From Aeromicrobium sp. Root236 (lineage in GTDB: Bacteria; Actinomycetota; Actinomycetes; Propionibacteriales; Nocardioidaceae): 64,000 nucleotides of DNA. Numbering within the stretch: position 1 is the stretch's first letter; every line of letters starts with the position of its first letter. This document shows, one piece after another, positions 1 through 64,000 of this stretch. The stretch is from positions 2,859,075 through 2,923,074 of the forward strand of contig NZ_LMIS01000001.1 of assembly GCF_001428805.1 (NCBI RefSeq), given 5' to 3'. A model generated the notes under the pieces. It was given only the letters and a program-made list of their open reading frames with translations. It was not told the DNA's origin and did no database searches. The translations under genes and the position numbers were made by a program.

Positions 1-988
1 CGGTCGCCCGGATCAGCTTCGGCACGTCTCGGCGAAGATGAGCTTCTGCGTCGTGTGCGATGTCGTGGGCCGCGTGGAGGTCAAGAGCCCCGTTGACCTC
101 GACGCTGGTCTCGGCGTGCAGCTCGTGACCGATCCAGCGCAGCCGGACCGAGTCGACACCGAGGACTCCCGGAGTGCCGAGCAGTGCCTGCTCGGCATGG
201 TCGACGAGCGCTGGGTCGACACCGTCGAGCAGTCGGCGGAAGACCTCGGTGACAGCGCCCTTGAGGACGACCAGGATGGCCACCGTGATGAGCAGTCCCA
301 CGATCGGGTCGGCCAGCGGGAACCCGGCCAGGACGCCGATAGCGCCCAGCGCCACGGCGAGGGACGTGAACCCGTCGGTGCGGGCGTGGAGCCCGTCAGC
401 GACGAGTGCGGCAGACGCGATCTTGCGGCCGACCCGGATGCGATAGACGGCGACGAGCTCATTGCCGGCGAAGCCGATGATGCCGGCAGCGAGCACCACC
501 CACGGGTGGGCGATGTCGCGTGGATCGATCAGTCGATGGATGGACTCATATCCGGCGACGACCGCTGACAGCGCGATCATCAGCACGATGAACAGCCCGG
601 CGATGTCCTCGACGCGGCCGAGGCCGTAGGTGAATCGGCGAGTGGGCGGTCGCCGGACCAGGACGAAGGCGATCCACAACGGCACGGCGGTGAGCGCGTC
701 GGAGAAGTTGTGGATCGTGTCGGCCAGCAACGCCACGGAGCCGGTCAGGATGACGATCACCAGCTGCGCGATCGCGGTGGCCAGCAGCACCAAGAGGCTG
801 ATCTTCAGCGCCCGTATGCCCTCTGTGCTGGACTCGAGCTCGGAGTCGATCGAGTCGGCTGCGTCGTGGCTGTGCGGCTGGAAGATCGAGAGGAAGAATC
901 CCCTCAGCCCACTCGGATGGGCGTGATCATGCGGGTGATCGTGATCGTGATCGTGCGAGTGATGCTCGTGAGGACGGTGGGTCGTCAT
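1..988 (-). CDS. Cation diffusion facilitator (Zn/Co/Cd efflux), 3' end beyond window
   Basis: Reading back from the ATG at 988 gives about 329 codons of an open cation efflux protein whose C-terminus lies off the left edge. The N-terminus is histidine rich (residues 4-24, alternating His-Asp), followed by about six membrane segments. The two HxxxD metal sites of the CDF family are visible: H93/D97 in the second helix and H201/D205 in the fifth. The family exports Zn2+, Co2+ or Cd2+ from the cytoplasm by proton antiport. The start codon overlaps the stop of the upstream ArsR gene (TGATG), so the two are probably translationally coupled and metal induced. Exact metal not determined. Confidence 0.93.
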   Translation of the reverse strand, partial: MTTHRPHEHHSHDHDHDHPHDHAHPSGLRGFFLSIFQPHSHDAADSIDSELESSTEGIRALKISLLVLLATAIAQLVIVILTGSVALLADTIHNFSDALTAVPLWIAFVLVRRPPTRRFTYGLGRVEDIAGLFIVLMIALSAVVAGYESIHRLIDPRDIAHPWVVLAAGIIGFAGNELVAVYRIRVGRKIASAALVADGLHARTDGFTSLAVALGAIGVLAGFPLADPIVGLLITVAILVVLKGAVTEVFRRLLDGVDPALVDHAEQALLGTPGVLGVDSVRLRWIGHELHAETSVEVNGALDLHAAHDIAHDAEAHLRRDVPKLIRAT

Positions 989-1377
989 CAACGCGACTCG
1001 GCGGAGGTGGGCAGCTGACTGATCGCCGCGCCGCTTCGGTGGTGTGCCGGCACGTCCGGCCCTTGGTGCTCAGCGTGCCGGATCCCGTCGAGCACCAGCT
1101 GGCGGGCGTGATCGTTCTCGAGCCGGTAGTAGATCGTGTTGCCGTCACGGCGCGTCTGCACGAGTCGAGCCAACCTCAGCTTGGCCAGGTGCTGCGACAC
1201 CGCTGACGGCGCCTTGCCGACGGTCGAGGCAAGCTGACCGACGGACAGCTCCCGGTCGACGAGGCACCAGAGCAGGCTCAAGCGCGTCCCGTCTGAGAGC
1301 ATGCGGAACACCTCGCTGGCGAGATCGATCTCGTCGGGGGAGGGCAGCTCGATCTGACTATCTGCATTCATACGCAT
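988..1377 (-). CDS. ArsR/SmtB-family metal-responsive repressor
   Basis: A 129-residue winged-helix repressor. Residues 20-85 hold the HTH and wing (LSVGQLASTVGKAPSAVSQH, then RRDGNTIYYRL). There is no ELCVCD arsenic/cadmium box. Instead the last helix carries H90, H101 and H104 at the spacing of the zinc-sensing alpha-5 site of CzrA/SmtB; the usual Asp two residues before the first His is Asn88, with Asp89 next to it. It lies directly upstream of and overlaps the CDF exporter, so it most likely represses the pair until Zn2+ (or Co2+) binds. ATG at 1377 is used; a second ATG two codons later is possible. Confidence 0.9.
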   Translation of the reverse strand: MRMNADSQIELPSPDEIDLASEVFRMLSDGTRLSLLWCLVDRELSVGQLASTVGKAPSAVSQHLAKLRLARLVQTRRDGNTIYYRLENDHARQLVLDGIRHAEHQGPDVPAHHRSGAAISQLPTSAESR

Positions 1378-1386
1378 ATACTATCG
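1355..1386 (-). promoter_or_regulatory. Possible ArsR operator/promoter overlapping the arsR start
   Basis: The arsR start is embedded in an AT-rich imperfect palindrome around TATATGCGTATGAATGCA, unusual in this GC-rich DNA. ArsR/SmtB proteins bind AT-rich imperfect inverted repeats at their own promoter. The position implies a very short or absent 5' leader. Inferred only from composition and position. Confidence 0.35.
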
Positions 1387-1479
1387 CTTTGTGAACCGGC
1401 AGACCGCGTTGGTTGCGGATCGTGGCGGGGTCGGGCTAGAGTCGCCGCGATCGTGATCCATCGGCAGGAGGTGAGACCC

Positions 1480-1533
1480 ATGTACGCAACATCCCAGTGG
1501 GCGCTCCCCTGCAGTCCACGATCGCGCGACTGA
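1480..1533 (+). CDS. Possible 17-residue leader peptide
   Basis: A 17-codon reading frame (MYATSQWALPCSPRSRD) starts 7 nt after a very strong ribosome site (AGGAGGT at 1467-1473) and 49 nt ahead of the patatin gene. A TAGAGT -10-like box lies upstream near 1435. The strong Shine-Dalgarno on so short a frame is the only real evidence. It could be a regulatory leader peptide or chance. Confidence 0.3.
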   Translation: MYATSQWALPCSPRSRD

Positions 1534-1582
1534 CGCAGTCGCCGCCCGGAGCGCCCCGCCGCATCTTGCGAAAGGCACTCCT

Positions 1583-2533
1583 ATGAACATTTCATCTGCT
1601 TCACCCCTGCACACCCCCACGACCGCAGCTGCCGGGTCCGGCGGAGGCGAGCGAGCCCTCGTCCTCGGTGGCGGCGGGTCGACCGGCAACGCGTGGCTGA
1701 TCGGCGTCATCGCCGGGCTGCACGAGGCCGGCGTCGACGTGACAACGGCCGACCTGACGATCGGTACGTCCGCGGGTTCGACGGCCGCCGCCCAGATCGT
1801 CGGCGCGACGCCGGCCGAGCTGCTGGACATGACCCTTGCGGCCGTTCCTCCGCAACGGGTCGGATCACCGGGTCCTGCCGAAGGACGGGGTCCGAGCCGG
1901 CTGATGTCCGACCATCTCGACCGGTTCCTCGCGATCATCGCCTCCTCCGAGGACGTGGTGGACATGCGCCGCAGGATGGGCGCAGCGGCGCTCGCCAAGG
2001 AGGCGGAGTCGGACGGATCCTGGCAGGCGCAGTGGCGCGCCACGGTCGCGTCGCGGCTGCCCAGCCAGGAGTGGCCACGCCGAGCCGTGCACCTGACGGC
2101 GGTGGATGCCGAGACCGGCGAACCGGTGGTGTTCGACCGCGACAGCGGCGTGGAGCTGGTGGACGCGGTCGCCGCCAGCTGCGCCGGTGGCGGCTTCCCG
2201 TACCGGATCGGAGGGCGGCCGTACCTCGACGGTGGCTACCGGGCCAATGCCGAGAACGCCGACCTCGCCGTCGGCTACGAGCGGGTGCTCGTGCTGTCTC
2301 CGCTGGGCGGGAAGACGCTCCATCCGCTGGAGTGGCGTACGGGGCTTCCCGTGCAGGTCGAGGAGCTGCGGGCGCATGGCAGCAGGGTCGAGACGATCGT
2401 GCCGGACAGTCAGTCCGAGCATCTGTTCGGCCCGAACGCGATGGACGTGTCGCTGCGGCCGGCGGCCGCTCGGGCCGGCTACGAGCAGGGAAGGGGTCGT
2501 GCAGAGCAGGTCAGCGAGCTCTGGCTCGCCTGA
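1583..2533 (+). CDS. Patatin-like phospholipase
   Basis: A 316-residue serine acylhydrolase. The glycine-rich oxyanion loop is at residues 28-36 (LGGGGSTGN), the nucleophile elbow GTSAG at 61-65 gives catalytic Ser63, and the partner Asp216 lies in YLDGG. This Ser-Asp dyad layout defines the patatin family, which cleaves acyl chains from phospholipids or related lipids. No signal peptide, so probably cytoplasmic. The ATG at 1583 follows AAAGG. It stands alone, convergent with the minus-strand genes that follow. Substrate unknown. Confidence 0.9.
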   Translation: MNISSASPLHTPTTAAAGSGGGERALVLGGGGSTGNAWLIGVIAGLHEAGVDVTTADLTIGTSAGSTAAAQIVGATPAELLDMTLAAVPPQRVGSPGPAEGRGPSRLMSDHLDRFLAIIASSEDVVDMRRRMGAAALAKEAESDGSWQAQWRATVASRLPSQEWPRRAVHLTAVDAETGEPVVFDRDSGVELVDAVAASCAGGGFPYRIGGRPYLDGGYRANAENADLAVGYERVLVLSPLGGKTLHPLEWRTGLPVQVEELRAHGSRVETIVPDSQSEHLFGPNAMDVSLRPAAARAGYEQGRGRAEQVSELWLA

Positions 2534-2590
2534 CAGTCCAGGACGTCGCGGGGCGACCGCAGCGATGCGGCGCCCCGCGCTTGCGGGCGG

Positions 2591-2704
2591 CTACTGGTGT
2601 CGCCGCGTCCTGCCTCGGCCCGCGACAACTGGATAGATCACCCAGGCGATGAGCAGCGCCAGGACCTCGACGAGTGCGCCCACCACCATCTCCAGGTTCG
2701 ACAT
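2591..2704 (-). CDS. Small single-pass membrane protein (37 aa)
   Basis: A 37-residue frame beginning MSNLEMVVGALVEVL has one hydrophobic helix (about residues 6-29) and a basic tail ending GRTRRHQ. A GGGGGAAGG ribosome site lies about 10 nt upstream of the ATG. It is on the same strand as hppD, 76 nt downstream, and could be on its transcript. No family recognised. The topology is typical of real small membrane proteins, but frames this short also occur by chance. Confidence 0.4.
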   Translation of the reverse strand: MSNLEMVVGALVEVLALLIAWVIYPVVAGRGRTRRHQ

Positions 2705-2780
2705 CGTTACCCAGCCTTCCCCCGATTGCTGTCACATGTTCGTGAACCAGTCTCGCGCGGGCGGCCAAATCCACCAAGTG

Positions 2781-3989
<1,209 letters not shown>

Positions 3990-4057
3990 TCAACGCATCA
4001 CGCCGAGATGGGCAAGCGGCGCAGTCAATGATGGTCACATGTGCTACGTCAGGCCGG

Positions 4058-4063
4058 TAGTCT
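4058..4063 (+). promoter_or_regulatory. -10 box for the Lrp-type regulator
   Basis: TAGTCT lies 38 nt before the regulator's ATG, leaving a short leader with a GGGAGG ribosome site. No convincing -35 was seen. Confidence 0.4.
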
Positions 4064-4101
4064 GAGGGACATCTCGGCAATCTGCATACCTGGGAGGCAG
4101 C

Positions 4102-4590
4102 ATGGATCAGCTGGATGTCGCGCTCGTCGAGGCGATGCGCGAGCACCCCCGGGTGGGTGACCTCGAGCTGTCCCGCATCACCCAGGTCGCGCGCGCGACG
4201 GTGCAGTCCCGGCTCGCCAAGCTGGAGCGCGCCGGCGTCATCACCGGCTACGGGCCCGACATCGACCTCGTCGCCGCGGGGCACCCGGTGCTGGCCTTCG
4301 TGACGCTCGAGATCGCGCAGGGCTCGCTCGACGCGGTGACCGACGAGCTCGACTCGCTGCCCAACGTGCTCGAGGCGTACGTCACGAGCGGCACCGCGGA
4401 CATCGTCTGCAAGATCGCCGCTACCTCGCACGAGGACCTCCAGGCGACCCTGCTCCACATCAGCCAGTCGGGCTCGGTCGTGCGGTCGACCAGCGTCATC
4501 GTGCTGTCGGAGCTGGTACGCCCGAGGGTGCTGCCGATGCTGAGGAAGGGCGCCGAGGGCAGCACCTCGAGAGCCCCGGCCTACCGGTGA
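4102..4590 (+). CDS. Lrp/AsnC-family transcriptional regulator
   Basis: A 162-residue protein with an N-terminal HTH (residues 5-50, including RVGDLELSRITQVARATVQS) and a C-terminal RAM/AsnC ligand domain (about 65-145) with the alternating strand-helix pattern and the VTSGTADIVCKI strand. Such proteins sense amino acids or keto acids and form octamers. The divergent position suggests it controls hppD, sensing tyrosine or a derivative (inference). The stop is followed immediately by a large palindromic repeat. Confidence 0.9.
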   Translation: MDQLDVALVEAMREHPRVGDLELSRITQVARATVQSRLAKLERAGVITGYGPDIDLVAAGHPVLAFVTLEIAQGSLDAVTDELDSLPNVLEAYVTSGTADIVCKIAATSHEDLQATLLHISQSGSVVRSTSVIVLSELVRPRVLPMLRKGAEGSTSRAPAYR

Positions 4591-4594
4591 GCAC

Positions 4595-4686
4595 TAGGTG
4601 GTTGAGGTGCGGAGCGAAGCGGAGCCTCGAAACCACCGGTGGTTTCGAGGCTCGGCCGCGGGCGGCCTCCGCACCTCAACCACCTA
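4595..4686. repeat. Nested palindromic REP-like element / bidirectional terminator
   Basis: Two perfect inverted repeats are nested. The outer arms (4595-4614 and 4667-4686) match over 20 bp; inside is an uninterrupted 32-bp palindrome (4622-4653) centred on ACCACCGGTGGT. It lies between convergent genes, and the stop codon of the aminotransferase is made by its last three bases. The structure could terminate transcription from both sides. Size and symmetry resemble a dispersed REP-type element, but no second copy is in the window. Confidence 0.85.
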
Positions 4687-5841
4687 AGTGGCGAGCACCT
4701 TCAGGCGGTTCAGGGCTTCCTCGATGACCTCGGGACGCTTGCAGAAGGCCCAGCGCACCAGGGGCCGGCCGGCTTCGACGTCGTCGTAGAACACCTGGTG
4801 GGGGATCGCGACGACGCCGGCGCGTTCGGGCAGCGTGCGGCAGAACTCGACACCGTCGTCGAAGCCCAGCGACCTGATGTCGGTCGTCGCGAAGTAGGTG
4901 CCCTCCGGCACGTACACCTCGAACCCGAGCTCGGCGAGCCCGTCGCACAGCAGGTCGCGCTGCGACTGGAGCTGGCTGCGGAAGGTGTCGAAGTACGCGT
5001 CGTCGGCGCCGAGTGCGTGCGCGATCGCCGGCTGCAGCGGCGACCCTGACGTGTAGGTCAGGAACTGCTTGGCGCCGATCATCGCCTGCACCAGCGCCGC
5101 CGGTCCCGTGGCCCAGCCGATCTTCCACCCGGTGAACGAGAAGCTCTTGCCGCCGCTCGAGATCGTCAGCGTACGTTCGGCCATGCCCGGCAGCGTCGTG
5201 ATCGGGATGTGGGGGAGGCCGTCGAACGTGAGGTGCTCGTAGACCTCGTCGCTGATCACCACGAGGTCGTGCTCGGTCGCCACGGCGGCGATGGCATCGA
5301 GCTCCTCGCGCCGGAGCACGGTGCCGGTCGGGTTGTGCGGCGAGTTGAGCAGGATCGCCGTCGTACGCGGCGACACCGCGGCGCGCAGCTCGTCGATGGG
5401 CAGCCGGAAGTCCGGGGCGCGCAGCGTGACGGGCCGGCGCACGCCACCGGCCATCTGGATCACCGCGACGTACGAGTCGTAGTAGGGCTCGAGGACGATG
5501 ACCTCGTCGCCCGGGTCGATGAGTCCGAGCAGCGCCGACGCGATGGCCTCGGTCGCGCCGGTGGTGACGCCGACCTCGGTGTCGGGCTCGACGTCCACAC
5601 CATAGAAGCGCTTCTGGTGGGCCGCGATCGCGTGCCGCAGCTCCGGCACGCCGGTGCCGGGGGCGTATTGGTTGCGCCCGCCCCGCAGCGCGTCGACCGC
5701 GACCTCGATCACCTCGGCCGGGCCGTCCGTGTCCGGGAAGCCCTGGCCGAGGTTGACCGCACCGGTCCGCAGCGCGAGCGCGCTCATCTCGGCGAAGATC
5801 GTGGTGCCGAGACCTGTCAGGCGTGCGCTGGAGGTCTTCAT
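4684..5841 (-). CDS. PLP-dependent aminotransferase, DapC-like
   Basis: A 385-residue class I aminotransferase. Seen are NSPHNPTG (166-173), SDEVYEHL (197-204) and the cofactor lysine K232 in SSGGKSFSFTGWK. From memory, the N-terminus (FAEMSALALRTGAVNLGQGF) resembles mycobacterial DapC, N-succinyldiaminopimelate aminotransferase of lysine and cell-wall synthesis; kynurenine- or glutamine-type aminotransferases of the same subgroup are alternatives. It begins 18 nt after the sugar permease stop and may be co-transcribed with that cluster. The C-terminus ends within the palindromic element. Confidence 0.88.
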   Translation of the reverse strand: MKTSSARLTGLGTTIFAEMSALALRTGAVNLGQGFPDTDGPAEVIEVAVDALRGGRNQYAPGTGVPELRHAIAAHQKRFYGVDVEPDTEVGVTTGATEAIASALLGLIDPGDEVIVLEPYYDSYVAVIQMAGGVRRPVTLRAPDFRLPIDELRAAVSPRTTAILLNSPHNPTGTVLRREELDAIAAVATEHDLVVISDEVYEHLTFDGLPHIPITTLPGMAERTLTISSGGKSFSFTGWKIGWATGPAALVQAMIGAKQFLTYTSGSPLQPAIAHALGADDAYFDTFRSQLQSQRDLLCDGLAELGFEVYVPEGTYFATTDIRSLGFDDGVEFCRTLPERAGVVAIPHQVFYDDVEAGRPLVRWAFCKRPEVIEEALNRLKVLAT

Positions 5842-5859
5842 GCGGTCGATCCTAGGCGG

Positions 5860-7143
5860 CTAGGTACGGACCTCTTCGGTGCCCGGCACCTCGGCCTGCT
5901 TGATCTCGTCGACGAGGTCGTCGGGTGGCGGTGCGGTCGTTGACGCGTCCTCGGACCCCGCACCACCGCCGACCGACGTGCGCTTCTTGTTCCAGACGTC
6001 GAACGCGACGGCGGCCAGCAGCACGAGGCCCTTGACGGCCTGCTGCCAGTCGATCGAGGTGCCCATGAGCGACATGCCGTTGTTGAGGACACCCATGACG
6101 AAGCCACCGATGATGGCGCCGACGACCGTGCCGACACCGCCGGTGACCGCCGCGCCGCCGATGAACGCAGCAGCGATCGCGTCGAGCTCGAAGTTGGTGC
6201 CGGCCTTGGGGTTGGCAGCCGTGAGGCGCGCGGCCGTGACCATGCCGGCGAGTGCGGCGAGCAGCCCCATGTTGGTCATGACGAGGAAGTCGATGCGGCG
6301 CGTACGAACGCCCGACATCGTCGCGGCGTCGACGTTGCCACCGATCGCGTAGACGTGCCGGCCGATGATCGTGCGCTCCATGATGAAGCTGTAGATGCCG
6401 ATCAGGACGAACAGGATCAGGCCGACGACCGGCAGGCCGCGGTACTGCGCCAGGACGTACGAGAAGCCGAAGAGGACCGCGACGATCACGATCAGCTTGG
6501 CGTAGAACACGGGGAGCGGGAGGACCTCGAAGTTGTAGCGGATCGCCGACGAGCGCTTGCGGAACTCCAGGAACACCAGGAACACCGCCAGGAGGGCGGC
6601 GATCACGAGGGTCAGGTTGGCCAGCCCGGTGTCGGGCCCGACCTCGGGGAGGAAGCCGTTGCCCATCGACTCGAAGCCCTGGGGCAGGTTGCCGATCGTC
6701 GCGCCGTCGAGCACGACGAGCGTCAGGCCGCGGAACAGCAGCATGCTCGACAGCGTCACGATGAACGCGGGGATGCCGACGTACGCCACCCAGAACCCGT
6801 GCCAGGCGCCGATCGCCGCCCCGATGCCGAGGCACAGGATCACGGCGATGAGCCAGGGGATGTCCCACTTGGTCATCATGGTCGCCGCGACGGCGCCGAC
6901 GAAGGCGGCAACCGAGCCGACCGACAGGTCGATGTGGCGGGCGATGATGACCATGACCATGCCGATCGCCAGGATGAGGATCGCGGCGTTCTGGGTCAGC
7001 AGGTTGGTGACGTTGAGCGGCTTCAGCAGCACGCCGTCGGTCTTGATCTGGAAGAACAGGACGATCGCCACGAGGGCGATGACCATGCCGTACTGCCTGA
7101 CGTTGCCTCGCAACAGGCCCTTCATCGTGCTTGCGGTGCTCAT
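5860..7143 (-). CDS. Monosaccharide ABC transporter permease (GguB/XylH type)
   Basis: A 427-residue permease of the RbsC/XylH family with about ten membrane helices and the family signature [12 protein letters not shown]-like loop (here [19 protein letters not shown]) that contacts the ATPase. It imports a monosaccharide with the ATPase and ChvE-type binding protein encoded upstream. Its start overlaps the ATPase stop (ATGA). The C-terminal tail is hydrophilic and acidic. Arabinose is the likely substrate because ribulokinase is in the same cluster, but ChvE-type systems can be broad. Confidence 0.93.
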
Positions 7144-8681
7144 CGTCCTACCTCTTGTCCGTGTGTCGTGGTCATGTAGCGCATCAGGGTCTCCTGGTCG
7201 GCTTGCGCGCGGTCGAGCTCGCCGGTGATGCGGCCTTCGGCGAGGGTGTAGATGCGGTCGCAGAGGCCGAGCAGCTCCGGCAGCTCCGAGGAGATGACGA
7301 TGACGCCGCGGCCCTGCTTGGCGAGGCGCTGGATGACGCCGTAGATCTCATACTTGGCGCCGACGTCGATGCCGCGGGTCGGCTCGTCGAGGATCAGCAC
7401 CTGGGGATCGGTGTACATCCACTTGCTCAGCACGACCTTCTGCTGGTTGCCGCCCGAGAGCTTGGCGACGCCCTCGTTGACGGTCGGCGTCTTGATGTTC
7501 ATGCTGCTTCGATAGCGCTCGGCCACGACGACCTCTTCACGCTGGTCGACCGTGAGGCCCTTGCGCAGCTTGTCGATCCCGGCCGCCGTGACGGACCGCT
7601 TGATGTCGTCGAGCAGGTTGAGGCCGAGCGCCTTGCGGTCCTCGGTGAGGTAGGCGATGCCGGCCTCGATCGCGGCGTGCACCGACTTGAGGTGCAGCTC
7701 CTTGCCGTCGAGGATCAGCTGCCCTTCGATGTGGCTGCCGTACGAGCGGCCGAAGATGCTGCGCGCGAGCTCGGTGCGTCCGGCGCCCATCAGCCCGGCG
7801 ATGCCGACGATCTCGCCGCGATGCACCTCGAGGTTGGCGTCCTTGATGACCGCGCGTGACCCGTCGAGCGGGTGCATGACGGTCCAGTTGCGGACCTCGA
7901 GCAGCACGTCGCCGATCTCCGGCTCGTGCTCCGGGAAGCGGTGCTCGAGGTCGCGACCGACCATGCCGCGGATGATGCGGTCCTCGTCGACGCGGTCCTC
8001 GGAGACCACGAGGGTCTCGATGGTCTTGCCGTCGCGCAGGATCGTGATCGCGTCGGCGATCTGCTCGATCTCGTTGAGCTTGTGGGAGATCATGATCGAC
8101 GTGATGCCCTTGTCCTGCAGGCCCTTGAGCAGGCCGAGGAGGTGCTGGGAGTCGTCGTCGTTGAGGGCTGCGGTGGGCTCGTCGAGGATCAGCAGCCGGA
8201 CGTCCTTGGACAGCGCCTTGGCGATCTCGACGAGCTGCTGCTTGCCGACGCCGAGGTGCTTGACGGGCGTCAGGGGGTTCTCCGCCAGCCCGACCCGGGC
8301 CAGCAGCTCGATCGCCTGACGGTTGGTGCGGTCCCAGCTGATGATGCCGCCGGACGCCTTCTCGTTGCCCAGGAAGATGTTCTCGGCGATCGACAGCTCG
8401 GGTATCAGCGCGAGCTCCTGGTGGATGATGACGATGCCGGCCGCCTCGCTCTGGCGGATGTCCTTGAACTCGACGACGTCGCCGTCGAACACGATGTCGC
8501 CGTCGTAGGAGCCGTGCGGGTAGACGCCGCTGAGCACCTTCATGAGCGTCGACTTGCCGGCGCCGTTCTCACCGCAGATCGCGTGGATGTCGCCGGTCTT
8601 GACGGTGAGGTTGACGTCGTCGAGCGCGATGACGCCGGGGAACTCCTTGGTGATGGAGCGCATCTCCAGGATGGGTTTCAT
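7140..8681 (-). CDS. Sugar ABC transporter ATP-binding protein (GguA/XylG type)
   Basis: A 513-residue fusion of two ABC domains. The first carries Walker [10 protein letters not shown], signature [13 protein letters not shown] and Walker [11 protein letters not shown]. The second has the degenerate Walker [10 protein letters not shown] but an intact LSGGNQQKV signature and [10 protein letters not shown]. This double-cassette layout is normal for RbsA/XylG/MmsA proteins. It energises the neighbouring permease at the inner face of the membrane. A strong hairpin lies between it and the binding-protein gene. Confidence 0.95.
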
Positions 8682-8719
8682 GGTGCGGATGTCCTGTCGG
8701 TCCAGTGGGGGTGTGAGCT

Positions 8720-8752
8720 GTGGGGCGCCCCTACGCAGAAGGGGCGCCCCAC
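8720..8752 (-). terminator. Intercistronic hairpin (attenuating or mRNA-stabilising)
   Basis: A perfect 13-bp inverted repeat (arms 8720-8732 and 8740-8752, 7-nt loop) separates the binding-protein stop from the ATPase gene. There is no T-run, so full termination is uncertain. Hairpins here commonly protect the upstream binding-protein mRNA and lower expression of the membrane components. Confidence 0.7.
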
Positions 8753-8757
8753 ACGTA

Positions 8758-9834
8758 TCACTTGAGGTCGGCGTCCGTGTAGTAGCCGGAGTCGACCAGG
8801 ACCTTCTGAACGCTGTCCTTGGTCACGGGGACCGGGTCCAGCAGGTAGGACGGGACAACCTTCTTGCCGTTGTCGTACGTCTTGGTGTCGTTGACCTCGG
8901 GCTTCTTGTCAGCACCGATCGCCTTGATCATCGCGACCGTGACCTTGGCCAGCTCGCGCGTGTCCTTGAAGATCGTCGAGTACTGCTCGCCCTGGAGGAT
9001 CGACTTGACCGACTGGACCTCGGCGTCCTGACCGGTGACGACGGGCAGGGGCTTGTCGCCGGCGCCGTAGCCGTTGGCCTTGAGCGCCGCGATGATGCCC
9101 AGGGACAGTCCGTCGTACGGCGACAGGACGCCGTTGACGGTCTCGCTGCTGTAGCTCTTCGTCAGGATGTTGTCCATGCGCTGCTGCGCCGTGGCGGGGT
9201 CCCAACGCAGGATCGCGGCCTGCTTGAAGCCGGTCTGGCCCGAGACGATCTTGAGGTCGCCGGAGTCGATCTTGGGCTGCAGGACCTTCATCGCGCCGTT
9301 CCAGAAGAACGTCGCGTTGTTGTCGTCCGGCGAGCCGGCGAACAGCTCGACGTTGTAGGGCGCCTTGCCCTTGGCCTCGAGGCCCGTGAGCAGCGACTGC
9401 GCCTGGAGCTCGCCGACCTTCTCGTTGTCGAACGTCGTGTAGTAGTCGACGGCGTCCGAGTCACGGATCAGGCGGTCGTACGCGATGATCGGGATGTCGG
9501 TGTCCTCGGCCTTCTGCAGCACGTCGCCGAGCGCCGTGCCGTCGATGGCCGCGATGACGAGCATCTTCTCGCCCTTGGTGACCATGTTCTCGACCTGCGA
9601 GACCTGGGTCGGGATGTCGTCCTCGGCGTACTGGAGGTCGACCTTGTAGCCGGCCGCCTCGAGCTGCTTCTTGATGTTGTTGCCGTCGGCGATCCAGCGC
9701 TCCGACGACTTGGTCGGCATCGCGACGCCGATGGTGCCCTTGTCGCCGCCGCCTCCGCCATCACCGGAGCCGCCGCACGCCGTCAGGCTCAGCGCCACTG
9801 CGACGCCGGCGACTGTTGCGAGTACTTTTCGCAC
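8758..9834 (-). CDS. Sugar-binding lipoprotein, ChvE-type
   Basis: A 358-residue solute-binding protein. The GTG at 9834 is chosen because it follows AAGGAG by 7 nt and starts a clean lipoprotein signal: [13 protein letters not shown] then LTAC with acylated Cys20; longer frames add a non-signal N-terminus. The mature protein shows the periplasmic-binding type I pattern, with [17 protein letters not shown] typical of ChvE/multiple-sugar binding proteins. It would be anchored outside the membrane and deliver arabinose or similar sugars to the permease. The 101-nt gap after the kinase gene could hold its own promoter. Confidence 0.93.
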
Positions 9835-9935
9835 TGATTTTCTCCTTCGTTGCTCGGACTGCAGGGGCTGTCCCTGTCCGTTTCCTTCTTTTTCTTGCGC
9901 AGACGTCAAAGCCCCTGCGCGAGTCTGTGGGGTGG

Positions 9936-11615
9936 TCATCGGATCGCCTCGAGCTTGCGGGCCTTGAGGCGGTGCATGACGTCGTCGCCACCGCGACCGA
10001 AGTGGTCGTGCAGCGCGCGGTAGTCGTCATAGAGGGCGTCGTACGCCTGGGCGCGCGCGGCGTCGGGGACGTGGCGGTTGCGGTCGACCCGGCCCATCGC
10101 GTCGGATGCGGCCTGGACGTCGGGGTAGGCACCGGCGGCGACGGCGGCGTGGATCGCGGAGCCGAGCGCCGGCCCCTGCTCCGAGCCGATCGTGGACAGC
10201 GGCAGGTTGAGCACGTCGGCGTAGATCTGCATCAGCAAGGCGTTCTTCTGCAGGCCGCCCGCGATGACGATCTCGTGCACCGGCACGCCGGCCTCGGCGA
10301 ACGTCTCGAGGATCAGCCGCGTGCCGAACGCCGTGGCCTCCAGCAGTGCGCGGTAGACGTCCTCGGGCCGGGTGGCCAGCGTGAGCCCGACGACGAGGCC
10401 GGACAGGTCGTGGTCGACCAGCACCGAGCGGTTGCCGCTGTGCCAGTCGAGCGCCAGCAGGCCGTGCTCGCCGACCGCCTGCTGCGCGGCCAGCCTGCTG
10501 AGGTGCTCGTGGACCGTCACCCCCGCGTCGTCAGCGGCCTGCGTGACCTCGGCGGGCACCTGCTGCGTCGTGAACCACTCGAAGATGTCGCCCACGCCGC
10601 TCTGTCCGGCCTCGTAGCCCCACAGGCCGGGGGTGATGCCGCCCTCGACGACCCCGCACATGCCCGGGACCTCGCGGAGCACGTCGCTGTTCATGACGTG
10701 GCACGTCGAGGTGCCCATGATCAGGACCATCTGTCCGGGGCCGATCGACTGGGCCGCCGGCGCGGTGACGTGGGCGTCGACGTTGCCAGCCGCGACGGCG
10801 ATGCCGGCAGGCAGTCCGGTCAGCGCCGCGGCCGCCTCGGTCAGTGATCCGACGCGTTCGCCGAGCGCGGCGAGCGGGCGATCGATCTTGTCGGTCACGA
10901 AGTCGGCGAAGCCGGGGTGCAGCTCGGCGAGGAAGTCGCGACTCGGGTAGGTGCCGTCCTGGAGGATGCCCTTGTAGCCGGCGCTGCAGGCGTTGCGGGT
11001 CAGCGTCCCGCACAGCTGCCACACGATCCAGTCGGCGGCCTCGACGAAGTGCGCCGTGCGGGCGTAGACCTCGGGCGCCTCCTCGAGGAGCTGCAGTCCC
11101 TTGGCAAATTCCCACTCCGACGAGATCAGTCCGCCGTAGCGCGCGAGCCACACCTCGGAGCGCTTGCGGGCCAGCTCGTTGAGCCGGTCGGCCTGACCCT
11201 GCGCCGCGTGGTGACGCCACAGCTTGACGTACGCGTGAGGCTCGGCCGCGAGGTCGGAGACCTCGGAGAGCGGGGTGCCGTCAGCGGTGGTCGGCACCAT
11301 CGTGCAGGCCGTGAAGTCGGTGGCGATGCCGATGACCGAGGTGGGGTCGACGCCCGCCTGCTCCAACGCACGCGGCACCGCCACCTCGAGGACCTCGAGG
11401 TAGTCCGACGCCACCTGGAGCGCCCAGTCGGGGGCGAGCGGAGTGCCGTCGGGCAGCTCACGATCGAGGACGCCATGGGCGTACGGGTGAACCGCGGAGC
11501 CGAGCTCCTGGCCGTCCGAGACCCGCACGATGAGGGCGCGGCCGGACTGGGTGCCGAAGTCGACACCGATGACGACGGGTCCTGTGCTGCCGGAAACGGG
11601 CGCGTGCTGGCTCAA
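9936..11615 (-). CDS. araB: Ribulokinase
   Basis: A 559-residue FGGY-family kinase with the AraB-type N-terminus [16 protein letters not shown], the KLWRHHAAQ segment and the MGTSTCHVM phosphate loop. It phosphorylates L-ribulose to L-ribulose-5-phosphate in arabinose breakdown. The start is a TTG at 11615, supported by GGAGGAGG six nt upstream. It heads the transport cluster and lies just after a double LacI-type operator. No araA or araD is present in the window, so isomerase and epimerase must be elsewhere. Confidence 0.94.
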
Positions 11616-11639
11616 CAGGGCCCTCCTCCAAAGGCTAGA

Positions 11640-11665
11640 TGTGAGCGCTCACGTGAACGCTCACA
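11640..11665. promoter_or_regulatory. Tandem LacI-type operator upstream of araB
   Basis: A perfect 12-bp palindrome GTGAGCGCTCAC (11641-11652) abuts a near-copy GTGAACGCTCAC (11653-11664), and the whole 26 bp is itself a near-perfect inverted repeat. TGWNANCGNTNWCA-like sites are typical for LacI-family repressors, and one is encoded immediately upstream. The site lies 25 nt before the araB start, where a bound repressor would block the promoter. Confidence 0.85.
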
Positions 11666-11759
11666 TCAGGGTAGTGTGCTGTGGATCACAGCCCCCGTCA
11701 ACCCCTCGGAGGCACTGAATTTCAGCCGATGCGGGGTGACACCCTGTGGCGTCGCAGCC

Positions 11760-12788
11760 CTATCGAGCCGGCGGTGGAGCGGTGGACTCGCGGACCACGA
11801 GGGTGGTCGGCACGAGGTCGACGGTCGGCTGCTCCTCGCCGTCGAGGACACGCGACAGCACCTCCATGACCCTTTGCCCGAGGGCCGGGAAGTCCTGCCG
11901 CATGGTCGTCAGCGGCGGCAGGAAGTAGCCCGCCTCGGGCAGGTCGTCGAAGCCGATGACGCTGACGTCCTCCGGCACCCGGCGGCCGGCCTCCCGCATC
12001 GCGCGCAGCAGGCCCAAGGCCATCTGGTCGTTGCCGGCGAAGACCGCCGTGACGTCGCGCTCGCGGGCCAGGGACAGCCCCGTGCGGTAGCCGCTCGCAG
12101 CACTCCAGTCACCGCCCCAGCGCAGTGGCGGGATGCGGCGCTTCCGGCTCTCGAGCTCGGCGCGCCAGCCGTCGCGCCGGGCGTGCGCCTCGGCCCAGCC
12201 GTTGGGTCCGGACAGGTGGATCACGGTCTCGTGCCCGAGGTCGAGCAGGTGGCGGGTCGCGAGCCGGCCGCCCTCGAAGTTGTCGAACCCGGCGGTCAGC
12301 GGCGTACGGGACATGTCGCCCTCGACCACCACGGTCGGGATGTCGAGGTCGAGGGAGTGCGCCTCCCGGAGGATCGTCTCGTGGGGGACGATGACGACCA
12401 TCGCCTCGACGATGCGCTCCTGCAGGTCGGTGACCGCGGCGCGGAACGCCTCGCGCGACATCGACTCGACGTTGACCGTGGCGAGCCGGTACTCGGACTC
12501 GCGGGCTGCCGCTTCGAGCGCCAGCAGGACGTTGGCCGGGCCGAACTGCTCGGTGCCCCACGTCACCACGCCGACGGTTCGCGAACGGCTGGAGGCCAAC
12601 AGACGGGCGGCCAGGTTGCGCCGGTAGCGCAGTTCCTCGGCGGCCTTGAGCACCCGGTCGCGGGTCTCGGGACGTACGCCCGGCATCCCGTTGATGACCC
12701 TGGAGACGGTCTGGTGGGAGACGCCGGCCCGCTGTGCGACGTCCGCCATGCGCGGGACCCGTGGGCCGCCTGGGGACGTCGGGGTCAT
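11760..12788 (-). CDS. LacI-family sugar repressor
   Basis: A 342-residue repressor. The N-terminal HTH and hinge (residues 14-62; MADVAQRAGVSHQTVSRVIN and RRNLAARLLAS) are followed by a periplasmic-binding-like sensor. It precedes araB and the sugar transporter on the same strand and is the probable regulator of the operator at 11640. Its own mRNA looks leaderless: an inverted TAGTGT box (12795-12800) is six nt from the ATG. Confidence 0.92.
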   Translation of the reverse strand: MTPTSPGGPRVPRMADVAQRAGVSHQTVSRVINGMPGVRPETRDRVLKAAEELRYRRNLAARLLASSRSRTVGVVTWGTEQFGPANVLLALEAAARESEYRLATVNVESMSREAFRAAVTDLQERIVEAMVVIVPHETILREAHSLDLDIPTVVVEGDMSRTPLTAGFDNFEGGRLATRHLLDLGHETVIHLSGPNGWAEAHARRDGWRAELESRKRRIPPLRWGGDWSAASGYRTGLSLARERDVTAVFAGNDQMALGLLRAMREAGRRVPEDVSVIGFDDLPEAGYFLPPLTTMRQDFPALGQRVMEVLSRVLDGEEQPTVDLVPTTLVVRESTAPPPAR

Positions 12789-12875
12789 GCGCAGACACTA
12801 GCCGGTGACCGGCGACGAATTTTCCAAGTCGCCCACAACCGCGTGTTTCGCGCCTACTGTGGGGGCAGGTCAGGT

Positions 12876-12956
12876 CGTGGCGACCCGTCCACCGGTTTGG
12901 GAGAGCCGGCGGACCGACCGGCGGGTTGGGAGTCCCGTCGGAGGGTGGTCGCCACG
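12876..12956 (+). other. Structured 5' leader of the DUF1800 operon
   Basis: A perfect 10-bp inverted repeat (12876-12885 CGTGGCGACC, 12947-12956) encloses about 60 nt with further GC-rich repeats (CCGGCGG twice). It lies between a possible TACTGT -10 box (12855-12860) and the GGAGGGAG ribosome site of the next gene. It may be a folded mRNA leader. No riboswitch class was recognised. Confidence 0.4.
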
Positions 12957-12986
12957 GTCCCTCGATGACCGCACGGAGGGAGCACC

Positions 12987-14450
12987 GTGAGCACACGCGC
13001 GTCTGCGGCCGTGACGCCTGTCGTGCTGCCGTCGAAGTGGCAGCACATCGGCAACCGGTTCAGCTTCGGGGTCAACGAGTCCCTGGCGGCCAGCATTCGG
13101 TCGGCGGGCTCCTCCGACGCGTGGCTGCGCAGCCAGTTCGACTGGGGCAAGATCACCGACACCAGGTCGGGCGCGGTGATCTCCTGGTTCCCCCGGCTCA
13201 CGGACTCGCCGTCAGCAGCCTGGGCGCGGGTCAAGGCCGACGAGCGCTCCTCGTGGGACTACGGCTTCGACTTCGCCTGCTACTCGATGGCCCGCAAGAT
13301 CCTGAGCCGGCGCCAGGTGCACGAGGTCATGGTCGACTTCTGGTCCAACCTGCTCTACATCCCGATGGGCGAGGACCGCTCGTTCCCGTGGCGCTACTCG
13401 TACGACACCGTGATCCGGTCGCGGGCGCTCAGCACGTACCGGAACCTGCTGCGCGGGACGATCGTGCACCCGGCGATGTCGGGCTGGCTCAACAACAGCT
13501 CCAACACCAAGTCGGGGATCAACGAGAACCTGGGGCGTGAGCTGCTCGAGCTCTACACCGTCGGCCGGCCGTCGGGGTACGACGAGGACGACGTCAAGAA
13601 CTCGGCCCGGCTGCTGACGGGGTTCTCCGTGCGGGTGTTCGACGACTTCGCGGCGTCGTACTCGACGGCGAACCACTACCGGGGCCGGGTCCGCATCCTT
13701 GGGTTCACGCACGCCAACTCCTCGTCGGACGGCCGGCCGGCGGTCAACGCGTACCTCGACTACCTGGCCCGCCACCCGGCGACGGCCAGGCGGATCGCCC
13801 GCCGGCTCTGCGTGCGGTTCGTGTCCGACACCCCGTCGAGCAGCCTCGTGAGCGCGGTCGCCAACACGTACCTGAAGTCGGACACCGACATCCGCGCGAC
13901 GCTCTGGACGCTCGTCAAGCATCCCGAGTTCGTCGCCGCCCAGCGCAAGAAGGTGCGCACGCCGGTCGAGGACGTCGTCAACGCCGCGCGCGTGCTCGGC
14001 ATGGCTCCGACCGGCTCGTCGGACGCCGAGTCGTTCGCGCAGAAGGTCATCTGGATGTGCAACAACATGGGCCAGAACCCGTACACGTGGCCGCGGCCCG
14101 ACGGGTTCCCGGAGACGTCGTCGACGTGGACGTCGCCCGCACGCGTGCTGCGCTCGTGGGACATGCACTACAACCTCGCCGGCAACTGGTGGGGCTCGCG
14201 CGAGGTCGCGATCCCGGCGAAGCTCGACCAGCTGCCGACGCAGTGGCCGTGCACGCTCGGGCAGCTCGTCGACCATCAGTCGCGCATGCTGCTCGGGCGT
14301 ACGGCGTCCCTCCCGCTGCGCGCGGCCGTGGCCTCGGCGCTCAACCTGCCCGAGACGTACGTCGTCACGTCGGCGGCCAAGGTCACCGAGTGGGGCTGGG
14401 TCGTCATCCGCGGCGCGGTCCTCAACACGCCTGAAGGGATGCTGCGATGA
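12987..14450 (+). CDS. DUF1800 domain protein
   Basis: A 487-residue protein of the DUF1800 family (recognised by RSGAVISWFP, MVDFWSNLLYIP and the INENLGRELLELYTVG core). The biochemical role is unknown; such genes are regularly paired with DUF1501 genes, as here, where the next gene overlaps by 4 nt. GTG start with GGAGGGAGCACC upstream. No obvious signal peptide, so it may act in the cytoplasm or travel with its Tat-exported partner (inference). Confidence 0.88.
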   Translation: MSTRASAAVTPVVLPSKWQHIGNRFSFGVNESLAASIRSAGSSDAWLRSQFDWGKITDTRSGAVISWFPRLTDSPSAAWARVKADERSSWDYGFDFACYSMARKILSRRQVHEVMVDFWSNLLYIPMGEDRSFPWRYSYDTVIRSRALSTYRNLLRGTIVHPAMSGWLNNSSNTKSGINENLGRELLELYTVGRPSGYDEDDVKNSARLLTGFSVRVFDDFAASYSTANHYRGRVRILGFTHANSSSDGRPAVNAYLDYLARHPATARRIARRLCVRFVSDTPSSSLVSAVANTYLKSDTDIRATLWTLVKHPEFVAAQRKKVRTPVEDVVNAARVLGMAPTGSSDAESFAQKVIWMCNNMGQNPYTWPRPDGFPETSSTWTSPARVLRSWDMHYNLAGNWWGSREVAIPAKLDQLPTQWPCTLGQLVDHQSRMLLGRTASLPLRAAVASALNLPETYVVTSAAKVTEWGWVVIRGAVLNTPEGMLR

Positions 14451-15700
14451 ACCCCGTCGACGACTGCGGGTGCGGCGACTACGACGTCAGCCGTCGTTCG
14501 CTGCTCAAGGCCGCTGGACTGGCGTCGATGGCGGGCGTGGCGACCTCGATGTTTGGGGACGTGCTGACCTCGACGGTCTTCGGCGCGTCCAACGCCAACG
14601 TGCTCGTGGTGATCTCCCTGCGGGGTGGTGCCGACGGACTCTCGATGATGGTGCCGCACGCCGAGGAGGCCTACTACTCCTCGCGGCCGACGACGGCGAT
14701 CGCCAAGAACAAGCTGCTCTACGCCGACTCCACGTTCGGGCTGCACCCGTCGTTCACGGCGCTGGGCCCGATGTGGCTGCTCGGGCAGGTTGCCGGTATC
14801 CACGCCGTCGGCCTGCCGGCGCCCAACCGGAGCCACTTCGACGCGATGGAGACCCTCGAGGACGCCGACCCCGGCAGCTCGGCGCGCATCGGCTGGATCA
14901 ACCGGATGGTGTCGGGCCTCGCCGAGTCGCCCGACGTGTTCGACGCGATGCAGATCGGCGACACGATCACCCCGACCTCGCTCGTCGGGCCGGCGCCGAC
15001 GATCGCGACCCAGGCGTTCTCGGACCTGGCGATGCCGTTCTCGAAGGACCCCGTGATGAGCCAGCGGGTCTCCGACAGCCTGCGTGCCCAGTACGCCGCC
15101 AGGGGCGGGCTGATCGGCGAGGCCGGCCTCGGCGCGATCACGCTCGCAGGGCGCGCCGCCGCGATCTCGGGCTCGGTCAACGACGGCCCACTCGCCGGGG
15201 TCATCTACCCGAAGTACTCCGAGCTCGGCGCGGCCCTCAAGTCGACGGCGGGCCTGATCCGCGCGAACGTCGGGGTCAAGGCGGTCGCCGTCGACGCGGG
15301 CGGCTGGGACCACCACGTCGACCTCGGCTACCGGGTCAACGACACGGTCAAGGACCTGGCACTCTGCCTCGCGGCGTTCTTCCTCGACCTCGGACTGGAC
15401 GCGGGCCGGGTCACGGTCGTCACCCTGAGCGAGTTCGGCCGGCGGCTCAAGGAGAACGGGTCGCACGGCGTCGACCACGGCTACGGCAACGCCGTGTTCG
15501 CGCTCGGTGCTGGCGTGAACGGCGGCTTCTACTCGCGCTGGCCCGGGCTCTCGGCCGGCACCCAGGTCGACGGCGACCTCGCGGTGACGACCGACTACCG
15601 CAGTGTCCTGACGGAGATCCTGCGAGCCAGGTTCCCGGCCCTCGACACCAGCAAGGTGTTCCCGGGGATCTCGTACGCCCCGCTGGGCTTCATGCACTGA
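14447..15700 (+). CDS. DUF1501 protein with Tat signal
   Basis: A 417-residue DUF1501 (sulfatase/alkaline-phosphatase-like fold) protein. A twin-arginine signal, SRRSLLKAAGLASMAGVATS, is at residues 14-33, so it should be exported folded. Conserved blocks include SLRGGADGLSMMVPH, the NRSHFDAMETLE segment and the GGWDHHVDLG metal-site-like segment. Its start overlaps the DUF1800 stop (ATGA). The last 26 coding bases are found again at 16447, as part of a tandem duplication. Function unknown. Confidence 0.88.
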   Translation: MNPVDDCGCGDYDVSRRSLLKAAGLASMAGVATSMFGDVLTSTVFGASNANVLVVISLRGGADGLSMMVPHAEEAYYSSRPTTAIAKNKLLYADSTFGLHPSFTALGPMWLLGQVAGIHAVGLPAPNRSHFDAMETLEDADPGSSARIGWINRMVSGLAESPDVFDAMQIGDTITPTSLVGPAPTIATQAFSDLAMPFSKDPVMSQRVSDSLRAQYAARGGLIGEAGLGAITLAGRAAAISGSVNDGPLAGVIYPKYSELGAALKSTAGLIRANVGVKAVAVDAGGWDHHVDLGYRVNDTVKDLALCLAAFFLDLGLDAGRVTVVTLSEFGRRLKENGSHGVDHGYGNAVFALGAGVNGGFYSRWPGLSAGTQVDGDLAVTTDYRSVLTEILRARFPALDTSKVFPGISYAPLGFMH

Positions 15701-15706
15701 GTCAGC
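15675..15706. repeat. 32-bp direct repeat, copy 1 (3' end of DUF1501 gene)
   Basis: These 32 bases span the last codons and stop of the DUF1501 gene and the stop of the first DUF4328 gene. They recur exactly at 16447-16478. The second copy has no reading frame to belong to, so this is the original. Confidence 0.95.
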
Positions 15707-16367
15707 GAGCAGCGACCATGAGCTCGTTCTGCAACCGGTCGATGCGGCGGATGATCCGGATCCACAGCACGAGGGCGACGACATAGAGGACAGCGTTGGC
15801 AGTCTGGACGAGTCCCAGGTCCGCGTACGCCTCGTCCACGGCCGCGTCTGCCTGGATCGAGATGGCGGAGACGCCGAGGCAGTCGATGAAGAACGCAAGC
15901 AGCAGGCAGGTCCACCACGCGTTGATCCGAGGCGCTGTGGGCTTGTTGTGCGGGTCCTTCGAGGCGTCGCGAACGATCTCGTACGGCATGCCGAGGTTCA
16001 CGAACGGGACGACCCATCCGGCCCACACCCACCAACGTCGGCGTCCATAGTGCACGTCCGGGTTGAGAATCTCGGCGTTGACGCGCACGCGGTACAGCCA
16101 TCGGCACGTGACGACGTAGGCGCCGATCAGCGTCGGCAGCCACAACAGGTTCACGAGGTCGTACAGGGTCACGAAGACGTTTGTGGCGTCGGTGTTGGCC
16201 ACCACGGCCATGTGGTCCTGCGCGGGCCACGACAGTCCCGCCTCGACGACTTCGCGAGCCGCGAACACAGCGGCCACGATGATCGCCGCGGACATGAGTC
16301 CCCGTGCCGGTTCGGCGCGAGGGCTGAGGAGGCGTCGGTCCGGGCCCTGAGAGGGCTGGTAGGACAT
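15702..16367 (-). CDS. DUF4328-type membrane protein, copy 1
   Basis: A 221-residue protein with about four to five membrane helices and DUF4328-like features: LYRVRVNAEILNP, then WWVWAGWVVPFVNLGMP, then RIDRLQ near the C-terminus. The ATG at 16367 follows GGGGGAA and matches the start of the neighbouring paralogue. Convergent with the DUF1501 gene. Function unknown. It shares an identical 87-bp upstream region and an identical 3' flank with the next gene although the two proteins are clearly diverged. Confidence 0.82.
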   Translation of the reverse strand: MSYQPSQGPDRRLLSPRAEPARGLMSAAIIVAAVFAAREVVEAGLSWPAQDHMAVVANTDATNVFVTLYDLVNLLWLPTLIGAYVVTCRWLYRVRVNAEILNPDVHYGRRRWWVWAGWVVPFVNLGMPYEIVRDASKDPHNKPTAPRINAWWTCLLLAFFIDCLGVSAISIQADAAVDEAYADLGLVQTANAVLYVVALVLWIRIIRRIDRLQNELMVAAR

Positions 16368-16444
16368 GGTTCCCCCAGATGGTCGTGCGGTCGGCGCAAC
16401 GTAGCACTGCGACGACGCTCCCCGTGGCGGATTCGCGATCTGCG
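16358..16444. repeat. 87-bp direct repeat, copy 1 (DUF4328 upstream region)
   Basis: Covers the first three codons, ribosome site and presumed promoter (inverted TACGTT) of DUF4328 copy 1. It is identical over 87 bp to 17193-17279. Perfect identity in a non-coding stretch contrasts with the diverged coding regions. Confidence 0.97.
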
Positions 16445-16446
16445 CC

Positions 16447-16478
16447 ACGCCCCGCTGGGCTTCATGCACTGAGTCAGC
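16447..16478. repeat. 32-bp direct repeat, copy 2 (relic of DUF1501 3' end)
   Basis: Exact copy of 15675-15706. Here it is a fossil of the DUF1501 C-terminal codons (PLGFMH plus stop) stranded between the two DUF4328 genes, showing the tandem duplication unit included the neighbouring gene's tail. Confidence 0.95.
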
Positions 16479-17202
16479 TCGCGACGCCCATGAGTCGGTC
16501 CTGCAGTCGGTTGATGCGTCGCACGGTCGTGATCCAGAGCACGAAGGCGCTGACAAGAATCAGCGCATCGACGGTCTCGACGGTCCCCAGAGCCGAGACG
16601 GCGCCCTTGTCGATGTCCGTGCCGCTGACGAGTGCCGCACCGATCTGGTCGGAGGCCGTGGTGACCAGCCACAGCGCCCACCACCAGCCGATCACGGTGC
16701 TGTTCCTGGGTTCGCGGGGGTCGTGAGAGACGTCCCGGACGATCTGGAACGGGAACCACAGGCTCACGACCGGGCACACCCAGCCGCCCCAGACCCAGCC
16801 CTTGCTGCGCGCCTGGTGGACTCCGGGGAACATCGCCTCATGGTTGGTGCGGACCTTGTAGAGCCACAGGCACGTGACGACGTAGGCCGCGATGAGCAAC
16901 GGGATCTGGGGGAGCGCGGCCAGGTCGTACGGGGTCCAGACGTCGAACGCCGGGGTCCCGTTGTCCGCGGCGTCCAGGTACGACTGCTGTGCCGGCCAGG
17001 CGAGCCCGGCCTCGATGACCTGGATGGCCGTGAAGAGCGCTGCGATGGCGATCGTGGCCGCCATCAGGCCGTGGGCCGGTACCGGTTGCGGAGGGTAGTA
17101 GTACCCGGGCGGAGGGGGCGGGTAGCTGCCCTGCGTGGCGGGGCCGTAGCGCGGGAACCCCTCAGCCGCTTGTGGATCGCCAGGGTACGGCGGGTAGGAC
17201 AT
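16474..17202 (-). CDS. DUF4328-type membrane protein, copy 2
   Basis: A 242-residue paralogue of the previous gene. It has an added proline/tyrosine-rich cytoplasmic N-terminus (residues 1-40, PPPPPGYYYPP) before the same membrane core, including AYVVTCLWLYKVRTN and GWVWGGWVCPVVSLWFP. By eye identity with copy 1 is well under 60 percent. The upstream 87 bp, with GGGGGAACC before the ATG, is identical. Function unknown. Confidence 0.84.
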   Translation of the reverse strand: MSYPPYPGDPQAAEGFPRYGPATQGSYPPPPPGYYYPPQPVPAHGLMAATIAIAALFTAIQVIEAGLAWPAQQSYLDAADNGTPAFDVWTPYDLAALPQIPLLIAAYVVTCLWLYKVRTNHEAMFPGVHQARSKGWVWGGWVCPVVSLWFPFQIVRDVSHDPREPRNSTVIGWWWALWLVTTASDQIGAALVSGTDIDKGAVSALGTVETVDALILVSAFVLWITTVRRINRLQDRLMGVAS

Positions 17203-17279
17203 GGTTCCCCCAGATGGTCGTGCGGTCGGCGCAACGTAGCACTGCGACGACGCTCCCCGTGGCGGATTCGCGATCTGCG
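17193..17279. repeat. 87-bp direct repeat, copy 2
   Basis: Identical to 16358-16444. It contains the ribosome site and presumed promoter of DUF4328 copy 2, read leftward, and lies just before the -10 box of the rightward MFS gene. Confidence 0.97.
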
Positions 17280-17312
17280 ATCCACGACCCCTCGCGGCCC
17301 TACGATGACGAC

Positions 17313-18476
17313 GTGACGAGCCTCAGTCGTACGCGCATCGCCGTCGCCGCGGGGTTCGCGTTGCAAGGCCTGGTGTTCGCGGCGATCGTCACCCAGGCGC
17401 CGCGGATCAAGGACAAGTTCGACATCGGCGACAGCGGGCTCACCGGGATCCTCGTGCTCGTGGCCGTGGTGTCCGGCGTCGGCAGCGTCCTCGCCGGTCT
17501 CGTGGCGGAGCACCGGACGAGTGCCGTGGCGTTCCGGCTCGCGCTGCTGACGATCGGTCTCGGCGCGCTGCTTGTCGGCGTCGCCCCGACGCTGCCGCTG
17601 GTCGTGGCCGCGTTCGTCGTCTACGGCCTCGGTGTCGGTGCGGTCGACGCAGGCATGAACATGCAGGGCGTTCGCGTGCAGCAGGCATATGGCCGCAGCA
17701 TCATGGCGAACTTCCACGGCATGTGGTCGATCGCCGGCATCGCGGGCGCACTGTTCGCCGCGGGTGCCGCCGGGATCGACCTGCCGCTGGCGATCTCGCT
17801 CGTCATCATCGCCGTGGTCACGTGGATCACCGTCGCGGTCGCGGCGCCGCACTTCGTCGAGGCACAGGAGCACGATCCCGGGTTGTCCGCCAAGGGTCTC
17901 GACCTGCCGTGGCGACCGATCCTGGTCTTCGGCCTCGTCATCCTGCTGTTCTACGCCGCCGACACCGGCATCCTGACGTGGAGCAGCGTCTACCTCGAGG
18001 ACGCCCTCGACTCGACCAAGAGCGTGGCGCCGCTGGCGTACGGGGCGTACGAGGCGGGGGCGTTGATCTCGCGGTTCGGCGGCGACTTCCTCGTACGCCG
18101 GGTCGGTGCGACCAAGGTCGTCGTGACCGGTACGACGGTCGGCGTCGTGGGCCTCGCGGTCGTCGTGACGGCTGCAGCGCCGGCGATGGCGATCGGCGGG
18201 TTCTTCGTGACCGGCCTCGGGCTGGCGATCCTGGCGCCGTTGTCGTTCGCCGCGCTGGCCGGAGCGGTGCCGGCGAAGTCTCTCGACGTGGCGATCGCAC
18301 GGATGAACATCGCGAACTACCTCGGCGCGATCCTCGGCGGTGGGCTCATCGGCGCCGCAGCCTCGGCGGACCACCTGCGCTGGGCGTTCGTGATCCCGCT
18401 CGTGCTGATCCCGTTGGTGCTGCTGTTCGCGCGGTCGTTCCGTACGGCGGATGCCACGGTCATCGACGCGGTGTGA
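17313..18476 (+). CDS. Major facilitator superfamily transporter (YbjJ-like)
   Basis: A 387-residue, 12-helix MFS protein. The GTG at 17313 is preferred because TACGAT (17301-17306) lies exactly six nt before it, the leaderless pattern seen throughout the window, and the longer in-frame extension is translated repeat DNA. The MNMQGVRVQQAYGRSIMANF loop between helices 4 and 5 resembles YbjJ-type transporters. Substrate unknown. Confidence 0.85.
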   Translation: MTSLSRTRIAVAAGFALQGLVFAAIVTQAPRIKDKFDIGDSGLTGILVLVAVVSGVGSVLAGLVAEHRTSAVAFRLALLTIGLGALLVGVAPTLPLVVAAFVVYGLGVGAVDAGMNMQGVRVQQAYGRSIMANFHGMWSIAGIAGALFAAGAAGIDLPLAISLVIIAVVTWITVAVAAPHFVEAQEHDPGLSAKGLDLPWRPILVFGLVILLFYAADTGILTWSSVYLEDALDSTKSVAPLAYGAYEAGALISRFGGDFLVRRVGATKVVVTGTTVGVVGLAVVVTAAAPAMAIGGFFVTGLGLAILAPLSFAALAGAVPAKSLDVAIARMNIANYLGAILGGGLIGAAASADHLRWAFVIPLVLIPLVLLFARSFRTADATVIDAV

Positions 18477-18596
18477 GGGTGGGTCGGTCGCTCGGGCCGG
18501 TCGGCTCACGAGGTTTCGTCAACGGGCGGCTTCGCCGCGATCGCTCAACCTCCCTCGACGCTCGCTCGCAGAGCTCGCTCCGGTCTCGGGACATAA

Positions 18597-18636
18597 GTCG
18601 CCCCACCGTTCTCGGGGGGTGAAACGGTGGGGCGAC
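18597..18636. terminator. Strong hairpin between convergent genes
   Basis: A perfect 14-bp inverted repeat (18597-18610 GTCGCCCCACCGTT; 18623-18636) with a 12-nt loop lies between the MFS and SIS genes, which face each other. No T-run. The remaining 18477-18743 DNA shows no gene; 18640-18750 is less GC-rich than its surroundings. Confidence 0.65.
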
Positions 18637-18743
18637 AACAGGCGCCAACGGCATGAATGCGTATTGACCCTGCAGTCATAATGTTACGCCAGCAAGACAA
18701 CCGTGTGGAGGTTTTGGTCGAATAATCAACGATTTCTTCCCGG

Positions 18744-19805
18744 TCAGCGGGTCTTGGTGACCTTGGCCAGACCCGACGGGCGGTCCGGATCGCGGCCGCG
18801 GCGCAGGGCGAGCGCCAGGGCGAGCTGTTGGAGGGGGAACACCTCGATCAGCGGAAGCAGGGCCGGATCGAGCTCGTGGCCCTGCAATCCCGGGACCGGG
18901 ACGTGCGCGGCGGCACCGTCGACGGGCTCGCCGACCGCGATGACGCGAGCACCGAGACGCCCAGCCGCGTCGGCGAAGGCGACCACCGACTCCCGGCCGT
19001 ACGGGCTGCCTGTGAGGACGATCACAGGGGTGCCCGGCACGACCTGGCCGAGGGGTCCATGGGTGGCGTCCGCAGCGCTCCAGCCGGAGGCCGCGATCGC
19101 GTTGGTCTCCATGAGCTTGAGGGCGCCTTCCTTGGCGGTGGCCATCGAGTAGCCACGGCCCACGACCAGCATCCGGTCGGCGTCCGCCAGGGCCGCGGCG
19201 AGGTCTGACATCGGGGTGGTGACGGCCGCCGCCGCGATCTCGGCCGCAGCCTTGACCTGTCGTTCGAGGGCGGACCACTCCGTGCCACTCGCGAGCCGGA
19301 CCACGAGATGCAGGGCCAGGAGCTCGGCGGTGTACGTCTTGGTGGCGGCCACCGACAGCTCGGGTCCGGCCGAGAGGCCCACGTGCACGTCGCCCATGGC
19401 GGCGAGGCTGCTCGAGGTGCTGTTGGTGAACGCGATGACCGGGACGTCTGCGTGCTTGGCGGCGCGCACGGTCTCCAGCAGGTCTGGCGACTCGCCGGAC
19501 TGGGAGACCGCGAGCATGACGGCGCGCGGGTAGCGCAGCTCGCTGCCGTACGCCGTGACGGTGCTCGGTGTCGCCAGCAGCGCTGGGACGCGCAGGACGT
19601 TGTGGACGAGGTACTGGGCGTACATCGCGGCGTGGTCGCTGGACCCGCGAGCGGCGAGCACCACGAGCGACGGGTCGGTGTCGCGGATCAGCTCCGCGGC
19701 GGCCGTCAGGGCGTGGTGTCCCGTGCGCAGGAGCTCGCGCCACCGGTCGGGCTGCTCAAGGATCTCGCCGGTCATGTGCGCCCCGGCTGCGGCGTCGTCG
19801 TTCAC
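18744..19805 (-). CDS. SIS-domain protein, GlmS isomerase/NagB-II-like deaminase
   Basis: A 353-residue double SIS-domain protein. Motifs AARGSSDHAAMY, SQSGESPDLLETV and AATKTYTAELLAL, then GRGYSMATAKEGALKLMET and the ATHGP loop, match the isomerase half of glucosamine-6-phosphate synthase without the glutaminase domain. Stand-alone forms act as glucosamine-6-phosphate deaminases (NagB-II) or related sugar isomerases. The GTG at 19805 follows GGAG. It is last in the PfkB/ABC/LmbE gene set, which fits a role in amino-sugar breakdown (inference). Confidence 0.85.
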   Translation of the reverse strand: MNDDAAAGAHMTGEILEQPDRWRELLRTGHHALTAAAELIRDTDPSLVVLAARGSSDHAAMYAQYLVHNVLRVPALLATPSTVTAYGSELRYPRAVMLAVSQSGESPDLLETVRAAKHADVPVIAFTNSTSSSLAAMGDVHVGLSAGPELSVAATKTYTAELLALHLVVRLASGTEWSALERQVKAAAEIAAAAVTTPMSDLAAALADADRMLVVGRGYSMATAKEGALKLMETNAIAASGWSAADATHGPLGQVVPGTPVIVLTGSPYGRESVVAFADAAGRLGARVIAVGEPVDGAAAHVPVPGLQGHELDPALLPLIEVFPLQQLALALALRRGRDPDRPSGLAKVTKTR

Positions 19806-19869
19806 GAGGAGCTCCTGGGGTGAAGACCCGCTGCGGGCCCGGGGTCGCCGGGCCCGCAACGGGCGGGGA

Positions 19870-22599
19870 TCAGCGGATGGATGCCGCCGAGCTGGTGGTG
19901 CCGCCGGACGTCGGCGCGTACGCCATGACGACGCGCACCGCGGCACCGCTCACCGGGATGCGTACGCTCCGGTGGCCGCGTGTCAGGTCGACCTTGACCT
20001 TGCCGACGCTGTTGCCGTCAGCATCGACGGCGAACAACGACGCGGTGCCGGTGCCCTTGACGTCGACGCCTGCCGTGACGGTCGATCCCGAACGCGTGGC
20101 ACTGCGGAGGACCGCCGACCGGCGCGGATCTGCCGCCGGCCCACCCGCGAGGGCGACACCCGTGCGGACGGCCTGCGCGATCGACAACGGCGAGTCGACG
20201 CTGGACAGCGCCTCGTCGGGGATCGTCGGCGCCTTCGTCGCGACCGACGGCGGGGTCCAGCCCGGTGCCGTGACGACGCCCCAGCGGTAGGGATCGCCCT
20301 GCACGCCGCCCCAGGTCGACCAGCCGATGCGGGTCTGACCGGTCTTGTCCTGGGTGTCGGAGTCGTAGACGAACACGTCGACACCGAGGTGCTCGGGATC
20401 GATCGTGTCGGGCAGCTCGGCGGCCGGGATCTTGGTCTCGACGACGTAGCCGTCGCCGGTGACCTTGGCCGCGAACGTCACCGAGGGCGCGGTCTCCGCG
20501 ATCGCTCCCTGGTTGTTGTCGGCGTCACGGCCGGCGCACGCACCGCCGTCCGACGTGTCAGGCAGGACGAACATCTTGAACGTCGTCGAGGTGTTCTCCG
20601 AGGTGCCCTTGGGATCGATCGCGATCTCGACGGAGTCCGTGCGCCAGTGCCGCTTGCAGTCGCTCGAGGCCAGCAACGTCCCCATCTGCTCGTCCGTGAC
20701 CTCGGCGGCGACGAAGAGGTCGTCACCGTGGCGGGCGAGGTGCCCGACGGCGGAGCAGTCGGTGGCATCGGTGCACGCCGATCCCTCCCACACCCGGCTC
20801 AGGTTGATCGACGACGATCCGTACTCGCCGCTGTCGATCACGCCGTCGACCTTGGGCGTCGCCTCCTCGATCGTGGTGGTCGGCACGAGCTCGAGCGCGG
20901 CCGCCGAGCTCGCGGTGCCGGCATCGGACGTCGTCTCGATCGTGTAGTCGTAGTCGCCGCCGGAGCCACCCTCGTTCGAGGTCGGCAAGGCGTCGTCGTC
21001 GTTCGTCACGGTGAACGTGACGCTCGACCTCGCACCTGCAGCGAGGCCGTCGTACGACTTGGTGGCCGCGTCGGCGCTGAACCCGGCGGGCAGCTTCAGG
21101 GCGACCGAGCCGCTCTGGGTCGAGCCGCTGTTGTTGACCAGGTCGACGCGGACCTCGCGCGACCCGCCGCTCGGCAGGGTCAGGACCGGCTTGACGGTGC
21201 CCCGTAGCTGCGGCACGCCGTTGTCGGCCGCCCAGCCGGAGAAGCTCGCGACCTGCGGCAGCAGCTGCTGCGTGCCCGACACGGCCGGAGCCACCTCGAG
21301 CTGCTGGTTGCCATAGCCGGTACGTCCCGCTGACCGGACCTTGACGTCGACGAGGACTCGCTTGTTGGTCGCCGCGTCAGCAGGTGCGGTGACCTCGAAC
21401 GTCCTCGTACGCGTGGCGCCCGGCTTCAGGTCGCCGAGGGCGACCGTGTCGGCGCCCGACCAGCCAGCAGGCAGGCCGACCGAGAGGGTCGCGCCGGACA
21501 GGCGCTTCGTCCTGGGGGCCGTCACCTTGACCGTGATCGTGCTCGATCCGCCGGGCACGACGGCGAACGTCGAGGCCGACACGTCGAGCTTCGTCCCGAG
21601 CGGCAGGCCATGTGGCGTCGGCAGCAGGGCGCCCTGCAACATCGTCGCGGAGGAGGACGCGGGGGAGGTGAGGTCGCCGCGGGTGAACGGCACCCTGGAG
21701 TCGACCTGCGTCATGTAGTCGCAGCCGAGCTTCGTGGGATCGGCCGACACGTCCGGGAACCCGGCCCAGCCCTGGCTCTTGTATACCCGCTGGGCCTCGC
21801 GCTCGACCTGGGCCCAGGTCTTGCCGTACTGCGTCGACGTGCGCCCGCTCCACACGCCGTAGATGTCATCGGTCGGATCGGTCGGCTTGAACGTCGTCGT
21901 GCACGTCTCGCCGCTCGCCGCCCCTGAGCCGCGGGCGGTGGCCGTCAGCAGCTTGCTCGCCGTCCACGGCTTCAGGCCCTCCTTGCGGATCTGGTCGGGA
22001 TACGCCGAAGGGTCACCCGCGAGGTTGTACGCCTCGACCGCCAGCAGCGCGGCCTCCTGGTGCGCCCCGTGGTTGCCGGGGCTCGGGGCGGTGTTCATCG
22101 TGGCGATGATCTCGGGCTTGGTCTCGCGGACGACCCGGACCAGCCGGCCGAGGGTGTCCTCGTGTCCCCAGATCTTGCGATAGAGCGGCTCGCTGACGGA
22201 GTAGTAGGAGTCGACCTTGTCGAGGTTGTAGACGTCCGTGACGTTCGCCTTGCCGACTGCCTCTCGTTCCTCGTGCTCACGCAGCAGGCCCAGCGCAGGT
22301 CCCTCCTCGGGTCCGACCGCGTTGCCGCCGCCCTCGCCGCGGGTCACGGTGACGACGCCGGTACGCGTGCCATACCGCTCGCGCCACTCCCCGAACATCG
22401 ACAGCCGTCCCGCCTCGTCGTCGGGATGTGCGCCGACGAAGAGGACGTCGAGGTCGGCCGCGCTGCGGTGCGTACCGGTCGTGTGGGTCGTGCCGGCGTC
22501 CGCCCCCGAGGCGGACGCGACCGGTGCGGCCAGGGCGAGCACCGCGGCCCCCACGAGGGTGGTGCGACGCGATGGGCGTACGTGCCGATGTCTCTGCAT
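19870..22599 (-). CDS. Secreted LmbE/PIG-L deacetylase with CBM9-like domain
   Basis: A 909-residue exported protein. After a signal peptide (about 1-35) comes a PIG-L deacetylase domain (about 48-330) with zinc motif AHPDDE (57-62) and second metal motif HGAH (177-180). Then come one or two NEW3/Ig-like modules (about 340-560, VPGGSSTITVKVTAP) and a CBM9-like sugar-binding domain (about 590-760, PKVDGVIDSGEYG). Family members remove N-acetyl groups from GlcNAc-type sugars. Same strand as the upstream ABC transporter genes. Substrate, perhaps a GlcNAc glycan, is inferred. Confidence 0.88.
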   Translation of the reverse strand: MQRHRHVRPSRRTTLVGAAVLALAAPVASASGADAGTTHTTGTHRSAADLDVLFVGAHPDDEAGRLSMFGEWRERYGTRTGVVTVTRGEGGGNAVGPEEGPALGLLREHEEREAVGKANVTDVYNLDKVDSYYSVSEPLYRKIWGHEDTLGRLVRVVRETKPEIIATMNTAPSPGNHGAHQEAALLAVEAYNLAGDPSAYPDQIRKEGLKPWTASKLLTATARGSGAASGETCTTTFKPTDPTDDIYGVWSGRTSTQYGKTWAQVEREAQRVYKSQGWAGFPDVSADPTKLGCDYMTQVDSRVPFTRGDLTSPASSSATMLQGALLPTPHGLPLGTKLDVSASTFAVVPGGSSTITVKVTAPRTKRLSGATLSVGLPAGWSGADTVALGDLKPGATRTRTFEVTAPADAATNKRVLVDVKVRSAGRTGYGNQQLEVAPAVSGTQQLLPQVASFSGWAADNGVPQLRGTVKPVLTLPSGGSREVRVDLVNNSGSTQSGSVALKLPAGFSADAATKSYDGLAAGARSSVTFTVTNDDDALPTSNEGGSGGDYDYTIETTSDAGTASSAAALELVPTTTIEEATPKVDGVIDSGEYGSSSINLSRVWEGSACTDATDCSAVGHLARHGDDLFVAAEVTDEQMGTLLASSDCKRHWRTDSVEIAIDPKGTSENTSTTFKMFVLPDTSDGGACAGRDADNNQGAIAETAPSVTFAAKVTGDGYVVETKIPAAELPDTIDPEHLGVDVFVYDSDTQDKTGQTRIGWSTWGGVQGDPYRWGVVTAPGWTPPSVATKAPTIPDEALSSVDSPLSIAQAVRTGVALAGGPAADPRRSAVLRSATRSGSTVTAGVDVKGTGTASLFAVDADGNSVGKVKVDLTRGHRSVRIPVSGAAVRVVMAYAPTSGGTTSSAASIR

Positions 22600-22628
22600 A
22601 ACTCATCCCTTCTGTCGTGGCAGGCGGT

Positions 22629-22647
22629 CTGGGTCCCGTTGACCCAG
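22629..22647. other. Hairpin between malG-like and lmbE-like genes
   Basis: CTGGGTC (22629-22635) and GACCCAG (22641-22647) form a 7-bp stem with a 5-nt loop in the 67-nt gap. It may modulate expression of the deacetylase relative to the transporter. Weak as a terminator. Confidence 0.35.
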
Positions 22648-22666
22648 GGGTCTGTGGCGGCTCGGG

Positions 22667-23476
22667 CTAGCCCTTCACCGAGCCTTCGAGCATCCCGCGG
22701 ATGAAGTGCCGCTGGGCGAAGATGTAGAACACGACGATCGGCAGCGCGACCAGCACGGCGCCGGCGGCGAGCAGCGACGTCCCTTCGGTGTACTGCCCCT
22801 TGAAGAACGAGAGGCCGAGCGGCGCGGTGCGCAGGCCCTCGTTGGTCGGCAGCATGACGAGCGGCAGGAGGAACTCGTTCCACGTCCACATGAGGACCAG
22901 CAGCACCATCGTGATGATCGCGGGACGCCCCATCGGCAGCAGGATCGACCACAGCACGCGGCCGTGGCCGGCGCCGTCCATCCGGGCCGCCTCGACGATC
23001 TCGGACGGGACGCTGCGGAAGTACTGCCGCATCCAGAACACGCCGAACGCCAGTGACTGGGCGATCTGCGGGAGGATCAGCGCGACGTACGTGTCCGTGA
23101 GTCCCATGCCGCGCAGGTCGTAGTAGAGCGGGATCACGATCGCCTCGCTCGGCACCATGAGGCCGAGCAGCAGCAGGTAGAACAGCGCGCTCGAGCCGCG
23201 GAACTTCATCGTGCCGAACGCGTAGCCCGCCAGCGAGGACAGGATCGCGCTGACCACCACGACGACCACGGCGACGAGGATGCTGTTGGCCATGTAGCGG
23301 CCGAAGTGCCCGACCCGCCACGCGGTCTGGAAGTTGTCGAAGTGGAACGCGCCGGTGCCGCCGACGGAGTCGGGCTGCAGGGCGCTGAACAGGATGAGCC
23401 CCATCGGGTAGAGCGCGAACGCCGAGGCGGCGATCAGCAGCGCGTACGTCGTGATGCGTTCGAAGCGTGAGGTCAT
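22667..23476 (-). CDS. Carbohydrate ABC transporter permease (MalG/CUT1)
   Basis: A 269-residue CUT1 permease with six helices and the EAA loop EIVEAARMDGAGHGRVLWSI that docks the ATPase. It pairs with the MalF-like permease, whose stop its start overlaps (ATGA). No ATPase is encoded here; CUT1 systems in actinomycetes often share a distant MsiK-type ATPase (established knowledge). Confidence 0.95.
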   Translation of the reverse strand: MTSRFERITTYALLIAASAFALYPMGLILFSALQPDSVGGTGAFHFDNFQTAWRVGHFGRYMANSILVAVVVVVVSAILSSLAGYAFGTMKFRGSSALFYLLLLGLMVPSEAIVIPLYYDLRGMGLTDTYVALILPQIAQSLAFGVFWMRQYFRSVPSEIVEAARMDGAGHGRVLWSILLPMGRPAIITMVLLVLMWTWNEFLLPLVMLPTNEGLRTAPLGLSFFKGQYTEGTSLLAAGAVLVALPIVVFYIFAQRHFIRGMLEGSVKG

Positions 23477-24393
23477 GAGTCAGCACTCTCCGAGAGCCGG
23501 TTGATCAGGACCGTGCAGAGCAGGATGAACGCCGTCAGGACCAGTGCGATCGTCACGCCGACCCCGACCTGGCCCTTGTTGATCGCGCGGTCCCACACCT
23601 CGTACGCGGGCACCCGGCTGGAGGTGCCGGGGCCGCCGCTGGTCATGACGTAGACGAGGTCGAACGTCCGCATCGCTGCCACGAGGGTCAGGGTCAGGGC
23701 GACGGCGAGCTCACCGCGCACGGCCGGGACGCTGATCGTGATGAACTCGCGGATCGGCCCGGCGCCGTCGAGGCGCGCCGCCTCGTAGAGCTCGCGGGGG
23801 ACCTTGGACAGGCCGGCCAGGAACAGCACGACGCACAGGCCGGTGCAGACCCAGATGCCGACGACGCCGATGCAGATCAGGGCGTAGCGCTCGTCGCCGA
23901 GCCAGCCGCGCGCGACGTCGCCGAGGCCGACGGTGCGGAGGAAGTCGTTGAGCGGGCCGTCCGGGGCGAAGATCTGCCGCCACGCGACCGCGACGACGAC
24001 GAGCGCGACGACCTGGGGGAGGAACAGGACCGTGCGGAAGAAGTTGACGCCGCGCACCGCGCTGCGGGTGATCATGCTGGCCAGGGCCAGGCCGAGCGCG
24101 CACGGGATGATGCTGAAGAAGACGATCAGCGTCAGGGCGTGGAGGAACGGCTCGCGCAGGGCGTCGTCGGTCAGGACGAGCCGGTAGTTGTCGAGCCCGA
24201 CCCACCTGCCGACGCTGAGGCCGTCCCACTCGTAGAGCGAGAGCCAGACGGCGTGCACCAGAGGCGTGAGGAAGAACAGTCCGAAGACCAGGAGAGCCGG
24301 CGCGATGTAGACGTACGCGATGCGCCGGGGCTCCCCGGGTGGGCCCGCCTGCCGACGGCTCACCCGGGGAGGCTGGGGGACGGTGTCAGCCAC
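23473..24393 (-). CDS. Carbohydrate ABC transporter permease (MalF/CUT1)
   Basis: A 306-residue permease with six helices and the EAA loop ELYEAARLDGAGPIREFITI. It overlaps the binding-protein stop by 8 nt and the MalG start by 4 nt, so the three transporter genes are tightly coupled. Imports an oligosaccharide or amino sugar delivered by the upstream lipoprotein. Confidence 0.95.
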   Translation of the reverse strand: MADTVPQPPRVSRRQAGPPGEPRRIAYVYIAPALLVFGLFFLTPLVHAVWLSLYEWDGLSVGRWVGLDNYRLVLTDDALREPFLHALTLIVFFSIIPCALGLALASMITRSAVRGVNFFRTVLFLPQVVALVVVAVAWRQIFAPDGPLNDFLRTVGLGDVARGWLGDERYALICIGVVGIWVCTGLCVVLFLAGLSKVPRELYEAARLDGAGPIREFITISVPAVRGELAVALTLTLVAAMRTFDLVYVMTSGGPGTSSRVPAYEVWDRAINKGQVGVGVTIALVLTAFILLCTVLINRLSESADS

Positions 24394-25741
24394 CGTTGCT
24401 CGCCGTGAAGGTCGTGTACTCCTTCTCGAGGTTGTCCAGGAAGCTCTTCGGCTTCTCCGAGCCGGATCCGAGCTTCTGGACCTGCGCGGTCAACAGGTCG
24501 TAGAAGTCGGGCGTCGCGTAGTCCAGGTAGGGCACGAGCGCATCGTCGCCCGTCGCCTTGGTCCACGCGTCGAAGACCTCCTTCTGGGCTCCGGTCGTGC
24601 CGGCGGAGTCGACGTCGGTGACCGGCAGGTTGCCGGCCTTGGCGATGAGCTTCATCGCCTCGGGGCTCGTGATGAAGTTGATGTACGCCCCGGCGGCGTC
24701 GGCGTGCTTGCTGGCCTCGGTGATGGCGAACGGGAGACCCGTGCCGCCTGTGACGGCCTGCTTGCCGCTGTCGCCGACCGGCGGCAGGGCGAAGCCGAGA
24801 TCGTCGCCGAGCGCCTTCTTGAGGTCGGCCAGCAACCAGGTGCCGGCGGGCAGGAACACGCCCTTGCCCTTCGCGAAGTCCTGCCACGCGGGGTCATAGC
24901 CGAGACCGTTGAAGTCCTTGGTGAAGTAGCCCTTCTTGACCCAGTCGGCGAACGTCGTGGCGGCCTTCTCGTTCTCCGCCGACGTCCACGAGGCGCCCTT
25001 GCGGCCGAAGCCGAGGTTGCGGATGTCGTCGCGGGGGACGAACTGGTTCTGCACGAACCCGAACGTGTGGATGCCCGGCCAGGCGTCGAGGTTGCCGAAC
25101 TGGATCGGCGTCTCACCGGCCTGCTTGGCCTTGGCCAGTGCGGCCTCGAAGTCGGTCAGCGTCGTGGGCACCTCGATGCCGAGCTTCGACAGCTTGGCCT
25201 TGTTGTACCAGAGCCCGACGAGCTCGCCGGCCTGTGGCAGGCCGTAGAGGTTGCCGGCGCCGAACGTCTTGCCGTCCTCGGTGTACGACGCGAGCGCGCG
25301 CACCGACTCGGGGTAGCGGTCGGACCACTTGTACGCCTTGTTGTAGGGCTCGAGCGAGCGCAGCAGCCCGGCCTTGACGAACTGGCCCATGTCGGAGCGG
25401 CCGTTGTTGGCCTGCACGACGTCGGGCGCCTTGTCGTCGGTGATCGCGAGGCGCAGGGTCTTGCGCAGGTCGTCGAACGAGCGCGAGACCCGCTTGATCG
25501 TGACGTTGGGGTACTTGTCCATGAACTGCTTGTTGAGGGCGGCGATCTGCTCGGCCTGGCCGCCACGGACCTCCTGGTCCCAGACGGTCAGCGTCAGCTT
25601 GCCCATCTTGGCGACGTCGGTCTTGACGTTGGCCGGCTCGTCCGAGTCCTTCTTGTTGTCGGACCCGGGCGCGCACGCGCTCGCGAACAGAAGGGCGGCC
25701 ACCGTTGCGGCGCCGGCCCACCTGGTGCGTCTGCTCGTCAT
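24386..25741 (-). CDS. Extracellular solute-binding lipoprotein, family 1
   Basis: A 451-residue binding protein. The ATG at 25741 has AAGGAGAAATC before it and begins a lipoprotein signal, MTSRRTRWAGAATVAALL, with lipobox FASAC and Cys23. Body features such as LTVWDQEVRGG, the APDVVQAN strand and PAWQDFAKGKGVF are typical of CUT1 sugar-binding proteins. Its start overlaps the kinase stop (ATGA). Ligand unknown; the cluster suggests an aminosugar-containing glycoside. Confidence 0.93.
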   Translation of the reverse strand: MTSRRTRWAGAATVAALLFASACAPGSDNKKDSDEPANVKTDVAKMGKLTLTVWDQEVRGGQAEQIAALNKQFMDKYPNVTIKRVSRSFDDLRKTLRLAITDDKAPDVVQANNGRSDMGQFVKAGLLRSLEPYNKAYKWSDRYPESVRALASYTEDGKTFGAGNLYGLPQAGELVGLWYNKAKLSKLGIEVPTTLTDFEAALAKAKQAGETPIQFGNLDAWPGIHTFGFVQNQFVPRDDIRNLGFGRKGASWTSAENEKAATTFADWVKKGYFTKDFNGLGYDPAWQDFAKGKGVFLPAGTWLLADLKKALGDDLGFALPPVGDSGKQAVTGGTGLPFAITEASKHADAAGAYINFITSPEAMKLIAKAGNLPVTDVDSAGTTGAQKEVFDAWTKATGDDALVPYLDYATPDFYDLLTAQVQKLGSGSEKPKSFLDNLEKEYTTFTASNGG

Positions 25742-26793
25742 GATTTCTCCTTCGGGGGTGTGAGAACTGGCGTGGCGAAGCCGATCGTCGCGACGGCCCG
25801 GCTCACCGGTCGTTGATCCTTGGTGGGGAGCACGTCGTCGAGGAACTCGTAGTCGCGGGCGAACCGCTTCTCGGACCTGGCCGCGGCCCACCACTGGGCG
25901 ATGTCGATCCAGCCGGGGGAGGCAAGGGCGCCGCCGAATCCGCGTACGGACAAGGCGGCGCAGAGGTTCGCGAAGCGGAGTCGATGGAGGAGCGACCAGC
26001 CGGCGAGCTCGCCGGCCATGAGACCGGCGAGGAACACGTCGCCCGCGCCGGTGGGATCGAGGGCCTCGACGGGCACGCCGGGCACCCAGGCGGTCTCGCC
26101 GGTCGCGGCGTCAGCGGCGAACGCGCCACCACTGCCGGCGGTCACGACGGCCAGCGGCACCCACTCGCGCAGCTCCTCGACCGCTGCGCCGGGGCTCGTC
26201 GTCCGCGTGTAGGCCATGGCCTCGGCGGCGTTGGGCACGAACGCGTGGCAACCGTCGAGGCGTTCGCGCAGCTCCGCGGTGTCCCACCGCTCGGTGGCGT
26301 CCCAGCCCGCGTCGGCGAAGATCTTCGTGCCGTTGGCCACCATCGTGTCGACCCAGGAGGCGCGCTCGACGCCCATGTCGGCGAACGCGGCGCGGGTGCA
26401 GGGCACCTCGCCGAGGAGCTCCTCGGCCGGGATCGGCGGCGGGTGCTCGTGGGTCACCATCGCGCGGTCGTCGTCGAACGCCAGGGACACCGTGACGGGG
26501 GAGTGCCAGTCGGGGAACCGGCGGGAGTGGCTGAGGTCGATGTTCTCGGACTCGGACAGCTCCTTCCAGCAGTACTCGCCGTACGCGTCGCCGCCGAAGG
26601 CAGCCGACAGCGTCGTGGAGAGGCCGAGCCGGGAGCACGCGACGGCGAGGTTGGCCACACCGCCGGGGCTCGAGCCCATGCCGTCGGTCCAGACCTCGTG
26701 CCCGCCGGACGGTGCCGCGAGCATGCCGGTGAAGATGATGTCGAGGAAGACCCTTCCTGCGACGAAAACATCCCGGGGTTCCGCGGTGTCCAC
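25738..26793 (-). CDS. PfkB-family carbohydrate kinase
   Basis: A 351-residue ribokinase-fold kinase. The GTG at 26793, after AAGGGA, is preferred to an upstream start. SSPGGVANLAVACSRLG is the N-terminal substrate-binding signature, and DPTGAGDVFLAGLMAG holds the catalytic Asp and anion hole. It is the first gene of the operon reaching to MalG, and probably phosphorylates the imported sugar to give a substrate for the GH4 enzyme and SIS protein encoded nearby (inference). Confidence 0.92.
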   Translation of the reverse strand: MDTAEPRDVFVAGRVFLDIIFTGMLAAPSGGHEVWTDGMGSSPGGVANLAVACSRLGLSTTLSAAFGGDAYGEYCWKELSESENIDLSHSRRFPDWHSPVTVSLAFDDDRAMVTHEHPPPIPAEELLGEVPCTRAAFADMGVERASWVDTMVANGTKIFADAGWDATERWDTAELRERLDGCHAFVPNAAEAMAYTRTTSPGAAVEELREWVPLAVVTAGSGGAFAADAATGETAWVPGVPVEALDPTGAGDVFLAGLMAGELAGWSLLHRLRFANLCAALSVRGFGGALASPGWIDIAQWWAAARSEKRFARDYEFLDDVLPTKDQRPVSRAVATIGFATPVLTPPKEKS

Positions 26794-26814
26794 CGGCCCG
26801 TTCCCTTCTCTACG

Positions 26815-26837
26815 CGGTGGGGTGCGGCACCCCACCG
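26815..26837. promoter_or_regulatory. 23-bp palindrome upstream of the kinase operon
   Basis: An 11+1+11 perfect inverted repeat, CGGTGGGGTGC and its complement around one G, lies 22 nt before the kinase GTG in the kinase/DeoR intergenic region. It could be the DeoR operator or a 5' mRNA hairpin. Confidence 0.55.
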
Positions 26838-26908
26838 TGACTCGTAGTCTCACTCAGGTGCGCGCTTTTGGCAAGATTTGCGCGAAGTTGACTGCTATTG
26901 TGCATTCC

Positions 26909-27679
26909 ATGCTGTCGAGCGTCCGCCATGAGCGCATCCTGGAGCGACTGCGCACCGCCGGGCCCACGGAGGTGGCCGTGCTCTCCGGCCTGCTGCGGGT
27001 CAGCGAGGCGACCGTGCGGCGCGACCTGGCACATCTCGAGTCGCAAGGAGCGCTCACGCGCGTGCATGGCGGGGCGGCGCTCGCGACCAGCCCGGAGCCC
27101 CCGTTCGCACAGGTGTCCACCAGCCATCTCGACGAGAAGACGGCGGTCGCCCGGAGCGCTGCGGCCCTGGTCGAAGACGGCGACGTCGTCCTGCTCGACA
27201 TCGGCACGACGACGCACCAGCTCGCGGTCGAGCTGCGGGGCCGGTCGATCACGGTCGTCACGTCGAGCCTCGCGGTGCTCGAGGTGTTCGAGCACGACAC
27301 CGCGACCGAGCTGATCGTCCTCGGCGGCGTCCTGCGTCGCAACTACCGCAGCCTGGTCGGCTTCATCACCGAGCAGGCGCTCAAGCAGATCCACGTCGAC
27401 AAGCTCTTCCTGGGCACGAGTGGCATACGCGCCGACGGGTCGGTGCTCGACACGACCGTCGTCGAGGTGCCGGTCAAGCAGGGCATGATCGCCGCCGCCG
27501 ACCACGTCACGCTCGTCGCCGACAGCGACAAGTTCCCCGGCAGCGGCGTCGCCAGGGTCTGCGGGCCCGAGGCGATCAACGCCCTCGTGACGACGACGGG
27601 GGCCGACACGACCACGCTCGCCGCATTCCGCGAGGCCGGGTGCGACGTGCAGACGGCGGAAGCCGGACCGAACAACTAG
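26909..27679 (+). CDS. DeoR-family sugar repressor
   Basis: A 256-residue regulator with an N-terminal HTH (residues 5-55, EVAVLSGLLRVSEATVRRDL) and a DeoR sensor (about 75-230; LLDIGTTTHQLAVEL, LGGVLRRNYRSLVG). Such proteins sense phosphorylated sugars. The ATG at 26909 is chosen because TATTGT (26896-26901) lies seven nt upstream and the HTH starts within a few residues. Divergent from the kinase/ABC operon and 8 nt upstream of the GH4 gene, so it most likely controls both. Confidence 0.92.
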   Translation: MLSSVRHERILERLRTAGPTEVAVLSGLLRVSEATVRRDLAHLESQGALTRVHGGAALATSPEPPFAQVSTSHLDEKTAVARSAAALVEDGDVVLLDIGTTTHQLAVELRGRSITVVTSSLAVLEVFEHDTATELIVLGGVLRRNYRSLVGFITEQALKQIHVDKLFLGTSGIRADGSVLDTTVVEVPVKQGMIAAADHVTLVADSDKFPGSGVARVCGPEAINALVTTTGADTTTLAAFREAGCDVQTAEAGPNN

Positions 27680-27687
27680 GGGGAAGC

Positions 27688-29031
27688 ATGCAACTGACCG
27701 TGCTGGGTGGTGGCGGATTCCGCGTGCCGCTCGTCTATCGCGCGCTCCTGAGTGACGACTCGGACTCCCGGGTCAACGAGCTCGTGCTGTACGACGTGGA
27801 CCCCGCGCGACTGCGGCGCGTCGGCGAGGTGCTGGCCCGGCTCGAGGCCGAAGCCGGCGTCGCAGGTCCCGCGATCCGGCTCGAGACCGACCTGGCGGAG
27901 GCCGTGCGCGGCACCGACTTCGTGTTCTCGGCGATCCGGGTCGGCGGCCTCGAGGGTCGGGTGTGTGACGAACGGGCCGCGCTCGACGAGGGGGTCCTCG
28001 GCCAGGAGACCACCGGTGCCGGCGGCGTCTGCTACGGACTGCGAACCGTCCCGGTCGCGGTGCAGATCGCCCGCACGGTCAAGGAGCACGCCCCCGACGC
28101 GTACGTCATCAACTTCACCAACCCGGCCGGCATGGTCACCGAGGCCATGTCCGCGATCCTCGGCGACCGGGTCGTCGGGATCTGCGACTCGCCCGTCGGG
28201 ATGTTCAAGCGGGTGGCGCGTGCGCTCGACCTCGACCGGTCCAGTGCGGTCTTCGACTATGCCGGTCTCAACCACCTCGGCTGGCTGCGCCGCGTGCTGG
28301 TCGACGGCGTCGACGTGCTGCCCGGCCTGCTGGCCGATCCCGACAAGCTACTCACGATCGAGGAGGGCCGGCTGTTCGGCCCGACGTGGCTGCGGACGAT
28401 CGGCGCCGTGCCCAACGAGTACCTCTGGTACTGGTACTACACCAAGGACGCCATCGCCGGGATCGAGGCGGCGAAGGAGACGCGCGGTGAGTTCCTGCTG
28501 CGCCAGCAGGGCGGGTTCTACGCGGGAGGCGAGGGAGCCGGTGACGCGTACGCCGCCTGGGACCGGACCCGGCGCGATCGCGAGGAGTCCTACATGGCCG
28601 ACAGCCGCGACGTGACCGGTGCCGGCGAGCGCGACGAGGACGACCTCGACGGCGGCGGCTACGACCGCGTGGCCCTCGAGCTGATGCACGCGATCGCCCG
28701 CAACCAGGAGGCGACGCTCGTCCTCAACGTGCGCAACGGCAGCACGCTGCCGGGCCTGCCGGCCGACGCCGTGATCGAGGTGCCCTGTGTCGTCGATGCC
28801 AACGGCCCACGCGCACTGCCGCTCGATCCGCTGGCGCCGCATGCGGCGGCCCTGGTGGCGACGGTCAAGGACGTCGAGCGCACCGCGATCGAGGCGGCGA
28901 CAACCGCGTCGCGCGAGCTGGCGGTGCGGGCCCTGGCGCTGCACCCTCTCGTCGACTCGGTCAACACCGCGCGGCGGATCTTCGACCGCCAGCTGCAGGA
29001 CGTACCGGATCTCTCGCGGGTGTTCGGCTGA
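27688..29031 (+). CDS. GH4 6-phospho-glycosidase (NAD-dependent)
   Basis: A 447-residue family 4 glycoside hydrolase. It has the Rossmann loop LGGGGFRVPLV (6-16), the IRVGG motif (83-87), INFTNPAGMV (141-150), and the Mn2+ ligands Cys166 (GICDSP) and His196 (GLNHLGW). GH4 enzymes split 6-phospho-glycosides by an NAD-dependent oxidation/elimination route. GGGGAAG precedes the ATG; it follows the DeoR gene by 8 nt. In a non-PTS context the phosphate would have to come from the PfkB kinase (inference). Confidence 0.93.
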   Translation: MQLTVLGGGGFRVPLVYRALLSDDSDSRVNELVLYDVDPARLRRVGEVLARLEAEAGVAGPAIRLETDLAEAVRGTDFVFSAIRVGGLEGRVCDERAALDEGVLGQETTGAGGVCYGLRTVPVAVQIARTVKEHAPDAYVINFTNPAGMVTEAMSAILGDRVVGICDSPVGMFKRVARALDLDRSSAVFDYAGLNHLGWLRRVLVDGVDVLPGLLADPDKLLTIEEGRLFGPTWLRTIGAVPNEYLWYWYYTKDAIAGIEAAKETRGEFLLRQQGGFYAGGEGAGDAYAAWDRTRRDREESYMADSRDVTGAGERDEDDLDGGGYDRVALELMHAIARNQEATLVLNVRNGSTLPGLPADAVIEVPCVVDANGPRALPLDPLAPHAAALVATVKDVERTAIEAATTASRELAVRALALHPLVDSVNTARRIFDRQLQDVPDLSRVFG

Positions 29032-29094
29032 CGGTTTCCTGAGTTTTGCGCCTTCGTACGCCGGGCATACCGGCGGGATGACACAATCTGGTGC

Positions 29095-29769
29095 ATGACT
29101 GCCACGATCGCGCCGGAGCGCCCGCCGAGCCGGCCCAGACGCCGCATTGCGACGGCGATCGGCGTGATCCTGCTGCTGGGTGGCCTGTCGGTGATGGGCT
29201 ACTTCGCGTGGCAGTACATCGGCACCAACATCGTCTCCAAGCACAAGCAGAAGCAGATCAAGGAAGAGACCCGGCGCCAGTGGGACAAGGGCGTCGAGGG
29301 CGACGCGATCGCGATGCTGCGGGTCAAGCGCTTCGGCAAGGACTACGAGGTGCCGATCGTCAAGGGCTTCGACAAGGGCGCCCTCGCGCGCGGTGTCGGC
29401 TGGGACACCAAGAGCGCCAAGCCCGGGCAGATCGGCAACTTCGCCATCGCCGGCCACCGCGTCACGCACGGCGAGCCGTTCAGCAAGTTCCCCAAGCTCA
29501 AGAAGGGCGATCTCGTCGTCGTCGAGACGCGCCGCGACATCTTCACCTACAAGCTGCGCAACTCCGGCACCTCGATCACGGTGCCGTTCACGACGTCGTG
29601 GCCGCTGTGGCCGGTGCCGGACCCTGACGCCCGCGGCCAGAAGCCGACCGAGCGGCTCATCACCCTGCTCACGTGCTCCGAGCTGTTCCACACCAACAAC
29701 CGCAGCGTCGTGATCGGCGAGCTCGTCAAGACGTACGACAAGAAGCAGGGCACGACCGCGACCAACTGA
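29095..29769 (+). CDS. Class E sortase
   Basis: A 224-residue sortase: basic N-terminus, one membrane helix (about 19-42), then the sortase barrel. Catalytic residues are H121 (AIAGHRVTHG), C194 (TLLTCSELFHT) and R203 (NNRSVV). Class E sortases of GC-rich actinomycetes anchor cell-wall proteins, commonly with LAXTG signals. None of the exported proteins in this window shows a clear sorting signal, so its substrates are elsewhere. Confidence 0.94.
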   Translation: MTATIAPERPPSRPRRRIATAIGVILLLGGLSVMGYFAWQYIGTNIVSKHKQKQIKEETRRQWDKGVEGDAIAMLRVKRFGKDYEVPIVKGFDKGALARGVGWDTKSAKPGQIGNFAIAGHRVTHGEPFSKFPKLKKGDLVVVETRRDIFTYKLRNSGTSITVPFTTSWPLWPVPDPDARGQKPTERLITLLTCSELFHTNNRSVVIGELVKTYDKKQGTTATN

Positions 29770-29789
29770 TCGCGCCCTAGGCTTGCCGC

Positions 29790-30446
29790 ATGCATGACTA
29801 CCAGCGCGAGTTCATCGAGTTCTCCCTCGACCACGAGGTGCTCGGGTTCGGTGAGTTCACGCTGAAGTCGGGGCGTACGTCGCCCTACTTCTTCAACGCC
29901 GGGCTCTTCAACACCGGCGCCCGGCTGGCGGCGCTGGGCCGGTTCTACGCCGCGGCGATCGACCGCAGCGGCGTCGAGTTCGACGTGCTCCTCGGCCCGG
30001 CCTACAAGGGCATCCCGATCGCGTCGGCCACGGCGGTGCAGCTCTCGGAGCAGCTCGGCCGTGACGTCCCGTGGTGCTTCAACCGCAAGGAGCCCAAGGA
30101 CCACGGCGAGGGTGGCCTGATCGTGGGCTCACCCCTGCAGGGCCGGGTGCTGATCATCGACGACGTCATCACGGCGGGCACCGCGATCCGCGAGGTCATG
30201 GACATCGTCGACGGTGAAGGCGCGCAGGTCGCCGGCGTCATGGTCGCGGTCGATCGTCAGGAGCGGGGCGGCGGCGAGCTCTCGGCGATCCAGGAGGTCG
30301 AGCGGGACTTCGGCGTCCCGGTCGTCTCGATCATCGACTTCGGCCAGATCATCCAGTACGTCGAGGAGTCAGGCCGGCACGCGGAGCACCTGCCGGCGAT
30401 CCGCGCGTATCGCGACGAGTTCGGGATCGCGGCCTCACCGGCATGA
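29790..30446 (+). CDS. pyrE: Orotate phosphoribosyltransferase
   Basis: A 218-residue type I phosphoribosyltransferase that makes OMP from orotate and PRPP in pyrimidine synthesis. [11 protein letters not shown] near residue 30 and the PRPP loop [19 protein letters not shown] (about 117-135) identify it. TAGGCT (29778-29783) lies six nt before the ATG, so the mRNA is probably leaderless. The stop overlaps the start of the next gene. Confidence 0.95.
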
Positions 30447-31060
30447 CCGAGCCTGAGGCCGACGTCGGGGTCGGCCCGTGGGAGGGGGAGTGGCCCGCCG
30501 GTGACCACTACGACGCAGAGCTGCTGCGCGAGGGTGACCGCCGCAACGTCGTCGACCGCTACCGCTACTGGACGCTCGACGCGATCGTCGCCGACCTCGA
30601 CCTGATCAGGCACCCGTTCCACGTGGCGATCGAGAACTGGCAGCACGACTTCAACATCGGCTCGATCGTGCGCACGGCCAACGCGTTCGCCGCGGCCGAG
30701 GTCCACATCGTCGGCAAGAAGCGGTGGAACCGGCGCGGTGCGATGGTGACCGACCGCTACCAGCACGTACGCCATCACGCGTCGGTCGACGACCTCGTTG
30801 CGTGGGCGGCGGAAGCCGGCCTCGCCGTCATCGGCATCGACAACGTCCACGACTCGGTGCCGATCGAGACCGCGGAGCTGCCGCGTGAGTGCGTGCTGGT
30901 GTTCGGGCAGGAGGGTCCGGGGCTCTCCGACGAGGCCAGGGCGGTCTGCGAGCGCACGCTCTCGATCGCCCAGTTCGGCTCGACCCGGTCGATCAACGCC
31001 GGTGCTGCCGCGGCCATCGCGATGCACGCCTGGATCCGCCAGCACGCCGACCTTGATTGA
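30443..31060 (+). CDS. TrmH-family (SpoU) RNA 2'-O-methyltransferase
   Basis: A 205-residue SPOUT methylase. The three family motifs are visible: [15 protein letters not shown], the [13 protein letters not shown] segment, and [17 protein letters not shown]-like C-terminal knot (here [17 protein letters not shown]). It methylates a ribose 2'-OH in tRNA or rRNA using S-adenosylmethionine; the exact site cannot be told. Its start overlaps the pyrE stop (ATGA). Confidence 0.92.
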
Positions 31061-31090
31061 CGCGTACGCCATTGTCTGACTAAGGTCAGA
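31057..31090 (+). promoter_or_regulatory. Promoter and overlapping operator of the MarR-GNAT gene
   Basis: TTGACG (31057-31062), 18-nt spacer and TAAGGT (31081-31086) end six nt before the ATG. A perfect inverted repeat TCTGAC-TAAG-GTCAGA (31075-31090) covers the -10 box, which suggests autorepression by the encoded MarR domain. Confidence 0.7.
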
Positions 31091-31092
31091 GA

Positions 31093-31971
31093 ATGGTCGA
31101 CGATCCCGTGGCGACGCTCCGCCGGTTCAACCGTTCATGGTCGCAGCGTGTGGGTGTGCTCGACGAGTCCTTCCTCGGCTCGGGTCGCCCGCTCGGGCCG
31201 TCCCGACTGCTGTTCGAGCTGCGGGGTGGTGGCACCAGCGTGCGTGAGCTGCGGGAGCGCATGGACCTCGACTCCGGCTACCTGAGCCGCCTGCTGCGCC
31301 AGCTCGAGTCCGAAGGGCTCATCGCAGTCACGCCCGATCCTGCCGACGCCCGACGCCGCATCGCGACGCTGACCCCTCGAGGAGTCGCTGCGCAGCAGGA
31401 TCTCGACGACAGGTCCGACTCCCTCGCCCACGGCCTGGTCGACGCGTTGTCCGACCGGCAGCGCGTACGCCTGGCGGAGAGCCTCGACCAGGCCGACCGC
31501 CTGATCCGCGCGGCGACGGTCTCCCTCGACCTCGTCGATCCGGGCTCCGACTATGCCCGGACGGCTGTCGCGGCGTACTTCCGCGAGCTGGACGAGACGT
31601 TCGAGGGCGGGTTCGACGTGGCGGCCGGCGCCGCCGACGAGCACACGCTGGGTGGTGCGACCGGGCGGTTCCTCGTCGCGGTCAGTGGTGGCGTCGTGGT
31701 CGGCTGCGGCGGACTGCAGTCGCTGTCCGCCGACGTCGGCGAGATCAAGCGGATGTGGGTGCACCGCGAGTGGCGGGGCCCCGGGCTCGCGGGCCGGCTC
31801 CTCCGCCGGCTCGAGGAGGAGTCCGTCGCGCTCGGGCACCGGGTCGTCCGGCTCGACACCAACAGCTCTCTGAGCGAGGCGTTGGCGATGTATCGCGCTG
31901 CGGGCTACGTCGAGATCCCGCGCTACAACGACAACCCCTATCCCGACCACTGGTTCGAGAAGACCTTCTAG
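31093..31971 (+). CDS. MarR-GNAT fusion protein
   Basis: A 292-residue protein joining a MarR winged helix (about 1-140; LRERMDLDSGYLSRLLRQLE and the DARRRIATLT wing) to a GNAT acetyltransferase (about 150-292; IKRMWVHREWRGPGLAGRLL acetyl-CoA loop). Such fusions occur in actinomycetes; the acyl acceptor and DNA targets are mostly unknown. A palindrome over its own promoter supports a DNA-binding role. The next gene's -10 box overlaps its stop codon. Confidence 0.9.
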   Translation: MVDDPVATLRRFNRSWSQRVGVLDESFLGSGRPLGPSRLLFELRGGGTSVRELRERMDLDSGYLSRLLRQLESEGLIAVTPDPADARRRIATLTPRGVAAQQDLDDRSDSLAHGLVDALSDRQRVRLAESLDQADRLIRAATVSLDLVDPGSDYARTAVAAYFRELDETFEGGFDVAAGAADEHTLGGATGRFLVAVSGGVVVGCGGLQSLSADVGEIKRMWVHREWRGPGLAGRLLRRLEEESVALGHRVVRLDTNSSLSEALAMYRAAGYVEIPRYNDNPYPDHWFEKTF

Positions 31972-31980
31972 GCTCGCACC

Positions 31981-33342
31981 ATGAGTCAACGCGTGGTCGT
32001 CATCGGGGGAGACGCCGCCGGCATGACCGTCGCCTCGGCGCTGCGTCGGCAGCTGCCGGCGGACCACGAGGTGGTCGTGCTGGAGCGGGGGACCTGGACG
32101 TCGTACTCGGCGTGCGGCATCCCCTACTGGATCTCCGGCGAGGTCGAGTCGCCCGAGGCGCTCGTCGCGCGGAGCGTGCAGGCCCACCTGGACAACGGCA
32201 TCGACGTGCGCATGGGGGTCGAGGCGACGGCGATCGACCCCGTCGCGCACACCGTGTCGATCCTCGGCGGCAACGACCTGCCGTACGACCGGCTCGTCAT
32301 CGCCACGGGTGCCGAGCCCGTACGACCCGACCTCCCTGGCATCGAGGGGGCGGGCATCTACGGCGTGCAGACGCTCGACGACGGGCAGGCGCTGATCGAC
32401 GGCCTGGCGAAGCGGCCGGAGAAGGTCGTGGTCGTCGGTTCCGGCTACGTCGGCCTCGAGATCGCGGAGGCGTGCGTGGCCCGCGGCTTCGACACGACCG
32501 TCATCGACCGGTCGAAGACGCCGCTGTCGATCATCGAGCCGCGGCTCGGCGAGAAGGTCGCTGCCGCGATGCGCAAGCACGGCATCCGGCTGCTGTCCGA
32601 CACGGCGGTCACCGGGTTCAAGCTGGACGACGACGGCCGGGTCAGCGCGGTGGACACCGAGGACGACTCGATCGAGGCCGACCTCGTGGTCCTCGGGCTC
32701 GGCGTCACGGCCCGGTCGGCGCTGGCGGGCGATGCGGGTCTACCCCTCGGCGCCAAGGACGGCATCGTCGTCGACGAGCACCAGCGGGTCGTCGGCTTCG
32801 ACGACATCTGGGCCGCCGGCGACTGCGTCGTCACCAAGGACCGGGTGACCGGCGACCTGATCCACGTCCCGCTCGGCACTCACGCCAACAAGCAGGGACT
32901 CGTCGCGGCCGTCAGCATCCTCGCCGACGTCGCCGGAGCGGCACCGCGGGTGAGCTTCCCCGGGGTCGTGGGCACGGCGATCACCAAGTTCTGCGCCCTC
33001 GAGGTCTCGCGCACGGGGCTGGGGGAGCGGCAGGCCCGCGACGCAGGGTTCGACCCCCTGACCGTGAGCATCGAGACGACCAACTTCGCGGGATACATGC
33101 CCGACCCGGAGACCATGACGGTGGTGATGATCGCCGACCGGGCGACACGTCGCCTGCTGGGCGCACAGATCGTCGGCGGCGAGGACTCGGCGCTGCGGAT
33201 CGACGTGGCCGCGACGGCGCTCGCCGCCGAGATGACGGTCGACGACATCGTGATGCTCGACCTGGCGTACGCCCCGCCGTTCTCCTCGGTGTGGAGCCCG
33301 ATCCAGGTTGCCGCGCGGGCAGCGGTCAAGGCGCTGGGGTGA
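31981..33342 (+). CDS. FAD-dependent CoA-disulfide reductase/NADH oxidase type flavoprotein
   Basis: A 453-residue pyridine nucleotide-disulfide oxidoreductase: FAD loop VIGGDAAGMT (7-16), NAD loop VVGSGYVGLEIAE, FAD-binding GFDDIWAAGDCV and a C-terminal dimerisation domain. The single active-site Cys45 in SYSACGIPY, rather than a CXXXXC pair, places it with CoA-disulfide reductases, NADH oxidases and persulfide reductases. It reduces a disulfide or oxygen with NAD(P)H. TAGGCT six nt before the ATG implies a leaderless mRNA. Confidence 0.9.
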   Translation: MSQRVVVIGGDAAGMTVASALRRQLPADHEVVVLERGTWTSYSACGIPYWISGEVESPEALVARSVQAHLDNGIDVRMGVEATAIDPVAHTVSILGGNDLPYDRLVIATGAEPVRPDLPGIEGAGIYGVQTLDDGQALIDGLAKRPEKVVVVGSGYVGLEIAEACVARGFDTTVIDRSKTPLSIIEPRLGEKVAAAMRKHGIRLLSDTAVTGFKLDDDGRVSAVDTEDDSIEADLVVLGLGVTARSALAGDAGLPLGAKDGIVVDEHQRVVGFDDIWAAGDCVVTKDRVTGDLIHVPLGTHANKQGLVAAVSILADVAGAAPRVSFPGVVGTAITKFCALEVSRTGLGERQARDAGFDPLTVSIETTNFAGYMPDPETMTVVMIADRATRRLLGAQIVGGEDSALRIDVAATALAAEMTVDDIVMLDLAYAPPFSSVWSPIQVAARAAVKALG

Positions 33343-33410
33343 CTCGCCCGTAACCACGGGGACTGGGATACTGGTCTCCGCACCCCTCGCCAGCCACCCA
33401 GGAGATTCGC

Positions 33411-34430
33411 ATGCCCGTCGCCACACCCGAGGTCTACGCCGAGATGCTCGACAAGGCCAAGCGCGAGTCGTTCGCGTTCCCGGCCATCAACGTCTCGTCC
33501 TCGCAGACCCTCAACGCGGCACTCGCAGGCTTCGCCGAGGCCGAGAGCGACGGCATCCTCCAGGTCTCGACCGGTGGCGCCGAGTACTTCTCCGGTCCCA
33601 CGGTCAAGAACATGGTCACCGGCTCGCTGGCCTTCGCCGCGTACGCCGAAGAGGTCGCCAAGAACTACCCGGTCAACGTCGCGCTGCACACCGACCACTG
33701 CCCCAAGGACAAGCTCGACGGCTTCGTGCGCCCGCTCGTCGCGGCGTCCGAGGAGCGGGTCAAGTCCGGCGGACTGCCCTACTTCCAGTCGCACATGTGG
33801 GACGGCTCGGCCGTGCCGCTCGACGAGAACCTCGAGATCGCCAAGGAGCTGCTGGCCCGCTGTCACGCGGCCGGCATCATCCTCGAGGTCGAGATCGGCG
33901 TCGTCGGCGGCGAGGAGGACGGCGTCGTCGGTGCGATCGACGACAAGCTCTACTCGACGCCTGAGGACGCCCTCGCCACGGCTGAGGCGCTGGGCCTCGG
34001 AGAGAACGGCCGCTACCTCACCGCCCTGACGTTCGGCAACGTGCACGGCGTCTACAAGCCCGGCGGCGTCAAGCTGCGCCCCGAGGTGCTCGAGACGGCG
34101 CAGCAGGTCGTCGGTGAGAAGTACGGCAAGGACCACCCGTTCGACCTCGTGTTCCACGGCGGCTCGGGCTCGCTGCCCGAGGAGATCTCGGCGGCGGTCG
34201 ACTACGGCGTCGTCAAGATGAACGTCGACACCGACACGCAGTACGCCTTCACCCGTCCGGTCGTCGGGCACATGTTCACCAACTACGACGGCGTGCTCAA
34301 GATCGACGGCGAGGTCGGCAACAAGAAGGCGTACGACCCGCGTGCCTGGGGCAAGGCCGCCGAGGCCGGCATGGCGTCGCGTGTCGCCGAGGCGTGCGCC
34401 AACCTCCGCAGCGCCGGCACCAAGCTCTGA
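33411..34430 (+). CDS. fbaA: Class II fructose-bisphosphate aldolase
   Basis: A 339-residue zinc aldolase of glycolysis and gluconeogenesis. Zinc and substrate motifs are visible: ALHTDHCPKDKL near residue 95, LEVEIGVVGGEEDGV near 160, FGNVHGVYKPGGV and VFHGGSGS. Length is typical of the long class IIA form. AGGAG sits 7 nt before the ATG, and GATACT near 33366 may be the -10 box. Confidence 0.96.
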   Translation: MPVATPEVYAEMLDKAKRESFAFPAINVSSSQTLNAALAGFAEAESDGILQVSTGGAEYFSGPTVKNMVTGSLAFAAYAEEVAKNYPVNVALHTDHCPKDKLDGFVRPLVAASEERVKSGGLPYFQSHMWDGSAVPLDENLEIAKELLARCHAAGIILEVEIGVVGGEEDGVVGAIDDKLYSTPEDALATAEALGLGENGRYLTALTFGNVHGVYKPGGVKLRPEVLETAQQVVGEKYGKDHPFDLVFHGGSGSLPEEISAAVDYGVVKMNVDTDTQYAFTRPVVGHMFTNYDGVLKIDGEVGNKKAYDPRAWGKAAEAGMASRVAEACANLRSAGTKL

Positions 34431-34437
34431 CGCAGGC

Positions 34438-34857
34438 TCAGCGGTCGGCGGGCAGCAGCACGCCGGCCGCGAGCTCCGCGCAGTCGCCGGCTTCCTCGCG
34501 GAGGATCTTGCGATGCGTGGGCCGGGCCGCCTCGTAGCGCTCCCGGCCTGCCTGGGTGATCTCGGTCCACTGCGCGCGACGGTCGTCGGTGCACGTGTTG
34601 CGGCAGACCAGTCCGTCGTTCTCCAGCCGGCTCACGAGGCGTGACAGCGCGCTCTGGCTCAGGTGCACCTGCTCGGCGAGGAACGCCATGCGGACCTTCT
34701 CGGCGGCGTTGTGCAGCACCTGCAGGACCTCGAACTCGCTCGAGCTCAGGTCGTGCTGCGCACCGAGCTCACGATCGAGCCGGCAGCTCAGCTGGTTGTA
34801 GCGACCCATCAGCTCGTGCCACGACTGGGCGAGCTTCTCATCGGACACCTTGGACAC
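34438..34857 (-). CDS. MarR-family regulator
   Basis: A 139-residue winged-helix regulator (HTH about 50-75, LAEQVHLSQSALSRLVSRLE; wing CTDDRRAQWTEIT). GTG start at 34857, with an inverted TATCCT box six nt upstream, so probably leaderless. Divergent from an MFS multidrug-type transporter; the intergenic region holds evenly spaced repeats that are probably its operators. Confidence 0.92.
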   Translation of the reverse strand: MSKVSDEKLAQSWHELMGRYNQLSCRLDRELGAQHDLSSSEFEVLQVLHNAAEKVRMAFLAEQVHLSQSALSRLVSRLENDGLVCRNTCTDDRRAQWTEITQAGRERYEAARPTHRKILREEAGDCAELAAGVLLPADR

Positions 34858-34880
34858 GTGTGAAGGATATCACCGCGTCC

Positions 34881-34944
34881 GCATAAGATGTTCATGCATT
34901 AGTTGCTTGCGCATTAGATGCACGTGCATAAGACTGTGAGGCAT
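34881..34944. promoter_or_regulatory. Five 15-bp iterons between MarR and MFS genes
   Basis: GCATAAGATG, GCATTAGTTG, GCATTAGATG and GCATAAGACT start at 34881, 34896, 34911 and 34926, an exact 15-bp period, and a fifth GCAT at 34941 includes the transporter's ATG. A perfect 12-bp palindrome ATGCACGTGCAT spans 34918-34929. This is presumably the MarR binding array. Confidence 0.85.
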
Positions 34945-36439
34945 GACCTCAGTTCTGACAGGCACCAAGCCTGACTCCCCAACCCTCCATGTCACCGAGG
35001 GCACCGGATGGTCGAGCCGCACCTGGGTGCTCCTCGTCGTCCTCGCCGGTGCGCTCTTCCTCGACGGCCTCGACATCTCGATGGTCGGCGTCGCCCTCCC
35101 GTCGATCGGCGAGGACCTCCACATGTCCCCGTCGGCCCTGCAGTGGATCGTCTCCGGCTACGTGCTCGGCTACGGCGGCCTGCTGCTGCTCGGCGGCCGA
35201 TCCGCGGACCTGCTGGGCCGGCGTTCGGTGTTCCTCTTCGCCGTCGGCGCGTTCGGCATCGCCTCGGTCGTCAGCGCGTTCCTCAGCAACGACCTGGCGC
35301 TGATCTCGCTCCGCTTCGTCAAGGGTGTCGCCGCGGCGTTCACCGTGCCGGCCGGCCTGTCGATCATCACGACGACATTCGCCGAGGGCCCGGCCCGCAA
35401 CCGTGCGCTCAGCATCTACACCGTCTGCGGGGCCAGCGGCTTCTCGATGGGCCTCGTCTTCGGCGGGCTGCTCACCGAGCTCGGCTGGCGCATGACGTTC
35501 CTGCTGCCCGGCCCGGCGGCACTGCTGCTGCTGTTCGCCGGACTCAAGGTCGTGCCGCGCGCTGAGCGCCAGGCCTCGTCGCTCAAGCACTTCGACCTCG
35601 TCGGCGCCTTCACCAGCACGGCGTCGCTGCTGATCCTCGTGTACGCCGTCGTCGAGGCACCGGAGCGCGGCTGGACCAGCGTCGCGACGCTCGGCCTGCT
35701 GGCAGCCAGCATCGCGCTCGCTGCGCTGTTCGTCGCCGTCGAGCTGCGGCACGACCACCCGCTCGTACGCCTCGGCATCCTGCGCTCGGCCCGCGTGGTG
35801 CACGCCAACCTGGCTGGCGCCGTGATGTTCGGCGCGTACGTGTCGTTCCAGTTCGTCGTCACGCTCTACCTGCAGAACGCCCTGGGCTGGTCGCCGCTCG
35901 CGATGGCGCTCGGCTTCCTGCCGGCCGGCATCCTGGTCGTCGCCAGTGTCGTCAAGATGGGCTCGGTGCTGCAGCGCTTCGACACGCGTCTGGTGATCGC
36001 CGCCGGACTGACGTCGTTCGCGATCGGGTACGCCCTGTTCCTCCGGGTGTCGCCCGGCATGGCGTACGCCAACTTCCTGCTGCCGACGATGCTGCTGCTG
36101 GGGCTCGGCTTCGCGCTGTGCTTCCCGTCGATCAACTCCCAGGCCACGGCCGGGGTCGCCGATCACGAGCAGGGCCTGGCCTCCGGGCTGGTCAACACGA
36201 GCCTGCAGATCGGTGGTGCCGTGATGCTTGCGGTGATCTCGGCCGTGATCGGCGCCGGCGACACGGTGGCCAAGCCTGACGCGCTGCTGCCCGGCATGAC
36301 GACGGCGATCCAGGTCATCGTCGGGCTCACCGTGGTCGGCGTGCTCAGCACGCTCGCGGTGGTCGGCTTCCGCCGGCCGGCGCCCGAGCTCGTCCCGGTC
36401 GCGGTCGACCGCGAGCTGGAGGACTGCGTGGCCTGTTGA
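34943..36439 (+). CDS. MFS drug transporter, DHA2 (14-helix) family
   Basis: A 498-residue proton-driven exporter of the EmrB/QacA type with about 14 helices. LDGLDISMVGVALPSIGEDL in helix 1 and GGRSADLLGRRSVF in loop 2-3 are typical. Divergent from a MarR repressor, the classic arrangement for an inducible efflux pump. The initiation codon lies inside the last iteron. Substrates unknown. Confidence 0.93.
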   Translation: MTSVLTGTKPDSPTLHVTEGTGWSSRTWVLLVVLAGALFLDGLDISMVGVALPSIGEDLHMSPSALQWIVSGYVLGYGGLLLLGGRSADLLGRRSVFLFAVGAFGIASVVSAFLSNDLALISLRFVKGVAAAFTVPAGLSIITTTFAEGPARNRALSIYTVCGASGFSMGLVFGGLLTELGWRMTFLLPGPAALLLLFAGLKVVPRAERQASSLKHFDLVGAFTSTASLLILVYAVVEAPERGWTSVATLGLLAASIALAALFVAVELRHDHPLVRLGILRSARVVHANLAGAVMFGAYVSFQFVVTLYLQNALGWSPLAMALGFLPAGILVVASVVKMGSVLQRFDTRLVIAAGLTSFAIGYALFLRVSPGMAYANFLLPTMLLLGLGFALCFPSINSQATAGVADHEQGLASGLVNTSLQIGGAVMLAVISAVIGAGDTVAKPDALLPGMTTAIQVIVGLTVVGVLSTLAVVGFRRPAPELVPVAVDRELEDCVAC

Positions 36440-36461
36440 GCCGAGGCCGTAGGGTGCGGGC

Positions 36462-36875
36462 ATGACGAACTTGTTCGGTGAACCGCCCGCAACCCTGCTG
36501 CCTGAAGACCCCGGCGCAGCGTCCCTGGCCGAGGGTGACGACCCCAAGAACGTGGCCGCCACCCACCCGGACTCGGCGCTCGCCTGGGTCACGCTCGCCG
36601 AGCTGGCGTTGGCCGACGGGCTCGACCTCGAGGGTTATGCGTTCGCGCGCACGGGCTACCACCGCTCGCTCGACCTGCTGCGCCGCAACGGCTGGAAGGG
36701 TCACGGCCCGCTGCCGTGGAACCACGAGCCCAACCGCCCGTTCCTCCGCTCGCTCGTGGCCCTCGCGGACGCGTCCGAGCGGTTCGGCGACACGGGTGAG
36801 GCGCACCGCTGCCGCGAGTTCCTGCACGAGTCGAGCCCCGAGGCGTACGCCGAGCTCGTCAGCCCGAAGGGCTGA
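36462..36875 (+). CDS. DUF3151 protein
   Basis: A 137-residue protein of the actinobacterial DUF3151 family (core HPDSALAWVTLAELALADG, then GYHRSLDLLRRNGWKGHG). Function unknown; the helical, TPR-like pattern suggests a scaffold role. TAGGGT (36450-36455) six nt before the ATG gives a leaderless mRNA. Its last codons run into a tandem repeat array. Confidence 0.92.
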   Translation: MTNLFGEPPATLLPEDPGAASLAEGDDPKNVAATHPDSALAWVTLAELALADGLDLEGYAFARTGYHRSLDLLRRNGWKGHGPLPWNHEPNRPFLRSLVALADASERFGDTGEAHRCREFLHESSPEAYAELVSPKG

Positions 36876-36952
36876 GCAACAAGCCGAGTAGCCCGAAGGG
36901 CTGAGCAGCAGGCCGAGTGGCCCGAAGGGCTGAGCAACAAGCCCGAAGAAGG
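36862..36952. repeat. 29-bp tandem repeat array (about three copies)
   Basis: Units start at 36862, 36891 and 36920, with a broken fourth at 36941. Each begins GCCCGAAGGGCTGAGCA and contains a GCCC-GAA-GGGC mini-hairpin. The first unit encodes the last residues and stop of DUF3151. It lies between convergent genes and may act as a terminator. Confidence 0.9.
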
Positions 36953-36953
36953 A

Positions 36954-37838
36954 CTAAGGGACGTACATCGTCAGGGCGGCGGGCTCGATGCGCCACGAGT
37001 GCTCGGCGCTCGGGCCGGTGAGCTCGCCGTCGCTGGTGCAGGCCAGCTCGTCGCCGCGCACCTCGACCTCGGTGCCCCGGAGGTAGACGACGTCGTCGCG
37101 CCGGTGGTGGTCGCCGCGGCGGACGTGCCAGGCGTACGCGATGCGGCGCCGCGGTGACTCGGTGTAGGAGACGGCGACGTCCAGCTTGCCGTCGGACGGG
37201 TCCGCCTCGGGGAGCAGCGCGGTGCCGCCCCCGACGTAGCCGCCGTTGCCGACGGCGACCTGGATGACCGGCTCCTTGCGGGTCAGCGGCTTGCCGTCGA
37301 CCGTGATGCGGAGGCGGGCACCCGGCTGGGTGAGCCCGCGCACGCCCGTGAGCACCGCGCCGACGACGTAGCCGACCGGACCGAGGGCCTTCTTCCACGG
37401 CCGGGCTGCCTTGGCGGCCTCGGCACCGATGCCGATGTGGGCGGCGTTGACCACGACCTCGTCCCGGCCGTCGATGATCAGGTCGATCGCGCGGGTGCGC
37501 CCGGCGGCGACGACCTTCGCGGCGTCGACCGGGTCCTCCGGAAGTGCGAGCGTCGTGGCGAAGTCGTTGCCGGTGCCGAGCGGCACGAGGCCGACGACGA
37601 CGTCGAGGCGGCCGGCCGACCGGAGAGCGTCGACGACGGCGTGCAGGCTGCCGTCGCCGCCGAGCACCACGACGCCGTCGACGGAGGGATGCGCGGCGAG
37701 CGCCTCGGCGAGGTCTTCGGGCGACGAGGTGGTCACCAGCTCGACGTCGAACCCGTGCCACGCCTCGACGACGGCGGCGATGGCCTGCTCGTCGGCGGTG
37801 CCGGCGTCGGCGTTGGCGATCGCGAGGAGTGAGGTCAT
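36954..37838 (-). CDS. Diacylglycerol kinase-family lipid kinase
   Basis: A 294-residue DagK/YegS-type kinase with VVVLGGDGSLHAVVDAL (nucleotide loop) and LVPLGTGNDFATTL. Such enzymes phosphorylate diacylglycerol or related lipids at the membrane, recycling lipid for phospholipid synthesis. Length normal. The stop abuts the 29-bp repeat array. Confidence 0.9.
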   Translation of the reverse strand: MTSLLAIANADAGTADEQAIAAVVEAWHGFDVELVTTSSPEDLAEALAAHPSVDGVVVLGGDGSLHAVVDALRSAGRLDVVVGLVPLGTGNDFATTLALPEDPVDAAKVVAAGRTRAIDLIIDGRDEVVVNAAHIGIGAEAAKAARPWKKALGPVGYVVGAVLTGVRGLTQPGARLRITVDGKPLTRKEPVIQVAVGNGGYVGGGTALLPEADPSDGKLDVAVSYTESPRRRIAYAWHVRRGDHHRRDDVVYLRGTEVEVRGDELACTSDGELTGPSAEHSWRIEPAALTMYVP

Positions 37839-37850
37839 GAGACCGCAACC

Positions 37851-38819
37851 CTACGGCGCAACGGGCTCCTGGGCATGCTCAGTCGCGGGCTCGCCGAGGC
37901 GTACGGCGATGACGCCGAGCAGGATCAGCAGACCGCCGGCGAACTGGATGGCCCGCGGGGCCTCGTCAAGTAGGAGCCAGGCGAACAGCACGCTGGCGAC
38001 CGCTTCCGTGAGGCCGACGAACGACGCCAGCCTGGAGCCGAGGCGCCGGGTCGCCGCAATGCCCAGGACGTATGCGAGCCCGGCCGTGACCACGCCGAGC
38101 GTCACGACGGGCAGCCACCACGGCCACTCCGACCCCGCGAGGGTGACGTCCGCGCGGGAGGTGGCGAGCGGCACGATGCCGACGAGCCCGGCGAGCAGGA
38201 GGGTCACGCCACCGAACAGCAGCCCGCCGGCGGCGAGCACGATGCCGGGCAGTCCGTTGTCCTCGTCGGCGGAGATGATCCAGTAGAACGCCGCTCCGGC
38301 CATCGCGCCGAGCGCCCACACCATGCCGATCGGGTCGACGTCGGCACCGGACACCAGGTCCAGCACCAGCATGAGCCCGGCGATCGCGAGCACCGCGCCG
38401 GTGATCGTCAGACGGCTCGGCCGCTGACCGTGCCGGAACCACATCCAGCCGATCACGGCGACCGGGGCGGTGAACTCGATGAGGATCGCGACGCCGACCT
38501 GCATGTGGTCGACGGCGTTGAAGTACGCCAGCTGGCACCCGGCGACGGCGATGAGGCCGTACGCGATGATCAACCCCGCGTTGCGGCGCAGGAGCGACCA
38601 GCGACCGCGCAGCACGATCAGGGCCGGGACGATCAGCACGCCTCCGGCGATCAGGATGCGGACCGTGACGGCCGAGCCGGCGGTCCAGCCCGAGTCGATC
38701 ATGGCCTTGGCCAGAGGGCCGGACAGTGCGAACGATGCCGCGGCGAGCACCGCGAGGCCGATGCCCGAGGTGCGGCGGGACAGTGGCGTCCGGGTGCTGT
38801 CATCAGCCAAAGCGGTCAT
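37851..38819 (-). CDS. EamA/DMT-family permease
   Basis: A 322-residue, ten-helix drug/metabolite transporter with two EamA halves (about 18-150 and 165-305; VEVAILIEFTAPVAVI-like block is IGVAILIEFTAPVAVI variant here: VGVAILIEFTAPVAVIG). The ATG at 38819 is chosen because a good promoter, TTGACA-17-TAGTGT, ends eight nt before it on the minus strand. Exports amino acids or metabolites in related proteins; substrate unknown. Divergent from the CGNR regulator. Confidence 0.88.
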   Translation of the reverse strand: MTALADDSTRTPLSRRTSGIGLAVLAAASFALSGPLAKAMIDSGWTAGSAVTVRILIAGGVLIVPALIVLRGRWSLLRRNAGLIIAYGLIAVAGCQLAYFNAVDHMQVGVAILIEFTAPVAVIGWMWFRHGQRPSRLTITGAVLAIAGLMLVLDLVSGADVDPIGMVWALGAMAGAAFYWIISADEDNGLPGIVLAAGGLLFGGVTLLLAGLVGIVPLATSRADVTLAGSEWPWWLPVVTLGVVTAGLAYVLGIAATRRLGSRLASFVGLTEAVASVLFAWLLLDEAPRAIQFAGGLLILLGVIAVRLGEPATEHAQEPVAP

Positions 38820-38826
38820 GACACAT

Positions 38827-38857
38827 GACACTACGGCGGCGGATGTAAGGTGTCAAC
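38827..38857. promoter_or_regulatory. Divergent overlapping promoters, EamA/CGNR
   Basis: Rightward TAAGGT (38846-38851) is six nt before the CGNR ATG. Leftward TTGACA-17-TAGTGT serves the EamA gene. The TGACAC/GTGTCA elements at either end form an inverted repeat, so one regulator could control both genes. Confidence 0.6.
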
Positions 38858-39391
38858 ATGGTCTTTGCCTATGACACGGAGGGTGCGCTGGTTGCCGCCG
38901 TGGAGCTCGTCAACTCGGCCGAGCCGCCCGTCACGATGACGACGACGGCGGAGCTGGGCGCGTTCTTCGTGAAGCACAACTACACGGGCAAGCTCGACGG
39001 CGACCAGGCCGAGCTCGACGCCGTGCACCGCATCCTGCCGCGGCTGCGCACGCTGCTGACCAGCTCTCGCGACGATGCCGTGCAGCAGGTCAACCAGATC
39101 CTGGCCGAGGCACGGGCCCTCCCGCAGCTGGTGCGCCACGGCGACACCGACTGGCACCTGCACGCCGTCGAGGACGACCGCTCACTCGACGTACGCATCC
39201 TCGTCGAGACCGCGATGGCGATGATCGACGTGATCCGTGGCGACGAGCTGTCGCGACTCGGCGTCTGCGCCGACGCCGACTGCGAGGGCCTGGTCCTGGA
39301 CCTGTCGCGCAACCGGTCCCGCCGGTTCTGCAGCACGACCTGCAGCAATCGCGCAGCCGTGGCGGCGTACCGCGCCCGCCAGGCGAACTGA
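38858..39391 (+). CDS. CGNR zinc-finger (ABATE) regulator
   Basis: A 177-residue protein with an N-terminal ABATE-like region (about 1-125) and a C-terminal CGNR zinc finger (about 137-173), here with CADADC, then RRFCSTTCSNR; the eponymous CGNR is CSNR. These are putative DNA-binding regulators. Leaderless, with TAAGGT six nt before the ATG. The divergent EamA permease is its likely target. Confidence 0.88.
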   Translation: MVFAYDTEGALVAAVELVNSAEPPVTMTTTAELGAFFVKHNYTGKLDGDQAELDAVHRILPRLRTLLTSSRDDAVQQVNQILAEARALPQLVRHGDTDWHLHAVEDDRSLDVRILVETAMAMIDVIRGDELSRLGVCADADCEGLVLDLSRNRSRRFCSTTCSNRAAVAAYRARQAN

Positions 39392-39434
39392 GCCGCGCTC
39401 ACGGCGCCCGATTCCGCTAGACTGCCTCGGTAAG

Positions 39435-39454
39435 AGCCCCGCGAGACCGGGGCT
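39435..39454 (+). other. Hairpin in the purA leader
   Basis: AGCCCCG (39435-39441) pairs with CGGGGCT (39448-39454) across a 6-nt loop, shortly after a TAGACT -10-like box and 26 nt before the purA ATG. Possibly an attenuator or simply the end of CGNR transcription. Confidence 0.4.
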
Positions 39455-39468
39455 TGTCGCATGTGTGA

Positions 39469-40764
<1,296 letters not shown>

Positions 40765-40834
40765 GAGGTGGGCACGCGGCCGTTTCGCAGTAAGCCCACG
40801 GCAAAAGTGAAACAAGCGTACAACTGATACAGGT

Positions 40835-40852
40835 CGTCGCATTTTCGCGACG
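40835..40852 (+). other. Short hairpin upstream of the WHQG gene
   Basis: CGTCGC (40835-40840) and GCGACG (40847-40852) with an ATTTTC loop, in the purA/WHQG gap (40765-40905). It may end purA transcription or sit in the next gene's leader. Confidence 0.4.
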
Positions 40853-40905
40853 TCCGCCCTCGGGGGAATGCGCCGCGGGTCCGTTTGGCCCACGCACGGG
40901 AAACC

Positions 40906-42936
40906 ATGCCCACCAGATCAGTTGCGCTCCGGCGCCTCAGCGCCGGCGCAGCCGCCGGTGCCCTCATCAGCACGAGCCTGTTGCTCACGTCTCCGGCCCA
41001 GGCCGACACGGTTGCCGTGCACGCCTCCGACATTCGTCCCGACGAGACGACGTACGCGGGCTGGCACCAGGGATACGCCGATGCGCGCTACGCCTCGGGC
41101 ATCTCGTCGCAAGGGCTGTCGTCGATCGGTCGTTCGCAGATCATCAACGGCTACACCGACAACGACAACGTGGACCTGGCCAAGGACGGCGTCAACGCCG
41201 ATCTCGGCACGGCGCTCAACGGTGCGTCGTACGACGTGGCACAGGGCCAGGCGTACTTCCAGGTGCCGCTGTTCGTCGACTCCGATGGTGCGGCGGGCAG
41301 CGATCCCGCCGTCTTCACGACGCTGCGTCCAGCCGTCGCGGCGGACGGCCCCACCACGATCGGCCTGAGCGACTCATGGGTCTCGAGCAAGGCGTTCGGC
41401 ACGATCGCCGCCAACACGCCCACCACGCTGTCGACCATCGTCGGCGCTCTCGACGGTGGCGCCAGCATCTACAAGACGATCGCCTTCGGCGTGCTGACCG
41501 ACGTCGGTCACACCTCGGCGGTCTCGTCGATCACGTTCGACGGCGACACGTACGAGTTCGCCGCCGACGCGGTCAGCAACGACACGGTCACCGACTCCGA
41601 GGTCGCGAACGAGGAGACGGCCAACAACTACGCGTCCTGGCACCAGGGCTACGAGAACGCGACCGGTCGACAGCAGGTGACCGGCGAGGGCGTCGAGCTG
41701 TCGGGGCGTTCGCAGGTGATCAAGGGCTACAACAACACCAGCACCAACCTCACGGCCGTCAACGCCAACCTCGCTGGTGTCATCCCGGACGCCAGCTATG
41801 ACGTCGAGTCGGGTGCGGCGTTCTTCCAGATCGCGCTGCGCTTCGACAACGGCGGTGGCGTCCAGTTCGCCACCCTGCGCAACAACGGCACCGACGGAGC
41901 GCTGTCCCTCGATCAGCAGTGGCAGTCGAGCAAGGCGATCAACGCGGACATCCCGGCCAACACCAACGCACGGCTCAGCGACATCGTGGCCGCGCTCGGC
42001 AACTACAAGGTCATCGCCTACGGCGTCCTGACCACTCCGGGCACGTCCGCAGTGGTCTCGCACATCACGTTCGGCCGGACGTCCACGACGTTCGCCGACG
42101 CGCCGGCCGCGCCGACTGCGAGCAACGTCATGCCGAACGGGATCGCCCCCGACGAGAGCGTGTACGCCGGATGGCACCAGGGTGCCGCTGAGGGTGTCGC
42201 CAGGATCGCGAACGGTGTGCTGAACCTCGGCGCGACCCGCTCGCAGGTCATCAAGGGCTACGCCGACAACAGCAAGAACACGGACGACCGCAACGTGGAC
42301 CTGGCCGAGGCGCTGCGGACGGGCTCCTACGACGTCGTGAGCGGTGACGTGCACTTCCAGGTGCCGGTGTTCTTCGAGGACGCCGACGGCAACACGCAGT
42401 TCGCGACGCTGCGACCCCAGGCGAAGGCGGACGTGGGCGTCAACACGTTCCACCTCGGCGACGAGTGGGTCTCCAGCAAGCCCCTGGGCGACCTGCCGGC
42501 CAACACGCCTGCGCAGCTCGGGGACATCCTGAGCTCGATCGGCTCCTACAAGGTGCTGGCCTTCGGGGTCTACTCCGATGCCGGTGGCAACGGTGTCGTC
42601 AGAAGCATCACCTGGAACGGTGTGAAGAGCACGTTCGCCAAGGTCACGTCGACGACCAAGATCGTCAAGCTCAGCAACAGCAAGCCGTCGGTCCGAAGCC
42701 ACGTCATCGTCTACGGCACGGTCACGGCGCCCGGCGGTGCCGCGGTCGCGGGCGGGACGGTCAAGGTGGTCTACCGCGCCAAGGTCGTCGCGACGACGAC
42801 GGTACGGGCGAACGGGACGTACACGCTGCACCTCCCGCTGCTCAAGTCGGGCACGAGCAACATCCGGGTCACGTTCTACGGAACCGACCAGGCCAGCACG
42901 TCGACCGTGTTGAAGTCGATCACCGTCACCAAGTAG
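40906..42936 (+). CDS. Secreted protein with three WHQG repeats and an Ig-like tail
   Basis: A 676-residue exported protein, no family recognised. Signal peptide at 1-33 (LSAGAAAGALISTSLLLTSP, cut after AQA). Three repeats of about 165-185 residues follow, starting near 47, 245 and 420. Each has YAxWHQG, then GRSQVIKGY, SYDV..G..(Y/F)FQ, (F)ATLR, then a WxSSKA/P block and a closing VSSITF-like strand. The last 90 residues are an Ig-like beta domain (VHVIVYGTVTAPGG-type). No sorting signal or catalytic motif seen. Probably an extracellular or cell-surface beta-rich protein. ATG at 40906 fits the signal peptide. Confidence 0.85.
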   Translation: MPTRSVALRRLSAGAAAGALISTSLLLTSPAQADTVAVHASDIRPDETTYAGWHQGYADARYASGISSQGLSSIGRSQIINGYTDNDNVDLAKDGVNADLGTALNGASYDVAQGQAYFQVPLFVDSDGAAGSDPAVFTTLRPAVAADGPTTIGLSDSWVSSKAFGTIAANTPTTLSTIVGALDGGASIYKTIAFGVLTDVGHTSAVSSITFDGDTYEFAADAVSNDTVTDSEVANEETANNYASWHQGYENATGRQQVTGEGVELSGRSQVIKGYNNTSTNLTAVNANLAGVIPDASYDVESGAAFFQIALRFDNGGGVQFATLRNNGTDGALSLDQQWQSSKAINADIPANTNARLSDIVAALGNYKVIAYGVLTTPGTSAVVSHITFGRTSTTFADAPAAPTASNVMPNGIAPDESVYAGWHQGAAEGVARIANGVLNLGATRSQVIKGYADNSKNTDDRNVDLAEALRTGSYDVVSGDVHFQVPVFFEDADGNTQFATLRPQAKADVGVNTFHLGDEWVSSKPLGDLPANTPAQLGDILSSIGSYKVLAFGVYSDAGGNGVVRSITWNGVKSTFAKVTSTTKIVKLSNSKPSVRSHVIVYGTVTAPGGAAVAGGTVKVVYRAKVVATTTVRANGTYTLHLPLLKSGTSNIRVTFYGTDQASTSTVLKSITVTK

Positions 42937-42955
42937 CAGCACGCGTCATCCGAGA

Positions 42956-42981
42956 GGGGCTCCGCCGAGAGGCGGGGCCCC
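42956..42981. terminator. GC-rich terminator hairpin
   Basis: GGGGCTCCGCC (42956-42966) pairs with GGCGGGGCCCC (42971-42981), 11 bp with one G-T pair and a GAGA tetraloop, 20 nt after the WHQG stop. No T-run. Probably ends that transcript before purD. Confidence 0.7.
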
Positions 42982-43008
42982 TGCTCGTTGCCGATAGGCT
43001 CGACCCCC

Positions 43009-44265
43009 GTGAAGACTCTCGTCATCGGCTCCGGCGGCCGTGAGCACGCCCTGGCCCTCGCGCTGTCCCGCGACCCGCAGGTCACCGAGGTGCACGCGGC
43101 ACCGGGCAACCCCGGCATCGCCGCCGTCGCCACCCTGCACGACGTCGACGCGATGAACGGTGCGGCCGTGGCCGCGCTCGCCACCGAGCTCGGCGCCGAC
43201 CTGGTCGTCATCGGCCCCGAGGCGCCGCTGGTCGCCGGCGTCGCCGATGCCGTACGCGATGCGGGCATCGCCTGCTTCGGCCCGTCCAAGGCCGCCGCGC
43301 AGCTCGAGGGCTCCAAGGCGTTCGCCAAGCAGGTCATGGCCGGCGCCGAGGTGCCGACGGCTCTCGCGCACGTGTGCGAGACGGCGGAGCAGGTCGAGGC
43401 CGCGCTCGACTCGTTCGGCCCTCCGTATGTCGTCAAGGACGATGCGCTGGCCGCCGGCAAGGGTGTCGTCGTGACGACCGACCGGCAGGCCGCGATCGAC
43501 CACGCCGCTGCCTGCGACCGGGTCGTCATCGAGGAGTTCCTCGACGGCCCCGAGGTGTCGCTGTTCGCGATCACCGACGGCGAGACCGTGCTGCCGTTGC
43601 AGCCGGCGCAGGACTTCAAGCGCGCCCTCGACGGCGACGAAGGACCCAACACCGGTGGCATGGGTGCCTACACGCCGCTGCCGTGGGCACCCGACGACCT
43701 CGTCGCGGAGGTGTCGCGGCGGGTGCTCGTGCCGACCGTGCAGGAGATGGCCCGTCGTGGCACGCCGTTCCAGGGCCTGCTCTACGCCGGCCTTGCGCTG
43801 ACCAGCCGCGGCGTGCGGGTCATCGAGTTCAATGCCCGGTTCGGCGATCCCGAGACCCAGTCGATCCTCGCGCTGCTGCGCACGCCCCTGTCGGCGCTGC
43901 TGCACGGTGCGGCGACGGGTGGCCTCGCCGAGGTCGGCCTGCCGCAGTGGTCGAGCGACTCGTCGGTGACGGTCGTCGTGGCCTCAGAGGGCTATCCCGA
44001 GTCACCCAACACCGGTGACCCGATCGAGGGCCTCGACCGCGTCGCCGAGCTCGACGGCGTCGACGTCATCCACGCCGGCACCGCGCTGCGCGACGGCACG
44101 ATCGTGACCGCCGGCGGCCGTGTCCTGTCGGTCACTGCTGTCGGTGCTGACCTCGCCGAGGCTCGCCGCAAGGCGTACGAGGGCGTCGGCCTCATCAGCA
44201 TCCGCGGAGCCCACCACCGGACCGACATCGCCCTCGCGGCGGAGCAGGGGACAATAGAGCTGTGA
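43009..44265 (+). CDS. purD: Phosphoribosylamine-glycine ligase
   Basis: A 418-residue ATP-grasp ligase making GAR, step two of purine synthesis. VIGSGGREHALALAL opens the protein; VIGPEAPLVAGVAD, PNTGGMGAYTP and IEFNARFGDPETQ are family motifs. The GTG at 43009 has TAGGCT (42995-43000) eight nt upstream, consistent with leaderless translation. The stop overlaps the purB start (GTGA). Confidence 0.97.
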   Translation: MKTLVIGSGGREHALALALSRDPQVTEVHAAPGNPGIAAVATLHDVDAMNGAAVAALATELGADLVVIGPEAPLVAGVADAVRDAGIACFGPSKAAAQLEGSKAFAKQVMAGAEVPTALAHVCETAEQVEAALDSFGPPYVVKDDALAAGKGVVVTTDRQAAIDHAAACDRVVIEEFLDGPEVSLFAITDGETVLPLQPAQDFKRALDGDEGPNTGGMGAYTPLPWAPDDLVAEVSRRVLVPTVQEMARRGTPFQGLLYAGLALTSRGVRVIEFNARFGDPETQSILALLRTPLSALLHGAATGGLAEVGLPQWSSDSSVTVVVASEGYPESPNTGDPIEGLDRVAELDGVDVIHAGTALRDGTIVTAGGRVLSVTAVGADLAEARRKAYEGVGLISIRGAHHRTDIALAAEQGTIEL

Positions 44266-45683
44266 GCACACCGAACGTCCTGGCCAGCCGCTACGCCTCG
44301 CCCGAGGTGGCGCGCATCTGGTCGCCGGAGCACAAGATCGTGCTCGAGCGCCGGCTCTGGATCGCGGTGCTCAAGGCCCAGAAGGACCTCGGCGTCGAGA
44401 CCCCCGACGGCGTCATCGAGTCGTACGAGTCGGTCATCGATCGCGTCGACCTCGCCTCGATCGCCGCCCGCGAGAAGGTCACGCGCCACGACGTCAAGGC
44501 CCGCATCGAGGAGTTCGCGGCGCTCGCCGGCACCGAGCACATCCACAAGGGCATGACGTCGCGCGACCTCACCGAGAACGTCGAGCAGCTGCAGATCAAG
44601 GCGTCGCTCGAGCTGATGCGCGACCGTGCGATCGCCACCCTGGGCCGGCTCGGTCGCCTCGCCTCGGAGCACGCCGAGCTCGTGATGGCCGGCCGCAGCC
44701 ACAACGTCGCCGCGCAGGCCACGACGCTCGGCAAGCGTTTCGCGACGGTTGCCGACGAGCTCATGGTCGCGATCGACCGGCTCGACGACCTCATCGCCCG
44801 CTACCCGCTGCGCGGCATCAAGGGCCCGGTCGGCACGAGCCAGGACCAGCTCGACCTGTTGGGCGGCGACGAGGCCAAGCTCGCCGAGCTCGAGGTGCGC
44901 GTCGCCCGCCACCTCGGCTTCGACAAGGTGCTGACGAGCGTCGGCCAGGTCTATCCGCGATCCCTCGACTACGACGTCGTCACGGCGCTGGTCCAGCTCG
45001 TCGCCGCGCCGTCCAACCTCGCCACCACGATCCGGCTCATGGCCGGCAACGAGACCGTCACCGAGGGCTTCCGCCCCGGCCAGGTCGGGTCCAGCGCGAT
45101 GCCGCACAAGATGAACACCCGCTCGTGCGAGCGCGTCAACGGGCTCGCAGTCGTGCTGCGCGGCTATGCCTCGATGATCGGCGAGCTCGCCGGCGACCAG
45201 TGGAACGAGGGCGACGTGTCGTGCTCGGTCGTCCGCCGGGTCGCCCTGCCCGACGCGTTCTACGCCGCCGACGGACTGTTCGAGACGTTCCTGACGGTGC
45301 TCGACGAGTTCGGCGTGTTCCCGGCCGTGATCCAGCGCGAGCTCGACCGCTACCTGCCGTTCCTCGCGACGACCAAGGTGCTCATGGCATCGGTCCGCAA
45401 CGGTCAGGGCCGCGAGACGGCGTACGACGCGGTCAAGCAGCACGCCGTCGCCGTCGCCCTCGAGATGCGCGAGAAGGGTGCGGCCGAGAACGACCTGTTC
45501 GCCCGCCTCGCCGCCGACGAGCGTCTCGGCCTGTCGGAGGCCGACCTCGCCAGCCTCGTGGCGTCGCCGATCGACTTCACCGGTGCAGCGGTCAGCCAGG
45601 TGCAGGCGGTGGTCAGCCGCATCGAGCAGATTCTGGCCGCCAACCCGGAAGCTGCGGCCTACACTCCTGGTTCGATCCTGTAG
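44262..45683 (+). CDS. purB: Adenylosuccinate lyase
   Basis: A 473-residue fumarase-fold lyase acting twice in purine synthesis, on SAICAR and on adenylosuccinate. The signature GSSAMPHKMNTRSCER (near residue 275) carries the catalytic Ser loop; KGMTSRDLTEN and GRSHNVAAQATT are also present. GTG start overlapping purD, so co-translated. Confidence 0.97.
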   Translation: MSTPNVLASRYASPEVARIWSPEHKIVLERRLWIAVLKAQKDLGVETPDGVIESYESVIDRVDLASIAAREKVTRHDVKARIEEFAALAGTEHIHKGMTSRDLTENVEQLQIKASLELMRDRAIATLGRLGRLASEHAELVMAGRSHNVAAQATTLGKRFATVADELMVAIDRLDDLIARYPLRGIKGPVGTSQDQLDLLGGDEAKLAELEVRVARHLGFDKVLTSVGQVYPRSLDYDVVTALVQLVAAPSNLATTIRLMAGNETVTEGFRPGQVGSSAMPHKMNTRSCERVNGLAVVLRGYASMIGELAGDQWNEGDVSCSVVRRVALPDAFYAADGLFETFLTVLDEFGVFPAVIQRELDRYLPFLATTKVLMASVRNGQGRETAYDAVKQHAVAVALEMREKGAAENDLFARLAADERLGLSEADLASLVASPIDFTGAAVSQVQAVVSRIEQILAANPEAAAYTPGSIL

Positions 45684-45701
45684 TTCTCGCGGAAGGGCGC
45701 C

Positions 45702-46475
45702 ATGTCGGACTTCCTGGATGCTGTTCTGACGCCGCTCGACTACGTCGTCTCGGCCCCGTTGCTGGCCTGGCACAAGATCTTCAGTGCTGCTGATCCCGGT
45801 TGGGCCTGGGCGCTGGCGATCGTCGGGACCGCCGTGACGATCCGCATCCTGCTCCTGCCGTTGTACGTCCAGCAGCTCCGCACGCGCCGCGAGCTGCGGA
45901 AGCTCGAGCCACAGATCAAGGCGTTGGAGCAGACCTACGGTCACGATCGCGAGCTGCTCGCGCAGGAACAGATGAAGCTCCTCAAGGCCGTGGGGTTCAG
46001 GCCGCTGATCTCGCTGATCCCCCTCCTCCTGCTGGGCCTGGTCCTGGTCGTGCTGGCCCGGATGATAGACGCGGTGGACAAGCACGCGGCACCGGGTGAG
46101 TCCTTCCGGAGAGGCTTCCTGACCGACGGCGACGCGTCGTCCCTCTCGCAGGCCAAGGTCGCCGGAGCGAGGGTCGCGGACTCAATGGTCGACCATGCGG
46201 ACAGCGACGCCGCGGTCCTGGCCGCGGTGCTGATCGCGGTCATGTGCGTCACCCACGTCATCGCCCAGCGGCAGGAGGCAGCCCAGCTGCCGGCGCCCGT
46301 GATGCCGACGGGCGTGGTCGAGCAGAAGCGGCAGGTCACGCTCTACGTGCTGCTCGTCGCCATGGCCGCGGTCAGCCTCGTGCTGTCGATCGGCGTCCTG
46401 ATCTTCTGGGCCACGTCCAAGCTGTGGACCGTGGGGCAACAGCGTCTCCTGCGTGACGAGCCAGGATCAGGCTGA
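45702..46475 (+). CDS. YidC/Oxa1-like membrane protein
   Basis: A 257-residue membrane protein resembling YidC/Oxa1 insertases: an early helix with TIRILLLPLYVQQLRTRREL, matching the conserved Arg helix and C1 hairpin, then KLLKAVGFRPLISLIPLLLL. The middle (about 130-160) departs from YidC, and two to three further helices follow. The main YidC is normally encoded near dnaA, so this is probably a specialised paralogue. 18 nt after purB; its 3' end overlaps the convergent gene by 9 nt. Confidence 0.78.
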   Translation: MSDFLDAVLTPLDYVVSAPLLAWHKIFSAADPGWAWALAIVGTAVTIRILLLPLYVQQLRTRRELRKLEPQIKALEQTYGHDRELLAQEQMKLLKAVGFRPLISLIPLLLLGLVLVVLARMIDAVDKHAAPGESFRRGFLTDGDASSLSQAKVAGARVADSMVDHADSDAAVLAAVLIAVMCVTHVIAQRQEAAQLPAPVMPTGVVEQKRQVTLYVLLVAMAAVSLVLSIGVLIFWATSKLWTVGQQRLLRDEPGSG

Positions 46476-46934
46476 CTCGACGTAGGCGGCGAGATTGGCC
46501 AGCGACGACTGCATGCCGGTCGCGTGGTCGATGGGGGAGATGCCGGTGGGTACGCCCGAGGCCACGATGCTGACCTCGGTGCCGGCGGCCATGGGCGTGA
46601 GCTGCCACGTCATCGTCATGGTCCCCGCGAACGCCGCGTCGTCGGACTCGAACTCGATCGCCTCGACCACACGCTCCCCGTCGACGAGCTCGACGAACGT
46701 GGCCTCGACGACGTCGGAGTCGGCGGTGCTCTTGCCGATCTCGCCCGACGGGTCGTCGTACGTCAGCACCATGCGATAGCCGCCGCCGACCCTCAGGTCG
46801 TACCGCTCCATCCGGGCGCTCATGCCTGTGGGTGGGAGCCACCGGACGCGCGCCTCTGCGTCGGTCAGGGCCCGGTAGAGGGCCTCGGTCGTGGCGTTGA
46901 TCCGCCTGGTCGCGGTGTCGGTCCGTCCGGTCAC
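46467..46934 (-). CDS. SRPBCC (AHSA1-type) domain protein
   Basis: A 155-residue START-like protein of the activator-of-Hsp90 type (INATTEALYRALTDAEARVR, VGGGYRMVLTYDDPSGEIGK, TWQLTPMAAGTEVSI). These bind hydrophobic ligands; the role is unknown. GTG at 46934 is preferred over longer frames because the family begins close to it. Convergent overlap with the YidC-like gene. Confidence 0.85.
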   Translation of the reverse strand: MTGRTDTATRRINATTEALYRALTDAEARVRWLPPTGMSARMERYDLRVGGGYRMVLTYDDPSGEIGKSTADSDVVEATFVELVDGERVVEAIEFESDDAAFAGTMTMTWQLTPMAAGTEVSIVASGVPTGISPIDHATGMQSSLANLAAYVESA

Positions 46935-46991
46935 CTGCCCATCATGCGACGGCCCGCCGCGACCCCGCCACCGCGCCACTAGTCTGAGCCT

Positions 46992-47852
46992 GTGCCACTC
47001 GACATCCCCGGAGCCCGCCACCTGCACTCAGGCAAGGTGCGCGACCTGTACGAAGTGCAGGACGGCCATCTGCTCATGGTCGCGTCCGACCGCATCTCGG
47101 CCTACGACTTCCTCCTGACGCCAGGCATCCCCGACAAGGGCGAGATCCTCACGCGCATGTCGCTGTGGTGGTTCGACCAGCTCAGCGACATCGTGCCCAA
47201 CCACGTCGTGTCGACCGCGGTGCCCGAGCGGGTGCGCGGCCGGGCCCTGATCGTCGAGAAGCTCGACATGTTCCCGGTCGAGTGCGTGGCCCGGGGCTAC
47301 CTGACCGGTTCCGGCTTGCGCGACTACAACGCGACCGGCGAGACGTGCGGCGTGCCGCTGCCGCCCGGGCTGGTCGACGCCTCGCGGCTGCCCGAGCCGA
47401 TCTTCACCCCGGCCACCAAGGCCGATCTGGGCGAGCACGACGAGAACGTGTCGTTCGCGCAGATCACCGAGACGATCGGCGCTGAGAGCGCCGAGGCGCT
47501 GCGCGACCTGACTCTCGCCGTCTACGCGCGGGCCGAGGACATCGCCCGCGAGCGCGGCATCATCCTGGCCGACACCAAGCTCGAGTTCGGCGCGCGTCCC
47601 GACGGCACGATCGTCCTCGCCGACGAGGTGCTCACCCCGGACTCGTCCCGATTCTGGCCTGCCGACTCCTGGCAGCCGGGGCGGCCGCAGCCGTCGTACG
47701 ACAAGCAGTTCGTCCGCGACTGGATGACCTCCGAGAGCGGCTGGGACCGTGAGAGCAACCGGCAGCCGCCGGCGTTGCCCGCAGAGATCGTCGAGAAGAC
47801 CCGTGAGCGCTACGTCCAGGCGTACGAGCAGCTGACGGGCGAGACGTTCTGA
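46992..47852 (+). CDS. purC: SAICAR synthetase
   Basis: A 286-residue ligase joining CAIR and aspartate. [20 protein letters not shown] is the ATP-binding N-terminus; [17 protein letters not shown] and [13 protein letters not shown] are family signatures. GTG start with TAGTCT (46980-46985) exactly six nt before it: leaderless. Convergent with the kinase gene, 3 nt apart. Confidence 0.97.
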
Positions 47853-47855
47853 TCC

Positions 47856-48764
47856 TCAGCGGATCACGTACCAGGTGACCGCGGCGGACGCCGCGAACAC
47901 CAGCACCGCCAGGGTGAGGGCGAGCCCCGAGGGCACCTCCCGGCGCACCCGCCGCACGTTGCGCACCTTGGTGCCGCCGACGATCTGCTCGAGGGCGTCG
48001 GCGAACGCCGCGGCCGACTCGGGTCGGTCGTCCGGCCGGGTCGCCAACGAGGACGCCAGCAGGTGGTCGAGGTTGCGGGGGATCTTGCCGGAGCTCGCCA
48101 GAGGCGCGGGCCGGCTGTCGTTGGACCGGTGCAGCAGCGTGCCGGGATCGGACACGTCGTACGGCGGCCGGCCCGAGAGCAGCTCGTACGTGACGGCGCC
48201 CAGCGAGTAGACGTCCGAGCGCGGGCCGACCGGTGCGCCGCGTGCCTGCTCGGGTGCCATGTAGGCCGGCGTGCCGGTCGTGACCGTGACGCCGCTGGCC
48301 TCGGCGAGACGCTTGGCGCTGCCGAGATCCGCGACGAGCACGCGGCCGTCCTCCGCGACGAGGAGGTTGCTCGGCTTGACGTCGCGGTGCAGCATGCCCT
48401 CGTCGTGCAGCACCTGGACGGCGCGTGCGCACTCGATGGCGAGCAGGAGGGCGTCCTCGGTCGATCCCGGCGGCTTCACCCGGTCGGCGACCGTGCCACC
48501 CGAGACGTAGTCCATGACGAAGAACGGCCGGTCCTCATGGGTGCCGATGTCGTGCACCCGTACGACACGGGGATCGTGGATCTGCCGGAGCAGACGGGCC
48601 TCGGCGAGGAACCGCTCACGTACGTCGGCGTGATGGGCCCAGTTCTCGGCCAGCACCTTGACCGCGACCGGAGTCTCGAGCTCGGTGTCGAAGCCGCGCC
48701 AGACGGTGGCGAAGGCGCCGAACCCCTCGACCTCGTCGAGGCGGTAGCGTCCGATCTGTTTCAT
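47856..48764 (-). CDS. Tail-anchored Ser/Thr protein kinase
   Basis: A 302-residue Hanks-type kinase. Glycine loop EGFGAFATV (13-21), catalytic Lys36, HRDVKPSN (126-133) and APEQARG are intact, but the metal-binding DFG is DLG (146-148, VADLGSAKRL). After the kinase domain comes a basic stretch and one membrane helix (about 278-300) ending only two residues before the C-terminus, so there is no outer sensor domain. Divergent from the ECF sigma gene, 45 bp away, which suggests it may control that factor by phosphorylation (inference). An in-frame GTG precedes the ATG. Confidence 0.92.
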   Translation of the reverse strand: MKQIGRYRLDEVEGFGAFATVWRGFDTELETPVAVKVLAENWAHHADVRERFLAEARLLRQIHDPRVVRVHDIGTHEDRPFFVMDYVSGGTVADRVKPPGSTEDALLLAIECARAVQVLHDEGMLHRDVKPSNLLVAEDGRVLVADLGSAKRLAEASGVTVTTGTPAYMAPEQARGAPVGPRSDVYSLGAVTYELLSGRPPYDVSDPGTLLHRSNDSRPAPLASSGKIPRNLDHLLASSLATRPDDRPESAAAFADALEQIVGGTKVRNVRRVRREVPSGLALTLAVLVFAASAAVTWYVIR

Positions 48765-48772
48765 CACGCATC

Positions 48773-48799
48773 AGTATGCGCGACAACCCGTATCAGTAT
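48773..48799. promoter_or_regulatory. Direct repeat in the kinase/sigma intergenic region
   Basis: ATCAGTAT occurs twice, at about 48770-48777 and 48792-48799, in the 45-bp divergent region. TATCGT about seven nt before the sigma ATG may be its -10 box. Possibly a shared regulator site. Confidence 0.4.
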
Positions 48800-48809
48800 C
48801 GTCTGGGGC

Positions 48810-49358
48810 ATGGATGTCGACGAGCAGCTGATCGCCAGGGCGCGAGCCGGTGAGGCCCCCGCGATGGAAGAGCTGCTGGCGGCCATCCGGCCGAGGGTCG
48901 TGAGCCGGTGCGCCCGGTTGCTGCCGCACACGCTCGACGCCGAGGAGGCCGCTCAGGACGCGCTGCTGTCGATCGCGACGCACCTGAAGGACTACTCCGG
49001 CGAGGGCTCGTTCATGGGCTGGGTCACGGTCATCGCGTCCAACTCGGCACGGCAGACCTATCGCACGTTGAAGCGGCGGTTCGCCGAGCGCTCCGTCGAC
49101 GAGCTGCCGGTCAGCCCCGACCCGCGCACGACCAGCGTGATCGCCGGCAGCCGCCTCGACCTGCTCGACGCGATCGAGGCCCTCGAGCAGGCGCACCCGG
49201 CGACCGCCGAGGCGTTCGTCCTGCGTGACATCGGTGCGCTGCCGTACGACGAGATCGCCGCCCTCACGCAGACGCCGCTCGGCACCGTCAAGGCCCGCAT
49301 CCACACGGCACGAGGATTCGTACGGGAGAGGCTGGGGGTCAATGAAGGCAACTTCTGA
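48810..49358 (+). CDS. ECF-type RNA polymerase sigma factor
   Basis: A 182-residue sigma factor with region 2 (about 20-92; LDAEEAAQDALLSIATHLKD and FMGWVTVIASNSARQTYR) and region 4 (about 125-178; LPYDEIAALTQTPLGTVKAR). No anti-sigma gene is adjacent; instead a Ser/Thr kinase is divergent. The three nearest genes to the right share a promoter-like motif, CAACY-N16-CATCT, and are its likely targets. The ATG at 48810 starts right at region 1/2. Confidence 0.9.
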   Translation: MDVDEQLIARARAGEAPAMEELLAAIRPRVVSRCARLLPHTLDAEEAAQDALLSIATHLKDYSGEGSFMGWVTVIASNSARQTYRTLKRRFAERSVDELPVSPDPRTTSVIAGSRLDLLDAIEALEQAHPATAEAFVLRDIGALPYDEIAALTQTPLGTVKARIHTARGFVRERLGVNEGNF

Positions 49359-49374
49359 GTGCTCCTCGGCATCT
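49349..49374 (+). promoter_or_regulatory. Putative ECF promoter A
   Basis: CAACT (49349-49353), 16 nt, CATCT (49370-49374), with GG before the -10, matching promoters B and C in sequence and exact spacing. The -35 lies across the last codons of the sigma gene. It would drive the exported-protein gene at 49425. Confidence 0.6.
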
Positions 49375-49424
49375 CTGTCTCCGAGGTGTGTCCCATCGGG
49401 GGCACCAGCACCACGGAGGAACCC

Positions 49425-50120
49425 ATGAAGCAGCAGATCGCAACCGGCATCCTCGCGATCAGCATGGCCGGCGGCGTGAGCACGAGCGTGGTGGCACACC
49501 AGCTCAGCTCCGAGTCCGACCCGGAGCCCAAGGCCACGCCGTCAGCCACCCAGACGTCGAAGAAGACCGACAAGCCCAAGTCGACCAAGACCGCCAACCC
49601 GCCTCCGGGCACCGGCGGCGGCACCAAGACGTCGGAGCCGCCGAAGCTGCCGCTCGCGCCCGTCGGCGCGCTGCGCATCATCCCCGGTGCGGTCGGCCCG
49701 GTGCAGGTCGGGATGAGCAAGCAGGATGCGTACGCGACGGGCTACTTCGACGCCGACGTGTCGGTGCCGGCGTGCAACCGGACCGACGACCTGGTGTGGA
49801 AGGCCGGCTACAACGACCAGCTCGACATCCGCACCAACGACGACGGCTCGGTCGCGGCGATCGGCATTCGCGGTGGGGGCCCGCGTACGCGCTCGGGGCT
49901 CGGCGTCGGCAGCACCTACGAGAGCGTCCAGGGGGTGCTCGGAGAGGTGGCGCCGGAGCCGGCGGGGCAGGGCCAGACCGGCCTGTTCGTCAGCGAGGGC
50001 AACGGCTGGATCGGGTTCTTGTTCAACGCGGCTCCCGATGCCGTCGCGCCGACCGACACCGTGACGTTCGTCGAGGTCACGAGCGGCGTACGGCCCGGCC
50101 TGACCCGCAGCGGCTGCTGA
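49425..50120 (+). CDS. Exported or membrane-anchored protein of unknown function
   Basis: A 231-residue protein: N-terminal hydrophobic signal or anchor (about 4-25), a Pro/Lys/Thr-rich spacer (about 30-75, KKTDKPKSTKTANPPPG) like those crossing the cell wall, then a compact domain (about 85-225) starting GPVQVGMSKQDAYATGYF. Two cysteines, one the final residue. No family recognised. GGAGG precedes the ATG. It follows the sigma factor and has putative ECF promoter A. Confidence 0.85.
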   Translation: MKQQIATGILAISMAGGVSTSVVAHQLSSESDPEPKATPSATQTSKKTDKPKSTKTANPPPGTGGGTKTSEPPKLPLAPVGALRIIPGAVGPVQVGMSKQDAYATGYFDADVSVPACNRTDDLVWKAGYNDQLDIRTNDDGSVAAIGIRGGGPRTRSGLGVGSTYESVQGVLGEVAPEPAGQGQTGLFVSEGNGWIGFLFNAAPDAVAPTDTVTFVEVTSGVRPGLTRSGC

Positions 50121-50144
50121 AGCCGCCGGCCGGGCCGGGCTCGG

Positions 50145-50738
50145 TCAGCGGGCCGCTCGTACGCCCTGCCCGAGGTCGATGACCTGGTCCTCGATCGTCG
50201 TCTCACGGCCGGCGGCCACGCTGACCACGATCGGTTCGCGGGCGGTGAGGTCGGCGTCCTGGAACGTCACCGCGTACTCGCCGGGCGGCAGCCCGCCGAT
50301 GCGGAACGTGCCCTTGGCCGAGACGTACGCGGCTCCCGTGGCGTGAGCGCCGGATGCCGTCACGCACATGTCGGTGGCGGGTTGCTCATCGCTGACGACG
50401 GTGCCCTGGACGTACCCGGCGACCGGCATCGTCAGGTCCTGCGGCGTCGGGCGAGCCGGATCGATCGTGACGGCGAGGCGGGTGAAGACGTGGGCGCCGG
50501 TGTGGTCCGTGGCCTCGACCCGGTAGTCGTCGCCCGCGACGGGCTGGCGCCGGGTGAACCGGTAGCCGCCGACATCGTCCGTGATCGTGGTGTCGAGGCG
50601 GGTGCCCTGGTCGCGGCCCTCGGTGAACAGGGCGACCGTGATCCCGGCGAGCGGATAGCCGCTCGGGTCGGAGATCGTGCCCGTGACGACGGCGGAGAGT
50701 GCGACCGTCGTGGTCGGTCTCATGGGATGTACGGTCAT
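50145..50738 (-). CDS. Carboxypeptidase-regulatory-like (TTR-fold) protein without signal peptide
   Basis: A 197-residue protein with two transthyretin-like beta domains (about 13-95, VVTGTISDPSGYPLAGITVA, and 100-190, GTFRIGGLPPGEYAVTF). The ATG at 50738 is supported by AGGGGGA. Its paralogue upstream has a clear signal peptide; this one does not, so it is cytoplasmic, exported unconventionally, or lost its leader. Preceded by putative ECF promoter B. Confidence 0.82.
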   Translation of the reverse strand: MTVHPMRPTTTVALSAVVTGTISDPSGYPLAGITVALFTEGRDQGTRLDTTITDDVGGYRFTRRQPVAGDDYRVEATDHTGAHVFTRLAVTIDPARPTPQDLTMPVAGYVQGTVVSDEQPATDMCVTASGAHATGAAYVSAKGTFRIGGLPPGEYAVTFQDADLTAREPIVVSVAAGRETTIEDQVIDLGQGVRAAR

Positions 50739-50777
50739 GCGTCCCCCTCGGGATCGGTGTGTGCGTTCTGTCATGTC

Positions 50778-50803
50778 AGATGCCGAGGGGGACGCAAAGG
50801 TTG
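50778..50803 (-). promoter_or_regulatory. Putative ECF promoter B
   Basis: Read leftward: CAACC (50803-50799), 16 nt starting TTTGCG, then CATCT (50782-50778), with ACAACCTTTGCG and GGCATCT both shared with promoter C. It lies 40 nt before the ATG of the TTR-like gene. Confidence 0.65.
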
Positions 50804-50814
50804 TCTCGTTCGAC

Positions 50815-51828
50815 TCAGTTCTTCGGCAGCGCGATGTGCAGGTTCGTGATCTGCGAGCCGTCGTTCATCGTGACCGGTGTCGCCGAGGCGTAGCTGGTCG
50901 CGTTGACGTACCACGTCGTGCGGTGGACACCCGTGGGGTCACTGACCCGGACCCGGACCTTGCCCACGAAGTCCAGGCTGCCCTTCTTCCAGGTGCCGTC
51001 GGCGGCCGTCGTGACCGGGATCGAGCCGTCCGTGGCGCTGGTGAGGACGTCGACCTTCATGCCCTGCAAGGGGTGGCCCTCGGTGTCAGTCACGGTGCCG
51101 GAGACCGTGCCGTACCGGTACTTCATCACCTGACGGCTCAGGGTCGTCGCCTTCCCGGCGGTCACCTTGACGTAGGTGAGGCCGACGCAGCCCTTCTGCG
51201 TCCTGCGGACGTTGTTGTAGCAGGTCTCGTCGAACACCTCGGCCATGTCACCGAACGCGACGTAGTAGGTGCCGGTCGGCAGCCCGCCGAGGCGGAATCC
51301 GCCGCCGGCGGAGACCATGACGGCACCGCCGGGGAGGTTCTCGTCCTCCTCGTCGCCGACCATCTTCGCCGACACGCCGACGGTCTTCGCCGCCTTGAGG
51401 GGGGCGGTCCCGATCTGCGTGTAGACCTTGCCCTGGATGATGCCGGCGTCCTTCACCGACAGGTTCGTCGTCGTGGTCACGCCGTTCTTGACGACGAACG
51501 ACGGGGAGTACTTCGCGACGTGCCAGCCCGTCGTGTCGATCGCCTCGTAGCGATAGGTGTCGTCGCCGTCGGTCGCCACACCCTCGAGCCGGAACCGGCC
51601 CGCATCGTTGGTCGAGGCGGTGCCGACGACCTCGCCCTGGGCGTCGTGGACCTTGATGGTGAGGCCGGCCAGCGGGTATCCGCCGGCGTCGAAGACCGAC
51701 CCGGCGACGGCGCCGGTCCCCGGTGCGGCGTTCGCCGCGGTGAGCGCCGCAGCACCACCGATGGTCAGGGTGACCAGAGTGCCCGCGGCAAGTGCGGCTC
51801 GACTGAGTCGAGTGAGTCGTGCGGTCAT
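50815..51828 (-). CDS. Secreted protein with TTR/carboxypeptidase-regulatory-like domains
   Basis: A 337-residue exported protein: signal peptide 1-35 (RAALAAGTLVTLTIGGAAAL, cut near ANA-AP), then about three beta domains with the pattern GSVFDAGGYPLAGLTIKV, then GGGFRLGGLPTGTYYVAF and GTVSGTVTDTEGHPLQGMKV. A Cys pair sits in ETCYNNVRRTQKGC. Such domains are surface or adhesive modules. ATG at 51828 with a perfect GAGGAGG. Preceded by putative ECF promoter C; the longer frame into the ligase gene is antisense noise. Confidence 0.87.
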   Translation of the reverse strand: MTARLTRLSRAALAAGTLVTLTIGGAAALTAANAAPGTGAVAGSVFDAGGYPLAGLTIKVHDAQGEVVGTASTNDAGRFRLEGVATDGDDTYRYEAIDTTGWHVAKYSPSFVVKNGVTTTTNLSVKDAGIIQGKVYTQIGTAPLKAAKTVGVSAKMVGDEEDENLPGGAVMVSAGGGFRLGGLPTGTYYVAFGDMAEVFDETCYNNVRRTQKGCVGLTYVKVTAGKATTLSRQVMKYRYGTVSGTVTDTEGHPLQGMKVDVLTSATDGSIPVTTAADGTWKKGSLDFVGKVRVRVSDPTGVHRTTWYVNATSYASATPVTMNDGSQITNLHIALPKN

Positions 51829-51859
51829 GCTTCCTCCTCGGTTGGTGCTGTGGTGGGAG

Positions 51860-51885
51860 AGATGCCTGGGTCGCCGCAAAGGTTG
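51860..51885 (-). promoter_or_regulatory. Putative ECF promoter C
   Basis: Read leftward: CAACC (51885-51881), 16 nt starting TTTGCG, then CATCT (51864-51860). Same elements and spacing as promoters A and B; 32 nt from the start of the secreted TTR-like gene. Confidence 0.65.
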
Positions 51886-51945
51886 TGGGTGAGGCCCAGA
51901 TACTGCGGGTATGGTGAGAGGCCCGTCACACCCTGGAGGAGACCC

Positions 51946-53502
51946 GTGGCCAACCTCGCCGCTTTGCTGGAGCAGTCGACCGAGAAGTACGCCGACCGTA
52001 CGGCGATCGTGTTCGGCGACACGCGGTTGACGTATGCGCAGGTCAACGGCGCTGCGAACCAGGTGGCGAACCTGCTGGTGGCACGCGGGATCCAGCCCGG
52101 CGACAAGGTCGCGCTGTCGTGCCCCAACCTGCCGTACTTCACGGTCATCTACTTCGGCATCCTCAAGGCGGGCGCCACGGTCGTGCCGTTGAACGTGCTG
52201 CTCAAGGGCCGCGAGGTGGCCTATCACCTGGCCGACTCGGACGCCAAGGCGTACTTCGCGTTCGAGGGCACGCAGGACCTGCCGATCGGCGACGCTGCGT
52301 GGGAGGGGTTCCAGGCGACGGAGTCGTGCACCGAGTTCTTCCTGATCAAGCTCGACTCCCAGCAGCCCGAGCCGATGGAGCCGCCGGAGTTCTTCGGCCC
52401 TCTCGTGGCGCAGCAGCCACCGACGTTCGACACGGTCGAGCGCGATGACGACGACACGGCAGTCATCCTCTACACGTCCGGCACGACGGGGCAGCCCAAG
52501 GGTGCGGAGCTGCGGCACCGCAACATGCGCGACAACGCGCTGGCCGGCAAGGACCTGTTCGGCGCGGACGAGTCGCGGCCTGACACGTACCTGTGCGTGC
52601 TGCCGCTGTTCCACTCGTTCGGTCAGACGGTGATCCAGAACGGCTCGATGGCGTACGGCGGCACGGTCGTGATGCTGCCGAGGTTCGAGGCCAAGTCGGC
52701 TCTGGGGCTGATGCTGGCCAACCGAGTCACGTTCTTCGCCGGGGTGCCGACGATGTACTGGGGCCTGCTCGGCGCACTCGACGACACGGTCGACGTGGAG
52801 GCGCTGGCGGCCAACCTGCGCGTCGCGGCAGCCGGCGGGTCGGCGCTGCCGGTCGACATCCACCGCCAGTTCAAGGAGCGGTTCGGGGTCACGATCCTCG
52901 AGGGCTACGGCCTCTCGGAGACGTCTCCCGTCGCGTCGTTCTCCCGGTTCGGCGAGGAGCCTCGCGTGGGGTCGATCGGCGTGCCGATCCCCGGCGTCGA
53001 GATGAAGCTGATCAACGACGACTGGAGCGAGGTCGAGCCGGGCCCGGACGCGGTCGGTGAGATCGCGATCAAGGGCCACAACGTCATGAAGGGCTACTAC
53101 AACCGGCCCGAGGCCACCGCCGAGGCGATCCGGGACGGCTGGTTCAGGTCGGGCGACCTGGCCAAGAAGGACGAGGACGGTTTCTACTACATCGTCGACC
53201 GGTCCAAGGACATGATCATCCGCGGTGGCTTCAACGTCTATCCGCGCGAGATCGAGGAGGTCCTCATGGAGCACCCGGCGGTGTCGCTGGTCGCGGTGAT
53301 CGGCGTGCCGAACGAGTCGCACGGCGAGGAGATCAAGGCCGTCGTGGTCAAGAACAAGGACCACGACGACGTCTCGGAGGCCGACCTGGTGGCCTGGGGC
53401 AAGGAGCAGCTCGCGGCCTACAAGTACCCGCGCGTCGTCGAGTTCCGCGACGAGCTGCCGATGACCAGCACCGGCAAGATCCTCAAGCGCGAGCTGTCCT
53501 GA
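51946..53502 (+). CDS. Acyl-CoA synthetase (long-chain fatty acid-CoA ligase type)
   Basis: A 518-residue adenylate-forming enzyme: ATP loop LYTSGTTGQPKGAE near residue 170, YGLSETSP, GDLAKKDEDGFYYIVDRSKD, GGFNVYPREIEEVL and the C-terminal catalytic Lys in STGKILKREL. It activates a carboxylic acid, probably a fatty acid, to acyl-CoA. GTG at 51946 after GGAGG; TATGGT at 51910 is a possible -10. The longer upstream frame is the antisense of the neighbouring gene. Confidence 0.93.
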   Translation: MANLAALLEQSTEKYADRTAIVFGDTRLTYAQVNGAANQVANLLVARGIQPGDKVALSCPNLPYFTVIYFGILKAGATVVPLNVLLKGREVAYHLADSDAKAYFAFEGTQDLPIGDAAWEGFQATESCTEFFLIKLDSQQPEPMEPPEFFGPLVAQQPPTFDTVERDDDDTAVILYTSGTTGQPKGAELRHRNMRDNALAGKDLFGADESRPDTYLCVLPLFHSFGQTVIQNGSMAYGGTVVMLPRFEAKSALGLMLANRVTFFAGVPTMYWGLLGALDDTVDVEALAANLRVAAAGGSALPVDIHRQFKERFGVTILEGYGLSETSPVASFSRFGEEPRVGSIGVPIPGVEMKLINDDWSEVEPGPDAVGEIAIKGHNVMKGYYNRPEATAEAIRDGWFRSGDLAKKDEDGFYYIVDRSKDMIIRGGFNVYPREIEEVLMEHPAVSLVAVIGVPNESHGEEIKAVVVKNKDHDDVSEADLVAWGKEQLAAYKYPRVVEFRDELPMTSTGKILKRELS

Positions 53503-53566
53503 ACGCGGGTCCGAGGACCGCAGCGACACCGATAGACTGAGGGCACCGACCACTCAAGGAGCGTCC

Positions 53567-53809
53567 GTGGCCCGCGTCATCGTCGATGTCATGCCCAAAC
53601 CCGAGATCCTCGACCCGCAGGGCAAGGCCGTCCACGGCGCACTGCCGCGTCTCGGCTATCACGCCGTGACGGACGTACGCCAGGGCAAGCGGTTCGAGCT
53701 CGAGGTCGAGGTGGTCGACGAGGCCACACTCGCCGAGGTGCACGCCCTGGCCGGCACGCTGCTGTCGAACCCGGTCATCGAGGACTACTCCGTACGAGTG
53801 GATTCATGA
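53567..53809 (+). CDS. purS: Phosphoribosylformylglycinamidine synthase subunit PurS
   Basis: An 80-residue subunit of the three-part FGAM synthase ([33 protein letters not shown]). It bridges PurQ and PurL. GTG start, AAGGAG upstream; TAGACT near 53533 is a likely -10. Overlaps purQ by 4 nt. Confidence 0.96.
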
Positions 53810-54477
53810 AGGTCGGCGTCGTCACGTTCCCGGGGTCGCTCGACGACGTCGACGCGCAGCGGGCCGTACGCATCGCCGGTGGCGAGCCGGTCGCGCTGTG
53901 GCACGGTGACCACGACCTCAAGGGCGTCGACGCGGTCATCCTGCCGGGCGGCTTCTCCTACGGCGACTACCTGCGTGCCGGGGCGATCGCCCGGTTCGCG
54001 CCGGTCATGACCGAGGTCATCGCCGCGGCGCAGGGCGGCATGCCGGTGCTCGGCATCTGCAACGGCTTCCAGATCCTGTGCGAGTCGCACCTCCTGCCCG
54101 GCGCCCTGATCCGCAACGACCACCGCACGTTCATCTGCCGTGACCAGACCCTCAAGGTCGAGAACGCCTCGACCGCGTGGACCTCGAACCTGTCGCTCGG
54201 CGACGAGATCGTGATCCCGCTCAAGAACGGCGAGGGCGGCTTCGTCGCCGACGAGGACACGCTCGACCGCCTCGAGGGCGAGGGCCAGGTCGTGTTCCGC
54301 TACGTCGACGTCAATCCCAACGGCTCGCTGCGCGACATCGCCGGCATCACCAACGAGCGCGGCAACGTCGTCGGGCTCATGCCGCACCCCGAGCACGCGG
54401 TCGAGGACCTGACCGGTCCCGGCACCGACGGCCTGGCCCTCTTCACCTCGGCGCTGGCCACCCTCACCTCTGCCTAG
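53806..54477 (+). CDS. purQ: Phosphoribosylformylglycinamidine synthase glutaminase PurQ
   Basis: A 223-residue class I glutamine amidotransferase that feeds ammonia to PurL. Nucleophile Cys85 in [11 protein letters not shown] and the His/Glu pair in [10 protein letters not shown] are present. purL does not follow; the next gene is convergent, so purL lies elsewhere. Confidence 0.96.
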
Positions 54478-54489
54478 TTCCAGGCACCC

Positions 54490-54551
54490 GCTGAGACTGA
54501 CGTTTCTGTGGTGGTCCCGCGGCGTGTCGCAGCACAAACGTCAGGCTCACC
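54490..54551. repeat. Long hairpin element, copy 1
   Basis: TGAGACTGACGTTT (54492-54505) and AAACGTCAGGCTCA (54536-54549) form a 14-bp stem with one mismatch. The sequence and internal GCGGCGTGTCGCA resemble the element at 59282-59345. Between convergent genes; a possible bidirectional terminator and REP-like family member. Confidence 0.85.
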
Positions 54552-54561
54552 GCGCACGTGG

Positions 54562-56475
54562 TTACTCCGCGGCCTGGGAGGGGTGGACCCGGCGCAGCAT
54601 GAACGCCGTCGGGGCAACCGAAGCGACCGTGGCGATGGCCAGGCAGGTCGCACCGATCATCCCGAGGCCCAGCCAGGGCACGTCGATCGGCATGCTCTCC
54701 AGGTCGCTGCTCAGGGCCCGGCCGACCAGCACGGCGACCGTGGCACTGATGATCGCGCCCATCGTCAGCGACGTGGCGGTCACCAGCGCGGACTCCCAGA
54801 GGACGACCTTGCGGACCTGTCGCTCGGTGGCGCCGATCAGGCGGGTCGCCACGAACTCGCGGTGGCGCTGGAGGCTGCCCATCAGCAGGGTGTTGGCGAT
54901 CGCCAGGGCGGCATAGAACCCTGACGGTCCGAGCAGCACCCACAGCGTGAACGTGTTGTTGCGGCGCAGGTCGGCGTCGGTCGCGGCGAGCCATGCGGCG
55001 CGGGACTCGGCGTGGCCGGATGTGCCCCGGAGCTCCGCGCCGATCGTCGAGACGGCGTCGGCGGTGCCGGGCTCGGGGATGACGAACCAGCGGTCGGGCT
55101 TCGCCGTGGCCAGGCCCGGTGGCAGCAGCAGGTCGCTGTGGAGCGACGGTGCCGAGTCGACGATGGCCACGACCTTGAGCGTGACCGGCTTGCCGCGACC
55201 GAGGTCGACCCGCATCGTGCTGCCGAGGTGATAGCCGCTGTCGAAGGCGTACGACCTGGACATCGCGATCGTCCGGCCGTGGAGGTCGCCGAGCGTGCCC
55301 TTGTCGGCTGACAGCCCGCGAGCGGCGACGGCATCGGCGACATTGATCGTCTCGGCGTCCTCGAGCTCCCGCTCTCCCTCACGGTCGATCAGCGTGATGC
55401 TCGTCGGCGCACTCGCGTCGGCGACCTTGACCGCCGGCGAGGCCGCGAGCGCCTCAGCCGTACGGGCACCGCCGCCCTGCACCACGACGGGTGCCTTGAG
55501 CTGCTGCTGGTTGATCGCGTGGTCCCAGTCGGCGGCGATGCCGAGGGTCAGGAGCAACGATCCACCGATCGCCGAGATCGCCAGGGTCGGCGCCGCGAGC
55601 GACGCGGTGCGCTTGGCGGACGCGGCGACGTTGTCGCGAGCCAGTCGGATCGTGACGTCACCCCTGCGCACCAGCGGCCACGCGATCAGCCTCGCGAGCG
55701 CCGGGAACAGCCACGGGCCGAAGCAGACCGCGGAGATGACCAGCATCTCGGGCGCGAAGATGCCGAGGACGAGCGACAGCTCACCCGTGACCGCGCCCAT
55801 CGTGATGAGCATCGCCAGGGAGCCGGCGAGGCAGGCCAGACCCACCGTCAACCGCCAGAAGCCCATGCGCCGGCGCTCGACCGCGGCCTCCCGCATCGCG
55901 TCGACCGGCGGGATCTTCGACGCTCGACGCGCCGCCGACCGTGCGCCGATCAGGGCGACCAGCGCACCGATCGGGAACGCGATGGCGAGGGTGGGCCAGA
56001 AGCTGGGGGCGTCGAGCTTCATCGGCGTGAGTCCGCGATCGTGGGCGAGCCAGAGCGTGAAAGGCGTCAGGAGATGCGCGAAGATGCACGCTGCCAGCGA
56101 GGAGACGGTCGCCACGACGAACGACTCGCCGAGGATCATCCGTCGGACCTGCCGCGGCGTCGCGCCGACGAGACGCAGGAGGCCGAGCTCCCGCCGCCGC
56201 GAGGACACGACGAACGAGAAGGTGCTGGCGACGACGAAGATCGCGATGAAGCCCGAGAAGCCCGACATCACCCCGAACATCGAGGCGAGGTCGTCGAGCT
56301 GCATGCGGCCCTTCGTGTCGCCGGGCTCGAGGCGCGACGTGGCTTCTGCGACGGCGGTGATCATCTCCACCGTCAGCCCGATCAGGGTGACGCCGAGGAA
56401 CAGCGCGACGATCGATCCGACGTACGGGGCGATGTTGCGCCGCACGGTGTGCCGGCTGAGGTCGAGGAGCATCAT
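54562..56475 (-). CDS. FtsX-family ABC transporter permease
   Basis: A 637-residue permease with two FtsX-type units (about 15-190, VVSSRRRELGLLRLVGATPR, and 500-630, RHREFVATRLIGATERQV) around a roughly 150-residue outer domain (about 320-480). Such MacB-like proteins move peptides or lipids by mechanotransmission, often in antimicrobial peptide resistance. Start overlaps the ATPase stop. Paired with a divergent two-component system. Confidence 0.9.
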   Translation of the reverse strand: MMLLDLSRHTVRRNIAPYVGSIVALFLGVTLIGLTVEMITAVAEATSRLEPGDTKGRMQLDDLASMFGVMSGFSGFIAIFVVASTFSFVVSSRRRELGLLRLVGATPRQVRRMILGESFVVATVSSLAACIFAHLLTPFTLWLAHDRGLTPMKLDAPSFWPTLAIAFPIGALVALIGARSAARRASKIPPVDAMREAAVERRRMGFWRLTVGLACLAGSLAMLITMGAVTGELSLVLGIFAPEMLVISAVCFGPWLFPALARLIAWPLVRRGDVTIRLARDNVAASAKRTASLAAPTLAISAIGGSLLLTLGIAADWDHAINQQQLKAPVVVQGGGARTAEALAASPAVKVADASAPTSITLIDREGERELEDAETINVADAVAARGLSADKGTLGDLHGRTIAMSRSYAFDSGYHLGSTMRVDLGRGKPVTLKVVAIVDSAPSLHSDLLLPPGLATAKPDRWFVIPEPGTADAVSTIGAELRGTSGHAESRAAWLAATDADLRRNNTFTLWVLLGPSGFYAALAIANTLLMGSLQRHREFVATRLIGATERQVRKVVLWESALVTATSLTMGAIISATVAVLVGRALSSDLESMPIDVPWLGLGMIGATCLAIATVASVAPTAFMLRRVHPSQAAE

Positions 56476-57239
56476 CGTTCGAGCTCGCTCATCATCGCGG
56501 CGATCTGGGACGCGCTGCCGTGCTGCAGGTGTCCCACCAGCTGGCCGTCCTCGAGGAAGATCACCGAGTGCGCGTACGAGGCCGCGACCGGGTCGTGCGT
56601 GACCATCGCGATCGTGTGTCCCTGCTCGTCGACGGACCGCCGCAGCAGCTCGAGCACCTGGTGGCTGGTCGTACGGTCGAGGGCGCCGGTCGGCTCGTCG
56701 GCGAACACCACCTGGGGCCGCGCGATGAGGGCGCGGGCGATCGAGACCCGTTGCTGCTGGCCGCCGGACAGCTCGGCGGGCCGGCGCCCGTGGTGGCAGT
56801 CGAGGCCGACCTCGGCGAGCGCCGCGAGCACGTCACGGCGGCTGGGCCGCTCGCCGGCGAGCCGCAGGGGCAGTGCGACGTTGTCGAACACCGTGAGCGC
56901 GGGCAGCAGGTTGTAGGACTGGAAGACGAAGCCCATGGTGGAGCGGCGCATCGTGGTCAGCTCGACCTCGTTGAGCTTCGCGAGATCCGTGCCGGCGACC
57001 AGGACCGTGCCCTTCGTGGGCCGGTCGAGGCCGGCGGCGCACTGCAGCAGGGTCGACTTGCCGGATCCCGACTGCCCCATCACGGCGGTGAAGGTCGACG
57101 TCGCGAACGTGTGGGTGATGCCGCGGAGCGCGTCGACCGTGCCGGCCTTGGACTTGTATGTCTTGGTGACGCCGTCCAGGACGACGGCATCGCCGCGCGT
57201 GGCGGTGCGACCGGGGTCGGAGGCGGTGAGAGTTGTCAT
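56472..57239 (-). CDS. ABC transporter ATP-binding protein (MacB/LolD type)
   Basis: A 255-residue ATPase: Walker A MGQSGSGKSTLLQ, Q-loop FVFQSYNLLPAL, signature LSGGQQQRVSIAR, Walker B VVFADEPTGALD, with the LDRTTSHQVLELL stretch of LolD/MacB ATPases. ATG at 57239 is the natural start. Powers the FtsX permease; the divergent histidine kinase pair is its likely regulator. Confidence 0.94.
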   Translation of the reverse strand: MTTLTASDPGRTATRGDAVVLDGVTKTYKSKAGTVDALRGITHTFATSTFTAVMGQSGSGKSTLLQCAAGLDRPTKGTVLVAGTDLAKLNEVELTTMRRSTMGFVFQSYNLLPALTVFDNVALPLRLAGERPSRRDVLAALAEVGLDCHHGRRPAELSGGQQQRVSIARALIARPQVVFADEPTGALDRTTSHQVLELLRRSVDEQGHTIAMVTHDPVAASYAHSVIFLEDGQLVGHLQHGSASQIAAMMSELER

Positions 57240-57372
57240 GACTCCATGACATCGCCGCGCGCCCTCGCCGTCTCTGGCCTGCGGGCCACTTCTGGGGTAG
57301 CGCACGCGATACCCCGAGGAGTGGACCTGAGGTCACTGTCATCGGCGCAGCGCGCCCCTACGCTGGGTCATC

Positions 57373-58638
57373 ATGACCTCCGCGACGCGTACCTCCCCGG
57401 TCTGGTCGGCCGTCGGCGGCAACCCCGTACGCCTCGTGTTCTCACCATGGCCGTGGCGCTCGCTCGCCTACCTGCTCAGCGGCGCCGTGGTCGGACTGGT
57501 GTCGCTCGTCGGGTTCTTCGTGACGATCGGCGTGGGGGTCGTGACGACTCCGCTCATCATCGGCCTGTTCATCCTCGGCTCGCTGCCCAAGCTCGGGGCC
57601 ATGATCGCCGTGGTCGAGCGCCGACGCCTGCCCTTCGTGCTGGGAGACGCCGCGGCGCCGGAACCCTCGGACACGCCGTGGTGGCGGACCCCGCGGGACG
57701 CAGCGTCATGGCGCGCCCTGGGATACGCCGTGCTCCTCGCACTCGTCCTGTGGGTGGTCGACCTCCTCGTCGCCGTGCTGGTCGTGACGTTCGTCGTGGT
57801 CTCGTTGCTGTCGCCGCTGCTCGCGCACTTCGACACCGTGGGCATGCTGTGGTGGCAGCTCGACTCGACGCGCGAGGCGGTGCCGTTCGCGATCATCGCG
57901 ACGCCGGTCGGCCTGGTGCTGGGCTCGTACGTGCTGACGGTCCTCGCCGCGGCCCAGTCCTCGCTGGCGCGCATCCTGCTGAGTCCCCGGGAGGAGGAGC
58001 TCGAGGCCCGGGTCACCGAGCTGCGCCGGTCGCGGATCGAGCTCGTCGACGCGTTCGAGACCGAGCGCAAGCGCATCGAGCGCGACCTGCACGACGGCGT
58101 GCAGCAACGCATGGTCGCCCTCACGATGCTGCTCGGTCGCGCCGAGCTCGACGTGCCCGAGGGTGAGGGGCTGGCCCTGGTGCGTCAGGCGCACAGCGAG
58201 GCCGAGGCCGCACTCGCGGACCTGCGCGAGGTCGTACGCGGCGTGCATCCCCGCGTGCTCACCGACCTCGGTCTCGGCGCCGCGATCCGTGAGGTCGCCG
58301 ACCGCATGCCCATCCCCGTACGCGTCGACGTCTCGCTCGACGAGCGTCCGCCGGCGCAGGTGGAGGCGGCCGCCTACTTCGTGGTCAGCGAGGGGCTCGC
58401 CAACGTCGCCAAGCACGCTCAGGCTCGCAGCGCAGCGATCCACGCCCGGAGGTCGGGTGACTCGTTGGTGCTGGTCATCAGCGACGACGGCCGCGGCGGC
58501 GCGACGGTGGGGGAGGGCACGGGACTCTCGGGGCTCGTCACCCGCCTCGACGCGTTGGGTGGCACGCTGACCGTCACGAGTCCCGTCGGTGGACCGACCG
58601 AGCTGCGGATGGAGAGCCCATGGCACGTCGACCGCTGA
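57373..58638 (+). CDS. Sensor histidine kinase (NarL-type, HisKA_3)
   Basis: A 421-residue kinase with about four membrane helices in a sensor region (30-195), a DHp helix with phosphoacceptor His240 in ERDLHDGVQQRM, and an HATPase domain (SEGLANVAKHAQ; SDDGRGGATVGEGTGLSGL). TACGCT (57359-57364) eight nt before the ATG suggests a leaderless mRNA. Overlaps its response regulator by 19 nt. Confidence 0.93.
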   Translation: MTSATRTSPVWSAVGGNPVRLVFSPWPWRSLAYLLSGAVVGLVSLVGFFVTIGVGVVTTPLIIGLFILGSLPKLGAMIAVVERRRLPFVLGDAAAPEPSDTPWWRTPRDAASWRALGYAVLLALVLWVVDLLVAVLVVTFVVVSLLSPLLAHFDTVGMLWWQLDSTREAVPFAIIATPVGLVLGSYVLTVLAAAQSSLARILLSPREEELEARVTELRRSRIELVDAFETERKRIERDLHDGVQQRMVALTMLLGRAELDVPEGEGLALVRQAHSEAEAALADLREVVRGVHPRVLTDLGLGAAIREVADRMPIPVRVDVSLDERPPAQVEAAAYFVVSEGLANVAKHAQARSAAIHARRSGDSLVLVISDDGRGGATVGEGTGLSGLVTRLDALGGTLTVTSPVGGPTELRMESPWHVDR

Positions 58639-59276
58639 GGATCGTCCTCGCCGAGGACTCCGCACTGCTCCGCGAGGGTCTGGTCGGCATCCTCGAGCGG
58701 GCCGGGCACGAGGTCGTGGCGAGCGCCACCGACGCCGACGAGCTGGTCGCGGCGGTGCGGGCCGATCCGCCCGACGTGGTGATCACGGACGTACGCATGC
58801 CGCCGGGTCACTCCGACGAAGGGCTCCGCGCGGCCGCGGCGATCCGCCGGGAGCAGCCGGCGTTGCCGATCCTGGTGCTGTCGCAGTACGTCGCCGACGC
58901 CTATCTGCCCGCGCTGATGGACTCCGCGGGGACCGCCGGGATCGGCTATCTCCTCAAGGACCGGGTCGGCCGCGTCGCGGACTTCCTGGCAAGCCTCGAC
59001 CAGGTCGTCGAGGGGCAGACCGTCGTCGACCCCGAGGTCGTACGCCAGCTGCTGGCCCGGCGCAGCGACGACGGACCGCTCGCCGCGTTGACCACCCGCG
59101 AGCGTGAGGTCCTGGCGTTGATGGCCGAAGGACGTACGAACGGGTCGATCGCCGAGGCGCTGTTCGTCAGCGACGCCGCCGTGCGCAAGCACGTCGGGAG
59201 CATCTTCGCCAAGCTCGACCTCGGCGACGACCACGACCGCCGCGTCTCCGCCGTCCTCACGTACCTGAGGGGTTGA
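58620..59276 (+). CDS. NarL/LuxR-type response regulator
   Basis: A 218-residue regulator: receiver (3-130) with phospho-site Asp57 in VVITDVRMPP and LLKDR lysine, then a LuxR HTH (about 150-215, TTREREVLALMAEGRTNGSI). Partner of the upstream kinase; by position it should control the divergent ABC exporter. Ends just before hairpin element copy 2. Confidence 0.94.
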   Translation: MARRPLRIVLAEDSALLREGLVGILERAGHEVVASATDADELVAAVRADPPDVVITDVRMPPGHSDEGLRAAAAIRREQPALPILVLSQYVADAYLPALMDSAGTAGIGYLLKDRVGRVADFLASLDQVVEGQTVVDPEVVRQLLARRSDDGPLAALTTREREVLALMAEGRTNGSIAEALFVSDAAVRKHVGSIFAKLDLGDDHDRRVSAVLTYLRG

Positions 59277-59281
59277 GCCCC

Positions 59282-59345
59282 CGCTGGGACTGACGTTTTT
59301 GCTGGGCCAGCACGGCGTGTTGCAACAGAAACGTCAGTCCCAGCG
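59282..59345. repeat. Long hairpin element, copy 2
   Basis: A perfect 17-bp inverted repeat (59282-59298 CGCTGGGACTGACGTTT; 59329-59345). The 30-nt loop holds two smaller palindromes, TGCTGGGCCAGCA and TGTTGCAACA, giving a cloverleaf-like fold. Related to 54490-54551. Between convergent genes. Confidence 0.92.
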
Positions 59346-59351
59346 AGGACG

Positions 59352-60632
59352 TCACATGGGGACGGGCGTGAGGGACTCGCGTACGGCGGCCCGCTTGCGG
59401 GACGAGCCGAGGATCCAGGACAGCACGGCCGCGACGGCGCACAGGCCGGCACCGCCGAACCACGCCAGCGAGTAGCTCCCGGTCTGGTCGCGGATGACAC
59501 CGGCGACCAACGCGGCAGCGGCGGCGCCGAACTGGTGCGCCGCGAACACCCAGCCGAACACGATCGTGCCCTGGTCGCCGAAGATCTCCCGGCACAGCGC
59601 CACCGTCGGTGGCACGGTGGCGACCCAGTCGAGCCCGTAGATCACGACGAACGCGACGATGCTCGGACGTACGCTCGACGAGAGCAGCGTCGGCAGCAGG
59701 ACGAGCCCGACCCCGCGGAACGCGTAGTAGCCGACGAGCAGCATCCGGGGGTCGTAGCGATCGGTGAACCAGCCCGACGCCACGGTGCCCGCGATGTCGA
59801 AGATGCCGACGACCGCCAGCAGGCTCGCCGCTGTGGTCTGGTCCATCCCGTGGTCGTGGGCCGAAGGGATGAAGTGGATGCCGACCAGGCCGTTGGTCGT
59901 CGCTCCGCAGATCGCGAAGGCCGCAGCCAGCGCCCAGAACGCCGGCACCCGCGCGGCGGCCCGCAGCGCATCGGTGGCCCGCTTGGCTGCGCCGCCGGTC
60001 TCGCGCACGGGCGGCAGCCAGTCGGCCGGTGCGCCGTACGGAGCGAGCTTGCGGTCCTCAGGGAAGTCGCCGATGAACCGGATGACCAGGGGTACGACCA
60101 GCAGTGCCGCGCCGGCGATCGTCAGCGACGCCGTGCGCCAGCCGACGTTGTCGGCGAGGGCGGCGACGATCGGGAGGAACACCAGCTGACCGGTCGCTCC
60201 TCCGGCCGTGAGGATGCCCATGACGAGGCCGCGGCGCTCGATGAACCAGCGGTTGGCGATCGTCGCCGCGAACACCATCGCCATCGATCCCGTGCCGAGC
60301 CCGATCAGCACGCCCCAGGTGATGAGCAGCTGGAACGACTCGGTCATGAACACCGTGAGGCCGCTGCCCAGGGACACCATCAGCAGCGCCACCGTGGTGA
60401 CCTTGCGGATGCCGAAGGTGTCCATCAGCGCCGCGGCGAACGGGGCGGTGAGCCCGTAGAGCAGCAGGTTGATGCTGACCGCGAGCGACATGATGCTCGT
60501 CGACCAGCCGAACTCGTCGTGCAGCGGCACGAACAGCGCTCCCGGCGCGGCGCGGAAGCCGGCAGCGCCGACCAGCGCGACGAACGCCGTCGCGGCGACG
60601 AGCCAGGCCGGGTGGATGCGCGTACGAGTCAT
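59352..60632 (-). CDS. MFS transporter (monocarboxylate/OFA-like)
   Basis: A 426-residue, 12-helix MFS protein. The pattern GWSTSIMSLAVSINLLLYGL and FIERRGLVMGILTAGGATGQ resembles oxalate/formate or monocarboxylate-type MFS carriers. Divergent from an HxlR regulator with nested inverted repeats between them, so probably regulated by it. Substrate unknown. Confidence 0.9.
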   Translation of the reverse strand: MTRTRIHPAWLVAATAFVALVGAAGFRAAPGALFVPLHDEFGWSTSIMSLAVSINLLLYGLTAPFAAALMDTFGIRKVTTVALLMVSLGSGLTVFMTESFQLLITWGVLIGLGTGSMAMVFAATIANRWFIERRGLVMGILTAGGATGQLVFLPIVAALADNVGWRTASLTIAGAALLVVPLVIRFIGDFPEDRKLAPYGAPADWLPPVRETGGAAKRATDALRAAARVPAFWALAAAFAICGATTNGLVGIHFIPSAHDHGMDQTTAASLLAVVGIFDIAGTVASGWFTDRYDPRMLLVGYYAFRGVGLVLLPTLLSSSVRPSIVAFVVIYGLDWVATVPPTVALCREIFGDQGTIVFGWVFAAHQFGAAAAALVAGVIRDQTGSYSLAWFGGAGLCAVAAVLSWILGSSRKRAAVRESLTPVPM

Positions 60633-60640
60633 GGATCCTG

Positions 60641-60694
60641 ACTTTCTTGAGGAAAGTTGACTGGTCGACCATACTGGTGCTGGCTTTCCTCAAG
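60641..60694. promoter_or_regulatory. Nested operator repeats between MFS and HxlR genes
   Basis: CTTGAGGAAAG (60646-60656) and CTTTCCTCAAG (60684-60694) form a perfect 11-bp inverted repeat; ACTTTC-TTGAG-GAAAGT (60641-60657) and TGGTCGACCA (60662-60671) are further palindromes. A likely binding array for the HxlR protein. Confidence 0.75.
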
Positions 60695-60727
60695 CAAGCC
60701 GAATTCCTGCCAAGACCGAGGTGCATC

Positions 60728-61216
60728 ATGCCACTGCGATCCGACTGGTCCGAGGACCTGTGTCCCGTACGCCGCGGACTCGACGTGCTCGGCGATCCGT
60801 GGATCATGCTGATCATGCGCGAGGTGCTGCACGGGCGCTGCCGGTTCGACGAGATCCGCGACAGCATCGGCATCTCCGACGCGGTCCTGAGCCGCCGGCT
60901 GCGGCTGCTCGTCGACGAGGAGCTGCTGCGCAAGGTCGAGTACCGCGCCGACCGGCGTGCGCACTTCGAGTACGTCGCGACCGAGGCCGGCGCCGACCTG
61001 CTGCCGATCATGCACGCGGTGTCGATCTGGGCCGAGAAGCACACGCGCATGCCCGAAGGCGGCGCCCACATGGCGGTCATCCACGAGACCTGCGGCGCCG
61101 AGACCACGACGGCCGACGTCTGCAGCGAGTGCGGCGAGGCGCTCCGGCCCGGTGACGTCAGCTGGGACAAGCCCTGGAAGGCGACCCGCGAGCGCCTGGT
61201 CGGCGCGACCGCCTAG
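60728..61216 (+). CDS. HxlR-family regulator with C-terminal Cys cluster
   Basis: A 162-residue winged-helix regulator (LDVLGDPWIMLIMREVLHG, the SIGISDAVLSRRLRLL helix). The ATG at 60728 places the HxlR core at the usual distance. The C-terminus has HETCGAE and VCSECGEAL, a possible metal site or redox switch absent from short HxlR proteins. Divergent from the MFS carrier it probably controls. Confidence 0.9.
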   Translation: MPLRSDWSEDLCPVRRGLDVLGDPWIMLIMREVLHGRCRFDEIRDSIGISDAVLSRRLRLLVDEELLRKVEYRADRRAHFEYVATEAGADLLPIMHAVSIWAEKHTRMPEGGAHMAVIHETCGAETTTADVCSECGEALRPGDVSWDKPWKATRERLVGATA

Positions 61217-61219
61217 CGA

Positions 61220-61681
61220 TCAGCCCTCGTACGGGGGCGCCTCGCCCCAGCCCCACCGCGGCGTCGGCAGCTCCGGCGGGGGAGTCGCGCCCTCGGCCGA
61301 GTTGGCCTTGGCGATCCGGGTGCCCCACTCGACGTACGCCACGAACGCCGAGCGGAACTCGGGGTCGTCTGGCAGCCCGGCCTCGTCGGCACTCGCCGCG
61401 ATCATTCCGGCCCACCGCGCACGTTGCTCCTCGGTGATCGCGAGCCCGATGTGGTGCCGGAGCATGCTGGGGTAGCCGCCCAGCTCGTCGGTGTAGGTCG
61501 TCGGCCCGCCGAACACCTCGCCGAGCCACAGCGCCACGTGCTCGCGGTGCTGTGGGCCCATGTGACGGAACACCGGCTCGAGCACCGGATCGGCGAGCAC
61601 CCGGTCGTAGAAGACCTCGGTCAGGCGCAGCAAGGCGTCGTGGCCGCCGCACCAGTCGTACAGCGTCGGGGTCGCGGTCAT
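61220..61681 (-). CDS. Group II truncated hemoglobin
   Basis: A 153-residue trHbO-type globin: YDWCGGHDALLRLTEVFYDR opening, proximal His in PSMLRHHIGLAI, and the conserved Trp of group II in RARWAGMI. Binds O2 or NO and may aid detoxification or respiration. ATG at 61681 after GGAG; much longer frames upstream are antisense to the next gene. Confidence 0.92.
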   Translation of the reverse strand: MTATPTLYDWCGGHDALLRLTEVFYDRVLADPVLEPVFRHMGPQHREHVALWLGEVFGGPTTYTDELGGYPSMLRHHIGLAITEEQRARWAGMIAASADEAGLPDDPEFRSAFVAYVEWGTRIAKANSAEGATPPPELPTPRWGWGEAPPYEG

Positions 61682-61751
61682 CAGGTCTCCTCGCTCCGGC
61701 CGTGCGGCGATCGTAGCCCGGCAGCCCGACTCCACCGGGCAGACTGGATCC

Positions 61752-62375
61752 GTGCCTGACATGACCCGACTCCGCGACTCCCTCGTCGCGTGGGCCGCCG
61801 GCGGCGATGGTGTCGCCGCCCGCGAGCTGGCCACGGGCCTGCGCACGGTCGCGCTGGTCGAAGGGGTCAGCGACCAGGCAGCGGTCGAACGCCTGGCCGT
61901 ACGCCGTGGCCGTGACCTCGATGCCGCGGGCGTGTGTGTCGTGCCGATGGGCGGGGCGACCAACATCCGCCGGTTCGTGGACGTGCTCGGCCCGGAGGGG
62001 CTCGGCACCTCGATCGCCGGCTTGTGTGACCGTGCCGAGCTGGGGTTCTTCGAGCGCGCACTCGCCCGCGCCGGGCTGGGGCTCGACGGCTTCTTCGTGT
62101 GCGATCCCGACCTGGAGGGCGAGCTCATCCGCGCCCTGGGGACCGCAGCGGTCGAGGCGGTGATCGCGCACGAGGGCGAGACCCGGGCGTACGACATCTT
62201 CCGCCAGCAGCCCGCGCAGCGCGATCGCACCACCGAGGACCGGCTGCACCGGTTCATGGGCACGCACAGTGGGCGCAAGGAGCAGTACGGCCGGGCGCTC
62301 GTCGACGCCCTGGACCTCGGCCACGTGCCAAGACCTCTCGACGACCTGCTCGACAGGCTCACCGAGCACGGCTGA
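61752..62375 (+). CDS. Stand-alone TOPRIM protein (OLD-nuclease type)
   Basis: A 207-residue protein resembling the TOPRIM half of OLD-family nucleases: TVALVEGVSDQAAVE supplies the Glu, LDGFFVCDPDLEGELI the acidic pair, and GRKEQYGRAL the Lys/Arg region. The ATPase half is absent, which is common for this actinobacterial group. Function unknown; DNA nicking or repair is possible. GTG start with CAGACT six nt before it. Confidence 0.8.
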   Translation: MPDMTRLRDSLVAWAAGGDGVAARELATGLRTVALVEGVSDQAAVERLAVRRGRDLDAAGVCVVPMGGATNIRRFVDVLGPEGLGTSIAGLCDRAELGFFERALARAGLGLDGFFVCDPDLEGELIRALGTAAVEAVIAHEGETRAYDIFRQQPAQRDRTTEDRLHRFMGTHSGRKEQYGRALVDALDLGHVPRPLDDLLDRLTEHG

Positions 62376-62387
62376 GACAATGGCGGC

Positions 62388-62606
62388 ATGGATCTTCCCG
62401 TCGCCTGGTCGCTCGTCCTCATCGTCACCGCGGTCTGGAACTTCGTCATATGGCCGCCGTTCCTCAAGCGCGTACGCAAGGACGAGCGCTCGCGGGACGC
62501 TGCCGGCAACGCCACGACGTTCCTGCGTGTCCACACGATCCTCATCGCGATCTCGCTCGCGCTGGCCGTCGCGGTCGGCGTGCTCGGAATCGTCACGCTG
62601 TTCTGA
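62388..62606 (+). CDS. SCO4848-family small membrane protein
   Basis: A 72-residue protein with two membrane helices (5-25 and 48-71) joined by a basic loop (FLKRVRKDERSRD). The WNFVIWPPFLKRV pattern fits the actinobacterial SCO4848 family, function unknown. GACAAT exactly six nt before the ATG: leaderless. Confidence 0.85.
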   Translation: MDLPVAWSLVLIVTAVWNFVIWPPFLKRVRKDERSRDAAGNATTFLRVHTILIAISLALAVAVGVLGIVTLF

Positions 62607-62620
62607 GCGTTGGACCCGGT

Positions 62621-62902
62621 ATGAGCAACAAGGTGATCCACAACCCCGACGAGAACCGCTACGAGATCCACGTCGACGGCATCCTGGCCGGCTTCACGCA
62701 GGCCTTCGAGAAGGGCGACGTCGTGACGTTCCCGCACACCGAGGTCTTCGACCAGTTCGAGGGCCAGGGCCTCGCGTCCGAGCTCGTCACGGGCGCGCTC
62801 GACGACGTCCGCGTGCGCGGCAAGAAGATCATCGCGACCTGCCCGTACGTCTCACGGTTCGTCCAGAAGCACCCGGACTACCAGGACCTGCTGGCCTCCT
62901 AG
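62621..62902 (+). CDS. Small GNAT-fold N-acetyltransferase (YjdJ-like)
   Basis: A 93-residue mini-GNAT (VTFPHTEVFDQFEGQGLASE acetyl-CoA loop; CPYVSRFVQKHPDYQDL). Such proteins, related to human NATD1, have unknown acceptors. It follows the membrane protein by 14 nt and is probably co-transcribed. Confidence 0.9.
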   Translation: MSNKVIHNPDENRYEIHVDGILAGFTQAFEKGDVVTFPHTEVFDQFEGQGLASELVTGALDDVRVRGKKIIATCPYVSRFVQKHPDYQDLLAS

Positions 62903-62953
62903 CCCCTCGCACGGGCCGCTGGTGCCGCACGTGACCACGGGCACACGGCGCGA

Positions 62954-62984
62954 TTCGTTGGGCGAGGCAACGAACTGCTAGAAT
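62954..62984 (+). promoter_or_regulatory. Promoter of the DEAD-box helicase gene
   Basis: TAGAAT (62979-62984) is a good -10. An inverted repeat TTCGTT (62954-62959)/AACGAA (62969-62974) lies in the spacer. Transcription would begin near 62991, giving a leader of about 120 nt, unlike the leaderless genes around it. Confidence 0.55.
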
Positions 62985-63113
62985 GTGAACACGTGAACGC
63001 GCCAGTCCGGCGCTGTTCCGGCCCGACGAAGTAGCGCATCTTGCGTGAAATGGATATCGGGCATTCATCCCGAATCGTCTGTGAGTTCCTTGAATCAGCC
63101 TGAAGGCAGCTCT

Positions 63114-64000
63114 GTGCTGCCCACCTTTTCCACCCTCGACCTCCCCGCCTCGCTGATATCCGCGCTGGCACGCCAGGAGATCGTCAACCCCAGTCCCGTC
63201 CAGCAGGCGGTGATCCCCGATGCGCTCGCGGGACGCCACGTGCTGGGCCGCGCTCGTACCGGCTCCGGCAAGACCCTGGCCTTCGGCCTCCCGGTCCTCG
63301 TCCGGCTCGCCGGTCGCACGAGTCGCCCCAAGGCCCCCCGTGGCCTGATCCTGCTCCCGACCCGTGAGCTGGCGACCCAGGTGCGTACGGCCATGGAGCC
63401 GCTCGCGCAGAAGATGGGCCTCCGCCTGACCACGGTCTACGGCGGCGTCCCGATCAACAAGCAGATCAGCACGCTCCGCAACGGCGTCGACATCGTCATC
63501 GCCACGCCGGGCCGCCTGACCGACCTGCTCGATCGTCGCTGCATGACGCTCGACGACATCGAGATCACGGTCCTCGACGAGGCCGACCACCTGTGCGACC
63601 TCGGCTTCTACAAGCCGATCGACGCGCTGCTGACCAAGACCCCCGAGTCGAGCCAGCGGCTGCTGCTGTCGGCGACGCTCGACGGCGACGTCAACAAGCT
63701 CGTCAAGCGCCACCTGCCCAAGCACGTCCTCCACGAGGTCGACTCGGGCGAGAGCGCGGTCGACACGATGGAGCACCACGTGCTCGTCAGTGCCGCGACC
63801 GAGAAGTCCAAGACGGCGTTCGACCTGCTGCGTGCCAACCCGCGCAGCATCGTCTTCACGCGTACGCGTCGCGGGGCCATGCGCCTCGCCCGCCAGCTGA
63901 CCCAGAACGGCATCGAGGCCGTCGACATGCACGGTGACCTCTCGCAGCGTCACCGTGAGCGCAACCTCGAGGCGTTCAGCAGCGGTCGGGCCAGCGTCAT
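63114..64000 (+). CDS. DEAD-box ATP-dependent RNA helicase, 3' end beyond window
   Basis: About 295 codons are visible. Motifs run in order: Q-motif region NPSPVQQAVIP, I (ARTGSGKT), Ia (PTRELA), Ib (TPGR), II (DEAD in VLDEADHLCD), III (SAT), then IV (SIVFTRTRRGA) and part of V. It unwinds structured RNA, often in cold adaptation or ribosome assembly. The GTG at 63114 has GAAGG seven nt upstream; an in-frame GTG at 63081 is an alternative start. The right edge cuts the second RecA domain. Confidence 0.94.
   Translation, partial: MLPTFSTLDLPASLISALARQEIVNPSPVQQAVIPDALAGRHVLGRARTGSGKTLAFGLPVLVRLAGRTSRPKAPRGLILLPTRELATQVRTAMEPLAQKMGLRLTTVYGGVPINKQISTLRNGVDIVIATPGRLTDLLDRRCMTLDDIEITVLDEADHLCDLGFYKPIDALLTKTPESSQRLLLSATLDGDVNKLVKRHLPKHVLHEVDSGESAVDTMEHHVLVSAATEKSKTAFDLLRANPRSIVFTRTRRGAMRLARQLTQNGIEAVDMHGDLSQRHRERNLEAFSSGRASV

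Follow-up and report, generated by a model that had tools for sequence, protein, structure and literature searches.

An ECF sigma factor of Aeromicrobium sp. Root236 probably drives a small regulon dedicated to the cell envelope, under the control of the adjacent membrane-bound Ser/Thr kinase in place of an anti-sigma factor. The prediction was drawn from the sequence of a 64,000-nucleotide stretch of this genome (the window) and of its relatives, and the system is most likely an actinobacterial kinase-controlled ECF resembling group ECF283. In detail, a -35-like CAACYTTT and a -10-like GCATCT are located at a fixed spacing just upstream of three genes next to the sigma gene (A, B and C) and of a distal acyltransferase gene. 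In relatives, the same -35/-10-like element precedes the genes of an NPCBM exported protein, of PknH-ectodomain-like exported proteins and of an L,D-transpeptidase. Across the genus, this element goes with the presence of the sigma gene, whose usual divergent neighbor is the kinase. A sequence-only reading of the window had proposed a dedicated sigma factor for a small cell-surface module, and this proposal is supported by the conservation of the site beside orthologous sigmas and by the envelope type of the predicted targets.

The sigma gene (48810..49358, plus strand) encodes a protein of 182 aa with matches to Sigma70_r2 (E 2.1e-10) and Sigma70_r4_2 (E 8e-10). PF04542 and PF08281 are above gathering, TIGR02937 reaches 61.6 bits (cut-off 42.9), and the product is classed from its sequence as an ECF sigma factor (group 4) of the sigma-70 family with regions 2 and 4 only. 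Domain matches, alignment A1 and a residue survey show an intact DAEE motif and the linker DPRTTSV, which contains T107 and T108. No anti-sigma gene was recognized beside it; its immediate neighbors are the kinase and gene A, and the product of the latter, with only a few residues ahead of a hydrophobic N-terminal segment, has no Pfam or NCBIfam match.

The kinase gene (47856..48767, minus strand), which the sequence-only reading had missed, is divergent from the sigma gene and encodes a Hanks-type Ser/Thr protein kinase (Pkinase, E 7.8e-43) with a C-terminal transmembrane segment and no ectodomain. A kinase was found at 74 of the 79 testable loci; at 71 loci it is divergent, and no more than 450 nt separate its start from the sigma match. 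An STPK gene conserved beside the sigma is also a feature of ECF283. Among 62 sigmas sampled across the class, with no sequence pattern used for the selection, the kinase is within about 1.5 kb in 43 cases and within 6 kb in 48 (the 6-kb search on each side covered 20 loci, i.e., the 19 without a near kinase and L242, with L226 cut by a contig end). By hydropathy calls, which are rough, 67 of 72 kinases have a clear membrane segment in their C-terminal half, followed in 60 of the 67 by 11 residues at most. Six kinases carry an ectodomain as judged by eye (L090, L108, L110, L113, L116, and L118), while an automatic ectodomain call for L051 was overruled by eye.

The linker residues largely go with the kinase. 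In the same 62 sigmas, T108 is present in all 48 whose kinase lies no farther than 6 kb away, and 13 of the 14 others have lost it. At positions 107-108, the kinase-linked sigmas have TT (46) or RT (2), and the kinase-less ones RV (13) or, in L223, TT. The loss of TT is a single change on the tree, and the joint absence of T108 and kinase is essentially one evolutionary event. T107/T108 of the linker can tentatively be proposed as the phosphosite. Another candidate, S77, was rejected, as this position is also A in a kinase-linked family (f20).

It is rather likely that the kinase controls the sigma. An envelope signal would lead the kinase to switch the sigma on (or off), possibly through phosphorylation of T107/T108 in the linker between regions 2 and 4. 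The sigma with RNA polymerase would then start transcription at the predicted sites, the induced proteins would modify or monitor the envelope, and the protein encoded next to the sigma may feed back on the kinase.

Alternatively, the sigma could be active on its own, controlled only by its own synthesis, with the adjacent kinase serving another purpose. Two observations fit such a sigma: all 25 rows of alignment A1 retain the acidic motif for core-polymerase binding (D43, A44 and E45 do not vary, and position 46 is either E or D), and one clade retains the sigma without the kinase. However, the kinase persists at its place across families, T108 of the linker is retained together with it, and in the 80-locus set the clade without the kinase has no promoter sites either, so that its sigma may have changed job. 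Independence from the kinase is therefore considered rather unlikely.

A more specific form of kinase control is a split receptor, in which a tail-anchored, sensorless kinase would receive its signal through a separate exported protein and phosphorylate the linker threonines instead of region 2.2, and the sigma would induce the sensor in a feedback loop. Taken jointly with its candidate sensors (the PknH-ectodomain-like protein in streptomycetes and the YfeY-like gene A in Aeromicrobium), this arrangement is doubtful. A hint in its favor is that none of the six ectodomain kinases has a site beside it, but 29 of 64 tail-anchored kinases also lack an adjoining site, and the contrast is not significant (p 0.055, computed with L051 miscalled). 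In the class-wide sample, a site-like match occurs at one of five ectodomain kinases (L236, 17.8, at the locus edge) versus three of ten tail-anchored ones, with 26 cut off by the locus end. The kinase ectodomains were also considered as homologues of the target proteins, but their profiles resemble neither target family (hhalign probabilities of 0.04 and 0.28 per cent) and the idea found no support; four of them showed no match in Pfam.

With respect to the predicted promoter sites, CAACY-N16-CATCT had been reported before three genes of the window, and the positions and strands proved correct. Site A (CAACT-N16-CATCT, 49349..49374, plus strand) overlaps the last codons and the stop of the sigma gene, whereas sites B (50778..50803) and C (51860..51885) are both CAACC-N16-CATCT on the minus strand. 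The start codon follows CATCT after 50 nt at A, 39 nt at B and 31 nt at C; CAACCTTTGCG is common to B and C, and GG precedes CATCT in all three, also as previously described. Genes similar to B in L043 and L144, and to C in L146 and L147, are preceded by a site as well. The window contains four matches of the motif against 0.08 expected in shuffles (none of 100 shuffles reached four), the fourth of which (52125-52150) falls within an acyl-CoA synthetase CDS. The genome scan with the bare motif, proposed in the sequence-only reading, showed no enrichment (20 matches vs 43 in reversed controls) and would thus not reveal the regulon by itself. The longer form CAACYTTTGCGN4CCYCGGCATCT, with up to three mismatches, gave four matches vs no controls in 3.92 Mb, and three of them are sites A, B and C.

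Conservation of the motif beside orthologous sigmas, named beforehand as a point on which the proposal could fail, was found within the genus and, though not everywhere, across families. Of 16 same-genus sigma matches (the window's own included), all but one carry the motif unchanged at the 3′ end of the sigma gene, and the remaining one differs in the final letter. A search of 49 genus genomes with the refined pattern CAACYTTT-N12-GCATCT gave 19 sites, spread over 12 genomes, and none in reversed controls, with an expectation of about 0.007 per 3.4-Mb genome (simple base-composition model, 68% GC). All 19 are followed at 30-50 nt by a start codon that has a ribosome-binding site. The pattern is present in 12 of 18 genomes with the sigma gene versus 0 of 31 without it (Fisher p 2e-7). 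A relaxed version with up to two mismatches was discarded as noise beyond one mismatch (17 vs 23 controls).

The predicted regulon is not restricted to the neighborhood of the sigma, as had been assumed, since a distal acyltransferase gene (genome position 1972334) also carries a site. This site is found in five of five sigma-plus genomes, where the gene is 69-100% identical and the spacer differs in G067, and is absent from the orthologue of a sigma-less genome (68% identical). Similarly, the NPCBM exported-protein gene has the site in three of three orthologues from sigma-plus genomes, although identity is only 57-61% for two of these, and in none of two from sigma-less genomes (69-71% identical). 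A sortase-like gene (genome position 3334649) was not counted as a fifth own-genome target, the site being absent in all six orthologues found. The 33-site matrix used for the acyltransferase, NPCBM, sortase-like and kinase-ectodomain comparisons includes some of the tested sites; the cross-family claim relies instead on the spacing count and on a matrix of 14 Aeromicrobium sites.

In the 80 loci L043-L122, CAAC-N17-CATCT has 58 matches, while none of the other spacings between 8 and 27 exceeds 10. A predicted start is found 25-120 nt downstream of 35 of these matches (30 loci), and the other 23 fall inside a predicted gene. With the matrix from the 14 Aeromicrobium sites only, a near gene outscores the best of 655 farther upstream regions at 33 of 71 other-genus loci, although the hits at L056, L106 (both Kribbella) and L096 are probably fortuitous and those at L099, L103 and L107 are marginal. 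No near gene exceeds that level at the remaining 38, which include most Kribbella and Nocardioides and five kinase-less loci of the Streptosporangiaceae type. The distal part of the regulon is visible only in Aeromicrobium, since 18 other-genus genomes gave no excess with a broader pattern (26 matches vs 35 reversed controls). Half of these matches (13) correspond to the sites next to the sigma; of the 13 others, 9 are in coding-like frames and for 4 no start was found. A simple rule of covariation between region 4.2 and the -35 is contradicted by Terrabacter and Intrasporangium. Suggestive pairs of region 4.2 and -35 occur in Actinopolymorpha and Mumia, with CAACGAA or CAACAAA.

A different sigma or a DNA-binding protein could be the true regulator of the sites, whose position beside this sigma gene would then be fortuitous. 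The assignment is made on sequence, and a first look at the own genome gave 45 candidates for sigma-like proteins, so other sigma factors exist. Against this, the sites in the 49 genomes occur only with this sigma gene, including at loci far away, the same spacing recurs beside orthologous sigmas of other families, and the layout is that of ECF promoters, which have AAC in the -35. Another regulator is thus quite improbable, and the sigma very probably reads the CAACY-N16-CATCT sites itself.

That the likeness of B and C is mere inheritance from gene duplication, with site A held by the sigma C-terminus, is scarcely tenable and, on sequence grounds, already contradicted: both are TTR-domain proteins sharing CAACCTTTGCG, and site A does overlap sigma codons, but within Aeromicrobium this site shifts from 35 nt before the sigma stop to 10 nt after it with CAAC and CATCT constant, so that with frame and stop distance both variable it appears constrained as DNA, and the same element precedes unrelated genes.

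The genes behind the sites fit the description of a small cell-surface module. Gene A (49425..50120, plus strand) encodes an apparently exported protein of 231 aa, without a match in a sequence search of solved structures; similarity to YfeY, DUF4309 and CAP-associated folds is seen in its C-terminal domain. Gene B (50145..50738, minus strand; 197 aa) has two CarboxypepD_reg (TTR-like) stretches (PF13620, E 4.1e-17), and gene C (50815..51828, minus strand; 337 aa) encodes a TTR-like repeat protein (PF13620, E 2e-17). Two TTR-fold-like and two exported products had been suggested; the former are B and C, and the latter, as judged by eye, A and C (C with an N-terminal signal peptide), with no visible signal peptide in B. 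Further predicted targets are the acyltransferase and the NPCBM/Ig-like exported protein; three streptomycete-family loci add a YkuD L,D-transpeptidase. Another streptomycete target has the same predicted fold as 4esq (the PknH_C fold of the PknH ectodomain). None of its nine members matches PF14032 (PknH_C) at the gathering score, and a distant relative, from L114, scores 18 of the 27 bits. The sequence search of solved structures gave only chance-level matches for the profile of this protein and for the sortase-like gene. The streptomycete protein differs from the PknH extracellular domain and TiME of Mycobacterium in being exported as a protein of its own, without fusion to a kinase, and in lacking the PF14032 match, while gene A has another fold.

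Among known systems, ECF283 is an actinobacterial ECF group for which regulation through STPK phosphorylation is predicted (PMC8999054); its exemplar is WP_056749340.1, from Nocardioides sp. Root190. Like it, the system of the window ties an actinobacterial ECF sigma to a kinase, and the locus of the exemplar strain (L103) has a sigma 58% identical and a divergent kinase. The L103 sigma may be the exemplar itself, but two paralogues can occur in related genomes of this family. A limited literature search turned up no account of the promoter or regulon of ECF283. The ECF43 pairs EcfP/PknT of Vibrio parahaemolyticus and EcfK/PknS of Xanthomonas citri also place a sigma beside a Ser/Thr kinase without an anti-sigma (PMC8999054, PMC8103513), and PknS is described as transmembrane (PMC13147305). 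ECF43 sigmas have no acidic DAED motif, and phosphorylation there restores the charge (PMC8999054, PMC8103513). The window sigma, in contrast, has an intact DAEE in region 2.2, which places it outside ECF43 by sequence, so the mechanism does not apply as such; its kinase also differs in lacking an ectodomain.

For kinase-linked ECF sigmas, the phosphorylation mechanism is described as worked out for ECF43 only, the other groups being called uncharacterized in the same sources (PMC8999054, PMC8103513). The locus gives an actinobacterial counterpart with a concrete predicted promoter, a short envelope-themed list of targets and a candidate phosphosite. Sigma-less and kinase-less relatives are natural negative controls, and kinase-linked control, predicted from gene neighborhood, is now directly testable with a few reporter fusions.

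The three CAACY-N16-CATCT sites of the sequence-only reading are located before genes A, B and C, with positions and strands correct. Site A (49349-49374, plus strand) ends 50 nt before the start codon of gene A (49425..50120, plus), site B (50803-50778, minus) 39 nt before gene B (50145..50738, minus) and site C (51885-51860, minus) 31 nt before gene C (50815..51828, minus). Genes B and C encode TTR-like (CarboxypepD_reg) proteins. The motif has four matches in the window, one of them inside a coding sequence, against a mean of 0.08 in shuffled windows. The genome-wide enrichment sought for the bare motif was not found (20 matches versus 43 for the reversed pattern in 3.92 Mb), and this form is too short to be informative alone. 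The extended form is specific: at up to three mismatches it has four genome matches, three of which are sites A, B and C, and none in reversed controls.

A long inverted repeat (CCCCCTCGG ... CCGAGGGGG; 50740-50803) extends from the spacer of site B as far as gene B's ribosome-binding site, and CCTCGG ... CCGAGG flanks the -10 of site A. A one-mismatch site is found at genome positions 3334649-3334674 (L124), 40 nt 5' of a gene for an exported protein with a sub-threshold sortase-like match (E 0.0047); this site is absent from six orthologues and the gene was rejected as a further target.

Within the genus, the sites follow the sigma gene (48810..49358, plus). Of the 49 genus genomes, 12 contain the refined pattern CAACYTTTN12GCATCT (19 matches in total); the reversed control gives none. 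All 12 site-positive genomes belong to the 18 that carry the sigma gene (p 2e-7). When only sites away from the sigma locus are counted, they occur in 5/18 sigma-plus versus 0/31 sigma-less genomes (p 0.0045). Every one of the 19 sites has a ribosome-binding site and a start 30-50 nt downstream; gene A follows in 7 cases, a B/C-type gene in 5, an acyltransferase gene in 4 and a gene for an NPCBM protein in 3.

The distal genes, that is, the acyltransferase and the NPCBM gene, are the cleanest tests of the link between site and sigma. Genomes G000, G021, G027 and G024 carry the site before the acyltransferase gene, and so does G067 (orthologue 69% identical), there with another spacer; the site is absent from the orthologue of sigma-less G012 (68%) and from the other 10 matches of the search (≤50% identical). 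The NPCBM gene carries the site in sigma-plus G067, G027 (61%) and G021 (57%) and lacks it in G030 (71%) and G012 (69%), both sigma-less. The site is also missing from two more divergent paralogues in G067 and G000, both sigma-plus. The acyltransferase has an Acyl_transf_3 domain and, after it, a sub-threshold SGNH stretch, and scores 145 bits against mycobacterial SucT, far under that model's cut-off. The NPCBM match reaches 24.8-26.6 bits (cut-off 23.9).

The sigma was found in 28 genomes in a search of 58, its own among them. Conservation of the motif beside orthologous sigma genes, raised in the sequence-only reading, was borne out: it is exact at the sigma 3' end in 15 of 16 same-genus matches, the 16th (L025) deviating in the last letter. 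Another Aeromicrobium locus from a later scan (L047) deviates in the first. Within Aeromicrobium the element lies from 35 nt before to 10 nt after the sigma stop and its codon frame varies between orthologues, so it is the DNA, not the protein, that is conserved. The exact CAACY form is absent from the 14 loci of other families examined, five of which show C(A/G)ACG-N16-CATC(T/G) when read by eye.

Species-representative genomes were then scanned with an alignment of 25 sigmas. In the best 80 of at least 497 loci, CAAC-N17-CATCT gave 58 matches spread over 46 loci, and other spacings (8-16, 18-27) 0-10 each. Among the 58, 35 (from 30 loci) are followed by a predicted start at a distance of 25-120 nt, and the other 23 fall within a predicted gene. 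With a matrix built from 14 Aeromicrobium sites only and a threshold of 10.5 (the maximum of 655 farther upstream regions), 33 of the 71 loci outside Aeromicrobium had a near-sigma gene above threshold and the remaining 38 had none; by region, 40/562 near-sigma upstream regions exceeded it. Twenty of the 33 positive loci belong to Streptomyces, Kitasatospora, Actinacidiphila or Streptacidiphilus. Three positives, two in Kribbella and L096, look like chance matches, and L099, L103 and L107 score marginally (11.7-12.0). Degenerate site forms are seen 34-51 nt 5' of an exported-protein gene in Nocardioides loci (e.g., L103, L107, L111). In L068, L077 and L088 of the streptomycete family, a second site is found 5' of a Big_10/YkuD L,D-transpeptidase gene, a family assignment based on the L077 member.

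Streptomycete loci (e.g., L077, 10521-12166) have two paralogous PknH-like proteins downstream of sigma; the first gene overlaps the sigma stop or comes very close to it, and the second is preceded, at 50 nt, by a separate site. In L045 (10600-11200), from a metagenome-assembled genome, the gene A homologue is in two short frames, perhaps an assembly error. The module is flanked by purine-biosynthesis genes by sequence look, SAICAR-synthase-like upstream (46992-47852) and PurS/PurQ-like downstream (53567-54477). L043 and L044 have the same neighbors, and L087, like other Nocardioides loci, has PurF/PurM-like genes near sigma.

A Hanks kinase gene (47856-48767) is divergent from the sigma gene. 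With a clean kinase-domain query and a 3 kb range, 79 of the 80 loci were testable (L094 has only 180 nt upstream) and 74 have a kinase. Seventy-one are divergent with a start ≤450 nt from the sigma match; those of L108, L114 and L121 lie about 0.9-1.1 kb off on the same strand as the 71. Five Streptosporangiaceae-type loci have no kinase by this query, a result matched by gene predictions and tblastn. A clear membrane segment is present in 67 of 72 kinases examined and, since ≤11 residues follow it in 60 of these 67, most have no domain of their own for extracellular sensing. The kinase-less clade (L115, L117, L119, L120, L122) has no promoter sites; a trehalose-phosphate-synthase-like gene, so assigned by sequence look in L115, L117 and L122, is near sigma. 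In a second sigma paralogue group (L278-L281; e.g., L237, L241, L244, L246) TT is kept and the kinase is about 2 kb away, not adjacent.

In PMC8999054 and PMC8103513, ECF43 members are described as lacking the acidic DAED motif and regaining the charge there by phosphorylation; other kinase-linked ECF groups retain acidic residues and may work differently. In contrast to ECF43, DAEE is intact in the window sigma. Among the 80 loci plus the window, S or T occupies linker position 107 in 74/76 and position 108 in 75/76 sigmas, and R and V are found there in 5/5 kinase-less ones; because the set was gathered with a pattern including T108, the survey was redone without any sequence pattern. This class-wide sample (296 genomes, 58 positive, 62 sigmas) has a kinase within about 1.5 kb at 43 sigmas and within 6 kb at 48. 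The latter comprise 46 TT and two RT, with T108 retained in 48/48; the 14 others comprise 13 RV and one TT (L223). On the tree TT is lost only once; the kinase-bearing member of the lineage concerned, L213, is RT. T108 is thus a candidate phosphosite backed by essentially one evolutionary event.

An ECF sigma with a Ser/Thr kinase is of an already known kind, and the window sigma likely belongs to ECF283. No ECF283 promoter or regulon description was found in the literature searched, including the part consulted of the RIViT-seq paper PMC9205884; a predicted motif may already be listed in the supplement of the defining classification paper, since that lies outside this literature. The regulon first proposed is real and wider than stated, and the common theme of its predicted targets is the envelope.
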